From NCBI RefSeq assembly GCF_001477655.1, contig NZ_CP011266.1, forward strand, positions 1,162,001 through 1,226,000: a DNA stretch of 64,000 nt, given 5' to 3'. Shown here one piece after another: positions 1 to 64,000 of the stretch (position 1 is the stretch's first letter; each line of letters opens with the position of its first letter). The stretch comes from Methanobrevibacter millerae (GTDB lineage Archaea > Methanobacteriota > Methanobacteria > Methanobacteriales > Methanobacteriaceae). A program made the position numbers and the translations under genes. The notes beneath the pieces are model-generated. The model did not search any database and was not told where the DNA came from. It saw nothing but the letters and a program-made list of their open reading frames with translations.

Positions 1-189
1 GCGGCAGGTCCTGCATCATATGGTATGACAGATACCATGGGAAGAATGCATTCTGATGCTCAGTTTGCCGGTTCATCATCCGTACCTGCTCATGTGGAAA
101 TGATGGGTCTAATCGGTATGGGTAACAACCCTATGGTTGGTGCAAGCGTTGCTGTAGCTGTAGCTGTTGAAAAGGCAATGAACAAATAA
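1..189 (+). CDS. C-terminal fragment of an unidentified conserved protein (partial)
   Basis: The window opens inside this gene; only the last 62 codons are present, ending at TAA 187-189. The visible tail is rich in Gly, Ala and Met, with a GRMH motif, a run of small residues, and an alternating Ala-Val stretch near the end that reads like a buried helix or strand. I do not recognise the family firmly. The tail vaguely recalls methanogen proteins annotated DUF1512, but that is from memory only. It runs in the same direction as dtd, 44 bp upstream, so the two may be co-transcribed. Confidence 0.6.
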   Translation, partial: AAGPASYGMTDTMGRMHSDAQFAGSSSVPAHVEMMGLIGMGNNPMVGASVAVAVAVEKAMNK

Positions 190-233
190 TGGGATTAATT
201 TTATCCCCATTTCTTTTTTTGGAGTAATTTTTT

Positions 234-683
234 ATGAAATTGGTTATCCAGAGAGTTGCAAATGCAAGTGTTGAAGTGGATAATGAGATAATTGGCCAAA
301 TCGATAAGGGATTAATGGTTTTGGTAGGTTTTGGCCAGAATGATACAGCAAAAGAAGTAGACTATCTTTCTAAAAAGCTGATTAAGCTTCGAATATTTCC
401 TGATGAAAACGGCCGTATGAATAAGTCAGTTCAGGATATTTCAGGAAAGTTATTATTGGTTCCGCAATTTACTTTATATGGTAAAACCAAGAAAAACAGA
501 CCTTCATTTCACAAGGCATTGAATCCTGATGATGCAACAAAACTATTTGATTATTTTGTTGAAAAATGCAGTAATGATATTGAAGTTGAAACCGGTGAGT
601 TTGGAGCATATATGAAAGTTAATTTAATTAATGACGGTCCTGTCACAATACTTTTGGAGAAAGATTTTTCTGAGGATGATTAG
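234..683 (+). CDS. dtd: D-aminoacyl-tRNA deacylase
   Basis: This enzyme hydrolyses D-amino acids mischarged onto tRNA and works in the cytoplasm as a homodimer. The 149-aa length is typical of the bacterial-type DTD family. Visible motifs are the N-terminal KLVIQRV strand, the PQFTLYG segment (usually SQFTLYG; the Ser is Pro here) and NDGPVTI near the C terminus, which carries the Gly-cisPro pair that reads amino-acid chirality. The start is supported by TTGGAG about 8 nt upstream. The stop codon directly abuts the ATG of the nitroreductase gene, so the two are probably translated from one message. Confidence 0.95.
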   Translation: MKLVIQRVANASVEVDNEIIGQIDKGLMVLVGFGQNDTAKEVDYLSKKLIKLRIFPDENGRMNKSVQDISGKLLLVPQFTLYGKTKKNRPSFHKALNPDDATKLFDYFVEKCSNDIEVETGEFGAYMKVNLINDGPVTILLEKDFSEDD

Positions 684-1205
684 ATGGAATTTGATGATTT
701 GATTTTAAAAAGAAGAAGCATCCGCAAGTTTACGCATGATAAAGTTAGCAAAGATCAGTTGAATAAAATTTTGGAAGCTGGCCTTTTGGCGCCAACAGCA
801 ATGAACAGAAAGCCATGTAACTTTTTAATTGTTACAAATAAGGATAAATTGGTAGAATTATCTGAAGTAAAGGAACATGGTTCTAAATTTTTAAAGGATG
901 CTGATAAGGCTATTGTTGTAACAGCAAGCACCCTTGAAGCGGATACATGGATTGAAGACTCATCAATTGCATTGACGTTCATGCATCTTATGGCAGCAAA
1001 CATCGGTGTTGGAAGCTGCTGGATTCAAATGCATCTTAGAAAATCATCCGGCGGCGAGAATTCAGAAAAATTAGTCCGTGATATAGTTAAAATTGATGAA
1101 CATTATCGTATTGTTGGTATATTGGCTTTAGGTATTCCTGACGGTGATGTGAAACCCCATACTTTAGAGGATATTGATAAAAACAAAGTCCATTTCTTAT
1201 TTTAA
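684..1205 (+). CDS. Nitroreductase family protein
   Basis: FMN-dependent NAD(P)H oxidoreductase of the nitroreductase fold, 173 aa; the physiological substrate cannot be read from sequence. The N-terminal RRSIRKF motif contacts FMN phosphate, followed by the LLAPTAMNRKP segment. Later come WIEDSSIAL and GVGSCW, and a C-terminal VGILALG strand typical of small nitroreductases. Its ATG follows the dtd stop without a gap, and GAGG inside the dtd end can serve as ribosome binding site. A close paralogue with an in-frame stop lies at 60499-61017, so this is the only intact copy of the pair in the window. Confidence 0.9.
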   Translation: MEFDDLILKRRSIRKFTHDKVSKDQLNKILEAGLLAPTAMNRKPCNFLIVTNKDKLVELSEVKEHGSKFLKDADKAIVVTASTLEADTWIEDSSIALTFMHLMAANIGVGSCWIQMHLRKSSGGENSEKLVRDIVKIDEHYRIVGILALGIPDGDVKPHTLEDIDKNKVHFLF

Positions 1206-1621
1206 TTTTTTTTCAAGGATAAATCAGTATTCGTATGAACTTTTAATTTTATTCTGCGATTTTTATTTTTCTAAAAAATATGTTTTTTCAACCTCTATAT
1301 ATATTTCTCTTTAGAAATTTCTCTTGTTTTTAGCATTGTTTTATTATATTAATTTGATGATGTGTTAAATAGTTTTTTTTCATAGTTTGTTTCATAATAT
1401 TTAATGGAATTTTAATTTAAACTATGGTTTTATTTCATGTAATTTTTCATATTCATTATTTAATTATTCCAAACCATTTTTTTTACTTTTTTTGATATTA
1501 AATTAATATTTTTTCTTTATTTTACTTATTAATTTAATAAAGTTTATATATTCTTAATTGAATATAAATATATATGTATATTTGTCTTAATGTTAGTTAT
1601 CAAATATCAATATTTAATTTA
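1206..1621. other. AT-rich intergenic region
   Basis: About 415 bp of extremely AT-rich DNA with no convincing open frame. The only element I can support is the promoter of the downstream adhesin-like gene at its distal end. The rest may be a long leader or an untranscribed spacer. Confidence 0.5.
1551..1563 (+). promoter_or_regulatory. TATA box of the adhesin-like gene
   Basis: An AGTTTATATATTC archaeal TATA element. Transcription would start about 25 nt downstream, near 1586, leaving a leader of about 50 nt before the strong AAGGAGGTG ribosome binding site at 1622-1630. Confidence 0.5.
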
Positions 1622-1635
1622 AAGGAGGTGAAAAT

Positions 1636-2523
1636 ATAAAAAGTAAATTCTTGGTCATACTATTGGTTTTTTTATTTATATTTGGTATAAATATTGTTAG
1701 TGCAGCAGATATAAATGAAAATTCAACAAATGTTTTAGCTTCTCAGAATATGGATCTAATTTATTCTGATGTTGATGGTTATGATGATGTTTTAGCAGAT
1801 AATAGTAGTAAAGTATCAACAGAAATTTCAGTTGAAAATGTCGTAACAAAAGCTGGAAGTAATATTACCATTCCAATTAATGTTAGTAGTGCAGATGGTA
1901 TGCCATTAAATTGTAACGTGACTGCGTTGTTACCTGATGGTACTAATCAGATTGTAAATATTATTAATGGAAATGGTAATGTTGGTTATTTTATTCCAGA
2001 AGATTATAGTGGGGAATATGATTTTTCCATTGAATTTTTAGGTAATGAAAATTATTTGCCTTCAACTGCTACAGGATTAATTACTATTCCTCCTAAAATC
2101 CCAGTTCAAATATTCATTAGAGATATCAATGCAAAACCTGGGGAAAATATAAATATTCCTATATATGTTGTTCCCTATTATGGATTAGTATTTAATGGAA
2201 ATATTGTTGTGGAGTTGCCTGATGGTTCAACAAAGATTTTAACAATTACTAATGGTTTTGGAACTGTTGATTGGACAGTACCTATGGATTATAATGGGAC
2301 ATTTAATGTAACTGCATCATTTGAAGGAAACGATACATATTTGGCTGCTAATGGAACTGGTTTTATATTTGTCTCTCTTGATAGTCCACAATCCACTCAA
2401 GAAGGGAATCAAATTCAAAATAATGTTAATGCAATGGTTGACAAGAATGCTACAGGTAATCCAATAATGGTTTTACTTATGGTTCTTGCGCTTTTAGGAA
2501 TTAATATTAAACGTAAACAATAA
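1636..2523 (+). CDS. Adhesin-like surface protein with two Ig-like repeats
   Basis: Secreted, membrane-anchored surface protein of about 295 aa. A hydrophobic signal peptide ending in VSAA is followed by two related Ig-like domains (roughly residues 55-145 and 148-240) sharing the pattern GxNIxIPI, LPDGxxxIxxIxNGxG, VPxDYxGxFxxxxxFxGNxxY. The C terminus is ATGNP, a transmembrane segment and a basic KRKQ tail, a layout also seen in the giant adhesin at 37119 and the pseudogene at 44365. The start is odd. A near-perfect Shine-Dalgarno (AGGAGGTG) sits 5 nt before an ATA codon at 1636, which would give a classic M-K-S-K-F signal peptide. The first conventional start, TTG 1651, lies 20 nt from that site and trims the positive N terminus. 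ATA may be a mutated ATG or a rare start. Confidence 0.75.
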   Translation: MKSKFLVILLVFLFIFGINIVSAADINENSTNVLASQNMDLIYSDVDGYDDVLADNSSKVSTEISVENVVTKAGSNITIPINVSSADGMPLNCNVTALLPDGTNQIVNIINGNGNVGYFIPEDYSGEYDFSIEFLGNENYLPSTATGLITIPPKIPVQIFIRDINAKPGENINIPIYVVPYYGLVFNGNIVVELPDGSTKILTITNGFGTVDWTVPMDYNGTFNVTASFEGNDTYLAANGTGFIFVSLDSPQSTQEGNQIQNNVNAMVDKNATGNPIMVLLMVLALLGINIKRKQ

Positions 2524-2610
2524 TTATTTTAAGGAGTTTTATCTTCTCTTTTTTTTTATTTATGAAATTTTCATGTTTTATTGATTATACTTTGTTTTTT
2601 TTTAATGTTC

Positions 2611-2629
2611 GGGTGTCCGCCAAAATTAA
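2611..2629 (+). repeat. IS left terminal inverted repeat
   Basis: The 19-bp repeat begins GGGTGTCCGCC and is preceded by GTTC, one copy of the target duplication. It pairs with 4379-4397. Confidence 0.93.
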
Positions 2630-2654
2630 ATTTTAGTTTTGAACCCTATTTTTT

Positions 2655-4151
2655 TTAGAATATGGTTGCTGTGAGTTGTAATTGATTTTTAATGGATGTA
2701 CTTTCACAGAAATCTTCTAAATCTTCCGTTGTATTTTCTATTTCTTGTTTTATGTTGTATAATCTGATTAGATTGTATGCTAATGCATCTAGGTTTATTC
2801 TTTCTTCTGTTTTTATCATTCCGACGACTACTTCTTTTTCTATTTGGAATTGTTCTTTGAATATTCCGAATGGTCCTTCAACGCTTGATCTTTTTGCGTA
2901 TTCGTCTTTATATTTTTGTTTTTCCATTTTGTGGTTCATTGCTTTTTGTAATTCTGAACCGTATTCTGTGATTGTTTTGTGTGTTTGTGAGGATGCACAG
3001 CATTTTGTTCGTGCATTACAGTTTTTACATGCATTGTAATTGTTGTATATCCTTTTTACTTTGTCTGGTTTTTTTGAATCTTTGTGTGGTTCTGTGTATT
3101 TCGCGTAGAAATGTAAGTATTGGTTTTCTGGGCATTTAAATGCATCTTGTTCATAATCGTATTCAAAGTGGTCTTTATGGTATGGATTTTCGTTTAATTT
3201 TCCTATTTTTTCTTTTGATTGTTTTCTTGTTGGTATTAATCCTTCTATTTTTTCATCTGCTAGGTATGATAGTGATATTTGATTTAAATATATTGTATCT
3301 GCGCTTATGTATTTTGGTTTGGTGTTTACGTTTTGTATTGCTTTTTTAGCGATTGCTGGTAGTTCATAATGGTCTGTTGGGCTTTGTGTGACGTTTATTG
3401 CGCAGATTAGTTTGGTGTCGTAATCGACTGCAGATTGGATATTGTAGGCAACCATGTAATTTCCTTTCTTTCCTTTCATAAAACGTGCTTCAATATCGTT
3501 TACTGGTATTCTATCTTGTCCTGTGAATGTGAATTGTGTTTCTATTCCATACAATAGTTCTAATTTATCTTCATCACTCATGTCCTTTTTTTCCAATATT
3601 CTTTGGGCAGGTTTATGGAGTTTTTCAAGGCTTTCAGGACTAACTGGGCGTCCTTCGTAGTAATCAACTAATATTTTGGTTTCTTTTTTGGAGATTGTGT
3701 TGTTGTTGGAATTATATGCTTTTTTGATGGTTCCATCAATAGCAACGTGATTAAATTCCGTAAAACCTTCATCAAATGCCTTTTTCAATGTCATTTGTAA
3801 TAATACTTCGAAATAACGACCGTATTCTCTTCGATACCTTTGAATTGAACGTTCAGATGGTCTAATATCGTCACAAACGAACCTAAAAATATCATGGTAC
3901 CTTGCCATGTCCGCAATTATGGATGTTCTATCAATATGCTGGATTTTAGCATAAACAAGCAATTTTAACATTGAATCTAGAGGTAAAGGCTCTCTTCTTT
4001 TCTTTTTCTTAGGTTCATCAATTTCCAAAAGAGGAAAAACATCTTCAATAAAATCAACGACAAAACGAGAAATATGATCCTTCGGAACATTCCAATCTAA
4101 TGTATTAATGCCTAATTTTGTCTGATTCTTGTCAAATTTTCTTTTAACCAT
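2655..4151 (-). CDS. IS1182 family transposase
   Basis: DDE-type transposase of 498 aa that would cut and paste the surrounding element. The N-terminal half carries the helix-rich LPLDSMLKLLVYAKIQ region and RPSERSIQRYRREYG, typical of the IS1182 DUF772-type domain. The catalytic core starts at the Asp of VAIDGT; the next segment has YISADTIYLN, and the C-terminal RSSVEGPFGIFKEQF carries the Glu. A CxxC plus C-C cluster (CKNCNARTKCC) before the last segment is also usual in this family. I chose ATG 4151 (MVKRKF) over the upstream TTG 4166. A minus-strand TATA-like GTTTATATAC lies about 50 nt upstream. The frame is intact and full length. Confidence 0.93.
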   Translation of the reverse strand: MVKRKFDKNQTKLGINTLDWNVPKDHISRFVVDFIEDVFPLLEIDEPKKKKRREPLPLDSMLKLLVYAKIQHIDRTSIIADMARYHDIFRFVCDDIRPSERSIQRYRREYGRYFEVLLQMTLKKAFDEGFTEFNHVAIDGTIKKAYNSNNNTISKKETKILVDYYEGRPVSPESLEKLHKPAQRILEKKDMSDEDKLELLYGIETQFTFTGQDRIPVNDIEARFMKGKKGNYMVAYNIQSAVDYDTKLICAINVTQSPTDHYELPAIAKKAIQNVNTKPKYISADTIYLNQISLSYLADEKIEGLIPTRKQSKEKIGKLNENPYHKDHFEYDYEQDAFKCPENQYLHFYAKYTEPHKDSKKPDKVKRIYNNYNACKNCNARTKCCASSQTHKTITEYGSELQKAMNHKMEKQKYKDEYAKRSSVEGPFGIFKEQFQIEKEVVVGMIKTEERINLDALAYNLIRLYNIKQEIENTTEDLEDFCESTSIKNQLQLTATIF

Positions 4152-4378
4152 AAACAACAACACCAAAATAACTTATACCTAATATAAAATATGTATAACA
4201 AAGTATATAAACTTAACTATTTAAAAAACAGTTAAATCCAAAACAAAAACTCATAATTAATTAAAAACAAATAAAACAAAAATTTAATATATAAAATTAA
4301 AATTTAAGAATAATGAATTAAAATATTTAAAAAATAGTATAAAATAATGCTAAAATTTTTTTGCACAAAATTCAAAAA

Positions 4379-4397
4379 TTAATTTTGGCGGACACCC
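4379..4397 (-). repeat. IS right terminal inverted repeat
   Basis: Exact reverse complement of the left repeat over 19 bp, followed by GTTC at 4398-4401. Confidence 0.93.
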
Positions 4398-4453
4398 GTT
4401 CTTTTTGTGTTTTTTAATCATTTTAATTTTTCCAAAATTGTTTCATAATAAAC

Positions 4454-4469
4454 AGTTTCAAAAGAAACT
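4454..4469 (+). promoter_or_regulatory. Palindromic operator AGTTTC-N4-GAAACT at the MarR-MFS promoter
   Basis: A perfect 6-4-6 inverted repeat ends one base before the TATA-like TTTATATAAAT at 4470, so it overlaps the position of the TFB recognition element. A protein bound here would compete with TFB/TBP. The likely ligand is the MarR-type product of the gene that starts 41 nt downstream (autoregulation). This is inference from position and symmetry. Confidence 0.55.
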
Positions 4470-4510
4470 TTTATATAAATAAAGTTCCATATTGTTAACT
4501 AGGTGATATT

Positions 4511-4963
4511 ATGGAAGATGAAAGTTTTCAGGCAATCAATGAAAATTCTCCATTAATTGCCTGGATTCATAATATTTCTCTAAATCAACAGAAATACATA
4601 AAATCAAAGATTAAAGATTATGATTTTGGCCATGATGTCCGCTATCTGATGTATATTCATGACAATCCGAAGTGTTCTCAGGAAAATCTGGTCACCATGT
4701 TTTGCCAAAGCAAGGGCAATGTCGCTAAAATCATTAAAAAATTCGAGGATGACGGATATATAAAAAGGGAGATCAATCCTCAAAACAGGCGAAAATACAT
4801 GTTAACGACAACAGATAAGGCAAATGATCTGGTTCCAAAGTTCAGGCAGATTTCCAAGGATTGGGAAATGGAAGTTGGCTTGACAGATAATGATTATGAA
4901 CTAAGAAAAAGATTGAGAGAAATTGCCATTAATGGAATGAATCTTACTAAAGAGGGTGTTTAA
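4511..4963 (+). CDS. MarR family transcriptional regulator
   Basis: Dimeric winged-helix DNA-binding protein of 150 aa. The central helix-turn-helix reads roughly from residue 55 (CSQENLVTMF) through CQSKGNVAKIIKKFEDDGYIKRE, followed by a wing with a PQNRRKYMLTTT motif, the standard MarR arrangement. AGGTGA lies 5 nt before the ATG. It is followed after a single base by an MFS exporter, an arrangement in which MarR proteins usually sense a toxic compound and derepress the pump. The palindrome in front of its own TATA box fits autoregulation. Confidence 0.92.
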   Translation: MEDESFQAINENSPLIAWIHNISLNQQKYIKSKIKDYDFGHDVRYLMYIHDNPKCSQENLVTMFCQSKGNVAKIIKKFEDDGYIKREINPQNRRKYMLTTTDKANDLVPKFRQISKDWEMEVGLTDNDYELRKRLREIAINGMNLTKEGV

Positions 4964-4964
4964 A

Positions 4965-6356
4965 ATGAAAATTGAATTTGAGACGTATGTAGTTTTTATT
5001 GCTGCTATAACTTCATTTTTTGGAGTGTTTTTATCAAATGGTATTATAATTGGTGTTCCGGCAATTGCTAATGATTTTGCAATGAATAATGTTATTCAAA
5101 ACTGGATTCCTACAATATTTTTCCTGGCAATGGCTGTCTTTACGGTTCCGGCAGGTCAGATATCAGGTAAGTTCGGTGTCAAAAAGTCATTGCTCGTTGG
5201 GGTTATCATATTTTTAATAGGTTCTGTTGGTGCGGTCTTGTCCTTTTCAACTGAATCATTTATGCTTTTTAGGGTAATTCAGGGAGCAAGCGTTGCATTG
5301 GTCAATGTATCTGGAATGGCTATGGTTGTTGCTGCGGTCAAACCTCAAAACCGGGGAAAGGCTTTAGGCTTTACCGTGACAGGAATTTATCTTGCAACTT
5401 CACTTTCTCCGGTAATCTGCGGATTTTTGGTTTATAATCTGGGTTGGAGATCAATATTTTATGCTGTTATTCCTTTCCTGGTATTATGTATTATATTGAT
5501 GATTGTAAAAGTTCCTCAGGATTGGAAGACCTATGAGCATGACAGTATAGATAAAGTCGGTTCTCTTTTGTATGCTGTTGGAATTTTGCTTTTCATTTAC
5601 GGATTCACCAACTTGGTTAACCAAACTGGTATTATATTTACCGTTGTAGGCATTATCTTTCTTGTAATATTTGCTGCATGGGAGCTAAGACAGACTTCTC
5701 CAGTATTCAACATGAATCTCTTTAAGAATATGAAGTTCACTTCATCCAATATTGCAGCATTATGCAGTTATCTGGCGATTATGGTTGTAACAACAATTCT
5801 TAATTATCATTTCCAGTATGTGAAAGGATGGAATGCTCAAATGGCAGGATTGATATTGATTGTAACTCCAATCATCATGGCTATTATCGCACCGAATTCA
5901 GGTAAGCTTTCAGACAGGATTCATCCGCAGAAGCTGGCTGCAATAGGTATGGCAATAGCTACAATAGCTCTTTTAATATTGACATTCCTTACAAAAGAGA
6001 CTCCGGTTTATGTGGTGGTTGTTGCAATGATTCTTCAGGGTGTAGGTATGGGACTTTTCTCAAGCCCGAACATGAATGCTATCATGAGTTCAGTTCCTCC
6101 AAAGGACGCTCCGACTGCTTCAGCCTCACAGGCAACCATGAGGACAATCGGTCAGACAATGAGTCTGGGCATGCTTACTTTGATATTTGCCTGGGTAATG
6201 GGAAGTCTGCCATTATCAACCGAATATGCCGGCTTAATTGTCCAGTCTTCACAAATTATATGCGGAATCTGTACAGCAGCATGTCTTGTATCCATATTTG
6301 CATCATTGGTTGGAATCAAGTCCAAGGATGAGTTCAATACAAAAAGACCGAATTAG
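4965..6356 (+). CDS. MFS transporter, DHA2-type drug exporter
   Basis: Proton-coupled multidrug exporter family protein of 463 aa with about 14 predicted membrane spans. Motif A is present in the loop after the second span (GQISGKFGVKKS), and the antiporter-type motif C lies around GIYLATSLSPVICGFLVYNLGWR. The closest layout is the EmrB/QacA (DHA2) group. I chose ATG 4965 over the upstream in-frame GTG 4956 because AGGGTG lies at a good distance and the MarR stop ends one base before. Substrates are unknown; the MarR partner suggests efflux of an inducing compound. A 9-bp hairpin with a T-run follows the stop. Confidence 0.92.
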   Translation: MKIEFETYVVFIAAITSFFGVFLSNGIIIGVPAIANDFAMNNVIQNWIPTIFFLAMAVFTVPAGQISGKFGVKKSLLVGVIIFLIGSVGAVLSFSTESFMLFRVIQGASVALVNVSGMAMVVAAVKPQNRGKALGFTVTGIYLATSLSPVICGFLVYNLGWRSIFYAVIPFLVLCIILMIVKVPQDWKTYEHDSIDKVGSLLYAVGILLFIYGFTNLVNQTGIIFTVVGIIFLVIFAAWELRQTSPVFNMNLFKNMKFTSSNIAALCSYLAIMVVTTILNYHFQYVKGWNAQMAGLILIVTPIIMAIIAPNSGKLSDRIHPQKLAAIGMAIATIALLILTFLTKETPVYVVVVAMILQGVGMGLFSSPNMNAIMSSVPPKDAPTASASQATMRTIGQTMSLGMLTLIFAWVMGSLPLSTEYAGLIVQSSQIICGICTAACLVSIFASLVGIKSKDEFNTKRPN

Positions 6357-6378
6357 TTAGTTAATTTTTTTAACTAAC
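6356..6378 (+). terminator. Hairpin terminator after MFS gene
   Basis: GTTAGTTAA at 6356-6364 pairs with TTAACTAAC at 6370-6378 around a 5-nt loop and is followed by a T-rich run. The stem begins at the last base of the stop codon. Confidence 0.6.
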
Positions 6379-6549
6379 ATTTTTATTTTTTTTAATGCTT
6401 ATTTTCAACATTGTTTTTCCAATAAAATGCTTAATATTTATATAAAAATAAATTAAAATATTATATCATATATTTATTTCAAAAATATTTTTTATAGGGA
6501 ATTTTTTTGATTATTGAATATATTATTATAGAGAAAATGGTGTGAAATT

Positions 6550-8289
6550 ATGAATTTAAATCACAATGCGAAATTAGGTTTAGTAACGGCTATTGCTATT
6601 ATCGGATTATTTGTGTTGTCTTTAATTATTACACAGATGCCAGAAGGAGATAATTCTGTTCGTTTTGGAATTTTAACATTATTACCTCCTCTTGTTGCGA
6701 TAGCATTGGCTTTTATTACTAAAGAAACTGTTCTATCGTTGTTTGTTGGTGTTTTTGTTGGAGAGTTTATGCTATGTGTAACTGATTTGAACATTGTTTC
6801 ATCTGCAGTCAATGCATTTTTAGGAATTGGTCAGCAGGTTATTTCATGTATGGCTGATCCATGGAATGCAGGTATTATCCTTCAATGTTTACTTATTGGT
6901 GGTGTAATACAGTTAATCACTAAAATGGGTGGTGCACAGGCATTGGCAAATACTTTTTCCAAACGTGCAAACACACCTCGTAAAGCTCAACTTATTACAT
7001 GGTTTTTAGGATTATGTGTTTTCTTTGATGATTACGCTAATTCATTGATTATTGGTCCTATCATGAGGCCTGTTATGGATAAACTCAAAGTTTCAAGAGA
7101 AAAATTGGCATTTATTGTTGATGCAACCGCAGCTCCTATTGCAGGTCTTGCTATTATTTCTACCTGGATCGGTTTGGAAATTAGTTTGATTGCATCAGGA
7201 TTCCAGTCAATCGGTATGACAAACGTTACAGGTTTTGGAATATTCTTGCAGACAATCCCATACAGGTTCTATAACATATTCATTTTAATATTCATTGTTA
7301 TTTCAGCATTGACATTATATGAATTCGGACCGATGAAAGATGCAGAGAAAAAAGCTCGTAAAAGAAAAACCGGTGAAAAGGTCATTGAACCTTCAGCACC
7401 AGGATTTGATGAAGTCAAACCTGTTGAAGGCATTAAGTTATCTATCTGGAATGCAATCATTCCTATCGGAACATTGATTATCGGTGCATTGATTGCATTT
7501 TACTGGAGCGGATACACTGCAATATTGGGTGGAGAGGACCAGGCTTTAATCCATCTGATGCACACTGCTCCATTATCATTTAACGGTATTTTTGAAGCAC
7601 TTGCAGCATCTGACGCTTCTGTTGCTTTATTCCAAGCAGCATTACTTGCATCTATTGTAGCTATTGTAATGGCAGTCGCTCAAAAAATATTAACTATTGA
7701 AGATGCCATATCCGAATGGATTGGAGGTATGAAAACAATAGTTATCACCGGTGTAATATTGCTTCTTGCATGGTCATTAGGTGCAGTAATCGGTGAAGTC
7801 GGAACAGCAGACTATCTTGTTGGAGTCCTAAAAGGTGCTATTCCAGCATTCATATTGCCAAGTTTAATCTTCATATTAGGTGCACTGATTTCATTTGCAA
7901 CAGGTACAGCATACGGTACAATGAGTATTTTGATGCCATTAGCCATTCCTCTTGCATGGGCAGTCTGTCCGGACATGACATTCACTATTGTATGTACCAG
8001 TGGAGTACTCACTGGAGCAATCTTCGGGGATCACTGTTCACCTATTTCAGATACAACAATTCTCTCGTCCATGGGATCCAGCTGTAACCATATTAATCAC
8101 GTTCAAACGCAAATTTACTATGCATTGTTCGTTGCAGCCGTAGCTATTCTTATAGGATACATCCCTGCTGGTCTAGGTGTTCCTTGGTTTATTTCAATCC
8201 CAATTGCAACAGTTGTATTGTTCTTTGGATTAAGAATATTCGGTGAAAAAGTTGATTTCGATGAGGTAGATTCTGAAGAAACTACATGA
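6550..8289 (+). CDS. Na+/H+ antiporter, NhaC family
   Basis: Membrane antiporter of 579 aa in the NhaC superfamily, exchanging Na+ for H+ and so linked to the sodium cycle that methanogens use for energy. About 12-13 hydrophobic spans are visible. The most diagnostic parts are FFDDYANSLIIGP in the first half and GDHCSPISDTTILSS in the second, both conserved in the family. A charged cytoplasmic loop (KDAEKKARKRK) separates the two halves. GGTGTG precedes the ATG. A TATA-like TATTTATATAAAAA near 6434 implies a leader of about 80 nt. The gene ends in a short hairpin. Confidence 0.9.
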   Translation: MNLNHNAKLGLVTAIAIIGLFVLSLIITQMPEGDNSVRFGILTLLPPLVAIALAFITKETVLSLFVGVFVGEFMLCVTDLNIVSSAVNAFLGIGQQVISCMADPWNAGIILQCLLIGGVIQLITKMGGAQALANTFSKRANTPRKAQLITWFLGLCVFFDDYANSLIIGPIMRPVMDKLKVSREKLAFIVDATAAPIAGLAIISTWIGLEISLIASGFQSIGMTNVTGFGIFLQTIPYRFYNIFILIFIVISALTLYEFGPMKDAEKKARKRKTGEKVIEPSAPGFDEVKPVEGIKLSIWNAIIPIGTLIIGALIAFYWSGYTAILGGEDQALIHLMHTAPLSFNGIFEALAASDASVALFQAALLASIVAIVMAVAQKILTIEDAISEWIGGMKTIVITGVILLLAWSLGAVIGEVGTADYLVGVLKGAIPAFILPSLIFILGALISFATGTAYGTMSILMPLAIPLAWAVCPDMTFTIVCTSGVLTGAIFGDHCSPISDTTILSSMGSSCNHINHVQTQIYYALFVAAVAILIGYIPAGLGVPWFISIPIATVVLFFGLRIFGEKVDFDEVDSEETT

Positions 8290-8309
8290 ATGGATTAATA
8301 TTCATTCAT
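8286..8309 (+). terminator. Hairpin after the antiporter gene
   Basis: ATGAATG (8286-8292) pairs with CATTCAT (8303-8309), followed by a TTTTAATTTTTTT tract. The stem overlaps the end of the coding region. Confidence 0.5.
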
Positions 8310-8331
8310 TTTAATTTTTTTAAGTGATAAT

Positions 8332-8706
8332 ATGACTAAAATTGAAATTGAACTTACAGAAGAACAACTTAAAAAAGTTGAAATCTTACAGAATAATGAT
8401 ATTGATGTAGGAAGTGCTATTGATATGCTTTTTGAAATTAAAGAAAAGTCATATCAACAGGAAGCTGCTTATTTAAATAATAAACTCGACCAAGCTAATA
8501 AGGAAAGAAAAAAGCTTGAAGAAAAGCTTGATGAAATTAACAAGGAAATTTTCTTATACTCTCAGCTAAAGGATACTAGTTTAGATGTTGAACAAAAACG
8601 TAAAATTTTAGAAAAGGACTATGGGGAAATTGATGCATCTTATGAAATGAAGGTTCAGGATGTTAAACATAACATTAACTGGACAAGAGAATTCTTTAAG
8701 TTTTAA
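8332..8706 (+). CDS. Hypothetical coiled-coil protein
   Basis: Soluble protein of 124 aa with no family I can name. The first 45 residues (MTKIEIELTEEQLKKVEIL, then VGSAIDMLF) look like a small strand-helix-helix module, possibly ribbon-helix-helix-like. Residues 50-85 form a charged coiled coil (LNNKLDQANKERKKLEEKL). A GTGATA ribosome binding site precedes the ATG. It follows the antiporter by 42 bp across a hairpin, so co-expression is possible but weakly supported. A small DNA-binding or scaffold protein would fit, but nothing proves it. Confidence 0.8.
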   Translation: MTKIEIELTEEQLKKVEILQNNDIDVGSAIDMLFEIKEKSYQQEAAYLNNKLDQANKERKKLEEKLDEINKEIFLYSQLKDTSLDVEQKRKILEKDYGEIDASYEMKVQDVKHNINWTREFFKF

Positions 8707-8808
8707 TTCTTTTTTTATTTTTTTCTATTTTTTTAATTTTTGCTAAACTATTTTACCTAAAAAATCCAAATTATAAAATGTTATTTAGTTTAAAAAGGTG
8801 ATAGTTTA

Positions 8809-9606
8809 ATGCAGAAAGTAATCAATTCACATTGTCATATATATCCTGAAAAAATAGCATCAAAAGCTGTTGAAGGAATAAAAAATTTTTATGATTTAAA
8901 CATGTCTTTAAACGGCAGGACTGATGATTTGATAAAAGATGGTAGTAAAGTAGGTGTTGTTCATTATCTAGTTCATTCCGTTGCAACCACACCTAAACAG
9001 GTAAAATCCATCAATGAATTCATTAGTTATGAAGTAAAATCACACAATGGATTGTTCACAGGTTTTGGAACTCTGCATCCAGACAGTGATGATATCGAAG
9101 GTGACTTTAATTATTTGTGTGACTTGGGCCTTAAGGGCGTTAAGCTCCATCCTGATTTTCAGCTATTTGCATTAAATGAAAAAAAGGCTTTTGATTTAGG
9201 TGAGGTAATAGCTGCAGGCGATGTTCCATTATTGATACATTGTGGTGATTTCAGATACAATTATTCCAATCCAGAACAATTAATTCCATTTTTGGATAAT
9301 TTTCCTGAGTTAACTGTAATTGGTGCCCATTTTGCGGGATGGAGCATGTGGGAAGATGCGACAAGACAGCTGGCAGGCAGACAAAATCTATATGTTGATT
9401 TAAGCTCAAGTCTATATGCACTATCTGCTGAAACTGCAAATGAACTGATTCATGCATATGGAACAGATAAGGTTTTATGGGGAACAGACTATCCGATGTG
9501 GGATTCGGTTTCTGAAATGGAATACTTTAACAGGATTGATTTAACAGATGAAGAAAGATCAATGATTCTATATGAAAATGCTGCAAAGCTCCTTAAATTA
9601 GAATAG
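8809..9606 (+). CDS. Amidohydrolase family protein (metal-dependent hydrolase, PF04909 type)
   Basis: TIM-barrel hydrolase of 265 aa. The first metal-binding motif is near the N terminus (NSHCHIYP, an HxH), a further His occurs in VPLLIHCGD, another in VIGAHFAG, and the catalytic Asp in VLWGTDYPMWD close to the C terminus. This is the usual order in the amidohydrolase-2/ACMSD-like group, which includes decarboxylases and lactonases, so the reaction is uncertain. AGGTGA precedes the ATG. It lies 9 bp upstream of the choloylglycine hydrolase, almost certainly in one operon, which suggests the pair acts on related host-derived amides. Confidence 0.88.
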   Translation: MQKVINSHCHIYPEKIASKAVEGIKNFYDLNMSLNGRTDDLIKDGSKVGVVHYLVHSVATTPKQVKSINEFISYEVKSHNGLFTGFGTLHPDSDDIEGDFNYLCDLGLKGVKLHPDFQLFALNEKKAFDLGEVIAAGDVPLLIHCGDFRYNYSNPEQLIPFLDNFPELTVIGAHFAGWSMWEDATRQLAGRQNLYVDLSSSLYALSAETANELIHAYGTDKVLWGTDYPMWDSVSEMEYFNRIDLTDEERSMILYENAAKLLKLE

Positions 9607-9615
9607 GTGATTTAA

Positions 9616-10593
9616 ATGTGTACTGCCAGTAATTATATAACAAAAAAACATTATTTTGGCCGAAACTTCGACTATGAAATTTCATACAATGAAAAGGTAA
9701 CGATTGCTCCGCGAAATTATAAGTTTGATTTCAAGCTGATTGACAGCATCGATTCACATTATGCAATGATTGGCGTAGCTGCAGGAGTAGATGCATATCC
9801 TCTATATTATGATGCCTGTAATGAAAATGGCCTTTCAATAGCCGGTTTGAACTTTGCTGGAAATGCGAAATACTTGGATGAAAAGAAAGGTATGATAAAC
9901 ATCACTCCATTTGAATTCATTCCATATCTATTGGGAAATTTCTCAACAGTCACAGAAGTAAAGGAAGCATTGAAAAATATTAATCTTGTCAACATTAATT
10001 TTTCAGACGAATTGCCGTTATCTCCGCTTCACTGGATGATATCTGATGAAAGCGGAGCTATAGTTGTTGAACCTATGGAAGATGGGCTTAAGGTATATGA
10101 TAATCCTGTTGGTGTTTTAACCAACAATCCTCCATTCGATAAGCAAATGTTCTCATTAAATGATTACAGAAGCCTGTCCAATAAAAATCCTGAAAATACA
10201 TTTTCAGATTCCTTTGATTTGGATGAATATTCTAGAGGAATGGGTGCAATAGGCCTGCCTGGAGACTTGTCATCTTCATCCAGATTTGCAAAGGTTGCAT
10301 TTACAAGGGCAAATTCCTATTCTGGTGACAGTGAAGAGGAAAGTGTTTCCCAGTTTTTCCATATTTTAGGATCTGTCGAACAGCAAAACGGCTGCACATT
10401 CATCGCAGATCCTGATTTGTATGAATATACAATCTACACTTCATGCTACAATACTGCTGATTCTGTTCTCTATTACAGAACATATAACAACAGTCAGATT
10501 ACAGCCGTAAAACTGATGAGTGAGGATTTGGATTCGGGTGATTTGATTCATTATAAACTAATCACTGATGAGCAGATTTCATTCATTAATTAA
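9616..10593 (+). CDS. Choloylglycine hydrolase / bile salt hydrolase family protein
   Basis: N-terminal nucleophile hydrolase of 325 aa that cleaves amide bonds in conjugated bile salts or related N-acyl amides. Removal of Met1 exposes Cys2, the nucleophile. GRNFDYE supplies the conserved Arg16 and Asp19, GLNFAG the Asn near residue 79, LTNNPPFD the second Asn and SSSRFAK the downstream Arg, so all the family's catalytic positions are visible. It has no signal peptide, so it acts in the cytoplasm. AGGTGA sits just upstream, overlapping the amidohydrolase end region. Gut methanogens are known to carry such enzymes; penicillin V acylase activity is the alternative for this fold. Confidence 0.92.
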   Translation: MCTASNYITKKHYFGRNFDYEISYNEKVTIAPRNYKFDFKLIDSIDSHYAMIGVAAGVDAYPLYYDACNENGLSIAGLNFAGNAKYLDEKKGMINITPFEFIPYLLGNFSTVTEVKEALKNINLVNINFSDELPLSPLHWMISDESGAIVVEPMEDGLKVYDNPVGVLTNNPPFDKQMFSLNDYRSLSNKNPENTFSDSFDLDEYSRGMGAIGLPGDLSSSSRFAKVAFTRANSYSGDSEEESVSQFFHILGSVEQQNGCTFIADPDLYEYTIYTSCYNTADSVLYYRTYNNSQITAVKLMSEDLDSGDLIHYKLITDEQISFIN

Positions 10594-10637
10594 TTTTAAA
10601 TCATAGTAAAAACATAAAATGTAATGGTGTATGTAAA

Positions 10638-11306
10638 ATGGGAATGTTTTCAAAAACTCCTGCTGAACAGAAGCTGGAAGATTTAACCGGCGGAATCATA
10701 TTGAGCGATGAATATAAGGCCATTTTAAAGGCTAATAATATTGATATTTCAGTAGGCGAACATATTAAAAATCAGCTTAAGGAAGAAATAAAATTAAATA
10801 TTGTAAGTGAAGAAGGCCTTGAAACGAGATTGCGCTATTTGATTAAACAGAATTCCAATAAGACTGTTCCTCCAAAGGAAGTTGAAGAGCCTGAAGTAAT
10901 TATAGTTCCAAGTTCGCTTAAAAGATATGAAGAGGAGATAAAAACTTTAAAAACTGAATATGATGCAAAAGAAAAGGTTGTTGTCAATCTCATTGAAAAG
11001 TCCTTCACACCACCCCAAATTACATACGACAAGTTTATGGATTCAGTAAAAAATTGCAGTAAGGTTTTCAACAGTCAATTTGACTCTGCATTAAATATTA
11101 TTCAATTAACATCAAGGGAAACTCCAAGAATCAATACTGAGCTTGAAAGCAAGATTAGTAACATGAAAGCCATAATCTCTCAGATTGATGATTTGACAAA
11201 TGAGCTAATTATTAATTTAAGTTCCGATAAAAAAAGCAATGTGGATGTAGAGAATCTGTTTGATGATATGAAAAATCTTATAGATTCCGTTAAAAAATAT
11301 GATTAA
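10638..11306 (+). CDS. Hypothetical coiled-coil protein upstream of TelA
   Basis: Soluble acidic protein of 222 aa that I do not recognise. Residues about 1-75 are helical and end in LETRLRYLIK. A Pro/Glu/Val linker follows at about 80-95, then two long helical segments (roughly 97-125 and 135-215) with coiled-coil character. It lies directly upstream of the TelA-family gene on the same strand, with a promoter-like element between them, so co-expression is likely but may not be strictly polycistronic. It could be a TelA partner. The usual bacterial TelA neighbour, XpaC, is not obviously matched. Confidence 0.78.
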   Translation: MGMFSKTPAEQKLEDLTGGIILSDEYKAILKANNIDISVGEHIKNQLKEEIKLNIVSEEGLETRLRYLIKQNSNKTVPPKEVEEPEVIIVPSSLKRYEEEIKTLKTEYDAKEKVVVNLIEKSFTPPQITYDKFMDSVKNCSKVFNSQFDSALNIIQLTSRETPRINTELESKISNMKAIISQIDDLTNELIINLSSDKKSNVDVENLFDDMKNLIDSVKKYD

Positions 11307-11382
11307 TAACATTTTTGATACATATATTTAAAAACTAACCACACCATATATAATATTATACTAGTTTATATGAGGTATAAAA

Positions 11383-12525
11383 ATGGCTGAATTTTCACTT
11401 AACATTGATGAAATAGAAAATGAAGTAAATGATACTCTTAAGAAAGAACAGGTAAAACTGGAAAATTCAAATCTTAAAAGCCAGGCTGAAAATAATGCTG
11501 TTGCTATATTTGATGCTGATTTAAACAATCCTACTGAAAGGGAAAATATCATGAAGCCTTTAGAGGATTTTGGTTTAAATGATATGGCAAGATCTTCACA
11601 AAGAAATAAACTCTTAAGTACCCGTTTCATTGATTTGGAAAAAGGAGGAACTGAATCTGAAAATATTGGTGATAAATTATCAGAACTTAATCTTCAAATG
11701 AAGGATTTGGATCCAAGCAAAGTGGATTTCACTAAAAAAGGTGTTTTCGGAGATCTCTTCAATCCGGTCAGAAAATACTTCTCAAGATATCAAAAAGCTG
11801 AAACAGCTATTTCCCAGATTATTGCTTCACTTGACAACAGCAGTAAAGTACTTCAAAATGACAATACAACCCTTGTTGCAGAAGAGAATTATTTAAGGGA
11901 AGTTACAAAAAAACTCATGGCAGATATTGAACTTGGAAAACAGATGGATGAATCAATTGAAATGCAAATACAAAAGGCAGAAATTGACGGCGTTGACCCG
12001 GAAAAGATATCATTTGTAAAAGAAGAAGTTCTCTTCCCGTTAAGGCAAAGAATCATGGACATGCAGCAGATGATTGTAATCAACCAGCAGGGTATAGTTT
12101 CTTTAAATGTAATTAGAAGAAACAATAAGGAACTGATTCGCGGAGTGCACCGTGCAAAAAATGTAACTGTAACTGCATTAAGAACTGGAGTAATGGTTGC
12201 AAGCGCATTGTACGATCAAAAGATTGTAATGGATAAAATCAACATCCTGAATGAGACAACTGGAAATATCATAGAATCCACATCTCACATGCTTCGCGAA
12301 CAGGGTGCTGAAATTCAAAAGTCCAGTGCTGAAGCAATGATAGATCCTCAAATTCTTCAAAATTCATTTGCAGAAGCTCTTCAAGCTATTGAGGAAGTAA
12401 GCAATTACAAACAACAGTCCCTTCCTAAAATGAAAGAGACAATAATGATGTTCAGTAACATGGCTGATGAAGGTCAGAAAGTTGTAGACAAGCTTGAAAC
12501 CGGAAACAAGGACTTGATTGAATAA
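11383..12525 (+). CDS. TelA-family (toxic anion resistance-like) protein
   Basis: Cytoplasmic, largely helical protein of 380 aa in the TelA/KlaA family (PF05816), originally linked to tellurite resistance and found in bacterial stress and envelope-related loci. Recognisable parts are GDLFNPVRKYFSRYQKAE near residue 130, the long helices around 150-250, and the conserved C-terminal block from VTALRTGVMVASALYDQK through NILNETTGNII to the end. GAGGT precedes the ATG, and TATA-like sequences at 11322-11333 and 11344-11356 suggest its own promoter. It ends 2 bp before the zinc-ribbon gene, so those two are surely coupled. The biochemical role of TelA proteins is still unsettled. Confidence 0.88.
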   Translation: MAEFSLNIDEIENEVNDTLKKEQVKLENSNLKSQAENNAVAIFDADLNNPTERENIMKPLEDFGLNDMARSSQRNKLLSTRFIDLEKGGTESENIGDKLSELNLQMKDLDPSKVDFTKKGVFGDLFNPVRKYFSRYQKAETAISQIIASLDNSSKVLQNDNTTLVAEENYLREVTKKLMADIELGKQMDESIEMQIQKAEIDGVDPEKISFVKEEVLFPLRQRIMDMQQMIVINQQGIVSLNVIRRNNKELIRGVHRAKNVTVTALRTGVMVASALYDQKIVMDKINILNETTGNIIESTSHMLREQGAEIQKSSAEAMIDPQILQNSFAEALQAIEEVSNYKQQSLPKMKETIMMFSNMADEGQKVVDKLETGNKDLIE

Positions 12526-12527
12526 TT

Positions 12528-12947
12528 ATGAAATGCTATAATTGCGGATTTGAAAACGAGTATGGCGCTACATTCTGCAAGGAATGTGGTGTAAATCTTG
12601 AAATGGAAGGTAAAAAAGATTCCAAAAAACATGATGATGTTTTAAATGATAAGTTTAAGGTTGTTAAAAAGAGACAGTCTTATCCTATACCTTCTGAAAA
12701 TTCTATTAAAGCTAAATTAATGTATAAGCATGATGAACGTACTGGTGAGTTAAGGCTTGCTAAGACAAAATGCGCAACTATTGTAGTGTTCAGTGCATTT
12801 TTCATTTTTTCCTTTGCAATATCTTTGTTTACTCAAAATATTGTTGTTGCATTATTTGTTGGTTTAATCTTTGGAATAGTATTTGCAATTCCAACATTCA
12901 TTGTTGGTCATGTTTTAGGTAGAGTCATTGATAGAATTTTCCATTAA
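12528..12947 (+). CDS. Zinc-ribbon membrane protein
   Basis: Protein of 139 aa. An N-terminal zinc ribbon (MKCYNCGFENEYGATFCKECG, read as two short CxxC knuckles) is followed by a basic linker and two membrane spans near residues 85-108 and 112-132. Such proteins sit in the membrane with the ribbon in the cytoplasm and often serve as scaffolds. It starts 2 bp after the TelA stop, so it likely works with TelA, perhaps tethering it to the membrane. Its specific function is unknown. Confidence 0.82.
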   Translation: MKCYNCGFENEYGATFCKECGVNLEMEGKKDSKKHDDVLNDKFKVVKKRQSYPIPSENSIKAKLMYKHDERTGELRLAKTKCATIVVFSAFFIFSFAISLFTQNIVVALFVGLIFGIVFAIPTFIVGHVLGRVIDRIFH

Positions 12948-13073
12948 TTATTTATTAATAAACATATATCTTGACAGGGATTGATTGATTATAGTTCTTA
13001 TGTTTATATATTATTAATAATAAATTTAATATTATAAGAGTTCATGATTTAAGTAATGAAATAAAATGATACA

Positions 13074-14801
13074 ATGAATAAGAAAATTAATTTAAATTCT
13101 AATTATATTTTTATAATAATAATTTCTTTAGTTTCTCTATTAAGAATTTTTATTGGAAATAATTTAGGACTATGGTTTTTTATTAATTCAATTCAAGATG
13201 ATTTATTGTTGATTGATTATTCTAATTTATTTAATCATTTTATGAATTGGAATATTCTTTCATTAACTAAGGATATTTCTTATTCTTTATTTTTATATGT
13301 TGTAAATATATCAAATATACCATATACTTTTTATTTATCTATCCTATGGATTGTTTGTGGTTTATTGATTGTTTATGCTATTTATAAATTTTTAAATAAA
13401 AATAAATTATTATTGGTTTTATCATTTATTTTCATTGTATTTTTACCTATTGCTTTTGATAGTTCTTCTGGAACAAGAGTATATAGAAATGCTATTATGG
13501 CTCCAATGATTATAATAATGTTATCTATGTTGTTTATATTTATTTTGAATTCTTTAAATGATACTGATAATAAAAGACTTTTAATTTTGTCTATTTTATT
13601 AGGTTTAATTTTTACATTTAATTTTTATATTAAGGAAGATGGTATTTTAACACTTCCTATACTGTTAGTAAGTATTTTCGCATTAATTGTCTTTCATTGT
13701 TATAAATTTAGATCAAAGATTAATTTTAAATATTTATTAATATTAATTATTCCTATACTGATTTTTGGAGTTTCTACATTAGCATACAAGGAAGTTAATA
13801 TGCACTATTTTGGAATAGATGAAATTAATACCCGAACTGATGGTGAACTTGGTGAATTTTGGCAGATTTTGCTTAAAATTGATGATAATAATAAAACTAA
13901 TAAGATTTGGGTTCCTTTTTCTACAATTGAAAAAGCCTGGAATGCTTCACCTACCCTACAATCACGGCCGGATTTATTGGAAAAATGGCTCCATAGTACT
14001 TGGGCGAATGGTAATATGGTTCAAAATCCGATACCTGGTGACCATGTATCATGGAGTTTAAGGGATTCTTTAAATGAAGCGGGTCTATTCAATAATGAAA
14101 AACAAGCTGATGATTTCTTTAAAAAGGTTAATTCTGAATTAAATACTGCTTTTGATAATGGTAGTCTTAATAAATCTGATAAAATATTTATTACTTCAAA
14201 TGCTAATGGAAAATCCATTAATGAAATATTAAATCTAAAACCATATATAAGTTCAGGAATTAAAAGTTGTATATTTTATAAAGATATAACTATTGAAAGT
14301 GTACCTATTTCAGATTCTTCTCAGGTTATTACAAATAATAATACTAAACATACTGAAAAAGTATTAAACGAAAAGTTAGTTACAGCTGAAGATTTAAATA
14401 AACCAACATTTGCTGAAAATTTATCATTAAAGTTAATGAAATTAGATATTAAATTTTATCAGATTATCTCTTATTTGGTTGTAGTATTGTCCTGCATATC
14501 ATTTATTTATTCAGTATTTATTCAATTTAAAAATAATTTTAAAAATAGGAAAATAAATGCTATTATTGGATTTGAATTTTTATTGCTTGCAACATTTTTA
14601 TTGGAAATTTTTGCAATTGGTTGGTTCTGTAGTTGGATTGATATAAATAGTGGACCTATGAAATTTTATACTGTTGCATGTCAGGGAATTTTTGCATTAT
14701 TTGAGGTTATATCAATTTGCGGTGCTATAAGCATATATAAAAAAAATTCAAATAAAAATTTCACTATTAGAGATTATATTTTTAGTATTGGGAAAGATTA
14801 G
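13074..14801 (+). CDS. Multi-spanning membrane protein, possibly GT-C glycosyltransferase-like
   Basis: Protein of 575 aa, more AT-rich than its neighbours. It has about 7-8 membrane spans before residue 240, a large hydrophilic domain (about 245-455), then three to four more spans. An acidic motif after the first span (SIQDDLLLIDYS) resembles the DD/DE loop that GT-C type lipid-linked sugar transferases use for catalysis, but I cannot assign a family. The first three quarters of the extracellular loop include Trp- and Pro-rich segments. No strong ribosome binding site is visible. It is followed by a perfect inverted repeat at 14816 and the frameshifted adhesin, so a role in cell-surface glycosylation is plausible. 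Confidence 0.7.
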   Translation: MNKKINLNSNYIFIIIISLVSLLRIFIGNNLGLWFFINSIQDDLLLIDYSNLFNHFMNWNILSLTKDISYSLFLYVVNISNIPYTFYLSILWIVCGLLIVYAIYKFLNKNKLLLVLSFIFIVFLPIAFDSSSGTRVYRNAIMAPMIIIMLSMLFIFILNSLNDTDNKRLLILSILLGLIFTFNFYIKEDGILTLPILLVSIFALIVFHCYKFRSKINFKYLLILIIPILIFGVSTLAYKEVNMHYFGIDEINTRTDGELGEFWQILLKIDDNNKTNKIWVPFSTIEKAWNASPTLQSRPDLLEKWLHSTWANGNMVQNPIPGDHVSWSLRDSLNEAGLFNNEKQADDFFKKVNSELNTAFDNGSLNKSDKIFITSNANGKSINEILNLKPYISSGIKSCIFYKDITIESVPISDSSQVITNNNTKHTEKVLNEKLVTAEDLNKPTFAENLSLKLMKLDIKFYQIISYLVVVLSCISFIYSVFIQFKNNFKNRKINAIIGFEFLLLATFLLEIFAIGWFCSWIDINSGPMKFYTVACQGIFALFEVISICGAISIYKKNSNKNFTIRDYIFSIGKD

Positions 14802-14815
14802 GTTAAAAAAATAAG

Positions 14816-14838
14816 TTAATTGAATAATATTCAATTAA
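14816..14838 (+). terminator. Perfect inverted repeat downstream of the membrane-protein gene
   Basis: TTAATTGAATA and TATTCAATTAA flank a single base. It could form a hairpin at the transcript end, but the lack of a strong T-run right after it leaves a regulatory site possible. Confidence 0.4.
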
Positions 14839-14971
14839 TTAAATTATAATTTGCTATATGTTTTTTTCCCTAAAATAAAAAAATTAATTAACACATGTTA
14901 AGTATTATTTTTATATAATATAATAATCATATTATTAATTATACTATTTAAATATAGTTGGGAGAGATAAC

Positions 14972-17900
14972 ATGAAAAAAATATTTTTTTAGTATGCATT
15001 ATTTTTTCTATTATTTTATCCATGTCATTTGTTAGTGCAATGGATGTTAATGAAACACAAAATAATGCTGTGTTAAAAGATAATGTGAATATTATTGATG
15101 TTGGTTCTGGTGATTTTTCACAATTATCTCATTATGTGAAGAGTGATAATTATATTATATTAAATGGGGATATTACACGATCTCCAAGTAATAGTGACTT
15201 ATCAATTGAAAAAAATGTGACAATTGATGGAAATGGTCATACAATTAATGCAAATAATTTGGGGCGAATTTTTAGTATTTATGGAGGAGAATTGACATTA
15301 AAAAATTTAAAGTTGAAAAATGGAAATTTAGATGGTCCTGGAGGAGCAATTTTAAATTATCATGGTAAATTAACTATTATGGATTGTACTTTTGAAAATA
15401 ATCGTGCTACACAGGGTGGTGCAATTTCTTGTGATGTTGGAAAAACTACTATTTTGGGTACAAATGTATTTTCCAATAATCAGGCAACTATTGATGCAGG
15501 AGCAATTTATAATTATTACTCTGAATTAACTATGTCTGGAAAAAATACTTTTAATAGTAATCAAGCTTTAATTCATAATGAAGGTAAAGGTGGGGCTATT
15601 TTAAATGTATTTGGAGGATCTAAAATGACCATCACAGGAGAGACTATTTTTAATAATAACCAAGCAACATTTGATGGTGGAGCTATTTTTAACCATCAAG
15701 CTACACTTTCTATGGATGGTGTAAATTCTTTCATTAATAATAAATTAACAGGTGGTGAAGGTAAAGGTGGTGCAATTAATAATGAAAATGGTACTTTTAC
15801 TTTATCCGGAGTTAATACATTCAAATCAAACTCTGCTGTTAGGGGTGGAGCAATTGATAGTAGTTTTGATTCAATCACTACAATTTCTGGAAAAAATGAA
15901 TTTATAAACAATAAAGTTACTGGTATGGGTGGTGCAATTTCCAATCATTTGGTAAAAAGATTTAATTTATATGGTGAGAATACGTTTGAATCAAATTCCG
16001 CTAATAATATTGCTGGAGTATTATATATATTCCATGGTACATCAGATATTAATTCTAAAAATGCATTTAATTCCAACACTGCATCAAATGCTGGGGGAGC
16101 AATATATTTAGATTCAGCATCTATGACTATTAAAGGATTTAATAATTTCAAATCAAATAGTGCACCTTTAGGTGGTGCATTGCTTTTGAAAGATTCAACC
16201 CGTGTTGATATTTTAGGTGAAAATGTATTTGATTCAAATACCGCTTCAAGTACTGGTGGAGCTATTAGGGCTAATAATGTAAAAGAGTTGATTTTAGGAA
16301 ATCATAACTATTTTTCAAACAATAAGGCTTCCAGCAGTGGTGGAGCTATTTATATGCAGAATTCAGTTTTAAATACTCAAGGTGCTTTGTATGAGAGTAA
16401 TTCTGCTCAATATGGTGGAGCAATATTTTTAGAAAATACTGCATTTGCAGGTAACTACAATATTTTCAAAAATAATTATGCTTCAAAAACAGGTTCTGAT
16501 ATTGAATCATATCAAAGTTCTATAAATAGTTTAGAGTATAATTACTGGAATTCTCAAAATAAGGTTTCACAGAATAATATCCATAATTATGATGTATCAA
16601 GGATTAGGAATTGGGTTGTGATTGACTTCACTATTCCGTCTGAAATTAAACAGAATACTAATACTGAAGTTGTTAGATTCAAAACTAACAGTTTCACTAA
16701 TTTAGGTGGTGAAATGCCTATGTATGGTGTTTCTGCAAGTCCAAACTTCAATCCTTCAAATGTTATTATTAAAAATAATGTTGGAACCAGTCAGTATACT
16801 GGTCCTGCGGGTCCTGTTACTGTCACAGTATCCAGTTCTAATTTCGGAGGATCAAAAAGTGTCAATGTTGTTGAAGGTAAGGTTAAAACCCAATTGAAAG
16901 GAAATAATGTTGTTTTAAAAGACCCTTCCCAAAGTGCAAATTATCAAGTTACTTTAAGTGATGTAAACGGCAATGTATTGTCCGGAAAAACAGTTACTAT
17001 TACTGCGGACGGTAAAAAATATACAAAAACAACTGATGCTAAAGGAATAGTTTCCTTGACACTTTCAGGTTTAGCCAACGGATATCATAAGGTTGAATCA
17101 TCATATGCCGGAGAGAATAAATATTATGATTCCAGCACAACCAATGGTATAATATGTGCATTCAATAATGAGTCAACTACACAATTACAGACAAGAGATA
17201 TTGAAATGTATTTCAAGGATGGTACCAGATATGGTGTTAAATTAATGGACTCTGCTGGTAAAGCATTAGCCAATAAAGAAATTTATATATTAATTTCCGG
17301 AATTATTTACACAAGAACAACCAATGAAAATGGTGAGGCATCCATTGCTATTAACTTGAATTCAGGAACTCATGATGTAATGGCATGTTTCCCTGGAGAT
17401 GCAAGCAATGAATTTGCATTCGTTGAAAATACAATTATCGTCAAGCCAACCATTTCAGGTAATGACATTACCAAACATTATAAGAATGGAACTCAATATT
17501 ATGCTAAATTTGTTGGAAAAGACGGCAAAGCCTTAACAAATACCAAAATCAAATATAACATCAATGGTGTATTCTATGAAAGGACCACTGATGCCAACGG
17601 TTATGCTAAAATGAACATCAACCTTATTCCTGGAAGATATGTCATTACCGCAACCAACCCTGTTAATGGAGAAATGTATTCTAATATAGTTACCGTTCTA
17701 ACAATATTTGAAGGTAAGGATGTAGTTAAATACTACAGAAATGACACCCAATATATTGTGAAGATCCTCGGTGATGACGGTAAACCTAAATCCGGTGTAA
17801 CAGTTTCATTTAACATTAATGGTGTATTCTATAATAGGGTTACCAATGAATCAGGTTATGCAAAGATGAACTTGAACTTAATTCCTGGAGATTATATTAT

Positions 17901-18201
17901 TACTGCTGAATATAACGGTTTGAGATATTCAAATAATATCAAGATATTGCCTGTTCTTTCTGCACGTGATGTTACAATGTCATATAGGGATGGAACTAAG
18001 TTTGAAGTAAAAGTACTTGATGGTCAGGGTAATGCATATCCAAACCAAAACATTACATTTAATATTAATGGTGTATTCTATCAAAAAGTAACTGATGATG
18101 ACGGATACGCTAGGTTAAACATTAATCTAATGCCTGGTGAATATATCATTACATCTGAATACGGTACTGCCAGAATAGCTAATAAAATTAATATCAGATA
18201 A
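14972..18201 (+). pseudogene. Adhesin-like protein (beta-helix plus Ig repeats), frameshifted in the signal peptide
   Basis: Large surface protein whose body is one open frame from ATG 15022 (1059 aa). The true start is probably ATG 14972, preceded by GGGAGAG, but it reads M-K-K-I-F-F-stop. Adding one T to the 7-T run at 14984-14990 restores a full signal peptide ending FVSA in frame with the body. The protein then has a right-handed beta-helix of about 20 turns (residues ~60-500, repeated GGAI motifs) and five Ig-like domains (~620-1059), the last three sharing FNINGVFY and GYAKMN-type motifs. No C-terminal membrane anchor is present. As sequenced, the product from ATG 15022 would lack most of its export signal. 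Slippage, phase variation or sequencing error are all possible. Confidence 0.8.
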
Positions 18202-18223
18202 TGAGGATAATATTTTCCTCATT
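18200..18223. terminator. Hairpin terminator between convergent genes
   Basis: AATGAGGA (18200-18207) pairs with TCCTCATT (18216-18223), followed on the plus strand by a TAATTTTTTT tract. It serves the adhesin end and slightly overlaps the end of the minus-strand gene. Confidence 0.6.
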
Positions 18224-18773
18224 TAATTTTTTTATATTTTATTTTTTTGTTTTCTCTTTTTCTTGAATCCATATCCACCAAATCATATATTAATTTATTT
18301 TTAAGCAAAAATCTCCATACTTTGTATGTTTGATTAATGAATTCTTCATTTAAAGGAATATTGTCCTTGATTAGTGGACATTCATATGGATACTCGCTAT
18401 CGTCAAAGATAAGATAAAAGTGATTGTCAGTGTCTATATGCGGTATCAATGGAAATGTTCTGCACTGAATCGGTCTTATTTCGCGCTGGCAGTTAGGCGG
18501 ATTAAGACATTTTACAGTATATACTCCGTCTTTCCAGGAATATGGATAGTCAATTTCTTTAATGCTGAAATGTTTTAGTTCAAATGATTCGCTGTTTTCA
18601 TAGAGCAGTTCTTCACCTGGAAGCAGATATATTAGCAAATCATCGTTAGAATAGTCTTCATCATCATATAGGCAGCAGATTTCACCGCAGAGTTTTCCGC
18701 AGTCATAGTCAACAGGCGAAACCCTATTCAGCACTTTATGAATTTTTTCAATCTGTTCTTTTGAAATTTCCAT
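18219..18773 (-). CDS. Cysteine-rich protein, YkgJ/CxxCxxCC-like
   Basis: Cytoplasmic protein of 184 aa. An N-terminal CGKLCGEICC cluster and a later CLNPPNCQREIRPIQCRTFP segment resemble the YkgJ-type family thought to bind zinc or an iron-sulfur cluster; the CRxFP core is the most typical part. A further Cys lies in YPYECPL. No catalytic role is established for this family. It is transcribed toward the adhesin, away from the upstream fragment, and seems monocistronic. The C terminus is strongly basic (KRENKKIKYKK). Confidence 0.72.
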   Translation of the reverse strand: MEISKEQIEKIHKVLNRVSPVDYDCGKLCGEICCLYDDEDYSNDDLLIYLLPGEELLYENSESFELKHFSIKEIDYPYSWKDGVYTVKCLNPPNCQREIRPIQCRTFPLIPHIDTDNHFYLIFDDSEYPYECPLIKDNIPLNEEFINQTYKVWRFLLKNKLIYDLVDMDSRKRENKKIKYKKIK

Positions 18774-18990
18774 GTTATACTTTTTAGTTTTTCATGTATA
18801 TTACTTTCATGCATTTAATTTAATTAAAATTCTTATTTTTTATTTCATTATCTTCTTTAAAAAACGTAAAATAATGGATGGTGTTTTTCATATATGTATT
18901 ATTTGTTGAAAAATCATTATTTTTAAAGTATGTTATCTATCTCCAATAATAATTTTTCTAAAAATATTAAATATTAATGGGGATGATACG

Positions 18991-19107
18991 ATGAGTGATT
19001 TTGAAGGTGTTTGCGATACATTATACATTCCATTATCTGCAAGGATATATGTGTCAAAAATATTTTCTGACTATTTTCATGATAAAACTATTCATGAAGA
19101 TTGCTGA
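18991..19107 (+). pseudogene. N-terminal remnant of an LCM-type methyltransferase
   Basis: Open frame of 38 aa with a GGGGATGA ribosome binding site. Its sequence (GVCDTLYIPLSARIYVSK) aligns with the start of leucine-carboxymethyltransferase-like SAM methyltransferases (PF04072), including the full-length gene at 54820-55647 whose N terminus reads SVQETLMIPLMGRVIAQRK. The frame stops at TGA 19105, and no methyltransferase sequence continues downstream in any frame. I read it as a truncated gene copy; a functional micro-protein is less likely. Confidence 0.55.
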
Positions 19108-19205
19108 TTCAAGAAAAAATGCAATAATTTTACATTTAAAATTTTATAATAATTAGTAATCTTTTTTTATCATGATTAAACAAAATTATAATTGGGGTTA
19201 TTAAA

Positions 19206-20006
19206 ATGGAAAGTTATATTTCTAATGAATTGAATTTAAGGTTCCCACCTATTGTTCTTTTGAAATCTGATGAAAGGCCGGAAGATGCAAAAGGACCTAA
19301 ACCTGGAAAAGGAGGGTGTGTAATGAGTTTTGTTGCTCAAACAATAGCTAAAAGAGTAACGACATGCTTTGGAAGAGAAAATATTTCCTGTGGTGGAATC
19401 GCTACTGGATTTGGATGGGGTGATGGATTTTCAACATCAGAAGATATGGATTTTCAGGCTACATTTCTTTCATGCGGGCTTGAATCCGCTCCTAATAAGA
19501 AATCCTATGAGGCCCGTTTGGAAAAGATGTCTCATGTAAGCGAAATGTTTCTGGAAGGGGAAAGGATATACTCTGACTTTGAAACAGCAATAACCAACAT
19601 TAAAAATAGGCCGATTTATGATGAGGGTCAGTATGTGATTTTTAAAAGTATTGAAAACTTAAAAGATGGGGAAGATCCTAAATCAGTGATATTTACTTTA
19701 AATCCTTTGGAACTAACAGTTTTGATTCAATTAAACACTTCCTTTAGAACAGACAACGCATGTCTTTTAACACCTCAGGCTTCAGCTTGCCAGTCAATAG
19801 GAAATTTTGTTTTCAAGCAGGATGAAAGTGATGATCCTGTACCAATTTTGGGACCTATAGATTTGGCAGGCAGGTCAAAAACCAGACATTTCATTCCTGA
19901 TGAATATTTGACATTATCAATGCCTTGGAAACTATTTTTAAAGCTAGAGGAAATCAGCAAAAAGAGTGTTCTTCAAACTGAATCATGGAAAAATTTTTTG
20001 AAATAA
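19206..20006 (+). CDS. DUF169 family protein
   Basis: Protein of 266 aa in the DUF169 family (PF02596), common in methanogens and other anaerobes and without a known reaction. Typical parts are the N-terminal PPIVLLKSDERP strand, a GGCVMSFVAQ segment with Cys, the Gly-rich CGGIATGFGWG block and the C-terminal ESWKNFLK. Several conserved Cys (in GGCVM, TTCFG, ISCGG, SCGLE) could bind metal or a cofactor. GGGGTT precedes the ATG. The gene stands alone between the methyltransferase remnant and the glycan block. Confidence 0.85.
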   Translation: MESYISNELNLRFPPIVLLKSDERPEDAKGPKPGKGGCVMSFVAQTIAKRVTTCFGRENISCGGIATGFGWGDGFSTSEDMDFQATFLSCGLESAPNKKSYEARLEKMSHVSEMFLEGERIYSDFETAITNIKNRPIYDEGQYVIFKSIENLKDGEDPKSVIFTLNPLELTVLIQLNTSFRTDNACLLTPQASACQSIGNFVFKQDESDDPVPILGPIDLAGRSKTRHFIPDEYLTLSMPWKLFLKLEEISKKSVLQTESWKNFLK

Positions 20007-20097
20007 ATATTAAATTTTATTATTTTTTAATTTTTCACATAAGAATAAATATACCCTAAAATAAAATATTATATGATATATTTTTTTGGGGAGAAAA

Positions 20098-21750
20098 ATG
20101 AACTATTTTGATGATTTTGATTTAAAAGGCACTTTAAATGATTATAAGGATATGCTTTTTCAGTCAAAGAAATACCTGTTAATCTATTTGGTTTTGATTT
20201 TTGTAATGGGACTGTCAACTATTTATGGTAGAATTATTTTCACTCCCAAATTTTTGATATTGACTTTTTTAGTCGTTGCACTTTTAGGTATTTTCTGCAT
20301 TGTCTTTTATTTTCTCCATAGTAGTGATGAAGAGTTATATAAAGTAGCATTTGTTATAATACTGTCTTTTGGATTAGTATGTTCTCTGATAGTTCCTATT
20401 TGTGATGTCAGCGATGAATCAGAGCATCTCACACGTGCTGAAATTACTTCAAGAGGTATCTTAATTCCTCATTGGACAGGTGAGGAATTGGGTGTTGAAG
20501 GATTATTCAATCATACAGAAGGACAAGTGTATAGCACTGCACGTAATTATGGTGCAGGATTTTATACAATTCAATCCATGAAGTTTTTCCAGGAGAACCT
20601 TGGAGGGACTGTGATTGAAACAGGGCATGACACGGATAAAATAAATAATACTCCTTATCTGGTTGAGTCTGCCTTTGAACAGAATCCATTTTTTGGTTAT
20701 TTGCCTCAGGCTATTGGAATTTTTCTTGCAAAAATTTTTGATTTAAATGTAATTTGGATGCTGTGGCTTCCAAGAATGTTTAATTTAGTTTTTTATGCGG
20801 GAGTTATTTCTCTTGCAATTAAAAAGACTCCTGTTTTAAAGATGCCTTTGCTTGCTGTTGCATGTATTCCAATTTCAATATATCAGGCATCTTCAGTAAG
20901 TATAGACTGCATGATAATTGCTTTGGGAATTTATTCCATTGCTTATTTTATTTACATGACGCAAGCAGAGGAAAATTCTCTCACATCAAAGGACATTATT
21001 ATTTTCACTGTAATCTGTATTATTTTGGGACTTTGTAAGCTGACATATTTGGCATTTATCTTTCTTTTGTTGCTTGTTCCTTTTAAAAATTATCAAAATG
21101 ATAAAAAAACTGTCATTCCTATGATATTTATTTCAATAGCAGTAACTGCTGTTATAGGTATGTTATGGAGCAGATATTCATCACCTACCCTACTGCATTC
21201 ATGGAGGGGGTCACGTAATCTGGTCAACTCAACTCTGCAGATTCAATATTTGATGGATAATCCTAAGCATGGTATAAATTTCTTTAAAATTATATTCACA
21301 CGTGATTTAAGGCATTTGGCTAATGGAGTATTCAGTTTCTTCGGGGCACGTCAAGTTATGGATCACTATACCGACAAATATTATCTTGTACTTTTTCCTT
21401 TACTTGCATTTTTAGCAACAATATTACTTGCTTATCCGAAAAAGGTCAAATTTGAATTAAAAACAAGAGTAGGTACATTCGCTTTGATAATTATCATTTA
21501 TATAGCTACATGTTTCATTCAGTTGCTGACATGGGCATTCATTGGTCAATTTAATTTAGGATTAAGCTTAAGGTATTTCATTCCATTGCTTGGTTTAATT
21601 CCGATTGCAATATGGATAAAGTATAATCCTATTGAAAAAGAGGTTTTTGATAAATATTCGATTATACTGATTACAGTATTTTTGGCAGTGATGATTATTT
21701 CATTTGCGACAAAATATTATTTAAATTATATGACATTTTCACTTTTTTAG
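20098..21750 (+). CDS. DUF2142 family membrane protein (putative lipid-linked sugar transferase), copy 1
   Basis: Integral membrane protein of 550 aa with about 12 spans in the DUF2142 family, predicted GT-C glycosyltransferases that use polyprenyl-phosphate sugars outside the membrane. The loop after the third span holds CDVSDESEHLTRAEITSRG, matching the family's acidic DExxH motif, likely the catalytic site. NPFFGYLPQAIGI and CIPISIYQASSVSID are shared with copies 2 and 3. I chose ATG 20098 after GGGGAG in preference to the upstream TTG 20086. It precedes a GT2 gene and two further copies, pointing to surface glycan or lipid-anchored polymer synthesis. Confidence 0.85.
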   Translation: MNYFDDFDLKGTLNDYKDMLFQSKKYLLIYLVLIFVMGLSTIYGRIIFTPKFLILTFLVVALLGIFCIVFYFLHSSDEELYKVAFVIILSFGLVCSLIVPICDVSDESEHLTRAEITSRGILIPHWTGEELGVEGLFNHTEGQVYSTARNYGAGFYTIQSMKFFQENLGGTVIETGHDTDKINNTPYLVESAFEQNPFFGYLPQAIGIFLAKIFDLNVIWMLWLPRMFNLVFYAGVISLAIKKTPVLKMPLLAVACIPISIYQASSVSIDCMIIALGIYSIAYFIYMTQAEENSLTSKDIIIFTVICIILGLCKLTYLAFIFLLLLVPFKNYQNDKKTVIPMIFISIAVTAVIGMLWSRYSSPTLLHSWRGSRNLVNSTLQIQYLMDNPKHGINFFKIIFTRDLRHLANGVFSFFGARQVMDHYTDKYYLVLFPLLAFLATILLAYPKKVKFELKTRVGTFALIIIIYIATCFIQLLTWAFIGQFNLGLSLRYFIPLLGLIPIAIWIKYNPIEKEVFDKYSIILITVFLAVMIISFATKYYLNYMTFSLF

Positions 21751-21845
21751 TGAGCCTAAATTTCTAATGATTTAAATATATCTACATTAATTTTATATAT
21801 TTAAAAAATAAAATATAGTGTTAATAAAACTTTATAGTGTAAATT

Positions 21846-22796
21846 ATGAAAACTGCAATATTAATTCCTTGTTATAATGAATCTAAAACTATCAAAAAGG
21901 TTGTTTGTGATTTTAAAAAAGTAATGCCGCATGCCGATATTTATGTTTATGACAACAATTCAACAGATGGCACTGATAAAATAGCTGAAGAAAACGGAGC
22001 TATCGTTAGATATGAATTTAAACAAGGAAAAGGTAATGTTGTTCGATCAATGTTTAGAGACATTGATGCAGACTGTTATATCATGGTTGACGGTGATGAC
22101 ACTTATCCTGCTGAATCTGCAGTCGAATTTGAAAGACTTGTTTTGGAAAAGAATGCTGATATGGTTATTGGAGATAGACTGTCTTCAACATACTTTGAGG
22201 AGAATGACCGTCCATTCCATAATATTGGTAATAAAATGGTCAGATGGCTGATTAATTTATTCTTTAAAAGTGAACTGAAGGATATCATGACCGGAATGAG
22301 AGCATTCAGTTATGACTTTGTAAAATCATTTCCTATAGTATCAAAAGAATTTGAAATTGAAACTGAAATGAGTGTTTTTGCATTGATGAATAATTTTTCA
22401 ATAGAGGAAATCCCAATTGATTATCGTGACCGTGTAGAGGGAAGCGAATCAAAACTGAATACCTACAGGGATGGATATAAAGTTCTTAGAATGATTTATA
22501 CATTGGTTCGAGATAAGAGGCCCTTTTTCTTCTTTACAACTGCATCATTAATTCTATTGTTTATAGCAGCAGTGTACTTTGTCCCGATTTATTTGAGGTA
22601 CCGCTATTACGGTTATGTTTTAAAGATTCCTACATTGATTGTTGTTTCAACTGTTGTGATGGTGGCTGCAGTCACATTCTTCACCGGAGTTGTTTTGCAT
22701 GTTATTAAAAAGCAGAATAATGCGCAGCTTGAAAACCATTTAACATTAATCAGATTAAACAAAAAAATAAATAATTCTTATTTTAGGTTTTTATAA
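21846..22796 (+). CDS. Glycosyltransferase family 2 (dolichyl-phosphate sugar transferase-like)
   Basis: GT-A fold glycosyltransferase of 316 aa. It has the N-terminal LIPCYNESKTI motif, the YDNNSTDGT nucleotide-binding segment, the metal-binding DGDDTYP (DxD) and the MTGMRAFS block seen in dolichol-phosphate mannose/glucose synthases. Two C-terminal membrane spans (about 225-245 and 255-285) anchor it. It would load a sugar onto polyprenyl phosphate, the donor for the adjoining DUF2142 proteins. Its TAA overlaps the next ATG (TAATG), so translation of the two is coupled. A promoter-like TTTATATATTT lies upstream. Confidence 0.92.
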   Translation: MKTAILIPCYNESKTIKKVVCDFKKVMPHADIYVYDNNSTDGTDKIAEENGAIVRYEFKQGKGNVVRSMFRDIDADCYIMVDGDDTYPAESAVEFERLVLEKNADMVIGDRLSSTYFEENDRPFHNIGNKMVRWLINLFFKSELKDIMTGMRAFSYDFVKSFPIVSKEFEIETEMSVFALMNNFSIEEIPIDYRDRVEGSESKLNTYRDGYKVLRMIYTLVRDKRPFFFFTTASLILLFIAAVYFVPIYLRYRYYGYVLKIPTLIVVSTVVMVAAVTFFTGVVLHVIKKQNNAQLENHLTLIRLNKKINNSYFRFL

Positions 22797-24391
22797 TGAA
22801 TAATGATAATTTTCACGAATTGAAGGACATTTTTTTCAAATCTAAGAAATATTTGTTAATATATCTGATTTTAATAGCTATACTTGGTCTTTCCACAGTT
22901 TCTAAAAGGAATTTTTCCGATCCTACTTTTGAAATAATTATGTTTATTATTGTTGCTGTAATGGGAATCTTTTCAATTCTTTTTTATTTTTCCCATAGCG
23001 ATGAAAATGATTTGTATAAGGTTGCCTTTGTCATAATACTATTGTTTGGAATTACTGCAGCATTGATTGTTCCGATTTGTGATGTAAGTGATGAAGTTGA
23101 ACATCTTACAAGAGCGGAAATTACCTCTCAGGGAGTTTTGGTTCCTCATTGGACAGGCGATGAAGTAGGCATAGACAGGTTGTATAATCATTCAGATGAA
23201 GGAAAATACAGCAATGTGAAAAATAATAATGTTGGTTTTCAAACGATTCAAAGTCATATGTTTTTCAATGACAATCGTGAAAAAACGGTTTTTGATGTTG
23301 AGGGTGATACTGACAAGATTGATTACAGACCTTTGATTGATGGATCTGCCTTTGAACAGAATCCATTTTTCGGATATCTTCCACAGGCCATAGGAATTCT
23401 TATAGCAAAGCTTTTGGACTTGAATGTAATATGGATATTATGGCTTGGAAGAATCGGCAATCTTGTATGCTATGCATGTTTGATTTCACTGGCCATTCGA
23501 AAAACTCCTGTTTTGAAAATGCCGTTGCTTGCTGTAGCATGCATTCCCATTACCATTTATCAGGCCGCATCAGTCAGCATTGATTCGATGATTATTGGAT
23601 TGGGCATACTTGCCATAGCATATTTCATATATATGATTAAAGCGGAGAAGGATTCTATAGAAATAAAGGATATGGTGATTTTTACTGTAATCTGTCTGCT
23701 GCTGGGTCTTTGTAAATTGACTTATCTGGCATTCATATTTTTACTGTTGTTTGTTCCAAGGGATAATTTCGCATTTAAAAAGGCCTTGCCAGCATCATTG
23801 GCATCAATTTCAATCGTTGCGGTTTGCGGTGTTTTATGGAGTAGATACTCCACTCCTACATTAATGCATTCATGGAGATCTAAACTCAATTATGTTAACT
23901 CAGCAGAACAGGTTTCTTATTTCATTCATCATCCTATGTTTGCATGGAAATTCATTAGCCAGATATTCACAACGGACTTGGCGTGGATGGTTTATGGAAT
24001 ATTCAACTTCTTCAGTGCCGGAAGCGCTAATCATTATGCAAATACCTATTATTTCATTTTTGTAGTATTGCTTTTGTTCCTAATTGCAATTTTGATATTC
24101 TATCCTGAGAATAATAAATTTGGTAAAAAAATAAGACTGGGAAGTTTGCTTGTTTTACTTATTGTTTATGTCGGTACATGTTTTGTTCAGCTATTGACCT
24201 GGGCAGGAGTAGGATATACTGGATTAGGCATAAATACAAGATATTTCATTCCCTTGATTGCACTGATTCCTATTATAATCGGTAGGAATTATTTTGATTT
24301 AGATAAGTCTAAATTTGACAAGTATTCTATTATTTTAATTATAGTATTTATGGCAACATTAATTTTAGCATTTACAACAAAATATTATTAA
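22796..24391 (+). CDS. DUF2142 family membrane protein, copy 2
   Basis: Paralogue of the proteins at 20098 and 24485, 531 aa, with about 12 spans. The loop motif reads CDVSDEVEHLTRAEITSQG, keeping the Asp, Glu and His; the family's NPFFGYLPQAIGI block is identical. Its start overlaps the stop of the GT2 gene, which argues that this copy is the direct partner of that transferase. It shares less with copies 1 and 3 in the loops facing outward (IDYRPLIDGS instead of INN-type), which may reflect a different acceptor. The end lies about 90 bp from copy 3. Confidence 0.85.
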   Translation: MNNDNFHELKDIFFKSKKYLLIYLILIAILGLSTVSKRNFSDPTFEIIMFIIVAVMGIFSILFYFSHSDENDLYKVAFVIILLFGITAALIVPICDVSDEVEHLTRAEITSQGVLVPHWTGDEVGIDRLYNHSDEGKYSNVKNNNVGFQTIQSHMFFNDNREKTVFDVEGDTDKIDYRPLIDGSAFEQNPFFGYLPQAIGILIAKLLDLNVIWILWLGRIGNLVCYACLISLAIRKTPVLKMPLLAVACIPITIYQAASVSIDSMIIGLGILAIAYFIYMIKAEKDSIEIKDMVIFTVICLLLGLCKLTYLAFIFLLLFVPRDNFAFKKALPASLASISIVAVCGVLWSRYSTPTLMHSWRSKLNYVNSAEQVSYFIHHPMFAWKFISQIFTTDLAWMVYGIFNFFSAGSANHYANTYYFIFVVLLLFLIAILIFYPENNKFGKKIRLGSLLVLLIVYVGTCFVQLLTWAGVGYTGLGINTRYFIPLIALIPIIIGRNYFDLDKSKFDKYSIILIIVFMATLILAFTTKYY

Positions 24392-24484
24392 AAGTTTTTT
24401 CAATGAAAATTAGACAAATTTAACGAATATTTAAATATACAAAAAGATATACAAATTTATAAGGTTTATTGATGAGGGAAATTT

Positions 24485-26116
24485 ATGGGTAGTCTGGCTA
24501 ATTTTGAAATTAAATCTACATTTAATGATTATAAGGATATGCTTTTCAAATCGAAGAAATATTGGTTAATATATCTTGTTTTGATTATAGTTTTAGGCAT
24601 CACCACAATGAACAGATATGATGTTTTAAATCAGCATTTTGTCCTATTAACATTTGCTCTTGTTGCAATATTAGGTGTCTTTTCTATTGTTTTTTATTTT
24701 CTGCATGATAGCGATGAGGAATTTTACAAGGTTGCATTTGTCATTATTCTGATATTTGGTATTATGGCTACACTTATTCTTCCTATTTGTGATGTAAGTG
24801 ATGAAATAGAGCATTTGGCGAGAGCAGAAATTACTTCTCAGGGTGTAATCATTCCTCATTGGACTGGTGAGGAAATGGGTGTAGAAGGACTGTATAATCA
24901 TACTGAAGGAGAAAGAATCAGCAGTGAAAAAAATGCGGGTGCTGGTTTTCATTCGTTTAAGTCGTATAAATTTTTTTCAGATAGCCTTGGAAAAACGGTT
25001 TTTCAGACAAGTCATGATATGGATAAAATAAATAATGGGGATTTGATTATTGAATCTGCATTTGAGCAAAACCCCTTCTTTGGTTATTTACCTCAAGCAA
25101 TAGGAATATTTCTTGCAAAATTCCTTGATTTGAATATAATTTGGGTCTTATGGCTTGCAAGAATGTGTAATTTGATATTTTATGCAGGTATTGTTTCTTT
25201 TGCTATTAAAAAGACTCCTGCTTTAAAGTTACCATTGCTTGCAGTAGCATGTATCCCAATTTCAATGTATCAGGCATCATCCTCAAGTATAGACTGTATG
25301 ATTATAGGTTTGAGTATATTAATCATATCTTATTTTATTTACATGTGCAGAGCACAGGACAATTCTCTCACAATAAAAAATATTGCTGTATTCAGTATCA
25401 TCTGTCTGTTATTGGGACTTTGTAAACTGCCTTATCTTGCATTTGTAATATTGTTGTTATTTGTTCCTTCCAAAAAATTTGAAAAGGACAAGAAGCATAA
25501 TTTGCCGATACTTTTGCTTTCAATTGCGATAGTCACTGTAATTGGAATATTGTGGAGCAGGTATTCAGCTCCAACGTTATTGCATTCATGGAGATCATCC
25601 CATAACTTGATTAATTCAACAATGCAGTTTAATCATGTTATTCATCATCCTTCAAGTATTTCAAAATTCTTTTATAATATTGTTTTCATTGAAATACCTA
25701 ATATGATGACTGGTGTATTCAGTTTCTTTGGTGCTCATCAGTTCCATCATTATGCTGACAGGTATCATTTTATAACCGCAATTCTTTTAATATATTTGGC
25801 TTTTGTATTATGGGCTTATCCAAGAAATGTCAAATTTGAATTAAAAACAAAATTGGGTTCATTGTTTACTGTTATTGTAATATATGTTGGAACTTGCTTT
25901 ATCCAGCTTCTGACATGGGCAAGTGTCGGCTATTTCAATTTGGGTATAAGCACAAGGTATTTCATTCCATTGTTCTGTCTTTTCCCAATTGTAATATGGT
26001 TTAAAAAGATTCCATTTGATGCAGTTAAGTTTGATAGGTATGCGATGGTATTCATGATAGCATTTATGGCTGTATTTATCATATCATTTGCAACAAAATA
26101 TTATTGGGTAATTTAA
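24485..26116 (+). CDS. DUF2142 family membrane protein, copy 3
   Basis: Third paralogue, 543 aa, closest to copy 1: both begin with an NDYKDMLF-SKKY segment before the first membrane span. The loop motif is CDVSDEIEHLARAEITSQG. A TATA-like AATATTTAAATATAC and a GAGGGAAATTT ribosome binding site precede the ATG, so it can be expressed separately from the GT2 operon. Three diverged copies in a row suggest repeated duplication with specialisation for different sugars or acceptors. The stop is followed after 15 bp by the MarR gene, which probably belongs to the next functional block. Confidence 0.85.
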   Translation: MGSLANFEIKSTFNDYKDMLFKSKKYWLIYLVLIIVLGITTMNRYDVLNQHFVLLTFALVAILGVFSIVFYFLHDSDEEFYKVAFVIILIFGIMATLILPICDVSDEIEHLARAEITSQGVIIPHWTGEEMGVEGLYNHTEGERISSEKNAGAGFHSFKSYKFFSDSLGKTVFQTSHDMDKINNGDLIIESAFEQNPFFGYLPQAIGIFLAKFLDLNIIWVLWLARMCNLIFYAGIVSFAIKKTPALKLPLLAVACIPISMYQASSSSIDCMIIGLSILIISYFIYMCRAQDNSLTIKNIAVFSIICLLLGLCKLPYLAFVILLLFVPSKKFEKDKKHNLPILLLSIAIVTVIGILWSRYSAPTLLHSWRSSHNLINSTMQFNHVIHHPSSISKFFYNIVFIEIPNMMTGVFSFFGAHQFHHYADRYHFITAILLIYLAFVLWAYPRNVKFELKTKLGSLFTVIVIYVGTCFIQLLTWASVGYFNLGISTRYFIPLFCLFPIVIWFKKIPFDAVKFDRYAMVFMIAFMAVFIISFATKYYWVI

Positions 26117-26131
26117 TGTTTAGTGATAATC

Positions 26132-26578
26132 ATGTCAAATTTGAATTTTGAAGAGGAAAGAATCTATTTCACTCCAATAATTCTTTATACTGACTATATC
26201 AATCTGCAATTCAACAAGTATCTAAAGGAAAATTTTAAAAACATCACGCCACGTGATTTCACATACTTATCCAATATTTTTTATCATCAAAACGTTTCCC
26301 AAAGGCAACTCGCTGAACTTTTATATGTTTCAGAGTCTAATGTTGCACAGATTGTAAAGCGGCTGGAGAATAATGGACTTATTTTTAGGACTTGTGATGC
26401 TAATAATAAAAGTAAAAAAGTTCTTAATTTAACTGAAAAGGGAAAATTAATTGTTTTTTCTGTTTTAAAGGATATTTATGAATGGGAAGCTTCTTTTTTT
26501 GATAAGTATGATGATGTTGACATAGAAAAGTTCAAAAGAATCATGTATGAATATTCTCAAAAATCAGGATATCCCTAA
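26132..26578 (+). CDS. MarR family transcriptional regulator (redox operon)
   Basis: Winged-helix regulator of 148 aa. The recognition region reads VSQRQLAELLYVSESNVAQIVKRLENNGLIFR (in two overlapping helices), followed by a basic wing (NNKSKKVLNLTEKG). ATG 26132 is preferred over the upstream GTG 26123, whose GTGAT serves as ribosome binding site. It lies 77 bp upstream of the ferritin-like gene, with a 10-9-10 inverted repeat between them that is a natural binding site. I infer that it controls the downstream redox genes; autoregulation would require a site upstream of 26132, where none is obvious. Confidence 0.9.
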   Translation: MSNLNFEEERIYFTPIILYTDYINLQFNKYLKENFKNITPRDFTYLSNIFYHQNVSQRQLAELLYVSESNVAQIVKRLENNGLIFRTCDANNKSKKVLNLTEKGKLIVFSVLKDIYEWEASFFDKYDDVDIEKFKRIMYEYSQKSGYP

Positions 26579-26579
26579 A

Positions 26580-26640
26580 AAAATTTATATATTATTCAAA
26601 ATATAATTCGTATTAAGACTTTAGAATCTTAAGTCTTAAT
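26580..26640 (+). promoter_or_regulatory. Promoter and 10-9-10 inverted-repeat operator of the redox operon
   Basis: A TATA-like AAATTTATATATT occupies 26580-26592. ATTAAGACTT (26612-26621) and AAGTCTTAAT (26631-26640) form perfect arms around a 9-nt spacer. With initiation about 25 nt after the TATA centre, the repeat falls at or just after the start site, where a bound repressor would block polymerase. The MarR protein encoded just upstream is the likely ligand. In RNA the same repeat would sit in the 5' leader 12 nt before the ATG region. Confidence 0.6.
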
Positions 26641-26655
26641 TATAAAGGTGAAAAT

Positions 26656-27138
26656 ATGGCTGATAAAGAAAAAACTATTGAAGCATTACAAGCTATTGTA
26701 ACTGGATTATCTGCAAATTCATTTGGACACAGAATTCAAGCAAAAATATTTGCTGGATTAGGATTTCAATCATTAGGAGACAAATATATTGCACATGCAA
26801 CCGAAGAAATGGATTTTGTTGAACAGTTCATGGATCGTATTTTAGATTTAGGTGGAGAAATCAAACAGGAAGCACAGGAAGCCAAACCAATTTACACAGA
26901 TATCGTAGAATTCATTGAAGCAGATTACAAAGTATCTGTTGAAGGTATTGCAGTTGTAAATAAAATGATGGATTCCGGAATCTTTGATGCAACAACTTAT
27001 GATTTAATGAAAGTATATCTCAAGGATGAAGAGGAAGACATGTACTGGAGTGAGCAGCAACTAGATTTATGCAAAATGATTGGAAAACAAAACTACTTAA
27101 CCCAATTGTTAATAAATGATCAGGCATTAACTGAATAA
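26656..27138 (+). CDS. Ferritin-like (bacterioferritin/Dps-type) protein lacking the usual ExxH ligands
   Basis: Four-helix-bundle protein of 160 aa. Length and spacing match bacterioferritin: HATEEMDFVEQFMDRI aligns with the family's EEMKHAE-type helix and LKDEEEDMYWSEQQLDL with its DEEEHIDWLE-type helix. In both, the His that completes the di-iron ExxH pair is replaced (Phe and Asp). The first-helix Glu also appears absent. It may therefore store or bind metal differently, or be structural. AAAGGTG precedes the ATG. It is the first gene of the redox operon under the palindromic operator. Confidence 0.78.
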   Translation: MADKEKTIEALQAIVTGLSANSFGHRIQAKIFAGLGFQSLGDKYIAHATEEMDFVEQFMDRILDLGGEIKQEAQEAKPIYTDIVEFIEADYKVSVEGIAVVNKMMDSGIFDATTYDLMKVYLKDEEEDMYWSEQQLDLCKMIGKQNYLTQLLINDQALTE

Positions 27139-27150
27139 TTTCGTGATATT

Positions 27151-27930
27151 ATGGAAATCAAGGCGGTTAAAAATATCGAAAATGGATTCATGAAGCAAAG
27201 TTTTGCCTTTGGTGGTGAAGAGGGATCAGACAAGTTTGATGATTCTATTTTATATCGATCCAGCATTCAAAATTATTTGATTGATACTGGAGAAGATGTA
27301 ATATTGGTTGATACTGGTGTTCCAGCAACTTTTCCGATAAATGAACCTGATGAATCAACACCATTATTCATGGGAGACAAATTCACTGAATATATAACTT
27401 CACTAAATGAATTAGGCTATGAATGTGAAGATGTTACAAAAATTATCTTGACCCACAAGCATATTGACCACTCCGGTGAGATAAAGCAGTTTCCAAATGC
27501 CAAAATATATCTTTCAAAAACTGAAGCAGCCGAATTGAAACTCGAAGGTGACAATGTAGAGCCTGTAGCGTTTAGCGATGGAGCATATCATAACTTTGAG
27601 AAATCCCAAAAAATAGTTGATGGAGTCTATATCATTGAAGCTATTGGACATACTACAGGTAACAGTTTAGTGATTGCGGAAAATGATGGATTATTCTATA
27701 TGTTCCAGGGAGATATCACATATACTGATGAGGCATTATATGAAAATAAGTTGTCTGTTGTTTTTGAAGATATTGAAAAGGCAAGGGAAACTTTAGATAA
27801 AGTACGTGAATTCGTAAAAAACAATCCTACAGTATATTTGTCAACACATACTCCATATGGTCCTGAAAATCTTGAAAATAAGGCTGTTGTTGATTTAAAT
27901 AATCCTCCTGAAAGTATTTATTACGAATAA
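27151..27930 (+). CDS. Metallo-beta-lactamase fold hydrolase
   Basis: MBL-fold protein of 259 aa. The metal motif LTHKHIDHSGE (HxHxDH) is intact, a further His lies in AIGHTTGN, an Asp in MFQGDITYT and the last His in YLSTHTPYG, the full set for a binuclear zinc or iron site. It lacks a fused flavodoxin domain, so it is not a complete A-type flavoprotein (FprA), and looks more like a quorum-lactonase/glyoxalase-II-type hydrolase. It starts 12 bp after the ferritin-like stop, so it is in the same operon. Substrate unknown. Confidence 0.88.
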   Translation: MEIKAVKNIENGFMKQSFAFGGEEGSDKFDDSILYRSSIQNYLIDTGEDVILVDTGVPATFPINEPDESTPLFMGDKFTEYITSLNELGYECEDVTKIILTHKHIDHSGEIKQFPNAKIYLSKTEAAELKLEGDNVEPVAFSDGAYHNFEKSQKIVDGVYIIEAIGHTTGNSLVIAENDGLFYMFQGDITYTDEALYENKLSVVFEDIEKARETLDKVREFVKNNPTVYLSTHTPYGPENLENKAVVDLNNPPESIYYE

Positions 27931-27953
27931 ATACTTTTTTTTAATGGTATAAT

Positions 27954-28712
27954 ATGAAAATTTTATATTTCACTTCAACAGGAAATAATCTATATATATC
28001 TAGAAGACTTGGTGGAGAACTCCTAAGCATTCCACAATTGATGAAAAACAGAGATTTTAACATTTTTGACGATGTCGTGGGTATTGTCTTTCCTGTTTAT
28101 TATGCAACATCTCCAAAAATGATTAGGGAATTCCTTAAAGAGGTAAATATTACGACAGATTACCTGTTTTTGATTTGCTCATACGGTTCAGATGGCGACC
28201 AAAACGCATTGAAAATAATGGCAAAAACATTAAAAAAGAAAGGAATTAATGTTAATTATACCAATTCTGTTTTGATGGTTGATAATTATTTGCCGATATT
28301 TGATATGGTTCAAGAAAAAAATATTAAAGATGATTTTGAAATTGATGCACAGATTGATATAATAAAAAATGATATTGAATCCAGAAAAGAGTACAGGCTT
28401 TTTAAGAAATCTTTTACAGATATTCCTCATATTGAAAAAGTTTTAGAAAAGATTATGACTAAAAGATATCATATCATTGTCGGTGAAGGATGCATCAATT
28501 GCGGAATCTGTGTAAAAGTCTGTCCAAGAGCCAATATCATATTGACAGAAGAAAAGCCCGTTTTGGCGGATAACTGTGAATTCTGCTTAGGATGTGCCCA
28601 TCACTGTAAAAATAAGGTTTTTACTATAAACAATGAACCTAATGACGAAAGATATATCAATTCACATGTCAAGGTTTCTGAAATTATTATAAGTAATAAT
28701 GTAGGTGATTGA
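27954..28712 (+). CDS. EFR1-type flavodoxin/ferredoxin protein
   Basis: Electron-transfer protein of 252 aa with an N-terminal flavodoxin-like domain (YFTSTGNN binds FMN phosphate, then GIVFPVYY) and two C-terminal [4Fe-4S] motifs (CINCGICVKVCP and CEFCLGCAHHC). This is the EFR1 architecture found in many anaerobes. It could pass electrons from ferredoxin to the flavin reductase encoded next, whose ATG follows the stop directly. It lies 23 bp after the MBL gene, inside the same operon. Confidence 0.9.
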   Translation: MKILYFTSTGNNLYISRRLGGELLSIPQLMKNRDFNIFDDVVGIVFPVYYATSPKMIREFLKEVNITTDYLFLICSYGSDGDQNALKIMAKTLKKKGINVNYTNSVLMVDNYLPIFDMVQEKNIKDDFEIDAQIDIIKNDIESRKEYRLFKKSFTDIPHIEKVLEKIMTKRYHIIVGEGCINCGICVKVCPRANIILTEEKPVLADNCEFCLGCAHHCKNKVFTINNEPNDERYINSHVKVSEIIISNNVGD

Positions 28713-29291
28713 ATGAAAATCAACGTTAAAAAGCATACGATGATGTATCCTGCTCCAGCTGTTGTTGCAAGTGCCTATGATGAAGATGGTAATGCTGATG
28801 CATGTACACTAGCGTTCGCCACAATGTGTTCTCACCATCCTCCTGCAGTCATGATAGCTATTAATTCAACTTTGAAAAGAAAAACATTGAAAAGCATTTT
28901 GGATAGTGAAGAGTTTTGTTTGGCTTTTCCAAGTGTAGAACATATGGTTGAAGTTGATTATTTGGGTATTGAATCAGGTTATAATGCTAATAAACTGGAA
29001 AAAATTAATTTCAATTATCGTAAAGCTCAAAAGGTAAATGCTCCAATAATAGATGAGTTTAAAGTATCTTTGGAGTGTAAGGTAATGCATATTGCCGAAG
29101 TTGGTTCACATACACAAATCACTGGAGAAATTGTTAATGTTCAGGCCGATGAAAGTGTTTTGAATGAAAAAAATAAGATTGATTTTGAACTGCTTGACCC
29201 TTTGGCCTATGATGACATTACACATTCATATTATAGAACCGGTGAAAAAATAGACAATGCATTCAAACCAGGTTTGAAATTCAAAAAATAG
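28713..29291 (+). CDS. Flavin reductase family protein (flavoredoxin-like)
   Basis: FMN-binding split-barrel protein of 192 aa related to flavoredoxin and NADH:FMN oxidoreductases. The N-terminal YPAPAVVASAYDEDG, the CTLAFATMCSHHPP loop and VMIAIN strand are typical of the family. It probably receives electrons from the EFR1 protein encoded immediately upstream and supplies reduced flavin or reduces a small acceptor. It ends the redox operon, and a strong hairpin follows the stop codon. Confidence 0.9.
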   Translation: MKINVKKHTMMYPAPAVVASAYDEDGNADACTLAFATMCSHHPPAVMIAINSTLKRKTLKSILDSEEFCLAFPSVEHMVEVDYLGIESGYNANKLEKINFNYRKAQKVNAPIIDEFKVSLECKVMHIAEVGSHTQITGEIVNVQADESVLNEKNKIDFELLDPLAYDDITHSYYRTGEKIDNAFKPGLKFKK

Positions 29292-29317
29292 TTTAATGTG
29301 GTTTATTCCACATTAAA
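29292..29317. terminator. Bidirectional hairpin terminator
   Basis: TTTAATGTGG (29292-29301) and CCACATTAAA (29308-29317) form a perfect 10-bp stem around 6 nt between convergent genes. It overlaps the last codons of the minus-strand CARF gene. Confidence 0.7.
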
Positions 29318-30605
29318 TTGCATTGATTTTTAATTTGATATCATATTTCGCAAATCTTGTTTCTTTGATAAATTTGTTCATGTCCTTATCCAATTTGCGT
29401 GCCAATATCATAACTATTTCCAAAAAACTATCAAAATCTTCTTTTGTCTGTGATTCTAGACCATGAGCCAAAATTGAATTGTTTCTTTTTTGTGTTAAAT
29501 TTTTAATTTTACTTTCATTTTCAACATAATATTTTCCCAAGTCATTGTTTAGCTCGTTAAGTAATAAAAAGTCTTTTGATAATCCTATTCTTATTTTTCC
29601 ATCTTCCTTTGTATTTTCTAGGTCTTTGATGAATTCATCAGATACATTATTTTCTTGAAGTATGGAAACATCAATATCTGAACTTTTAATGTTATATTTG
29701 GTTAATTCGATTTGTGCAATTAATTCAAATGACCTATATAATCGAGCAATCGCATCATCATATTTGTACTCTTCTGCTTTTCTAATTGAATTATTAATCA
29801 AGCTGGCAAGTATATAGCAGTTCTTGAGGTTTATTGATTTTGATTTTACGATGTTTCCTAAAGCATTAAGATTTTTCTTTATGTCTTTTTTAATTTCAAC
29901 AAATTCGATTTGATTTGTGTTTACTTTAGTTAAATGATCGTATGCTTTTTCAAATTCCATATTGTCCCATGAATAGTATGCTTTACATAAATTTAATAGT
30001 GAATCCTTGTGAATATTCAAATCAACAATATAATTAAGGATATCTATGCATTGCATGAAACGGTTTGAATTGAAGTTATTTCTTATTCTCATTAAAGAAA
30101 ATTTATCATAAATCTTGTAGAGGTTTTGATAATTGATGATTTCTGTTCCTGCTGAAACTTCTCCTGTTGATCTGTCTCCACCAATAGAAATAAGGGCTTT
30201 GCTATAAAACATACCGCAGCTGGCCATTGCAGCAGACATTGTTTTGGTTCCTAATGTGTAGTCCATGATGATTTCATATTTTTTGCTGTTTTCTTCATAG
30301 TCCAGTTCCCAGACTGCAGATTCAATTGTTTCAAAGCAGGAGTTAAAGTCATCGATGGCAGTTATCTGGAATATTTTGTAGTCTTCATCAGGAATGAATT
30401 CGTCATTGTCAAGTTTGAATAATTCTTCAATATGTTTTATTGTCTTTTCGGATTCATCTGATGCAAAAAACACCACATAATTCGGATATATTTTATTTAT
30501 GGTTGAATATAATTTGCGGGCCTGAATTTTAAATCCTTCCTCATTTGTATTGAAATTATTGCCAGTTCCAACAGTCATGAATAATGCTATTTCTTTTCTT
30601 TTCAT
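29313..30605 (-). CDS. CARF-HEPN protein, Cas02710/Csm6-like (CRISPR ancillary RNase)
   Basis: Protein of 430 aa. The N-terminal half looks like a CARF sensor domain: an ALFMTVGTGNN strand-loop (residues ~7-17) and MDYTLGTKTMSAAM (~115-128) are the nucleotide-binding loops seen in the TIGR02710/Cas02710 family. A helical middle follows with AIARLYRSFELIAQ, conserved in the same family. The C terminus carries RNNSILAH (Arg374-His381), an Rx6H motif fitting a HEPN ribonuclease. Such proteins are switched on by cyclic oligoadenylates from type III CRISPR complexes. No cas gene or CRISPR array occurs in the window, so it is an orphan here. It is monocistronic on the minus strand. Confidence 0.82.
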   Translation of the reverse strand: MKRKEIALFMTVGTGNNFNTNEEGFKIQARKLYSTINKIYPNYVVFFASDESEKTIKHIEELFKLDNDEFIPDEDYKIFQITAIDDFNSCFETIESAVWELDYEENSKKYEIIMDYTLGTKTMSAAMASCGMFYSKALISIGGDRSTGEVSAGTEIINYQNLYKIYDKFSLMRIRNNFNSNRFMQCIDILNYIVDLNIHKDSLLNLCKAYYSWDNMEFEKAYDHLTKVNTNQIEFVEIKKDIKKNLNALGNIVKSKSINLKNCYILASLINNSIRKAEEYKYDDAIARLYRSFELIAQIELTKYNIKSSDIDVSILQENNVSDEFIKDLENTKEDGKIRIGLSKDFLLLNELNNDLGKYYVENESKIKNLTQKRNNSILAHGLESQTKEDFDSFLEIVMILARKLDKDMNKFIKETRFAKYDIKLKINAI

Positions 30606-31184
30606 AATATCACAAACAGTATTGCTATAATAATGTATAGATTTTTTAAGATAAATACTTGAATTTTTAGAATTTTAGAATTTTTTTTGAAATTTTATAA
30701 TTTCTCTTAATGATCAGTTTTTCATGATTAATTTAAATATAATTTTCTATTTAAAATAGCTATGTTATTTACTTTAAATTAAACATTTGATATAATATTT
30801 TTTTAATAAATGGACTGATGTTAAATTATAAATTTTTTTCATTATGGGGTGATAACTTATAACATATAAATTAGTATTAACTTTTTTATGTTTAAATTTG
30901 TGTATTTTTTTTAAATATTTTTTATTTTATTTTTTTTTAAATATTTTTATTTTTATTTTTTTTGTATTTTATGTATTTTGTTCATATTTTTGATTATTTA
31001 TTTCAGTTTAAAAAATAAATATGTTTATATATTGTAAAAATTAATATATTATATAATATTTTCAAATTTAATATTTTATTGCTATCTTAAAAATATTTTA
31101 AATCAATTGAGGTTAGAAAATAAAAAAATAAACTGTTTTAATAATCATTAAGAAAAATTAAGTATATTTTTTTAGGGGATTGGA
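30606..31184. other. Long AT-rich intergenic region between divergent genes
   Basis: About 580 bp of T-rich, low-complexity DNA between the divergent CARF and dehydratase genes. A TATA-like TGTTTATATATTG near 31021 may serve the dehydratase, leaving a leader of over 100 nt with an AGGGGATTGG ribosome binding site. I see no open frame or folded RNA I can support. Confidence 0.5.
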
Positions 31185-32165
31185 ATGTATAGTGATTTTT
31201 ATAAAAACAAAAAGGTTCTTGTAACAGGTGGCTCAGGGTCAATAGGTAAAAAAATTGTTAAGGAATTAATCAAATATGACGTTGATGTTATAAGGGTTTT
31301 GGATAATAACGAGACAGAGCTCTTTAATTTAGAAAATGATTTAAATTCTTCTAAAATAAAGGTTTTTGTTGGAGATATTAAAGATTCACAAAGATTAAAA
31401 AGTTTATTTAAAGATATTGACATTATTTTCCATGCAGCAGCATATAAACATGTTCCATTATGTGAATATAATCCCCTCGATGCTGTAAAGACCAATGTTT
31501 TGGGAACTCAAAATGTAATAGATATGGCTATTTTGTGTGATGTTAAAAAGGTTATTTTAATCAGTACTGATAAGGCAGTCCATCCTGCAAATGTTATGGG
31601 AGCTACAAAATTCCTAGCTGAAAGACTGATGATGGCAGCTAGTGCATATAGTGATGATGGAACTAAATTCTCCTGTGTCAGATTCGGCAATGTATTGAAT
31701 TCAAGAGGATCAGTTATTCCATTATTTAAAAAGCAATTAAAGCAAGGCGGTCCAATCACACTTACTGATGAAGATATGACAAGATTTATAATGAATATCT
31801 ATCAGGCATCAAAACTTATTTTACAGGCAGGTATGCTATCTCAGGGTGGAGAAATATTCATATTGAAAATGCCGGCATTCAAATTAAGCGACTTGGTCGA
31901 TGCAATGATTGAGTTTTATGCACCGGTATACGGATATAATCCAGAAGAAATTGATGTTAAAATCATTGGAAAAAGACCTGGTGAGAAGTTATATGAGGAA
32001 CTAATGACCTCTGATGAGATGTTGACTGCCTATGATAATGGTGATTTATTCATCATCCGCGATGAATTAAATAAAAAACATCCTGATTTCATTTATAATT
32101 CAAATGAAATAGACCATTTAACAAAAGATGAAATTTTAAGAATTTTAAGTGAAATGGAAAATTAA
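31185..32165 (+). CDS. Nucleotide-sugar 4,6-dehydratase, PseB/CapD-type (SDR family)
   Basis: Extended short-chain dehydrogenase of 326 aa acting on UDP-GlcNAc-like sugars. The N-terminal TGGSGSIGKK binds NAD(P), FHAAAYKHVPLCEYNP and STDKAVHPANVMGATK are hallmarks of the polysaccharide-biosynthesis (Polysacc_synt_2) group, where Met replaces the usual catalytic Tyr before xxxK. The product would be a 4-keto-6-deoxy sugar. It lies 10 bp upstream of a DegT-type aminotransferase that would aminate that keto group, as PseB-PseC do. The start follows AGGGGATTGG. Confidence 0.92.
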   Translation: MYSDFYKNKKVLVTGGSGSIGKKIVKELIKYDVDVIRVLDNNETELFNLENDLNSSKIKVFVGDIKDSQRLKSLFKDIDIIFHAAAYKHVPLCEYNPLDAVKTNVLGTQNVIDMAILCDVKKVILISTDKAVHPANVMGATKFLAERLMMAASAYSDDGTKFSCVRFGNVLNSRGSVIPLFKKQLKQGGPITLTDEDMTRFIMNIYQASKLILQAGMLSQGGEIFILKMPAFKLSDLVDAMIEFYAPVYGYNPEEIDVKIIGKRPGEKLYEELMTSDEMLTAYDNGDLFIIRDELNKKHPDFIYNSNEIDHLTKDEILRILSEMEN

Positions 32166-32175
32166 GGTGTTTTAA

Positions 32176-33375
32176 ATGAATATTCCATTTTCACCACCGG
32201 ATATTTCAGATTCAGAGATAGATGAAGTAATTGATACATTAAAATCCGGATGGATAACAACAGGACCAAAAACCAAAAAATTTGAAAATGACATTACCTC
32301 TTATTGTGACAGTGCAAAAACTGTATGTTTGAGTTCTGCTACTACTTCTCTAGAAATGACCCTGCGTATTTTGGGAATTGGTAAAGGAGATGAAGTTATT
32401 GTTCCCGCTTACACATATACTGCATCATGCAGTGTCATCTGTCATGTCGGAGCGACACCTGTCATTGTTGACAGTCAAAAGGATAATGTTGAAATGGACT
32501 ATGACTTAATGGCTGATGCTATAAGTGAAAAGACCAAAGCTATTATTCCAGTTGATATTGCAGGGATTTTATGTGATTATGATAAAATTTTTGAAGTTGT
32601 TGAAAATAAAAAGGAATTATTCAATCCAAATTCCGATTTACAGAAAATATTTAATAGAATCATTGTCATAGCAGATTGTGCACACGGTTTCGGTGCTGAA
32701 AAGAATAATAAAAAAGCCGGTACTTTCGCTGATTTCACTTGTTTTTCATTCCATGCTGTTAAAAACTTGACTACTGCTGAAGGCGGAGCTGTTACTTGGA
32801 TTAATCATGAAGGAATCGACAATGATGAGCTATATAAAAAATATCAAATCTATTCACTTCATGGCCAGACTAAGGATGCTCTTGCAAAAACTACAGGATC
32901 ATGGGAATATGATATTCTAATTCCTGGATATAAATGCAACATGACAGATATTCAGGCAAGTATAGGTTTAGTACAATTGAACAGATATGATGGTCTTTTA
33001 AAAAGAAGACATGAAATCATAGCTAAATATGATGCAGCATTCAGTGAATATCCATTTATCACTCAATTCCATAAAACTGAAAATTCAATATCTTCAGGAC
33101 ATTTATATCTGCTTAGAATCGAAGATATTGATATGGAAAAAAGAAATGAGATTATTTCAAAGATGGGTGAGCGTGGAGTAAGTACAAATGTCCATTACAA
33201 GCCGCTGCCTTTACTGACTGCATATAAAGAATTGGGATTCGACATTGCAGATTATCCGAATGCCTATAATTTATTTTTAAACGAGATTTCTCTTCCTCTT
33301 TATTCTACATTAAGTGATGAGGCAGTTGACTATATCATTGATAATCTTTTGGAAGTAGTGAAAGATTATTTCTAA
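32176..33375 (+). CDS. DegT/DnrJ/EryC1/StrS-family sugar aminotransferase
   Basis: PLP-dependent aminotransferase of 399 aa that transfers an amino group to a 4-keto nucleotide sugar. The N-terminal PFSPPDISDSEIDEV and SGWITTGP segments, SSATTSLEM, VPAYTYTASC, and CFSFHAVKNLTTAEGG with the PLP Lys are all characteristic. Relative to PseC it contains a short insertion around residues 130-160 (EVVENKKELFNPNSDLQ). Together with the dehydratase 10 bp upstream it makes a 4-amino-4,6-dideoxy sugar nucleotide, probably for surface glycans. The later enzymes of a pseudaminic or legionaminic pathway are not in the window. Confidence 0.93.
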   Translation: MNIPFSPPDISDSEIDEVIDTLKSGWITTGPKTKKFENDITSYCDSAKTVCLSSATTSLEMTLRILGIGKGDEVIVPAYTYTASCSVICHVGATPVIVDSQKDNVEMDYDLMADAISEKTKAIIPVDIAGILCDYDKIFEVVENKKELFNPNSDLQKIFNRIIVIADCAHGFGAEKNNKKAGTFADFTCFSFHAVKNLTTAEGGAVTWINHEGIDNDELYKKYQIYSLHGQTKDALAKTTGSWEYDILIPGYKCNMTDIQASIGLVQLNRYDGLLKRRHEIIAKYDAAFSEYPFITQFHKTENSISSGHLYLLRIEDIDMEKRNEIISKMGERGVSTNVHYKPLPLLTAYKELGFDIADYPNAYNLFLNEISLPLYSTLSDEAVDYIIDNLLEVVKDYF

Positions 33376-33445
33376 TTTTTTAAAAAAGAGAATTTGGTTT
33401 AGTTTTGTGGTGTTAATAAAAAAATAAAAGAATAAAATTCTTTAA

Positions 33446-33763
33446 TTAGAATTGTATTCTGTTTCCAGTCCAATCATCATCGTTGAATGAATCAAGTTCG
33501 TCATCTTCTTCTTTTTTAGCATTTTTTGATAAAACGATGCTTGAGATTTTTGAGTAATATAAGAAAAAGATTTCTCCTTCATCATCTGTTTCTTTTAAGT
33601 AATCTTCATTGAATTCGACAGTGCTGTCGTTTTCATTATAAAAACTATGAACTTCATTTTCACATGATAATTGGAAGTATGTAAATTCATTTTTTGTCAA
33701 TTCATCTAAAAAGTCTTGTATCATACCAGGGTATTTAATTCTGTTATTTTGTTTAATGCGCAT
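33446..33763 (-). CDS. Hypothetical acidic protein
   Basis: Protein of 105 aa, strongly acidic toward the C terminus (KKEEDDELDSFNDDDW). The middle alternates hydrophobic and polar residues (EFTYFQLSCENEVHSFY, EGEIFFLYYSKISSIVL), which suggests a small beta-rich domain. No family recognised. A GAGGAAGT-type ribosome binding site lies before the ATG. It is near and on the same strand as the TPR-HIRAN gene, about 110 bp downstream of it, but a link is not shown. Confidence 0.72.
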   Translation of the reverse strand: MRIKQNNRIKYPGMIQDFLDELTKNEFTYFQLSCENEVHSFYNENDSTVEFNEDYLKETDDEGEIFFLYYSKISSIVLSKNAKKEEDDELDSFNDDDWTGNRIQF

Positions 33764-33872
33764 ATTACTTCCTCAAAATAATTTTTAACAATTTTTGAAT
33801 TTATAGAAATTCTAAATGTTATATATATTTTAATTTGTTATTCTTTAAATAATTATCCTTAGAAAAATTTAA

Positions 33873-34697
33873 TTATAATAATTTAGCTATAATGTACTCA
33901 TCTAGATAAACGAATAATATTTTAGCTTGAGTATCATTTTTAATCAGGTTTTTTATTTTTGAAGCACTTTTCACTTCGTCAATAAGAGTATAATCGCTAT
34001 TTGCAACATAGCCTATTTTTTGACCATTTAAATATGCAGCTATTGCATCAGGGTCATGTTCGTTGTCCTCTTCTTTAACTAAATTTATAATTAAATTCTC
34101 TTCTGGAGTAAAGTTATAGAAATAGCTGCCGGAAATGTTGATTAATGTATCATTGGTTGTTTTTAAATATTCGACTTGTGATTCAAATTCTTTCAGTTTA
34201 TCGAATTCCTTATATGCAATCAGGTAAGCTTTTTTGGCTTCAATGGGTTCATGAAGGGCCTCTAAAATTTCACCTTTCAAAAAATAGAATTCAGACGGAT
34301 CTTCATTTTGTGGAAGCATATCTATAGCATCATTGATTAATTCATATGCTTTTTCATATTCAAGTTCCGGAAAATATGTGATTTTGGCCCATCTGTATAA
34401 TGCATTTGCCTTATCTGTATGTATTTCTTCTTTATCGGATAACTTCAGAGCATTATCATAACATTCAACGGATTTTTCATATTCCTTTTGATTATCTAAA
34501 ATGAATGCTTTTAATGTCCAGTAATCCAAATCATTTTTTTTAAGACTTTTTTCTATCCAATCCAATGCCTCGTCATATCTATTTTCATTTATCAAATTGT
34601 CTATTTTGGATGTTTTTGGAATCTTGAATCTGGACTGCTTTGAGCTTTCGCTGGCATTTGATGAATCTATGTATAGATAATCTTCTGTTTTTTTCAT
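33873..34697 (-). CDS. TPR and HIRAN domain protein
   Basis: Cytoplasmic protein of 274 aa. Residues about 30-180 are made of helix pairs with TPR character (RYDEALDWIEKSLKKN, EYEKSVECYDNALKLS, EYEKAYELINDAIDML). The C terminus, about residues 185-274, matches a HIRAN-type fold: INLVKEEDNEHDPDAIAAY followed by GQKIGYVANSDY. HIRAN domains bind DNA 3' ends in helicase-like proteins; paired with TPRs and without an enzymatic domain, this one may be an adaptor. I chose ATG 34697 over TTG 34706. Confidence 0.82.
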   Translation of the reverse strand: MKKTEDYLYIDSSNASESSKQSRFKIPKTSKIDNLINENRYDEALDWIEKSLKKNDLDYWTLKAFILDNQKEYEKSVECYDNALKLSDKEEIHTDKANALYRWAKITYFPELEYEKAYELINDAIDMLPQNEDPSEFYFLKGEILEALHEPIEAKKAYLIAYKEFDKLKEFESQVEYLKTTNDTLINISGSYFYNFTPEENLIINLVKEEDNEHDPDAIAAYLNGQKIGYVANSDYTLIDEVKSASKIKNLIKNDTQAKILFVYLDEYIIAKLL

Positions 34698-34930
34698 TTT
34701 TATCAACTTGATATAATATATATCTACATCACATATTTTAATTTAATTAATTTCACATGTCCATTTATTTATATTGCATGCCTGATTAATTATATTGAAC
34801 CTGTGTCAATCTAATATATTTTAATTAATTGGATATTGCAAATAATTCATACTATATTTTATTAAAAAATTTCTAAATAGATAAGAATTTTATATCATTT
34901 AAAATAAATACTAATTCAGAGGTAAAAAAC

Positions 34931-36379
34931 ATGGATTATGATGTTATTTATATTGGAAGTGGAAATGCTGCTTGGCAAGGTGGCCGTTTTTTAAGAAAAA
35001 AAGGTCTTAAAATATTAATCATTGAAGAAAGCTTATATGGTGGAACATGTGCAAACAGGGGCTGTAACTCAAAGGCATTATTGGACGCACCTTATGAAAT
35101 CAAGGCATTGGCCGATAATTTTGAGGGTGTTGGAAAGTCAGGTGATTTCGAAGTTGATTGGCCGGCTTTAATGGAATTTAAAAGGAAAAGAATAGCCAAT
35201 ATGGCTCCGTTTTTGGACGGCAAATTTGAGGAGTATGATTTGGATGTTGCTCATGGAAAGGGAGTCATTATTGATGAGCATACGGTTCAGGTTGCAGATA
35301 AAAAGTTCACCACTGAAAAAATTGTCATTGCTACAGGTTTAAAGCCTGTCATTCCTGATATTGAAGGTAAGGAATTTTTGCATGACAGCACTGACTTTTT
35401 AGACATATCAGAACTTCCAAAGCATGCCATAATCATTGGTGCAGGTTTTGTAGGTATGGAATTTGCATCAATACTTGCTGAAGCGGGTCTTGAAGCTGAT
35501 GTAATCATCAGGGGAGATATGGCTTTAAAATACTTCCACCAGCCATATGTGCACAAGGTAATTGAAATTTTAAAAGAAAAGAATATACGCTTCCATTTCA
35601 AAGAAAATGTAAAAGAAATTATTAGTAATATAGAAATAGATGATCCAGAATCTCGAGTTTTAAATGTAACATGTGCACAAAATTCAGATGAATTCCTAAG
35701 AGATCCTGATGCAAAAATAGATAATGTTGCATATGAAGATGGATTTACTGTAAATTGTGAAAGCGGACTTAGCCTAACCGGAGACTATGTAATTGCGGCA
35801 ATGGGAAGGGAAGCCAATGTGGAGGATATTGGCCTTGAAAATGTCGGCTTGACATACACTAAAAATGGAATTAAGGTAAACGGACACCTCCAGACTGAAG
35901 TTCCAAACATCTATGCTTCAGGAGATGTTGCAGATACTGGAATAGCAAAACTCGTTACCGTTGCAATACATCACTCAAAATATCTTGCAAAAGAGTTGAT
36001 TGGAGAGGCAGATGAGATAACATATCCTGTTGTCCCGGCTGTTGCATATACAATTCCAAGAATAGCTACTGTAGGTGTACCTGCATATATTGCAGAAAAA
36101 AGCGATGAATATGATGTTCACACTATAAGATATGGAAATTCATATTCACTGGAGCTTAAAAATGACACCACCGCCGAGGCTAAGGTTATTGTAGATAAGG
36201 ATTTGCAGATTGTCGGTGCTGAAATTTATGCAGCGGATGCAGAAAATGTGGCAAATATGTTTACTTTCATTATTAATAAGAAGATAACCTTAGAAGAACT
36301 TGATTATATGATTTATGCATTCCCTTCAAGCAGTTCAGTCTGTTTGTATAAATTGCATAATATTCACTATGATTTATAA
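34931..36379 (+). CDS. Pyridine nucleotide-disulfide oxidoreductase (dihydrolipoamide dehydrogenase-like)
   Basis: FAD- and NAD(P)-dependent flavoprotein of 482 aa. It has an N-terminal IGSGNAAW FAD loop, the redox disulfide Cys40-Cys45 in GGTCANRGCNSK, an IIGAGFVGMEFAS NAD-binding motif near residue 170, and IYASGDVAD in the third FAD segment. The C-terminal dimer domain lacks the usual HPTxxE His-Glu pair; the matching place reads YAFPSSSSV. It is therefore unlikely to act as a classical lipoamide dehydrogenase or glutathione reductase; the acceptor is unknown. AGAGGT precedes the ATG, and a hairpin with a T-run follows. Confidence 0.88.
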   Translation: MDYDVIYIGSGNAAWQGGRFLRKKGLKILIIEESLYGGTCANRGCNSKALLDAPYEIKALADNFEGVGKSGDFEVDWPALMEFKRKRIANMAPFLDGKFEEYDLDVAHGKGVIIDEHTVQVADKKFTTEKIVIATGLKPVIPDIEGKEFLHDSTDFLDISELPKHAIIIGAGFVGMEFASILAEAGLEADVIIRGDMALKYFHQPYVHKVIEILKEKNIRFHFKENVKEIISNIEIDDPESRVLNVTCAQNSDEFLRDPDAKIDNVAYEDGFTVNCESGLSLTGDYVIAAMGREANVEDIGLENVGLTYTKNGIKVNGHLQTEVPNIYASGDVADTGIAKLVTVAIHHSKYLAKELIGEADEITYPVVPAVAYTIPRIATVGVPAYIAEKSDEYDVHTIRYGNSYSLELKNDTTAEAKVIVDKDLQIVGAEIYAADAENVANMFTFIINKKITLEELDYMIYAFPSSSSVCLYKLHNIHYDL

Positions 36380-36392
36380 GGCTTTAAGCCTT
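36378..36392 (+). terminator. Hairpin terminator after the flavoprotein gene
   Basis: AAGGCTT and AAGCCTT around a single T, followed by a run TTTTCTTTTTTTT; a textbook short stem with T-tract, starting at the stop codon. Confidence 0.7.
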
Positions 36393-37118
36393 TTTTCTTT
36401 TTTTTGATAAAACTAAAAAATTGTTTGTTTTTGCTTTAATTTAAAATATAACACTGTTTTTAGATATTTTTTTGCTGTTCTATTTTTCTTAAATATGTTG
36501 TATTTTTGTAGGATTTTATAATTTAAAATATTACAGTTAAGTAAAAAAGATACTAATTTAAAAATGTGTTTTAAATATAAAAATAATAATGAAAAATAAA
36601 GTTTTTTACATATTCATTCAGTTAATATAATCATATTATATATATAATTTAACTTTTTTTCATAATAGTTATATTAATTTAATATATAGATATTGTTTAA
36701 TATTTTGATAATTTTTAAGTAAATTTTAATAACAATTTTTAAATAGGTATTTCGAATAACATAGTAATTAGAATAATGATTGAGGTTGATTATTATTCTG
36801 CATTAAGTAAAAAATAAATTTTATTTAAAAGGGCAAATCTTATATTTAATTAAAAGTATTTAATTTCAAGTAATTTTAATAACAAAATTGTAATAATTGG
36901 TATTTTTTGGTTTAGTGTTTTTAAATTATTTTAGAATTATTAATAATGGTTTTATAAATGATTTAAATTGCATGATAATAATCATGAATATTACTTATAA
37001 GAATTTGTTTGTTGGATTGATAATCTAATTTTGGGATAAAATAATTGTTTACTTAAATTTTATATTTGATTATAGTGTATTTGATTTGACTCTCGTTAAA
37101 CAAAATACGGGGATTAAA
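36393..37118. other. Long AT-rich intergenic region upstream of the giant adhesin
   Basis: About 725 bp without a supported gene. AGAATAAT (36770-36777) and ATTATTCT (36792-36799) could pair. A TATA-like AATTTTATATTTG at about 37057 fits initiation near 37085, just before the chosen TTG start of the adhesin. The rest is low-complexity AT sequence. Confidence 0.5.
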
Positions 37119-40100
37119 TTGAAGTTTAAACATATAATAAATATTTTAATTGTGTTTTTAGTATTAATGATGATGATCGGAGTAGGTTCAGCTGTTGATG
37201 ATTCAATGGTTGGACTCGAAAATGGAAATAGAAATGGTGAAATTAATTTAGCAGACTCTGGGAATGATATTCTTGGAGCTTCTGGAAACTCATGGTATGT
37301 TAAGGCCGGTGCTACTGGAGGAGACGGATCTGAAGCTAGTCCTTATGGTAACCTGAAAGTGGCATATAATCATGCTAGTCCAGGAGATACCATTTATATA
37401 ATGAATGGTACTTATACTGGGACTAATAATTTAAGGATAGAATTCACGAAAGAAAATCTTCAGCTTAGTGCATATGATAACTCAAATCCAATATTTGATG
37501 GACAGAAAACTAATCGTATATTTGATGTATCAGCTAAAGGAATGATGATTAGTGGTTTAACATTTATCAATGCTGTCTCAAAGGATGCATTTGGTGTACA
37601 GGGCAGTGTATTGGATATTTATAGTCCTAATGTGGTCATTGACAATTGTACATTTAAGGACAATATTGCTGCTGGATCTGGAACTGCTTATCAAAAAGGC
37701 GGAGCTATATTTGTATATAATTCAGGTTCTAATGCTGTTATTAAAAATTCCAAATTTATAAATAATACTGCTAATAATGACGGTGGAGCCATATTTATTG
37801 CTACAGATACTCCAAATACAAAAATTCTGAATTGTGAATTTATAGACAATACTGCTATTCGCAGTGCTGGTGGTATAGCAAACTGGGGACAAAATACTGT
37901 AATTGATAATTGTAATTTCAAAGGTTCAAAGTCTCAATCCTCATCTTTACCATATACTGGAGGTTCAATATTTTCAGTATATAATGTAAATATAACAAAT
38001 TCCAAATTTGCTAATGATTATTCTAAAGCATTAGGTGGAAGTATTTATATCTATAGTAATGGTGATGGCAGTTTGGTTGAAAATTGTACATTTGATGGTG
38101 GTGTATCTTCCAATGGTGGAGCAATTGCAACAAGTGCAAGCACAACAATAAAAAACAATAATTTTAATTATTGTCAGGGTTATGCTATGGGCGGTGCAAT
38201 ATTATTGATGTCTTCTAACAATAATGTGGATGATAATACATTTAGGGGCAATTCCGCTAGACATGGTGGTGCAATTGTAATATATGAAGGTTCATCCAAT
38301 AACAATATAACCAACTCAAAATTCAATGACAATCATGTAGCTTTAAGTAATGCTGATAATGGTGGTGCTGTTTACAGCTATGGTTCAAATACATTATATG
38401 AGAACAATACATTCCATCACAATGTTGCTGAAGAATATGGTGGTGCAATTTTTGAGTTAGTTCAAGCTGCAAATACAACAATTAATAATTGTACATTCAC
38501 TGCAAATTATGCTCAGGCAGATGCAGGTAATGGTGGAGCTTATTTTTCAGCTTCTGAAAATAATACGATTATTAATTCAAAATTTGAAAATAACTGGGCT
38601 AAAGCAAATGGAGCAGCAATATTTATAAGAAAAAATAATGCTCTTATTGAAAATTCAAGCTTCAGTAAAAATCTAGCTGCAAGAGGTGGTGCAATTTATA
38701 TAGGTACTATTGAAGGCAAATCTCCAATAAATTATACTATAAATAATTGTACTTTCAATCAAAATGGTGTAAATGAGTCTAAAGGTGGAGCAATCTATTC
38801 TTGGGCTGATGAATTGAATATAACAAATTCAAACTTCACTAAAAATATGGCTATGGCTGGTGGTGCAATATTATTTGAAAAAGGTCCTAATTTCTTGGAA
38901 AACTGTACCTTTGATGGAAATAAGGCTACTCGTTATGGTGGTGGAGCAATTTCAAGTACACGTCACGGTGAAATAATAAATAACTGTACATTTAGAAATA
39001 ATGATGCGCAGGGTTATGGTGGGGCAGTAAGTCTTGATTATCCTGTAATTACAAATTCATTGTTTGTTAATAACTCTGCAAACCACGGTGGAGCAATATG
39101 TACTATTACAGCAAATGTTTCAAATTCAGAATTTTACAACAATACAGCTATAGATCATTGGGTTGTATTGGCTGCAACAAAATTGATTGAATATAACAAT
39201 ACTCATCCGGGCCAAGTTGCATTATCTATGAATCATACAAATTATGTAAATATTGAATATGATCAAGATAAGGAAATTGGTTATGCGCCAGGATATTATG
39301 TGTATTGTGTAGAAGAATGGGCAGACTATCCTCAATATGGTGTAATCTGGGAGGATTTAAGATATGCTCAAAGCAGTTTGACAGAAGAGGCTGTCGGACA
39401 ATATCTAAAGATATTAATCTATAAATATTGGGTTAATGAATCAGGACACGATAACTTCCAAAGATTAATCAATATATTTTCAGATGAGGACTTCAGAAAC
39501 AGTGATAATGAAATCGTTAAGGATGTAATTGCATTATATGGTAACGGATACAGAGTTCCTTCTCATAATGCTATTAAAGTAGATGATAACGGAACTGTAA
39601 TAGTATATAATTTCAGAGAAATTATTACACCATCTGCAACACAGAACGTATTTGCATTTAATTTATCATATTATCCGAATGCAACAGTGGTTAAGGAATT
39701 GGTAAATAAGAGTGATATTTTCATAAATTCAACAGTTGATTTTAATATAACTGTTAAAAACAATTGTGACTTTAACTTAACATATTTGATTATCAATGAA
39801 ACAGATTTCAGTGAAGGATTAATTTATAAATCATTTAAATCTGACTTTAATTGGACTTATGATAATGTAACAAAAGTTTGGACATTGGAGGATGATTTGG
39901 CTCCAAATAAAACTGCCAATATTATATTGACTTTCAATGTTACTAAAAATGGTAAAATGAACAATACAGTTAGTTTGCTGATTGGAAATTATACTTTGGA
40001 CAATAGTACAGTTAACTTTACAGTTTATGCTCCTAATTTAACAGTTAAAAAACTCGCATTGAATAAGACAGTTTATATTGGTAATCAGACCGTTTTCACA

Positions 40101-42935
40101 ATAATTGTGGAAAATACTGGTGATTACAATTTAACTAATGTAACTGTTGTTGAAAAAATCCCTACTGGATTGAAATTTGCTTCATTTAAAGGTGATGGAT
40201 GGACTACAACCGACAATGTCACATTCAAATATCAAAAAACTTTGAATGTTGATGGCAAAGCAACTTTAAATATCACATTTGATGCAATTGAAGCTGGAAA
40301 TTGGACTAATATTGTAACTGCTTCATCTAATGTTACTGGAAATAGGACTGCTGAGAATAATACTACTGTTTACAGGCCTGATTTGAAGGTTGAAAAGATT
40401 GCTTTGAATAAGACTGTTTATCTTGGTAATCAGACTGTGTTTACTATTGTGGTTACTAATACTGGTGACTGTGATTTAGGTAATGTTTCTGTTGTGGAAA
40501 ATATTCCTGTTGGTTTGAAGTATAGTAGTTTTGTTGGTGATGGTTGGTCTACATTAGATAATATGACATTTACATATGCTAATGTATTGAAGGCTAATAA
40601 ATCAGTCAGTTTTGATATTGTGTTTGATACTTTGGCTGCTGGTAACTGGACTAATGTTGTTACAGTGTCTTCTAATGTTACTGGAAACAAATCAGCTAAC
40701 AATAATACTACTGTTTACAGGCCTGATTTGAAGGTTGAAAAGATTGCTTTGAATAAGACTGTTTATCTTGGTAATCAGACTGTGTTTACTATTGTGGTTA
40801 CTAATACTGGTGACTGTGATTTAGGTAATGTTTCTGTTGTGGAAAATATTCCTGTTGGTTTGAAGTATAGTAGTTTTGTTGGTGATGGTTGGTCTACTGT
40901 GGATAATGTCACTTTCGTTTATGGTGGTGTGTTGAAGGCTAATGAATCAGCTAGCTTTGATATTGTGTTTGATGCTTTGGCTGCTGGTAATTGGACTAAC
41001 ATTGTGACTGCTTCATCTAATGTTACTGGAAATAGGACTGCTGAGAATAATACTACTGTTTACAGGCCTGATTTGAAGGTTGAAAAGATTACTTTAAACA
41101 AAATAGTATACCTTGGTAATCAGACTGTGTTTACTATTGTGGTTACTAATACTGGTGACTGTGATTTAGGTAATGTTTCTGTTGTGGAAAATATTCCTGT
41201 TGGTTTGAAGTATAGTAGTTTTGTTGGTGATGGTTGGTCTACTGTGGATAATGTCACTTTCGTTTATGATGGTGTGTTGAAGGCTAATGGATCAGCTAGC
41301 TTTGATATTGTGTTTGATGCTTTGGCTGCTGGTAATTGGACTAACATTGTGACTACTTCATCTAATGTTACTGGAAATAGGACTGCTGAGAATAATACTA
41401 CTGTTTACAGGCCGGATCTTAAAGTTGAAAAGATTGCTTTAAACAAGACTGTATATCTTGGTAATCAGACAATATTTACTATTGTTGTAACTAATATTGG
41501 TGACTGTGAGTTAGGAAATATAGAAGTAACTGAAGAAATTCCAAATGGTTTAAAATATAATGACTATTATGGAAATAATTGGGTAAAGGTTGATGATTAT
41601 AAATTTAAATATGGGGATGTTTTAAAAGTTGGTGAATCTGTAATTATTAATATCATATTTGATACTGTTGAGGCAGGTAATTGGACTAATATCGTTAGTG
41701 CTTCATCTAATTTAACAAAAGATAAAACTGCTAACAATACTACTTCAGTTTATTCTCCTGACATGACTGTTGTAAAATTGGCTAATAATGATGTCGTTTA
41801 TATGGGTAATCAAACTTCATTTACTATTATTGTTAAAAATACTGGTAATTGTAAGCTTGGTGACATTTATGTGGATGAAATCATGCCTGAAGGGTTAGTT
41901 TATGATAGTTATGTAGGTAAAAACTGGAGTAAAGTTGAAAATAGATTTATCTACAATGGTGATTTGAATCCTGGTGAAGAAATTAGCTTTACTGTTTTCT
42001 TCAATACAACTAGATCTGGTAACTTCACTAATGTTGTTACAGCATCAAGTAATTTGACTAAAGATAAAAAAGCTAATAATACAACTAGAGTTTACACACC
42101 TAATATGGTTGTTTCAAAAATTGCACTAAATCCAATTGTTTACACTGGTGATAAAACTTCATTCATGATAACTGTTAGAAATACTGGAGACTGTGATTTA
42201 TCTAATATTGAAGTGGTTGAAAGTATTCCTGAAGGATTGATATATGATAGTTTCACAGGTAACGGTTGGATAAAAGAAGCCAATAAATTCATTTATAATG
42301 GAATTTTAAAACCTGGCGAAACTAAAGATTTTGTAATTACATTCAACACAATTAAATCAGGTAACTTTACAAATATTGTTGCTGTATCTTCTAATTTAAT
42401 TAAAAATAAAATGACTAATAATACAACAACTGTTTACACTCCAAGTTTGAAAGTAGAAAAAATTACTTTGAATGAATGTGTTTACGTTGGAAATCAAACC
42501 TCATTTTCAATTATTGTTACTAATACTGGTGATTGTAAGCTTGGAGATGTTTTCGTCTTTGAATCATCATTTGATGGATTAGTATATGATAGTTATTATG
42601 GAGATGGATGGATTAAAGAGGGTAATAAATTTATTTACATGTATGATTTGGATGTTGGTGAATCTGCTGGATTTATAATTGTATTTAATACAACCAAATC
42701 AGGTAATTTCACTAATATTGTGATAGCTGGATCCAATTTAACTGGAAATATCACAACTCAAAACAATACTGAAGTTATTCAAAATCATACAGAAAATAAA
42801 ACAATCATTAATAATACAACTGATAAAAAAACATTTATCAAGCAAGATATTGGGTTGGCAACAGGTAATCCATTATTGATATTATTAATTGCATTATTAA
42901 CCTGCGTAATTCCATTCAGAAAACAGAAAAAATAG
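37119..42935 (+). CDS. Giant adhesin-like protein: beta-helix, unknown middle domain, DUF11 repeats, C-terminal anchor
   Basis: Surface protein of 1938 aa. I chose TTG 37119 (GGGG six nt upstream), which gives a compact signal peptide ending VGSA; the upstream TTG 37086 coincides with the predicted transcription start. Residues ~45-660 form a right-handed beta-helix with recurring GGAI and NNCTF motifs. A unique domain follows (~675-850; YVYCVEEWADYP). Nine DUF11-like repeats of about 115 aa cover ~855-1885, of which several in the middle are nearly identical at DNA level (period 345 bp). The tail is ATGNPLLILLIALL plus a basic KQKK end, a probable membrane anchor or sorting signal. It likely mediates attachment to host cells, bacteria or other partners. 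Confidence 0.9.
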   Translation: MKFKHIINILIVFLVLMMMIGVGSAVDDSMVGLENGNRNGEINLADSGNDILGASGNSWYVKAGATGGDGSEASPYGNLKVAYNHASPGDTIYIMNGTYTGTNNLRIEFTKENLQLSAYDNSNPIFDGQKTNRIFDVSAKGMMISGLTFINAVSKDAFGVQGSVLDIYSPNVVIDNCTFKDNIAAGSGTAYQKGGAIFVYNSGSNAVIKNSKFINNTANNDGGAIFIATDTPNTKILNCEFIDNTAIRSAGGIANWGQNTVIDNCNFKGSKSQSSSLPYTGGSIFSVYNVNITNSKFANDYSKALGGSIYIYSNGDGSLVENCTFDGGVSSNGGAIATSASTTIKNNNFNYCQGYAMGGAILLMSSNNNVDDNTFRGNSARHGGAIVIYEGSSNNNITNSKFNDNHVALSNADNGGAVYSYGSNTLYENNTFHHNVAEEYGGAIFELVQAANTTINNCTFTANYAQADAGNGGAYFSASENNTIINSKFENNWAKANGAAIFIRKNNALIENSSFSKNLAARGGAIYIGTIEGKSPINYTINNCTFNQNGVNESKGGAIYSWADELNITNSNFTKNMAMAGGAILFEKGPNFLENCTFDGNKATRYGGGAISSTRHGEIINNCTFRNNDAQGYGGAVSLDYPVITNSLFVNNSANHGGAICTITANVSNSEFYNNTAIDHWVVLAATKLIEYNNTHPGQVALSMNHTNYVNIEYDQDKEIGYAPGYYVYCVEEWADYPQYGVIWEDLRYAQSSLTEEAVGQYLKILIYKYWVNESGHDNFQRLINIFSDEDFRNSDNEIVKDVIALYGNGYRVPSHNAIKVDDNGTVIVYNFREIITPSATQNVFAFNLSYYPNATVVKELVNKSDIFINSTVDFNITVKNNCDFNLTYLIINETDFSEGLIYKSFKSDFNWTYDNVTKVWTLEDDLAPNKTANIILTFNVTKNGKMNNTVSLLIGNYTLDNSTVNFTVYAPNLTVKKLALNKTVYIGNQTVFTIIVENTGDYNLTNVTVVEKIPTGLKFASFKGDGWTTTDNVTFKYQKTLNVDGKATLNITFDAIEAGNWTNIVTASSNVTGNRTAENNTTVYRPDLKVEKIALNKTVYLGNQTVFTIVVTNTGDCDLGNVSVVENIPVGLKYSSFVGDGWSTLDNMTFTYANVLKANKSVSFDIVFDTLAAGNWTNVVTVSSNVTGNKSANNNTTVYRPDLKVEKIALNKTVYLGNQTVFTIVVTNTGDCDLGNVSVVENIPVGLKYSSFVGDGWSTVDNVTFVYGGVLKANESASFDIVFDALAAGNWTNIVTASSNVTGNRTAENNTTVYRPDLKVEKITLNKIVYLGNQTVFTIVVTNTGDCDLGNVSVVENIPVGLKYSSFVGDGWSTVDNVTFVYDGVLKANGSASFDIVFDALAAGNWTNIVTTSSNVTGNRTAENNTTVYRPDLKVEKIALNKTVYLGNQTIFTIVVTNIGDCELGNIEVTEEIPNGLKYNDYYGNNWVKVDDYKFKYGDVLKVGESVIINIIFDTVEAGNWTNIVSASSNLTKDKTANNTTSVYSPDMTVVKLANNDVVYMGNQTSFTIIVKNTGNCKLGDIYVDEIMPEGLVYDSYVGKNWSKVENRFIYNGDLNPGEEISFTVFFNTTRSGNFTNVVTASSNLTKDKKANNTTRVYTPNMVVSKIALNPIVYTGDKTSFMITVRNTGDCDLSNIEVVESIPEGLIYDSFTGNGWIKEANKFIYNGILKPGETKDFVITFNTIKSGNFTNIVAVSSNLIKNKMTNNTTTVYTPSLKVEKITLNECVYVGNQTSFSIIVTNTGDCKLGDVFVFESSFDGLVYDSYYGDGWIKEGNKFIYMYDLDVGESAGFIIVFNTTKSGNFTNIVIAGSNLTGNITTQNNTEVIQNHTENKTIINNTTDKKTFIKQDIGLATGNPLLILLIALLTCVIPFRKQKK
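40371..41405 (+). repeat. Tandem 345-bp near-identical coding repeats
   Basis: Three successive units start at 40371, 40716 and 41061, each opening with TACAGGCCTGATTTGAAGG, with a fourth diverging from 41406. The period is exactly 345 bp (115 codons), so recombination between units keeps the frame. Long stretches are identical between units, implying recent duplication or gene conversion. Confidence 0.88.
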
Positions 42936-42955
42936 GAGTTTTCTTAAACTTCTAT
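42932..42955 (+). terminator. Hairpin after the giant adhesin
   Basis: ATAGGAGTTT (42932-42941) pairs with AAACTTCTAT (42946-42955), with one G-T pair and a 4-nt loop, followed by a TTTTTTATTTTTTT tract. Confidence 0.6.
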
Positions 42956-43055
42956 ATTTTTTATTTTTTTTAAAATAAGTCTTTTTTTAATTTTCAGGTA
43001 TTTTTGTGTGGTTATTTTTTTAAAATAATGAAATAATGTTAATTATGTTTAAACA

Positions 43056-43115
43056 TTATTCGGAGTCTTCTTTTTCTTTTTGTTTTTCTTTTAAATTTTC
43101 AATTCCAATAATCAT
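43056..43115 (-). CDS. Candidate 19-aa micro-protein
   Basis: Short frame encoding a charged peptide (IIGIENLKEKQKEKEDSE core), with a strong GGAGGT ribosome binding site 7 nt before the ATG. A TATA box on the same strand (plus-strand 43163-43179) sits the right distance upstream, and a TTTAGG-N4-CCTAAA palindrome lies directly behind it. No known family. Promoter, operator and ribosome binding site all agree, so expression is likely; whether the peptide or the RNA matters is open. It could also be the truncated start of a lost gene. Confidence 0.45.
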   Translation of the reverse strand: MIIGIENLKEKQKEKEDSE

Positions 43116-43162
43116 TTTATACCTCCATAATCAGTTTAGTTCTTGATATAATATTTTGAATT

Positions 43163-43193
43163 AATATTATATAAATATTTAGGTATGCCTAAA
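43163..43193 (-). promoter_or_regulatory. TATA box and DtxR/MntR-like palindrome
   Basis: On the minus strand, TTTAGGCATACCTAAA (43193-43178) is a perfect 6-4-6 palindrome, matching the general form of sites bound by DtxR-family metal-dependent repressors. It directly precedes AATATTTATATAATATT, the TATA box, so it covers the TFB-binding element. It points at the 19-aa frame. No DtxR-family gene is in the window. Confidence 0.5.
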
Positions 43194-43276
43194 AATTAGT
43201 ATAAACTAAAAATTTTATAGTTAGTACTAATTAAATTGGGTTTTGGATGGTTAATGAAAAAATAGGAAAAATTTTT

Positions 43277-44233
43277 TTAAATTACTTCAAAGTCAACTAG
43301 CTTAATTTTATTTGATAATAAATCGTCAGTATCATCAATTTTTTCAGATAATTTAGTTGTAATGTATTTTTTATTGTCATCTGGAAATACTGTGGCAATT
43401 TTTAAATCATCACTATCCATTAAAACACTAGCTAAGAAATTGGCACCACTTGAAATACCAATTCCCAAACCAAATTCCTTGGCTATTCTTTTGGACATGT
43501 TGATTGCATCGCAGTCATGAATCAACACTATATCATCAATCAAATCTTCTTCAACGATTCCGGGAATGAAGTCATCGCCAATTCCTTCAATCATATGGCT
43601 TCCTTCTTCCATCCCCATTTTTAATATTGATAATGTGGATGGTTCAAGAGCAAATATTTTAGAATTTGGATTATTGTCTTTTAATCGTTTACCAATACCC
43701 ATTAATGTTCCACCAGTCCCTATGCCTGATACGAAAGCATTAACATCGGGAATTTTATCAATTATTTCCTGTCCTGTTTTATATTGTGCCTCAACATTTA
43801 AAACATTATCAAATTGGAGTGGTCTATATGCACCATTTTCAATAGAAAATTCCTCTGCAAGTTCAAGTGCTCTTTTAAATCCACCTTCTTCTTTAGATAC
43901 TAGATGAACATGAGCCCCATACATTTCTATAAGTTTTCTTCTTTCTAAAGAAACCCAATCTGGCATGAATATGTGGACTTCATGACCATAAAGAGCACCT
44001 ATTGCACTAAAAGAAATCCCAGTATTTCCACTTGTAACTTCAACAATGGATTGTCCTTCTTTTAAATTTCCGTTTTCTCTTTCTTTTTGGATAATGTATG
44101 ATGCAATTCTGTCTTTAATACTGCCTGAATAATTGTAGTATTCAAGTTTGGTGTAAATGCTTCCATTTCTGTTTTCATATTCATAGTCAATTTTGATCAT
44201 TGGTGTATTGCCAATTAACTTTTCAATATTCAT
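43277..44233 (-). CDS. Cysteine synthase family PLP enzyme
   Basis: Fold-type II PLP enzyme of 318 aa in the CysK/cystathionine beta-synthase group. NTPMIKI opens the chain, GSIKDR holds the PLP Lys, EVTSGNTGISFS is the substrate-binding loop and SGIGTGGTLMG binds the PLP phosphate. The family's usual NPxGSxKDR reads NYSGSIKDR here, a small deviation. It probably makes cysteine from O-acetyl- or O-phosphoserine and sulfide, but the exact substrate is not visible. No serine acetyltransferase is nearby. GGGGAAAT precedes the ATG. Confidence 0.9.
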   Translation of the reverse strand: MNIEKLIGNTPMIKIDYEYENRNGSIYTKLEYYNYSGSIKDRIASYIIQKERENGNLKEGQSIVEVTSGNTGISFSAIGALYGHEVHIFMPDWVSLERRKLIEMYGAHVHLVSKEEGGFKRALELAEEFSIENGAYRPLQFDNVLNVEAQYKTGQEIIDKIPDVNAFVSGIGTGGTLMGIGKRLKDNNPNSKIFALEPSTLSILKMGMEEGSHMIEGIGDDFIPGIVEEDLIDDIVLIHDCDAINMSKRIAKEFGLGIGISSGANFLASVLMDSDDLKIATVFPDDNKKYITTKLSEKIDDTDDLLSNKIKLVDFEVI

Positions 44234-44364
44234 ATAATTTCCCCAATTTATAGACTATAATAAATTTATGTTTTTAATTAATAAAAAGTTTTTTTAACAA
44301 AAATGTTATTAAATTTTTAAATAATCACTATATTTATATAATGTTTTTTATAGATTTTAAAATA

Positions 44365-45033
44365 ATGAAATCTAAATTTATATTAATTGTTCTAATCTGT
44401 GCGATAATTATTTCAATCAGTTCAGTTAGTGCCGTTGATACAAAGTAATCAAATTGATTTAGGTAGCAATGAAGAGATTAATTTAATGGCTTCATCTGCA
44501 AATGAATCTTCTGATATGGTTTCATCTTCAAACAGCACAAATGTCGAATCTGAAGCATATTTGCTTTTGGATAATGATGCTGATAAAGAAAATATTAATG
44601 TTGGCGATTTAGTACCTGGATTATAAGCGTTCAAAATTATGGTCCAGATATGTCTAAAAATACTCAAGTGCATGATGAACTGCCTGACGGTTTGCAATAC
44701 CTTTATCATACTCTGACTAAAGGTGTTTTTAATCCTGATACTGGAATCTGGTCAATAGGCGATTTAAATGTTGAAGATGGAAAAGTCTTTTTATATATAA
44801 CGTGCAAGGCATTGACTTCTGGTGAAAAAATTAATAAAGCTAATTTAACTTCCGATACTTCTAATTTAAACAATGAAAGTTATGAGGAAGAAGAGATTGA
44901 TGTTTTTGATATAGAGGACAATAACAATCATCTTAAACAATCATATCCTACTATTAAAGCAGGAAATCCGTTATTTTTAATATTAATTGCATTGTTTGGA
45001 TTTGTCTGTCCATGTTTGAGATTTAAAAAATAG
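44365..45033 (+). pseudogene. Adhesin-like protein with one DUF11-like domain, two frameshifts
   Basis: Remnant of a small surface protein. ATG 44365 starts a good signal peptide ending SVSAVD but hits TAA at 44446. The coding sense continues in a second frame (IQSNQIDLGSNEE) until TAA 44624, and then in a third (ISVQNYGPDMSKN) to 45033. The first break fits one extra base near 44436-44440, the second one missing base near 44614. The DUF11-like part (GDLV, then VQNYGPDMSKNTQVHDELPDG) and the C-terminal AGNPLFLILIALF anchor with a basic end match the giant adhesin. It looks decayed or, less likely, misassembled. Confidence 0.75.
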
Positions 45034-45081
45034 TTAATCTCTTAATTAATTTTATTTATTAAAAAAATTATAATAATTCAC

Positions 45082-45804
45082 ATGAAGAAAAATGAATTTC
45101 GCTTAATTTTATTAATTTTTATTATTCTTATTTTTGCATTTGCTGTAAGTTATCTGTTATTCCATGATTCTAATACTGCTGATTTTTCAAATACTGAAAT
45201 TATAGCAAATAATTCAGCTCAGGATAATGGTACTGTTGAAGTTATTAAAAATATTGGAAATCCAAACGGGAAAAAGATAGCCTATGTGGTTGGGGTTCAT
45301 CCTCTTGAAAATGACACGCACAAGACTTTTCTTAAGTTGATGCCAACATTGGATAATTTAAATTACTGCTATGATATTTATATCATTAATGTAACTGAAG
45401 ATTTTAGCAGTTATGGAAATCTGCTTCCTGATGATCAGCCTGGACGACAAACTGGTCAGGATTTGGCTTTAAAATATGTCTATCCAAAAATTGTCAATGG
45501 AAGCTATGAACTTGCTGTTGATGTTCATGCCCATGGCGGAGCATATGGTGAATACAACACATTCGTTTTCAGTCCAGTAGACGGATCTGTCGGTGAAAGT
45601 TATGGAAGAAATGTGTCATCACTCAGTCAGAACATTTCTTATTACAATCCAAACCATACTACCAGCGGACCTTATTTGACAGTTCCTTTAAATCAGAATG
45701 GTGTTCCTGCATTTTATTTTGAGGAAAACAGTTTTATTTCACAGGATATTAAGGATTTGCATATGCTGGAATTAATCAAAGGTGTTGATAATCTAAAATT
45801 ATAA
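45082..45804 (+). CDS. Membrane-anchored metallopeptidase/deacylase-like protein
   Basis: Protein of 240 aa with an N-terminal signal anchor (residues ~8-27). The extracytoplasmic part reads AYVVGVHPLENDTHKTF, then ELAVDVHAHGGAYG and a C-terminal PAFYFEENSF. His-Glu in the first and His in the second are arranged as in zinc carboxypeptidase and succinylglutamate-desuccinylase-type hydrolases, and a Glu follows near the end. I assign the fold tentatively. A role in trimming peptides or surface amides outside the membrane would fit. The ribosome binding site is weak. Next genes are unrelated. Confidence 0.68.
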   Translation: MKKNEFRLILLIFIILIFAFAVSYLLFHDSNTADFSNTEIIANNSAQDNGTVEVIKNIGNPNGKKIAYVVGVHPLENDTHKTFLKLMPTLDNLNYCYDIYIINVTEDFSSYGNLLPDDQPGRQTGQDLALKYVYPKIVNGSYELAVDVHAHGGAYGEYNTFVFSPVDGSVGESYGRNVSSLSQNISYYNPNHTTSGPYLTVPLNQNGVPAFYFEENSFISQDIKDLHMLELIKGVDNLKL

Positions 45805-45892
45805 TTTTAGTTAAATTATAAATATTATTTTCTTTAAATAGTATAATATATTTGAAAAAAACTGAATAACTGATAAATATAGTGGTGATTCG

Positions 45893-46551
45893 ATGTTGAT
45901 TTTTTAAAAATTGATGATGATTTTTGGGACTTTCCATTTTATAGGGGAAAGCCTTCAATGCCCAAGTTTGGCTGGATAATATTGACGATTGTAGTATTGC
46001 TTAAAATGTTAATGACTTTTGGATTGCTTGGTTTGCTTCCAATTCCGTTATTTTTGCTTCCTAGAGATATAGTGGCAATTTTGCCTTGTATAGTCTTTCT
46101 ATTAGCATGGGTTTAAGCTTGCAGAGGAAAATTAGGTTTGTTTTTTAAAGTACCTACATTTAATGATGTGAAAATAATTATCATATTTTATATTCTTTCC
46201 AGTCTTTATGCATTTGCAATGATATTCATATTGGAATTTTTAGGATTTCATATGGCAACCAATACTGCTGATGCGGCATTACATAGTTTTTTCCCGTTTA
46301 TTACAGATATCGTAATTAAGCTAATATCATTGCTTGAAGAAGAATTGTTTAAGGTAACATTATTGATTATTTTAATGGCTGTGATTTATTATTTCACGAA
46401 AGATAAGAAGATTTCAGTTTGGGTTGGTGTTTTCTTAAACTTGATAATTTTCGGGTCATGTCATTTTACAGCTTATAATGGAAACATTGTTCAATGTATT
46501 GTAGTTATTGGGCTTGGAAGCTTTTTTGATTTATTTGTTTATTTAAAATAG
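45893..46551 (+). pseudogene. CPBP-type intramembrane protease, disrupted by a poly-T frameshift and a nonsense codon
   Basis: ATG 45893 follows a good GGTGATTCG ribosome binding site but reads M-L-I-F-stop. One extra T in the 6-T run (45900-45905 region) restores LKIDDDFWDFPFYRGKP and the first two membrane spans. A TAA at 46114-46116 then interrupts the same frame, which continues with KVPTFNDVKIIIIFYIL to 46551. The C-terminal part has LLEEELFK, like the EExxxR site of CPBP/Abi prenyl-protease-like proteins (Lys for Arg), and GSCHFTAYNG, the second His motif. Two lesions make decay the simplest reading. Confidence 0.7.
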
Positions 46552-46735
46552 TTGAAGTCAAATTTTTTCTTTTTTTCATGATATTATTATCACCGTTTAA
46601 TTAATTTCGGCACTGATTAAATTAAATATAAATTATCAACTACTAAAATTTTAAGAGTATCATTAAATTATATGATGGTTAATTTTAAATTCATAATGTT
46701 TATTTTATAATATGTAGATGGGGTAGTATTATAAT

Positions 46736-47206
46736 CTATTTTTCTACAACAATTTTCCCGCTCATGTAATCAATTGTTAATTCAAACACTTCTGTTTTAT
46801 CCAATAGTCTGTCGATTTCTTTTTTTGTTTCTTCAGGAGTTGGAAAGAACTTATTTCCAAGATATGTTAATTTATCTCTTTTTTCATTATCATCACTTAA
46901 AGTTCTGATTTTTCCAAACACTATAACACTTTTAAAGGTATACCACCATTCACCTTCATTTTTCACTCCGTTATCTATAACGCAATATGACACTTTTGGA
47001 TAATTTTTTATGGCATCATTTTTATGTCCTTTTTTAGCCCCGTGGAAATATATCCTTTCATCAACATATACATGGCTCATTGGTACAGCATATGGATATT
47101 CATTGTCTCCAAGCACTGCCAATACTCCTCTTGGCTGATTGGTTAATATGTCAACACATTCTTCTTTTGATAATTGCTGTTTATGTCTTCTCATTTTTCT
47201 GAACAT
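46736..47206 (-). CDS. Pyridoxamine 5'-phosphate oxidase-fold protein, NimA-like
   Basis: Split-barrel flavin-binding protein of 156 aa. The N-terminal RRHKQQLSKEECVDIL and RGVLAVLGDNEYPYAVPMSHVY, then YFHGAKKGHKNDAI, match the Nim-type (5-nitroimidazole reductase-like) subgroup of the PNPOx superfamily. Its natural role is likely small flavin-dependent reduction; drug resistance should not be assumed from sequence. It diverges from the MFS gene at 47306 with a shared 75-bp spacer, which suggests joint control. Confidence 0.88.
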   Translation of the reverse strand: MFRKMRRHKQQLSKEECVDILTNQPRGVLAVLGDNEYPYAVPMSHVYVDERIYFHGAKKGHKNDAIKNYPKVSYCVIDNGVKNEGEWWYTFKSVIVFGKIRTLSDDNEKRDKLTYLGNKFFPTPEETKKEIDRLLDKTEVFELTIDYMSGKIVVEK

Positions 47207-47305
47207 AATTTTGTCTATGTCTGCTTGAAATAAATAATTTTTTCTTTTTTTAGGGATGTAAACACAAAGAATATTTTTTATATGAAAAAAATATATTTTT
47301 TAATA

Positions 47306-48694
47306 ATGAATAAAAATGATGAAGATAAATTTGTTATTATTTTAGGTTGTTTATTATTATTTTCCGTACAAATTTTAGGCAATATGATTGTTATTGCAAT
47401 TCCATCCATTACTGAAACTTTAAAATTAAGTATGGATGCATCAAATGCAGTTACATTAGTATATTTGGTTTTAGTCATTTCCCTGATTTTGCCTTTTGGT
47501 AAATTCATATCCAAATATGGTGTTGGAAAGTATCTCAAGATAGGAATTATTTTAGGTATTATTAGTTTATTTATCTGCGCAATAGCTCCAAATTATTTGA
47601 TTTTTATCATTGGAAGAATTCTTCAAGGTATCTCAACTGCATTAATATGCTGTGCAATTAATTTAACTTTATCCTTACAACTTTCTGGTGAAACATTTGG
47701 AAGGGGAATTGGAATTGTTTTATCATTAGGTTATGGAGGTTTAACTTTATCGTATCTATTTTCAGGGTTTATTACTTATTATCTGTCTTGGAGAGTATTA
47801 TTTTTATCATTGATTCCATTTTATATTATTGCTTTATATATTTTAATTAAATTAAATAAGGAATGGTTCTCAGAAAGTCAGATAAAGATAGATTATAAAG
47901 GATCAATAATATATTTTATTTTCATGATTTTATTATCAACTTCATTATCTTATCTTGATGATAAGGGGATTTTACTTCTTCCAATTAGTTTTATTTTGTT
48001 GATAGTTCTGGTGGTAGTTGAAAAGAATACTGAATATCCTCTTTATAATCTAAAATTATTGAGAAATCCGGATTATGTAATTGGAAACTATGCTTCCTTT
48101 GTTGTATTTTTCATAACATTTATCACAATATATATTTTGAATTTTTACTTGCAGTATCATGAAGATTATGATCCAAGTGTAACAGGTTTATTTTTGCTTC
48201 CGGCAGCTATTTCAATGATTGTGGTTGCTCACTTTGCAGGAAAATTAACCGTCAAATATGATGTAAGATTACTGTCTGCACTAGGTTGTGTCATTCTTAT
48301 TTTTGCAACATACATTATACTTTTAATGGATTTTATTCCAACTTATTATATATTTTTAGCATGTATTGTTCTTGGAATTGCTGAAGGATTCTTTTTAGCT
48401 TCTAATAATAGGCATGTTGTCCTAACAATTAATCGTGAACATTTCATTGATTCATCCACGTTTTTATTTACCAGCCGTGAATTTGGTAAAACCGTAAGTT
48501 TAGCCCTTTACTTCTTAATTTCCGGTCTGGTATTTGGTGATGCCGGTACTTATGAAGGCAATTTATTGCACCTTGTCATGACAGGGGAAATGATGATGAG
48601 GATATCTATGGTATTGACGGTAAGTGTCATCATTCTTTTGATTGGGGTTTGGTATAAAAACAAAAGAAATTCAAAAAAAGTTGAAAGTAAGTAG
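47306..48694 (+). CDS. MFS transporter, DHA2-type
   Basis: Multidrug-exporter-type MFS protein of 462 aa with about 14 spans. The loop after the second span (GKFISKYGVGKYLK) is motif A, and LGYGGLTLSYLFSGFITYYLSWR is the motif C region. It is a distant relative of the exporter at 4965. I prefer ATG 47306 (MNKNDEDKF) to the in-frame ATG 47282, which lies at the TATA-like TTTTTATATG; both are possible and neither has a clear ribosome binding site. Divergent from the Nim-like gene. Confidence 0.88.
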   Translation: MNKNDEDKFVIILGCLLLFSVQILGNMIVIAIPSITETLKLSMDASNAVTLVYLVLVISLILPFGKFISKYGVGKYLKIGIILGIISLFICAIAPNYLIFIIGRILQGISTALICCAINLTLSLQLSGETFGRGIGIVLSLGYGGLTLSYLFSGFITYYLSWRVLFLSLIPFYIIALYILIKLNKEWFSESQIKIDYKGSIIYFIFMILLSTSLSYLDDKGILLLPISFILLIVLVVVEKNTEYPLYNLKLLRNPDYVIGNYASFVVFFITFITIYILNFYLQYHEDYDPSVTGLFLLPAAISMIVVAHFAGKLTVKYDVRLLSALGCVILIFATYIILLMDFIPTYYIFLACIVLGIAEGFFLASNNRHVVLTINREHFIDSSTFLFTSREFGKTVSLALYFLISGLVFGDAGTYEGNLLHLVMTGEMMMRISMVLTVSVIILLIGVWYKNKRNSKKVESK

Positions 48695-48698
48695 AATA

Positions 48699-49331
48699 TT
48701 ACTTACTTAATCTGGCTCCAATTTTAAAAGCGGTTTCTAAGTCAATAGGGAACTGTTTTTCATGATTTAATTTTTTGTTTTTTTCATCAAAAGCAGCCAT
48801 TGAATATTTTGAATAATCATTGACCTGCAATGTGTTGAATACAGGATAAATTTCAACTTCACCGTTCAGCATGTGGAATACCTGGGCTGAAGATTCAAGG
48901 TATTGCTTCATCATGGTTTCATAATAGTCTTTAGGTGCATTCATTGTATAGAATAATGCTACATTGACCTTGCCTTTATAATATGAGCTATGATTGTCAT
49001 ATGAAAGTATGCAAAATATCAGTCTTTCAAGTAAAGCTCTGTAATGGCTTGTAGGTTCTGACAGGTATATTGGAGAACCGATAATCAGGTTATCCGCATC
49101 CAATATTCTTTCAATCAATGGGGACAAATCAGCCTTCCAATAGCATTTGCAGCGTTCTTTTCCCAATTTTTTACAAATTAGACAACTCATGCATCCATGC
49201 AAATCTAGTTTGTAGAGGTCAATATATTCAACTTCCGCACCAACAGATTCCGCACCCTTTGCGGCTTCTTTCATGAGCTGTGCAGTATTCTATTTCCTTC
49301 TTGGACTGGCGTTAATAACAATTGTTTTCAT
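48699..49331 (-). pseudogene. NADPH-dependent FMN reductase / flavodoxin-like protein with a nonsense codon
   Basis: The full family N terminus is encoded from ATG 49331: M-K-T-I-V-I-N-A-S-P-R-R-K, then TAG (plus-strand 49290-49292), then NTAQLMKEAAKGAE in the same frame to 48699. The stop sits where family members often have Trp or another residue between PRRK and NTA, so a single change such as TGG to TAG explains it. The rest is intact: HGCMSCLICK and a CKCYW cysteine pair, NLIIGSPIYLSEP for FMN binding. The downstream in-frame ATG would give 191 aa without the first FMN loop, probably inactive. Confidence 0.75.
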
Positions 49332-49547
49332 ATATTACTATATTTAAATTAAATTAATTAAACTTTAAGTTAAGTATCTTTTAGGTATGTTTTATATTGT
49401 CTTTATTTAAGATTAAATAATAGAATATATCGTTTTTTCTATTATTTTGACTTTATAATTCTTTAAATAAAAATTAAAGATAAAGATTTATATATTAATA
49501 CTATAATACATAACAATTGTAATGATTAAATCAATTTGGTTGAGAAA

Positions 49548-50393
49548 ATGAATGAAAATTTAAAGATTTTAACTATACAGGACATATCCTGCTATGGGCA
49601 ATGTTCAATAACCGTTGCGTTGCCGATATTATCTGCATTCGGAATAGAAACTGCTGTTCTACCATCTGCAGTATTATCTACACACACATCTGGTTTTTCA
49701 GGATATACTGTTAGGGATTTGACTGAAGATTTGCCTGATATACGCAAACATTGGGAAAAGGAAGGAATTTTTTTCGATGCAATTTACACAGGATTCATTG
49801 GGTCAATAGAACAGTTGGACTATATTAAAGATATCATTGATTCAAGACTGAAACCGGACGGACTTGTATTTGTCGATCCTGCTATGGCAGATAATGGCGA
49901 ATTTTATAATGGATTTGACCAGGAATTTGCGGATAAAATGGGTGAACTTTGTAAGTTAGGAGATTTTATTCTTCCAAACACAACCGAAGCATGTTATATT
50001 TTACGCAAACCATGGAAAGAACAGTTTACCAAAGAAGAAATGATTGAAATGGCAAATGAGCTTTCCAAATTTACAAATAGACATGTAATCTTAAAAGGAT
50101 ACCAAAATGATAATAATGAAATGGGAATGATTGTTCTTGACAAAAAAGATTCTTCATTGGACATTGTATATAATGACAAGGTAGATTATATGTCCCATGG
50201 AACAGGAGATGTTTTTGCCTCTTCATTTGTAGGATCATCCCTGAGTGGCAAATCACCGACTTCTGCTGCAAAAATTGCAGGTGAGTTAACCAAAAAGTCA
50301 ATTGAAAAGACAATTGATGATCCAAGCCATAATTATGGAGTTAAATTTGAACAGGTAATTCCAGACATTTATAAATTGCTTAAATCAATTTAA
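49548..50393 (+). CDS. Pyridoxamine/pyridoxal kinase-like protein (PfkB-type)
   Basis: Ribokinase-fold kinase of 281 aa resembling PdxY/PdxK. Features are IQDISCYGQCSITVALPIL at the N terminus (substrate pocket), SHTS-type THTSGFSGYT, VDPAMADNG, LPNTTEACYIL and SHGTGDVFASSF near the C terminus, the last carrying the anion-hole GTGD with the catalytic Asp. It would phosphorylate a B6 vitamer, or hydroxymethylpyrimidine as in ThiD relatives. I chose ATG 49548 rather than the upstream TTG 49536; a TATA box ATTTATATATT lies near 49486. Confidence 0.85.
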   Translation: MNENLKILTIQDISCYGQCSITVALPILSAFGIETAVLPSAVLSTHTSGFSGYTVRDLTEDLPDIRKHWEKEGIFFDAIYTGFIGSIEQLDYIKDIIDSRLKPDGLVFVDPAMADNGEFYNGFDQEFADKMGELCKLGDFILPNTTEACYILRKPWKEQFTKEEMIEMANELSKFTNRHVILKGYQNDNNEMGMIVLDKKDSSLDIVYNDKVDYMSHGTGDVFASSFVGSSLSGKSPTSAAKIAGELTKKSIEKTIDDPSHNYGVKFEQVIPDIYKLLKSI

Positions 50394-50460
50394 CTATTTT
50401 ATTTTTTTTAAATATTTTTAAATACCTACATTTTCAAATAATTAATCATTGGGTGAAAAT

Positions 50461-51552
50461 GTGGAAAAGACTTTTGATATTCAGGAATATTTGGCTAATG
50501 GTGCTGAAAATATAGTTAAAAATGCCATTTCAGCAACATTCAAAAATCCGAAGGAAACATTATTTCTAGTTAAATTTATTAAAAATAGCAGAAAAGCTAC
50601 AAAAATAAGAAAGGAATATGCAAAAAAGGATATTAATATTCCTGCATTTCTGATTACCAGCATTACAAGCAGATGTAACCTCCATTGTGCAGGATGCTAT
50701 TCCAGAGCAAATGAAATATGCACTGATAACATTCCAAATAATCAGCTAAGTGGTGATGATTGGGAGGATATATTCGCTCAATCAAGAGATTTGGGCATCA
50801 ATTTCATTGTTCTTGCTGGAGGTGAACCTCTGTTAAGGAAAGATGTAATATTAAAGGCATGCAACTTTCCAGAAATACTCTTCCCTGTTTTCACCAATGG
50901 AACAATGCTTGATGATTACTATTTTGATTTAATTGATAAAAACAGAAATATTATACCCATATTATCTATTGAGGGAAACAAGGAACTTACAGATTCAAGA
51001 AGGGGAGATGGAGTATATAATCAATTGATTGATTCTATGAATTACATGAAAGACAATAATCTTATTTTCGGTTCATCCATTACAATTACAAATGAAAACA
51101 TATCATATGCTCTTTCAGATGAATTTGTATCAAATTTGTATGATTTAGGTTCTAAAGTACTTTTTTTCATTGAATATGTTCCTGTTGATTTAAGTGCGAC
51201 AAATTTGGTATTGTCTGATAGTCAAAGGGATTATTTGTTAGATGAAATTTGCAATTTAAGAGAAAAATATCCTGATATGCTTTTCATGTCTTTTCCCGGT
51301 GATGAAAAGGAAAGTGGGGGATGTCTTGCAGCGGGTCGTGGATTTTTCCATATTAATTCACATGGCGGTGCTGAACCATGTCCTGCCTCACCATATTCGG
51401 ACATTAATGTAAAAGATACATCCATCTTGGAAGTTTTGGAATCAAATCTCTTTAAATCCCTTAGAAATAATGGTCTTTTGATGAGTCATCATGAAGGCGG
51501 ATGTGTATTGTTTGAGCATGAAAAGGAAGTTCAGAAACTATTGAAAAAATAA
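50461..51552 (+). CDS. Radical SAM protein with SPASM-type C terminus
   Basis: Radical SAM enzyme of 363 aa. CNLHCAGC (CxxxCxxC) binds the [4Fe-4S] cluster that cleaves SAM, LAGGEPLL is the Gly-rich SAM motif. C-terminal cysteines in SGGCLAAGRGFF, AEPCPASPYS and GGCVLFEHE suggest an auxiliary cluster. Proteins of this type modify peptides or cofactors, but no precursor peptide gene is visible nearby. GTG 50461, with GGGTGA seven nt before it, is preferred to TTG 50449. The chain is preceded by a short basic helix region (FIKNSRKATKIRKEY). Confidence 0.9.
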   Translation: MEKTFDIQEYLANGAENIVKNAISATFKNPKETLFLVKFIKNSRKATKIRKEYAKKDINIPAFLITSITSRCNLHCAGCYSRANEICTDNIPNNQLSGDDWEDIFAQSRDLGINFIVLAGGEPLLRKDVILKACNFPEILFPVFTNGTMLDDYYFDLIDKNRNIIPILSIEGNKELTDSRRGDGVYNQLIDSMNYMKDNNLIFGSSITITNENISYALSDEFVSNLYDLGSKVLFFIEYVPVDLSATNLVLSDSQRDYLLDEICNLREKYPDMLFMSFPGDEKESGGCLAAGRGFFHINSHGGAEPCPASPYSDINVKDTSILEVLESNLFKSLRNNGLLMSHHEGGCVLFEHEKEVQKLLKK

Positions 51553-51592
51553 ATGATAACATATTTAAAATATTTTTTATTTAATAATAAAT

Positions 51593-52633
51593 ATGAAATA
51601 TACAAAACTAGGAAATTCACATTTAAATGTCAGTAAAATATGTATGGGATGTATGGGTTTTGGAGACCCTACAAATGGAATGCATACATGGACACTACCG
51701 GAAAAGGAATCAATAGAAATAATCACCAATGGACTGGATAATGGAATTAATTTCTATGATACAGCAATAGGCTATCAAAACGGAACTTCAGAACAATACC
51801 TGGGAAAGGCAGTTCGTGAAAATGCATCACGCGAAGATGTGGTGATTGCTACAAAATTCCTTCCTCGCTCAGAAGAGGACATTAAAAATGGCGTTTCAGG
51901 TCAAAAGCATATTCATAACATGGTTGAAAAAAGCCTTTCAAACTTGGGTCTTGATTATATTGACCTTTATATCTATCATATGTGGGACTATAACACTCCG
52001 CTTTATGATATATTGGAGGGATTGAATGAAATAATCGAGGAGGGCAAAGTCAGATATATTGGTATTTCAAACTGTTTTGCATGGCAGCTTGCAAAGGCTA
52101 ATGCCCTTGCAGAAGTCAATGACTTTTCAAAGTTCGTGTCAATCCAGGGACATTATAATCTAATTTTTAGAGAAGAGGAACGTGAAATGATTCCGCTTTG
52201 TCAGACAGACAACATTGCAACAACTCCATATAGTTCACTGGCTTCAGGCAGATTATCAAGAATGCCGGGTGAAGATTCCAAAAGGATGAATGAAGACTTT
52301 TATGCTAAGCTGAAATACCAGTCAACTGAAAAGCAGGATTTTGAAATCATAAAGAGGGTAAACGAGCTTGCTTGTGATTATGATGTTTCAATGACAGAAG
52401 TTTCCCTTTCATGGCTGCTCAATAAGGTCACATCTCCAATCGTCGGAGCTACCAAACTGCATCATGTTGACGGTGCTGTAAATTCTGTTGAATTGAACTT
52501 ATCTAAAAAGGATATCGAATATTTGGAGGAGCCTTACATGGCTCATGATTTGGTAGGGGTCATGGCGGACAATAAGGTTTCAGCAAGCGACAATGAAAAG
52601 GTATGGGCCAAACACACAAAAGACAAGATTTAA
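51593..52633 (+). CDS. Aldo/keto reductase family protein
   Basis: NADPH-dependent aldo/keto reductase of 346 aa in the AKR11/YajO-like group. The catalytic Asp-Tyr occur in FYDTAIGYQNG, the Lys in VIATKFLP and the His in LYIYHMWDY; the C-terminal SPIVGATK binds the cofactor phosphate. The substrate is unknown. It stands 40 bp downstream of the radical SAM gene without a strong terminator between them. The TATA-like AATATTTTTTATTT spacer leaves room for a separate promoter. Confidence 0.93.
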   Translation: MKYTKLGNSHLNVSKICMGCMGFGDPTNGMHTWTLPEKESIEIITNGLDNGINFYDTAIGYQNGTSEQYLGKAVRENASREDVVIATKFLPRSEEDIKNGVSGQKHIHNMVEKSLSNLGLDYIDLYIYHMWDYNTPLYDILEGLNEIIEEGKVRYIGISNCFAWQLAKANALAEVNDFSKFVSIQGHYNLIFREEEREMIPLCQTDNIATTPYSSLASGRLSRMPGEDSKRMNEDFYAKLKYQSTEKQDFEIIKRVNELACDYDVSMTEVSLSWLLNKVTSPIVGATKLHHVDGAVNSVELNLSKKDIEYLEEPYMAHDLVGVMADNKVSASDNEKVWAKHTKDKI

Positions 52634-52708
52634 TTTTCAATAATATTTTTTAACTAGAATATGTAAGATATATTATTAATTAAAGACAGTTTTTGGGTTT
52701 GAATAATT

Positions 52709-53524
52709 ATGAATATTTTGATATCTAATGATGATGGTGTTTTTGCACCAGGAATATTGGCTGCAAAACAGGCTGTTGAGGATTTGGCTAATGTTGTGGT
52801 CGTAGCTCCGGATGAGAATAATAGCAGTGTCGGTCGTCGCCTATCATTATTCAAGCATTTGAAAGTTGAATCATGTGAACTTGCAGATGGAAGCGAAGCC
52901 TATTCTGTATCTGGAAGTCCAGCTGATTCTGTTGTTGTTGGAGCAACTTATGTAATGGATGAAAGGCCTGATTTGGTCATAACAGGAATAAATCAGGGCG
53001 TTAACATAAGCTGCGATATCACTTCTTCAGGCACTGTCTGTGCTGCTTTTGAGGCAGTAAGTCTAGGCATTCCAGCTATTGCAGTATCGTTATTCATGGA
53101 TCCCAAAACATCATTCAAACAGGATGAAAATGGGGAATGGTACGTTGATTATGATTTTACTTTGACTAAAAAGGTTCTCCATGATTTAGTTTTAAAGATA
53201 ATTAATGACGGTTTTCCCGAAGGTGTAGATTTATTCAATCTGAATGTGCCTTCAAATTATGAAAGCGAAGAAGTTAAAATTACCACTTTGTCACATAAGA
53301 TGCTTGATAAGAAAGTCATTGACAATACAGACTTGGATAAGGCAGAGATATTCAACTATCCTCTTGATGAAAATCAGGAAAGTGATGATTTGATTATGAT
53401 AACATCAAATCTTGTTAAGGATTATGAAAAGGATAGTGACGGATATGCATTGATGGTTGAAAAAAGACCAAGTTTAACTCCTCTTGATGTAAATATGACT
53501 TATCATGAATTAAAAGAGTGGTAA
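52709..53524 (+). CDS. surE: 5'/3'-nucleotidase SurE
   Basis: Metal-dependent nucleotidase of 271 aa that dephosphorylates nucleoside monophosphates. The N-terminal ISNDDGVFAPGI supplies the two metal-binding Asp, VVAPDENNSSVGR follows the family pattern, then SGSPADSVVVG and TGINQGVNISCDITSSGTVCAAFEA with the Asn ligand. The length is usual. A TATA-like AGATATATTATTAATT lies about 40 nt upstream. It is followed after 59 bp by a cytosine-type permease, consistent with nucleotide or base salvage. Confidence 0.93.
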   Translation: MNILISNDDGVFAPGILAAKQAVEDLANVVVVAPDENNSSVGRRLSLFKHLKVESCELADGSEAYSVSGSPADSVVVGATYVMDERPDLVITGINQGVNISCDITSSGTVCAAFEAVSLGIPAIAVSLFMDPKTSFKQDENGEWYVDYDFTLTKKVLHDLVLKIINDGFPEGVDLFNLNVPSNYESEEVKITTLSHKMLDKKVIDNTDLDKAEIFNYPLDENQESDDLIMITSNLVKDYEKDSDGYALMVEKRPSLTPLDVNMTYHELKEW

Positions 53525-53583
53525 CACTTTTTATATTTTTTTTATAAATTAATTAAAGTAAATAATTTACTTTGGTGCACAAT

Positions 53584-54771
53584 ATGGATAATCGTACGGG
53601 ACTGTTTACAAATGCAGTAATCTGGTTTGGAGTTGCTATTTCTGTTTCTGAAATTCAGGCAGGTATACAAATTGCATCTGCATCTTCAATTGGTTCCGTT
53701 TGGGTTCCATTAATACTTGGCCATATCATAGGTGGAATATTGCTTTTTTCTGTTGGCCTTATTGGAGCACGCCTTAGGGTAAATGCAATGGAATCAATAA
53801 AGTCAACATTCGGAAATTACGGTTCCAAGTTTTTTGCCATATTGAATGTATTGCAGCTAATAGCATGGGTGGCTGTTTTAAATGCACAGGGTGCAATGGC
53901 ACTGATGGGTTTGAATCTTGAGATAGCTTTCCCGATAATATGTATGATTCTTGCCGTTCTTGTTGCTCTGTGGGTATATATAGGATTGAAACGCTCTTCA
54001 AAAGTTACAACAATTATCATGATGCTTTTAACAATATTGCTTATTCTGTTATCAGTTAAACTGTTTGCAGTTAAGTCATATCAGCCCTTGCCTGTGGCCA
54101 ATGCATCTGCACTGACTTTCTGGAATATTTTTGAAATTTCCATTGCAATGCCTGTTTCATGGCTGCCTGTGATTTCAGATTATACAAAGGATGTAAAAAA
54201 ACCTGTCAAGGCAACTGCAATTTCTGCTATAGCATATACAATTGCAAGCCTTTGGATGTATTTCATTGGCATAGAAATCGTAGGAATTGGAACACTGGAT
54301 ATTTCCCAGGCCATTCTCATTGCAGGTCTTGGAATTCAGGGAGTTCTTATACTGGTGCTTTCAACAGTCACGACCAATTTTCTTGCAACAAATTCTGCAG
54401 GGGAATCCGCAAAGGCAATTTTCAATAGATTAGACCCTAAAATTGCGGGGGTCATAGTCAGCTTTTTAAGTGCATTGCTTGCAATTTCAGGTATTATGAA
54501 TCACTATATCAGTTTTCTTTATCTCATTACATCAGTATTTGCTCCAATGGCTGCTGTACTTATTGTCTCATTTTATTGTGGAAATGAACACAATGAAAGA
54601 AAGGATTTCTGCTGGAATATTTTTGCATGGTTTGTTGGTTTTATCATTTATCAGGTATCCGCAGGTTTGGATTCAGTTTTTTTAGGACCAACCCTTCTTG
54701 CAGTCATTGCATCATCATTGCTTTCATATCTTTGGATTAAGTTTAAAAAATCGGTATTCACCAATTCTTAA
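53584..54771 (+). CDS. Cytosine/hydroxymethylpyrimidine-type permease (NCS1, CytX/CodB-like)
   Basis: Twelve-span transporter of 395 aa in the NCS1 nucleobase symporter family. The first span region (LFTNAVIWFGVAISVSEIQAG) and the sixth (ISIAMPVSWLPVISDYTKD, where the family coordinates substrate and cation) are typical; TNFLATNSAGESAKA lies in the eighth. CytX-like members are thought to carry hydroxymethylpyrimidine for thiamine synthesis, CodB cytosine. ATG 53584 follows GGTG and replaces the upstream TTG 53572. No THI-box riboswitch was seen upstream, so the substrate stays open. Confidence 0.88.
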   Translation: MDNRTGLFTNAVIWFGVAISVSEIQAGIQIASASSIGSVWVPLILGHIIGGILLFSVGLIGARLRVNAMESIKSTFGNYGSKFFAILNVLQLIAWVAVLNAQGAMALMGLNLEIAFPIICMILAVLVALWVYIGLKRSSKVTTIIMMLLTILLILLSVKLFAVKSYQPLPVANASALTFWNIFEISIAMPVSWLPVISDYTKDVKKPVKATAISAIAYTIASLWMYFIGIEIVGIGTLDISQAILIAGLGIQGVLILVLSTVTTNFLATNSAGESAKAIFNRLDPKIAGVIVSFLSALLAISGIMNHYISFLYLITSVFAPMAAVLIVSFYCGNEHNERKDFCWNIFAWFVGFIIYQVSAGLDSVFLGPTLLAVIASSLLSYLWIKFKKSVFTNS

Positions 54772-54819
54772 ATAGAAAAAAATTATAAATGATTTTATTA
54801 AATTGCTGAAAAATATGAT

Positions 54820-55647
54820 TTAAAATTCAATTTTTACTATTTTCATTCCTACATATGAATCAGAAAGCTTATTTAATAATTTATAAATGATATTGATGTC
54901 ATCCAATTTTCTATAGCCGTTCATATATGATTTGGATGAAACTCTTTTGAAATTATTTGTCCATGAATTCAGCTCATTAACATCCTTAATGTGGAAATAG
55001 GAATCAATGTCTGATATTGCAGAGTCTTTTACTAATGTTTTCAGCATCAATTTGAGTCCTCGTTTGTTTGTAATGTCAAATGCAATAACTCCTGTGGTGA
55101 AGTGTTCGGTCATCTTTGTGAACAATGATTTTACTTCATCAAAAGTGAAATAGTAAAACAAGCCTAAACCTACAAATATAACGCCATTTTCATGAGGAAT
55201 TTCGCTAAACCATTCAGTATCGTTGATATTGTGGATTATATTTTTTTCATTTTCTAAAGGGGGTAGCAGTTTATTTCTTGCTGTTATCACATCTTCAAAG
55301 TCTATATTGAAACCTCTGCATTCTCCATTATTGACACGGTTAAACAAATCATCAAGTCCGCAGCCTAAATTGACCACACTTGCTTTGGGGTTTGATTTTA
55401 AATAGTCCTTTATTTCCCATTCCAAATCATATTCTCTTTGGGATACTTCTAATGCTCCATAAACTCCAAAAATGGAGGTCATTTTCTTTTCCTGACTGGA
55501 GAAATCATAGTCTATTTTTTTAATAATTTCTTCAGCAGTAGGGTCATTAATAAGGTTAGGAAACTTTCTTTGAGCTATTACTCTTCCCATAAGTGGAATC
55601 ATCAATGTTTCCTGAACAGAATTCTTTTCAATCTTAAATTTTTTCAT
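54820..55647 (-). CDS. Class I SAM methyltransferase, leucine-carboxymethyltransferase-like
   Basis: SAM-dependent methyltransferase of 275 aa in the LCM/Tcm-type family (PF04072). The N terminus (SVQETLMIPLMGRVIAQRKFP) is typical; ASVVNLGCGLDDLF is the SAM-binding motif, and GVIFVGLGLFYYF the motif IV region. ATG 55647, with GGTG 7 nt ahead, is preferred to ATG 55659. The substrate is unknown. A truncated relative lies at 18991. It diverges from hisG with a 142-bp spacer containing a 15/16 match to a DtxR-like palindrome (55680-55695). Confidence 0.88.
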   Translation of the reverse strand: MKKFKIEKNSVQETLMIPLMGRVIAQRKFPNLINDPTAEEIIKKIDYDFSSQEKKMTSIFGVYGALEVSQREYDLEWEIKDYLKSNPKASVVNLGCGLDDLFNRVNNGECRGFNIDFEDVITARNKLLPPLENEKNIIHNINDTEWFSEIPHENGVIFVGLGLFYYFTFDEVKSLFTKMTEHFTTGVIAFDITNKRGLKLMLKTLVKDSAISDIDSYFHIKDVNELNSWTNNFKRVSSKSYMNGYRKLDDINIIYKLLNKLSDSYVGMKIVKIEF

Positions 55648-55679
55648 TTTAAACACCATTTATCGATATTAATAAGATA

Positions 55680-55695
55680 TTTAGTTTAACCTAAA
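55680..55695 (-). promoter_or_regulatory. Imperfect DtxR-like palindrome in the methyltransferase-hisG spacer
   Basis: TTTAGTTTAACCTAAA, one base away from the symmetrical TTTAGG-N4-CCTAAA form seen at 43178-43193. It lies 33 nt before the methyltransferase start, so it would overlap its promoter. Confidence 0.35.
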
Positions 55696-55789
55696 AATAC
55701 TTTTGTATTAAAAATTTTCAATTGTAAATTTTAAAAATAATAAAAATGAATAAATATTTTAAAATATATAATCATTTTTAGGTATTAAT

Positions 55790-56779
55790 ATGAATGAAAA
55801 GATAATATTGGGACTTCCAAAAGGAAGTTTAAATAATGTGAAAAGAGGAAATACTCATCAATTGTTTGTTGATGCGGGATATGAAGTAAAGGGTTATGAA
55901 CCTGGTGATGAATCTTATGAGATTGAAATTCTAAATGATGAAGACATTGTTGCCTTTTTGACTCGTCCACAATCAACTCCTGTAGAATTGAACAGGGGAA
56001 TGGTTGATATTGGAATTGTCGGTGAAGATTGGATTAAAGAAGAATCCGTCCTAAGGGAATCAAACACCATTAAAATTGGAGATTTGGATTATGGAAAAAC
56101 TCGTTTGATAGTTGCCGTTCCTAAGGACTCACCATATGATAATTTATCTGACTTTTTTAGAGCCAATAAGGATAGAAAAACACCAATTTTATGCTTTACA
56201 GAATATCCTAATCTGACTAGAAAATTCATTATGGAAAATGAGGTATATCAGGAAATATATGGTGATGCTGTGCCTTTTGTTCAGGTTAGAGGACTGACTG
56301 ACGGTGACAATGAGATGGTTCAGGTTATCAATTCTGACGGTGCAACTGAAGTTTACATTGCAAAAGGTGCGGACTTGATTGTTGACAATACTCAAACCGG
56401 AAGCAGTTTGAGAAAAGCAGGATTAAAGGAAATTGAAACGATTTTGCAATCTTCCGCTGGTCTTTATGCAAGTGGAGACTGCACTGAGGAAAAGCTTGAT
56501 AAGGCTAAAATGATTTATGAACAGCTATTGGGTGCAATTACAGCGAAAAAATATTTTGACGTTAAGTTCAACATTTCCAATTCCAAAATTGAAGAAGTTT
56601 CTAAATATTTGATTGAAAATAAGCTTTGTGCAGATGAACCTACAATCAATTCAGGTTCTGACTTTTCACAGATTAACGTTTTGATTCCAAAATCAAGATT
56701 CCCTGAAATGATTGATGCAATTAAGAAATTTGATGCCACTTCAATTATAAGAAATGACTTGAAACAATTGGTTTACTAG
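55790..56779 (+). CDS. hisG: ATP phosphoribosyltransferase HisG
   Basis: First enzyme of histidine biosynthesis, condensing ATP with PRPP, 329 aa. The N-terminal [32 protein letters not shown] and the PRPP loop in the [18 protein letters not shown] segment are present, with a C-terminal ACT-like regulatory domain (after residue ~240: [21 protein letters not shown]), so it is the long, feedback-regulated form. It is longer than most long-form HisG by some 30-40 residues, mainly in the centre. No other his genes are adjacent. A TATA-like TTTTAAAATATATAATC precedes it. Confidence 0.93.
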
Positions 56780-56788
56780 TAAAAAAAG

Positions 56789-56818
56789 ATAAGTGATGTT
56801 ATTAATAACATCCTTATT
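56789..56818. terminator. Bidirectional hairpin between hisG and the ferredoxin gene
   Basis: GATGTTATTAATAACATC (56795-56812) is a perfect 18-bp palindrome, extended by ATAAG/CTTAT with one bulged base each side, between convergent genes. Confidence 0.65.
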
Positions 56819-57608
56819 GAAATTTATTTTTTTTCATGCTTTTTACTTTACATATTGCCTGCGTCATGGTTCCCATAGGACAGTAAACACACCATGATCT
56901 TGGCTTAAAGAGAAGCATGGTCAGTAATCCCAATATTGTTGATGTAAGCATCACACTGTAAAATCCAAATGCATACTGTGAAACCCACGGAGCTATTATA
57001 TTTCCGTGATATGCCCATGACCAAGGAACGTTAAATGTCCAAAGAACAGTAACTGCCTGTGAAAGGCTTTTGGTTCCTGCAAATACCAAATAAGTATTCC
57101 AAAGCATTACAAAAAACATTGCAAAGAAAAATATTAAAAAACCGTATCTAAAATATTTTGAATACATCCATTTTGGAGGACTTCTTTTTCTTGATAAGCC
57201 TAAACGTCCACCAATCAATCCTAATAATTGACCTCTATCACAGTAACGGTTGCAAAATGCCTTATTTCCCTTAAATATTGCAAACAATAAAGGAAGTATA
57301 AAGCATATCATACCTAACCATGCAAATATTATATTGAAAAATCCCAAAGCAAAATATGCTATTGAAAAAATCCACAGATAATCATACCATTTCTTAAAGC
57401 GAACTTTATTATCTATTTTTGAATATTCACCCTCAATGATTGATGCTGGACATTCAGTTACACATTTTCCACATCCGATACATAAATCCTGATTGATATG
57501 TGCATATATTCCATCTTTAACTTCAATTGCATCTTTTGGACATACTTTAATGCAGCATCCGCAAGAAACACATAACTCTTTTTTAACAACAGACTTCATT
57601 TTCTCCAT
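56814..57608 (-). CDS. NapH-like membrane 4Fe-4S protein
   Basis: Integral membrane ferredoxin-type protein of 264 aa. Two [4Fe-4S] motifs occur at the N terminus (CVSCGCCIKVCP and CIGCGKCVTECP), then four to five membrane spans, with CNRYCDRGQLLG after the second span and CVYCPMGTMTQAIC near the C terminus, as in the NapH/MauN/RdxA family. It may pass electrons across or along the membrane. ATG 57608 follows GGTGAG; ATG 57599 is also possible. It is convergent with hisG and divergent from the B12-radical-SAM gene. Confidence 0.88.
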   Translation of the reverse strand: MEKMKSVVKKELCVSCGCCIKVCPKDAIEVKDGIYAHINQDLCIGCGKCVTECPASIIEGEYSKIDNKVRFKKWYDYLWIFSIAYFALGFFNIIFAWLGMICFILPLLFAIFKGNKAFCNRYCDRGQLLGLIGGRLGLSRKRSPPKWMYSKYFRYGFLIFFFAMFFVMLWNTYLVFAGTKSLSQAVTVLWTFNVPWSWAYHGNIIAPWVSQYAFGFYSVMLTSTILGLLTMLLFKPRSWCVYCPMGTMTQAICKVKSMKKNKFQ

Positions 57609-57755
57609 TTACTCACCATATAATATTTATTATGTCTTTCAAGGGTTAAATTGTTTTTCTTGCTGAGTTAAATTATAATTAAATAATAATTCAAAAATTT
57701 TATATACATAAAAATATTTATTTAATAATACTAATGATTTTTTTATGGGGATATC

Positions 57756-59186
57756 ATGAAAGTCACTTTTTTAAATCCGCCTCAAACAAATTCCAAATAT
57801 AAATTTTTGGGTGTAGTAGCACCATCTCTTGGGATAGGTTATATGGCTGCAGTGCTTGAACAGAACGGTTATGATGTTGATGTTTTGGATGCTTCAGCTT
57901 TGGAACTGACCTATGATGAAATTGGAGATGAAATTTTAAAAAGAAATCCTGATATCGTATCCATTAGTGCATTGACACCAACAATTGGGGTTGCACTTGA
58001 TTCTGCAGATAAAATCAAGGAAGTCAAACCGGACACTGTTGTTGTCCTCGGAGGATATCATCCTACATTTGAATATGAAAGTGTTCTCGAGGAAGAAAGC
58101 GTTGATGTTGTAGTCAGGGGTGAAGGAGAATACACTCTTTTGGAGCTTGTTGAGACTATTGAAAATGGTGGAGATTTAAAAACTGTTCAGGGATTGGCAT
58201 TTCATGATGAAGATGATGGATCACTAATTTTAACTTTAGACCGCCCGATTATAGAAGATTTGGATGAACTCCCTTTTCCGGCATTTCATTTATTCCCAAT
58301 GGAAAAGTATAGGATTTTAAATATTACAACAAATGTCGCTACAATCATTACAACAAGAGGTTGTCCTATGCAGTGTTCATTCTGCTCATCAGCCGCACTA
58401 CATGGCCATAAATTAAGAAGAAGGTCTTATACCAATGTAGTTGATGAGATTGAAATTAGGCTTAGGGAACAGAATATTGATACCATTGCTTTTATGGATG
58501 ATACATTCACGCTGAACAAGAAATTTGTAAGTGATTTTTGTGCTGAAATCGAAAGGCGTAACCTTAAATTCTGGTGGGGATGTACATCAAGGGTAGATAC
58601 ATTGGATGAGGATTTGCTGCAGACAATGAAGGATGCGGGATGCATTACCATTTTCATTGGAGTAGAAAGTGCTGACCAGCAAATGCTTGAAAAAATGAAT
58701 AAAAACATCACCCTTGATAAGACTGAAAATGCATTTAGGCTTGCCCGCAAGGTTGGAATCAGGACTATTGCATCATGTGTAATAGGAATGCCTGAGGATA
58801 CTAAAAAAAGCATTAAAAAGACTATTGATTTTGTCAAAAAACTGAATCCGAATTATGCATTGTACAGTCTGGCTACTCCATATCCAGGAACTCGATTTTA
58901 TAATGAGACTTTCAAGAAGAATTTGATTAACATTAAGGACTGGTCTAAATATACTCTTTTAGATCCGGTATTGCAGACTGTTGACTGTACAAGTAAAGAG
59001 CTTAGAAGCATTCAAAAGAAAGCATTTCTCAAATTCTATTTGCGTCCTGGTTATTTAATACGTCAGGTTTCCCAGGATGGATTGATACTTTTTAAAACGG
59101 TACTGGGCGTTTCAAGACAAATCATTTCAAAACAGACCAATGGTAATACGGATTACAATAAGACCAATGTTAATAAGGGAAAATAA
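57756..59186 (+). CDS. B12-binding radical SAM protein (BchE/methylase type)
   Basis: Cobalamin-dependent radical SAM enzyme of 476 aa. The N-terminal Rossmann-like B12 domain reads PSLGIGYMAAVLEQNGYDV, then VVLGGYHPTFEYESVL and VVRGEGEYTLLEL. TTRGCPMQCSFCSS (CxxxCxxC) from residue ~200 binds the cluster, and VDTLDEDLLQTMKDAG with GVESADQQML follow in the barrel. Class B methylases and BchE-like ring-forming enzymes share this plan; the substrate is not predictable. GGGGATATC precedes the ATG, and TTTTATATACATA is its TATA box. Confidence 0.92.
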   Translation: MKVTFLNPPQTNSKYKFLGVVAPSLGIGYMAAVLEQNGYDVDVLDASALELTYDEIGDEILKRNPDIVSISALTPTIGVALDSADKIKEVKPDTVVVLGGYHPTFEYESVLEEESVDVVVRGEGEYTLLELVETIENGGDLKTVQGLAFHDEDDGSLILTLDRPIIEDLDELPFPAFHLFPMEKYRILNITTNVATIITTRGCPMQCSFCSSAALHGHKLRRRSYTNVVDEIEIRLREQNIDTIAFMDDTFTLNKKFVSDFCAEIERRNLKFWWGCTSRVDTLDEDLLQTMKDAGCITIFIGVESADQQMLEKMNKNITLDKTENAFRLARKVGIRTIASCVIGMPEDTKKSIKKTIDFVKKLNPNYALYSLATPYPGTRFYNETFKKNLINIKDWSKYTLLDPVLQTVDCTSKELRSIQKKAFLKFYLRPGYLIRQVSQDGLILFKTVLGVSRQIISKQTNGNTDYNKTNVNKGK

Positions 59187-59537
59187 TTTTTATAATTAAA
59201 ATTGCATTTTATGAATAATTTTTTGAGTTCTGTATTTTCAATATGTATTTAATTATTCTGATATTTTAATTTGTAAGTATTAAAATTATAGTTTGTATTT
59301 TTAATATTTTGATTATTTATTTTAATTTTTGAATAAAAATTTAATTCTATGTAGAGGATTAAAATTAATCTTAATAATTATCATTTCATGAATATTCATT
59401 AATTTCAATATTCTGCCTTAAATAGGGTTTTTTCCAGCTTTTTTTTGTTTTTATGATTTATTAAACAATAATGACCATTTTACCTAAAGTACAGATATTG
59501 GCAGGTTTATAAGTGTCATACTCCTGATGGTATTATT
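59187..59537. other. AT-rich intergenic region
   Basis: About 350 bp of low-complexity sequence. A TATA-like GGTTTATAAGTG at about 59504 fits the micro-ORF that starts at 59538. I see nothing else that can be supported. Confidence 0.4.
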
Positions 59538-59630
59538 ATGCCAACAGTAATAAAACTAGTTAAAAAGAATCAAAAATTATATAATTCGGACTTGCCATTC
59601 TTGGTTGGTGAGGTAAAAGAGGGTGATTAA
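59538..59630 (+). CDS. Candidate 30-aa micro-ORF, member of a two-copy local family
   Basis: Short frame starting M-P-T-V-I-K-L-V-K-K and continuing with NQKLYNSDLP. A TATA-like element lies about 30 nt and a GATGGT ribosome binding site about 8 nt before the ATG. A recognisable second copy, broken by a one-base shift, lies at 61829-61903. Conservation of M-P, KLVK, QKL, N, D and P between the copies argues that it is or was coding. No family recognised; it could also be the start of a larger lost gene. Confidence 0.4.
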   Translation: MPTVIKLVKKNQKLYNSDLPFLVGEVKEGD

Positions 59631-59865
59631 TGGATTGCAGTTATTTTTCATCTAAATATTTATGCCAAGTTCTTTTGCTTTAATTATCTGATTTGAATTT
59701 CACATTAACGCCAATGGTTGTTAATGTTTTTCTTTTCCAAACTCTTGCATATGTATCGAAGTGCAGGGGAAAACAACTTTTGAAATCTCAATCGTTAATG
59801 TTAATGTTGTTTTTAAAAAAAAGATTTGTGAAATGAGTAAAATGTCCTCATTTCTATTTTTGGTT

Positions 59866-60267
59866 TTATAATTCGTAGGATTTTGGTGGGTTTCCGGAGA
59901 AATCAGCAATAGTTGCTTTACCGGTTACTGTGAACACTTCAAATGTTGGATTGTCAGCAGTTTCATATAATGCTTTAACCAATTCATTGGAGTCAATTAC
60001 TTTTTGTTTTAAGTCGAGGTTGTCAGTGAATTCCACTTTACCTGCAATTCTTAACCATGCAAATTCAGGGGTTGCAACAACCATTTCACAGTTAGGGTTA
60101 GCGTCCAATTCTTTAAACATTGGTTTGGTGTTTGCAGTACAGAAGTATGGTTTTCCGTCCTCTTCAAAGTAAAATAATATTGGTCTTACTTTTGCATTTC
60201 CGTCAAGTCCGCTGGTTGCTAAATATATTAAAGAGTTTTCTTGTAAAAATTCTATTACATCGCTCAT
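59866..60267 (-). CDS. Pyridoxamine 5'-phosphate oxidase family flavoprotein
   Basis: Small split-barrel protein of 133 aa, likely FMN- or F420-binding. The N-terminal IEFLQENSLIYLATSG, then KVRPILFYFEEDGKPYFCTA and MFKELDANPNCEM, fit the general-stress/PNPOx-like group. Its function is probably reduction of a small molecule or flavin handling. It faces a spacer before the nitroreductase pseudogene, both parts of a local set of flavin enzymes. AGGAGAT precedes the ATG. Confidence 0.88.
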   Translation of the reverse strand: MSDVIEFLQENSLIYLATSGLDGNAKVRPILFYFEEDGKPYFCTANTKPMFKELDANPNCEMVVATPEFAWLRIAGKVEFTDNLDLKQKVIDSNELVKALYETADNPTFEVFTVTGKATIADFSGNPPKSYEL

Positions 60268-60498
60268 TTTTTAAATCTCCTAATAATTTGTTGTTTATAG
60301 TTTATTTTAAGGCATATAAATCGTTTTTGTAACCTGTGAGTTACTTGGTTACCATTTGGTAATTACTCGATGGCCTTGATTGGATTGATGTTATCATTAG
60401 GGTAGTTATTGGCAAGCATCGTGAATGGATTCATAACAGAAACATCAAAAAGTGATATATGGAAAATTATTTTTTACAGTAATATTATACTGTTAAAC

Positions 60499-61017
60499 AT
60501 GAACCTTATAGATTTGATGTATAAAAGAAGAAGCACACGAAAATTCAGTGATGAGGAAATCTCAAAATAAGACCTTGAATTAATACTTGAATCCGCATTA
60601 CTTGCACCAACTGCAATGAACAGAAAACCATGCGAATTTATAGTGGTCAGCAACAAGAAAACCTTAAAAGAACTGTCCGAATCAAAGGACATGGGTGCCA
60701 AATTAATAGCAGGAGCAAATAAGGCAATAGTTGTTATTGCAGACGGAAACCTTGCAGACACATGGGTTGAGGATTCATCAATCGCATTGACACACATGCA
60801 TCTGATGGCCACAGAACTTGATATCGGAAGCTGCTGGGTTCAGGTACACTTAAAAACAAAAGGCGATCAGGATTGTGAAGATGTCGTCAGGGATATTCTT
60901 AATCTCGACTCACATTACAGGATTGTTGGAATTCTTGCATTTGGCCACAGCAACAAAACCCCAAGACCATACACTCCTGAAGATATTGACAAATCCAAAA
61001 TACGCTACATTGATTAA
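60499..61017 (+). pseudogene. Nitroreductase family pseudogene (in-frame TAA)
   Basis: Paralogue of the nitroreductase at 684-1205. The frame from ATG 60499 has the FMN motif RRSTRKF, then TAA at 60568-60570, and continues without any other break as DLELILESALLAPTAMNRKP to 61017. In the intact copy the same position holds an ordinary polar residue within SKDQL, so one substitution such as GAA to TAA explains the stop. ATG 60616 could give a 133-aa product lacking the FMN-phosphate loop, likely non-functional. Confidence 0.85.
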
Positions 61018-61507
61018 TTCCAAAAATAAACATTGTTAATATTGATGGTGGAGTAATAGCCGCATTATCTAGTGGAAGATGCTCTTTGTAACTTCAATAA
61101 ATATTTAAAATAACATTTGCTATTCCTATAAATGTTATCTTTCATTTTTTTAACTTATTATTGTAAAAAAAGGCATTAATGATAAACATGTAGTTATTCA
61201 AAACTTATTTTTTGAAAATTTTAATTGAAAGGAATCTTAAAAAATTGTGAATATTTAACTTGCATGGTTCTGATTCATTATTGATTATTGGTGATGTTGT
61301 AAAAGAAATTTCAGGACATAGTTTCATTGATTCACAAACAAAATTACTTTATTTGTTAACTTATAATGTAACAATCTTAATTTTTAAAAATTTAGTTACT
61401 TATAATGCTATAATTTCATATTATAAAATTAATAGTTATATAAGTTTATAATTTTTATTTTTAAAAAAACATGAACTTATCTGTTATTAATTTAGGCAAA
61501 TAACAGC
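61018..61507. other. Intergenic region, probably decayed DNA
   Basis: About 490 bp with only short open frames, none with a recognisable product. The AT content and lack of a ribosome binding site argue against a gene. It leads into the ATPase remnant. Confidence 0.4.
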
Positions 61508-61802
61508 GGAATTATTGAGAATATGGTATATTTTGAACTCTTAAGAAGAGGGTATGAAATAACCATTGGTTGTGTTGGGGATTATGAGATCGATTTTGTC
61601 TGCAAAAAAATGGGTGAAAGAATCTATGTTCAGGTAACACGGGAACTGTCTCATGAGGACACAATTGAAATGGAATTCAGACCGTTGCTTCGGGTTAAGG
61701 ACAATTATCCAATATGTGATATCAACAGATGAGTTTGACATGTCAAGAGATGGAATAAAGCATATGAATATTTTAGATTTCTTATTGGGTGATGGAATTT
61801 AA
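61508..61802 (+). pseudogene. C-terminal remnant of a DUF4143-type AAA ATPase
   Basis: The frame reads GIIENMVYFELLRRGYEI, then GDYEIDFVCKK and IYVQVTRELS, the conserved C-terminal (PD-(D/E)XK-like) DUF4143 domain of a common archaeal and bacterial ATPase family. Near 61718 the frame shifts by one base: ISTDEFDMSRDGIKHMNILDFLLG continues in another frame to TAA 61800-61802. The N-terminal ATPase domain is not found upstream, so this is a truncated and frameshifted remnant. Confidence 0.75.
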
Positions 61803-61828
61803 TTGAACTATTGGATAAATAATATGTT

Positions 61829-61903
61829 ATGCCAATCCTATGAAGCTAGTCAAAAGGAGTCAGAAGTTGCATAATACAGATTCGCCACTGTATTGGGGAT
61901 GAA
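61829..61903 (+). pseudogene. Second, broken copy of the 30-aa micro-ORF
   Basis: ATG 61829 gives M-P-I-L then TGA. One base later in frame, KLVKRSQKLHNTDSP matches KLVKKNQKLYNSDLP of the micro-ORF at 59538. A one-base deletion explains the break. It lies 26 bp after the ATPase remnant in the same decayed zone. Confidence 0.4.
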
Positions 61904-61996
61904 TCATTTTTATTAAATTATTTTTTTCAGGATTGCTTTCAATTAAAAACAATTATACAGCAACTATATGAAAACTGAAACATTCAACGTTCCAAA

Positions 61997-63718
61997 TTAC
62001 TTTTTGATTGTTATTACAACATTGTTCAGTCCCAATATCTCTGAGTAATCGATGTTGTCTGACAATTTTTTCAATATGGAAATGTTTGATTCGGGATTGT
62101 CCTCTGCCAAAAGATTTATTGCCTTTCCGGAATATTTGATTGAAATCAAAATCGAATCCTCATCATTTCTGATAACGGAATCAATCAAATCCACTTTATC
62201 ATTGCTTTCAAGGATATGGATTATCATATCTTCAACGGCCATACCAATCAGAGCTGACAGTTCATTGCCTGAAAAGAATTCCTGGACCTCTTTTGAAATG
62301 TTAACTGCATCTTCAATATTTCCCTCGATTGTAAACTCGAACACTTCTCCTTCAGCATTTTTCCTGTTTAGGAAAAATCCAGTATATTCACCGTTAGATT
62401 TACGGACAATCCATCTGGAATAGATGAAAGTTACAGCGACTGTTGCTAATTCACTTAACACCAGTGCAAACCAAAATCCGTTGCTTCCCCAGATATGGGA
62501 TAAGACAGTCGCAAACACGACCGGGAAAACCAAACCCTGAAGCAGTGATATCATATTGGCCAGTCTGTCGTTTTCAATTGACTGGGCGTAGAAAATATAC
62601 AGATAATTAATTGCAAAACTCAAAAAGCTGAATGAAACTATTCTAATTGCATTCATTGCAATCGGAACATGCTCAGGATTGTGCATATTGAATATGAAAA
62701 GCACTATCTGAGGGAATATGCACAACAGTGCATTGAAAAAGATTCCAAATCCCATAACTAGTTTAACTGACTTTTTAATGACATAATCAACACCACTATA
62801 ATCTTTTTCCTTATAATATACAGTGGTAATCGGTAAAATTGATTGTGTCGTACCTAAAATGAATATTTCAACTAAAAATGTTGCATTATAACACATATTC
62901 AATGCAACAAGTCCAATTTCTCCTAAAATCCCTGCAATTATTGCATTTAAAACCAGAAATTTAAGCATAATGTACAAGGTAATTGAAGCAGATGAAAAAC
63001 CTGTCCTGCAGATATCGACCAAATAGCCAAAAATCTTTGAAGATTTAACCTTAATAATCTTTAATGTCCTGCTGGATTTAAAAAAGTAAACTGAAATGTA
63101 TATTGCCCCTACAATACTGCCTAATGATGTAGCAAGTGCAGCGCCTCCTATTCCATAGTTTAAAATTTTCATGAAAACAATATCAAAAGTTATATTTACA
63201 ATATTGGACAACATGAATGTTTGAAACTGAAGCTGGACAAAATCATCGTTTCTGATGAAATAAGCCAGAACAATCTTATAGCATTCAAATACAATACCTA
63301 CAAGATACAGGTTAAAATATTGTGCGAAATACTGTTTCATATTTGGAGAATGACACAGAAACTGGATAATCATATCCTGAAATATAAATGACAATATTGT
63401 TATGATAATTGAAATCAGCAAGATTCCAATTATAGATACCGAAAAGAGTTCATTACTTTTCTTTTTATCGAATTCCGCTTTTGCAAGGTTACATAGTATG
63501 CTTCCTCCAAAACCTATCAGCCAATATACGGTATTTATAAAGCAAACAAAGGGCTCCATAGTCTGAACAACAGATAAAAATGTGGATCCCATAAAAAGGC
63601 TTATGAAAAATGCGTCAATGAGCATGGCAAAGTTTCCAGCAATTGAAGTCAGCAATGTCGGAAAGAGCAATTCCTTGAATTTGGAGTTCAGTAAATTATA
63701 ATTTCTTGCATAATTCAT
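61997..63718 (-). CDS. MATE-family transporter fused to a C-terminal kinase-like ATPase domain
   Basis: Protein of 573 aa. Residues 1-440 contain about 12 spans of the MATE drug/sodium antiporter family (FPTLLTSIAGNFAMLIDAFF at the start). The final ~115 residues are soluble and resemble the HATPase_c domain of RsbW/anti-sigma kinases: FTIEGNIEDAVNISKEVQEF, then SALIGMAVEDMIIHILE (N-box-like, but with His for the usual Asn) and ISILKKLSDNIDY. Whether it binds ATP is doubtful from the altered N-box. ATG 63718 is preferred over the GTG 63727 that overlaps the upstream stop. The overlap suggests coupling to the upstream gene. Confidence 0.85.
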   Translation of the reverse strand: MNYARNYNLLNSKFKELLFPTLLTSIAGNFAMLIDAFFISLFMGSTFLSVVQTMEPFVCFINTVYWLIGFGGSILCNLAKAEFDKKKSNELFSVSIIGILLISIIITILSFIFQDMIIQFLCHSPNMKQYFAQYFNLYLVGIVFECYKIVLAYFIRNDDFVQLQFQTFMLSNIVNITFDIVFMKILNYGIGGAALATSLGSIVGAIYISVYFFKSSRTLKIIKVKSSKIFGYLVDICRTGFSSASITLYIMLKFLVLNAIIAGILGEIGLVALNMCYNATFLVEIFILGTTQSILPITTVYYKEKDYSGVDYVIKKSVKLVMGFGIFFNALLCIFPQIVLFIFNMHNPEHVPIAMNAIRIVSFSFLSFAINYLYIFYAQSIENDRLANMISLLQGLVFPVVFATVLSHIWGSNGFWFALVLSELATVAVTFIYSRWIVRKSNGEYTGFFLNRKNAEGEVFEFTIEGNIEDAVNISKEVQEFFSGNELSALIGMAVEDMIIHILESNDKVDLIDSVIRNDEDSILISIKYSGKAINLLAEDNPESNISILKKLSDNIDYSEILGLNNVVITIKK

Positions 63719-63726
63719 AATGAACA

Positions 63727-64000
63727 CTATTTTTTAGAAGCAATTAACATTCTCGGCAATTTATGCACTGGCAATTCGATTTTAAAGTTCATGAATTTGA
63801 CAAGGGCTTCAGCGCCCAGCCTTCCATTTGGAATATGGTCATAAGTAGTTTTTGGAATATATATTCCTCCGCCAACCTTAACGGTTTTTAATGTTTTTAA
63901 AAGCAAGGCTGCGATTTTTTCATCGCTTTCATTCGCTATGCTTTTGTTTAAATTTATTAAAACGCAATCGAATTCACCGTCGATTTTATCCAAACCCTCT
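63727..64000 (-). CDS. Partial protein, possibly SAM methyltransferase-like
   Basis: Only the C-terminal part is present; the gene continues beyond the window. The visible 90 codons read EFDCVLINLNKS, then KTVKVGGGIYIPKTTYDH and end with KLPRMLIASKK. The order of a VLI strand, a long helix and a GGG-I-Y-I-P strand resembles the C-terminal half of class I methyltransferases, but the identity is uncertain. Its TAG overlaps the possible GTG start of the MATE-fusion gene, so the two are probably co-transcribed. Confidence 0.55.
   Translation of the reverse strand, partial: EGLDKIDGEFDCVLINLNKSIANESDEKIAALLLKTLKTVKVGGGIYIPKTTYDHIPNGRLGAEALVKFMNFKIELPVHKLPRMLIASKK

Follow-up and report, generated by a model that had tools for sequence, protein, structure and literature searches.

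A Methanobrevibacter millerae SM9 adhesin gene deposited with its start codon out of frame at a short A/T run

The adhesin locus and its start region

Methanobrevibacter millerae SM9 is a sheep-rumen isolate, listed as a non-pathogen, with a published chromosome, CP011266, of 2,543,538 bases (PMC4987999). The DNA analysed here, referred to as the window, is a 64-kb stretch that spans positions 1162001-1226000 of the single 2,543,538-base SM9 contig; positions are those of the window for the features of the locus, and those of the contig for places elsewhere in SM9. An Rfam search of the whole window returned no match. The features of the locus are collected in Table 1. Its main element is a large adhesin-like gene, whose body matches the Pfam families Chlam_PMP (7e-23), Big_1 (2e-21) and Big_3_5 (5e-16); thus, it has the extracellular beta-helix/PMP and Ig-like repeats that are also found in many SM9 paralogues. 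The adhesin family has roughly 75 genes in SM9, of which one, the gene at ATG 14972, is frameshifted as deposited, at a homopolymer at its start. This gene shares with the Methanobrevibacter adhesin-like proteins (PMC4987999) a signal peptide, the beta-helix/PMP and Ig-like repeats, membership in a large family and the existence of positional orthologues; it differs from them in that its signal peptide is out of the frame of the start codon.

The gene immediately upstream, which encodes a multi-span membrane protein, has a DNA relative with 65% identity over ~1 kb at SM9 2508910-2509926, near other adhesin genes. Multi-span membrane proteins found beside adhesins, such as these two, are possibly adhesin-linked glycosyltransferases. 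A different membrane protein, of 700 aa, occupies the same spot in the related genomes G003 and G004.

Table 1. Positions of the features of the adhesin locus and of candidate AUA/AUU-start adhesins.
Feature	Position	Strand	Remarks and basis
575-aa multi-membrane-span protein, no Pfam match	13074-14801	+	upstream of the adhesin gene
Shine-Dalgarno-like GGGAGAG	14960-14966	+	5 nt 5' of ATG 14972; sequence read
Signal-peptide core in the body frame, no ATG/GTG/TTG	14971-15021	+	sequence read
Six-codon ORF	14972-14992	+	apparent translated product as deposited; sequence read
A7 run	14975-14981	+	alternative length-change site; same A7 in one G004 orthologue; sequence and comparison
T7 run	14984-14990	+	most likely length-change site; T5 in orthologues; sequence and comparison
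Adhesin-like body, 1059 aa, stop-free	15022-18201	+	N-terminal Chlam_PMP/beta-helix, C-terminal Big_1/Big_3_5 Ig-like repeats
Conserved 184-aa protein	18219-18773	-	synteny anchor
Candidate AUA/AUU-start adhesin	1636-2523 (SM9 1163636)	+	
Candidate AUA/AUU-start adhesins	SM9 95661, 1483088, 1531083, 2068671, 2318092, 2340078, 2342436, 2514936		
Candidate AUA/AUU-start adhesins outside SM9	L144, L146, L147, L149		

Read directly from the sequence, ATG 14972 is followed by the codons AAA, AAA, ATA, TTT and TTT and by the stop codon TAG at 14990-14992. The frame of the body begins past a TAA at 14968-14970 and is open to 18201. Between 14971 and 15022 it contains no ATG, GTG or TTG, and its earliest ATG, at 15022, would give the protein of 1059 aa. 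The body frame 5' of 15022 reads ...NIFLVCIIFSIILS, continued by MSFVSA-MDVNET, which corresponds to the core of a signal peptide, with an end resembling A-x-A, that is broken at its start alone. The original prediction had described an adhesin, a start codon with a ribosome-binding site that opens only six codons, and a body whose lack of other lesions argued against long-term decay. These descriptions are borne out by the GGGAGAG sequence and the TAG stop codon, by the Chlam_PMP repeats and Big_1 Ig-like domains, and by the 1059 stop-free codons together with the intact orthologues described below. It had further proposed that the addition of one T joins the start to the 1059-aa body and to the export signal; the addition does join them, but it is not the sole repair. 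A one-base change in the A7 run is equally possible as one in the T7 run, and shortening the T run by two bases likewise brings the body into frame. Since the orthologues keep the residues K-K-I-F at this place, one of them with the same A7, the T run is favoured as the site of the lesion. Based on the total length of the signal peptide (23 aa to the A-x-A end), T8 is favoured as the in-frame form, though the relatives have T5. In the orthologues the signal peptide is in frame with the body, as is characteristic of the family, and in the SM9 copy as deposited it is not; judged by its reading frames, the SM9 gene is a frameshifted copy of an adhesin family gene and not an intact member.

Using a mechanical description of this start region, i.e., a Shine-Dalgarno-like site, an ATG, a short peptide, an A/T run and a body of at least 150 aa in another frame without a start of its own, we scanned 1.06 Mb of SM9 DNA, made up of adhesin-rich and syntenic stretches. 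The signature was found at six places. Only two of these make biological sense, namely the adhesin gene at 14972 and a cas1 copy at 1253312 with its lesion outside any run, which indicates that the adhesin case is not due to chance.

Orthologues and age of the lesion

A DNA search for an orthologue among 67 genomes of the genus gave no close match; orthologues were therefore sought by other routes, i.e., via synteny, with the gene at 18219-18773 as the anchor, and via protein searches. One genome per species was compared, and the closest orthologues are only ~60% identical. Beside the anchor, the M. millerae MAG SIG13 (G004) carries two adhesins in tandem, with 61% and 57% identity to the SM9 protein, and G003 carries one with 58%; all of them have intact signal peptides, as does a further homologue, L140, which is 53% identical. 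Between the same anchors, both the adhesin gene and the upstream membrane-protein gene are missing from the genomes G035 and G015. The intact signal peptides in the positional orthologues of two relatives and in the L140 homologue indicate that the SM9 start is broken, and not that the gene has been misread. On the strength of these comparisons, the SM9 gene is a real adhesin gene at a variable locus, broken as deposited.

Pairwise dN/dS values between the SM9 body and the two G004 copies are about 0.23-0.26; these values are approximate and mostly reflect the time before the lesion, as dS is 1.1-1.4 or higher, near or beyond saturation. The stop-free body of 1059 codons and the low dN/dS point to a lesion that is either recent or not real. 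Long-term decay of the SM9 adhesin is unlikely on these grounds, and a recent or absent lesion fits the comparison.

Sequencing error, slippage and the off state

The SM9 reads were produced with 454 GS FLX Titanium alone, at 213x, and assembled with Newbler 2.0, with merely 169 Sanger reactions added in finishing for gap closure and base conflicts (PMC4987999). The consensus errors of 454 are mostly indels in A/T homopolymers, with low-GC genomes the worst affected (PMC3277595), and a benchmark reported 1 error per 8.4 kb at 20x (PMC2625371). The locus resembles these errors in that the SM9 genome is low in GC and was read by 454 only, and the lesion amounts to a single base in the length of an A/T run; it may therefore not exist, which counts against a real off allele: the calling of flow signals could have shortened an in-frame run by one base in the consensus of an ordinary and intact adhesin gene. 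Additionally, the adhesin gene at 14972 is the only credible homopolymer frameshift in the 1.06 Mb of SM9 DNA. Nevertheless, neither the surrounding coding DNA nor the run-length spectrum shows the raised error rate that would accompany such miscalls. Across 88 kb of coding DNA with verified frames (142 of the 148 orthologue comparisons being covered at least 90% by a single alignment), there are zero frameshifts in conserved genes, where the benchmark rate would predict ~10 errors, and 53 A/T 7-mers and two 8-mers are correct. The run-length spectrum is not truncated either, with an n8/n7 ratio of 0.24-0.26 in SM9 and 0.26 in G004, and 8-mers in non-adhesin coding DNA amount to 9.2 per 100 kb in SM9 vs 9.0 and 8.3 per 100 kb. 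A scan for frameshifts at 7-mers with at least 30 codons upstream gave no convincing case. As only two 8-mers were verified, the comparison has little power for the exact event at issue, and for this reason we regard a sequencing artefact as unlikely but still as an explanation of appreciable weight.

Other places considered as homopolymer miscalls or fusions were set aside. At 1253312 (-) (L075), the Cas1-like gene has its frameshift ~22 codons past the start, outside any run. The match of the fusion scan at 1209291 appears spurious, as a plus-strand gene overlaps its upstream piece. At 1235836 (-) (L074), the frameshift candidate is not a miscalled intact gene but a fragment resembling the end of a cobyric acid synthase, beside an integrase-like ORF. 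This fragment is itself frameshifted at an A6 run and looks like an insertion remnant.

The original prediction had proposed either a contingency locus or transcriptional slippage at the run. In a contingency locus, frequent and reversible slippage would yield on and off cells in a population and the run would be maintained by selection. The locus does have slip-prone simple repeats at its 5' end (A7 and T7, codons 2-7), where a change of phase abolishes the product: a slip in codons 5-7 leaves a six-residue peptide, the body is intact and the product is a surface protein. A close parallel is inlA of Listeria monocytogenes (PMC2831843), likewise a surface-protein gene in which a one-base change in an early A/T run of 6-7 nt stops translation after a few residues while the body stays intact; its 5' poly(A) shows frequent 6A to 7A reversion, and 5' runs of 6-7 nt in this gene can switch ~1000-fold faster than point mutations (PMC2831843). 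Similar short A/T runs in the 5' coding region, with one-base on/off changes, are those of Campylobacter coli flhA, a poly(T), and Bacillus subtilis swrA, a poly(A), according to work cited in PMC2831843, which also attributes the phase variation of Campylobacter flhA to deletion in the 5' poly(T). However, in inlA several strains are frameshifted and reversion was measured (PMC2831843), whereas the SM9 case consists of one 454 genome from another domain of life; switching of flhA and swrA was shown experimentally, as cited in PMC2831843, whereas the SM9 locus is known from sequence alone.

The run statistics do not support the interpretation as a contingency locus. Among the 76 signal regions of SM9 adhesins, the longest A/T run has 7 bases in 16, with 17.2 expected when synonymous codons are drawn from pooled usage; thus, 7-mers are not in excess, and the T7 run is not longer than expected. 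Runs of at least 8 bases were observed in none of the same 76 regions, where about 5-5.8 were expected. Adhesin-like coding DNA has a single A/T run of at least 8 bases in 370 kb, vs 48 in 501 kb of other SM9 coding DNA, which means that adhesins avoid long A/T runs and do not accumulate them. The run is not conserved in the orthologues, which at this site have T5 or shorter. No further run out of phase in a signal peptide was found among the SM9 adhesin-like ORFs surveyed or in the G003 and G004 stretches, viral contigs scanned for exact matches to the run and its flanking sequence contained none, and the literature searched on Methanobrevibacter adhesins contained no link to phase variation or frameshift. 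Since inlA tracts of only 6-7 bases slip usefully, these statistics argue against a maintained contingency locus without being decisive, and we consider it improbable. The broader claim of an archaeal phase-variable adhesin, with slippage of a 5' A/T run in the signal peptide producing on and off cells in rumen methanogen populations, appears no less doubtful.

Recoding of the transcript would be another way to produce some full-length adhesin from the deposited sequence, either by slippage of RNA polymerase on A7 or T7 or by a -1 ribosomal frameshift on UUU UUU before the UAG. Both runs are in the register where a -1 slip reaches the body frame, and the RNA of the start region is predicted to fold somewhat better than shuffled sequences (z -2.2, with 6 of 200 shuffles equal or better). 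However, the predicted stem sequesters the Shine-Dalgarno sequence and the start codon and does not lie at a frameshift-stimulating distance, and the lack of conservation of the run counts against recoding as well. Additionally, seven bases are short for strong polymerase slippage. We consider recoding very unlikely.

The explanation that we favour, with a probability slightly above even, is that of an ordinary adhesin gene whose start went out of frame through a recent change in the length of an A/T run, most likely the T7, a change that is in principle reversible. The frame of the start would have been shifted by ordinary replication slippage in this short run, which lies in the region encoding the signal peptide. 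The gene belongs to a family of ~75 and would be dispensable, and growth in pure culture perhaps relaxed the selection acting on it. Provided that cells carry the allele, translation from ATG 14972 would end after the six-residue peptide read in the sequence, and we infer that the exported adhesin would be absent. As the body carries no lesion and runs of such length can slip back, reversion may occur and the off state would be reversible in principle, like that of the inlA 5' poly(A); as in inactivation of the inlA type, the frame is lost at a short A/T run near the 5' end and the body downstream is intact. None of our data indicate that the run was shaped or maintained as a switch by selection.

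If real, the lesion would mean that an off allele of a surface adhesin occurs naturally in a dominant clade of rumen methanogens. For vaccines or inhibitors meant to mitigate methane, a surface protein that is off or easily lost in culture would not be a good choice of target. Were switching proven, phase variation by simple repeats would be known for archaeal adhesins as well; should the lesion be a 454 error, the annotation as deposited needs correcting.

Candidate AUA/AUU starts and other broken adhesin genes

Approximately nine SM9 adhesins have a clear signal peptide that is not preceded by an in-frame ATG, GTG or TTG, and an ATA or ATT located 4-9 nt past a strong Shine-Dalgarno sequence (Table 1). 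Candidate broken starts at 95661, 1163618, 1483136, 1531118, 2068659, 2318220, 2340123 and 2342436 were rejected as such, because they share the strong Shine-Dalgarno sequence and the ATA or ATT and are likelier non-AUG starts. In the 67 genomes of the genus, GGAGGTGAAAAYATA has nine occurrences, and seven of the nine, in five species, open adhesin-like frames that bear a signal peptide; the cases outside SM9 were found with a pattern already containing ATA and therefore show recurrence, not frequency. GGAGGTGAAAAYATG is absent from SM9. AUA/AUU initiation looks like a feature specific to adhesins, as far as these sequences indicate, and perhaps it throttles very large surface proteins.

These candidates raise an analogous reading for the gene at 14972, in which translation of the body would begin at a non-AUG codon of the body frame, as seems to happen in several other SM9 adhesins; this frame does have an ATT, at 14983. 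This ATT lies 16 nt past GGGAGAG, vs 4-9 nt in the other cases, and ATG 14972 is already at the right spacing from the same Shine-Dalgarno-like sequence. A start at 14983 would, moreover, drop the basic n-region that the orthologues keep, and we consider such a start extremely unlikely for this gene.

A second T-run frameshift had been considered at 1111501 (+) (L068), but comparison with the G004 orthologue shows instead a deletion of ~14 bp that removes the start codon. The body of this adhesin-like gene is still open, and its G004 orthologue is intact and 73.5% identical. Decayed adhesin genes are also present in SM9: that at 626196 (+) contains several stops, and in that at 383662 (+) the signal peptide and the body occupy adjacent frames and a TGA follows later.
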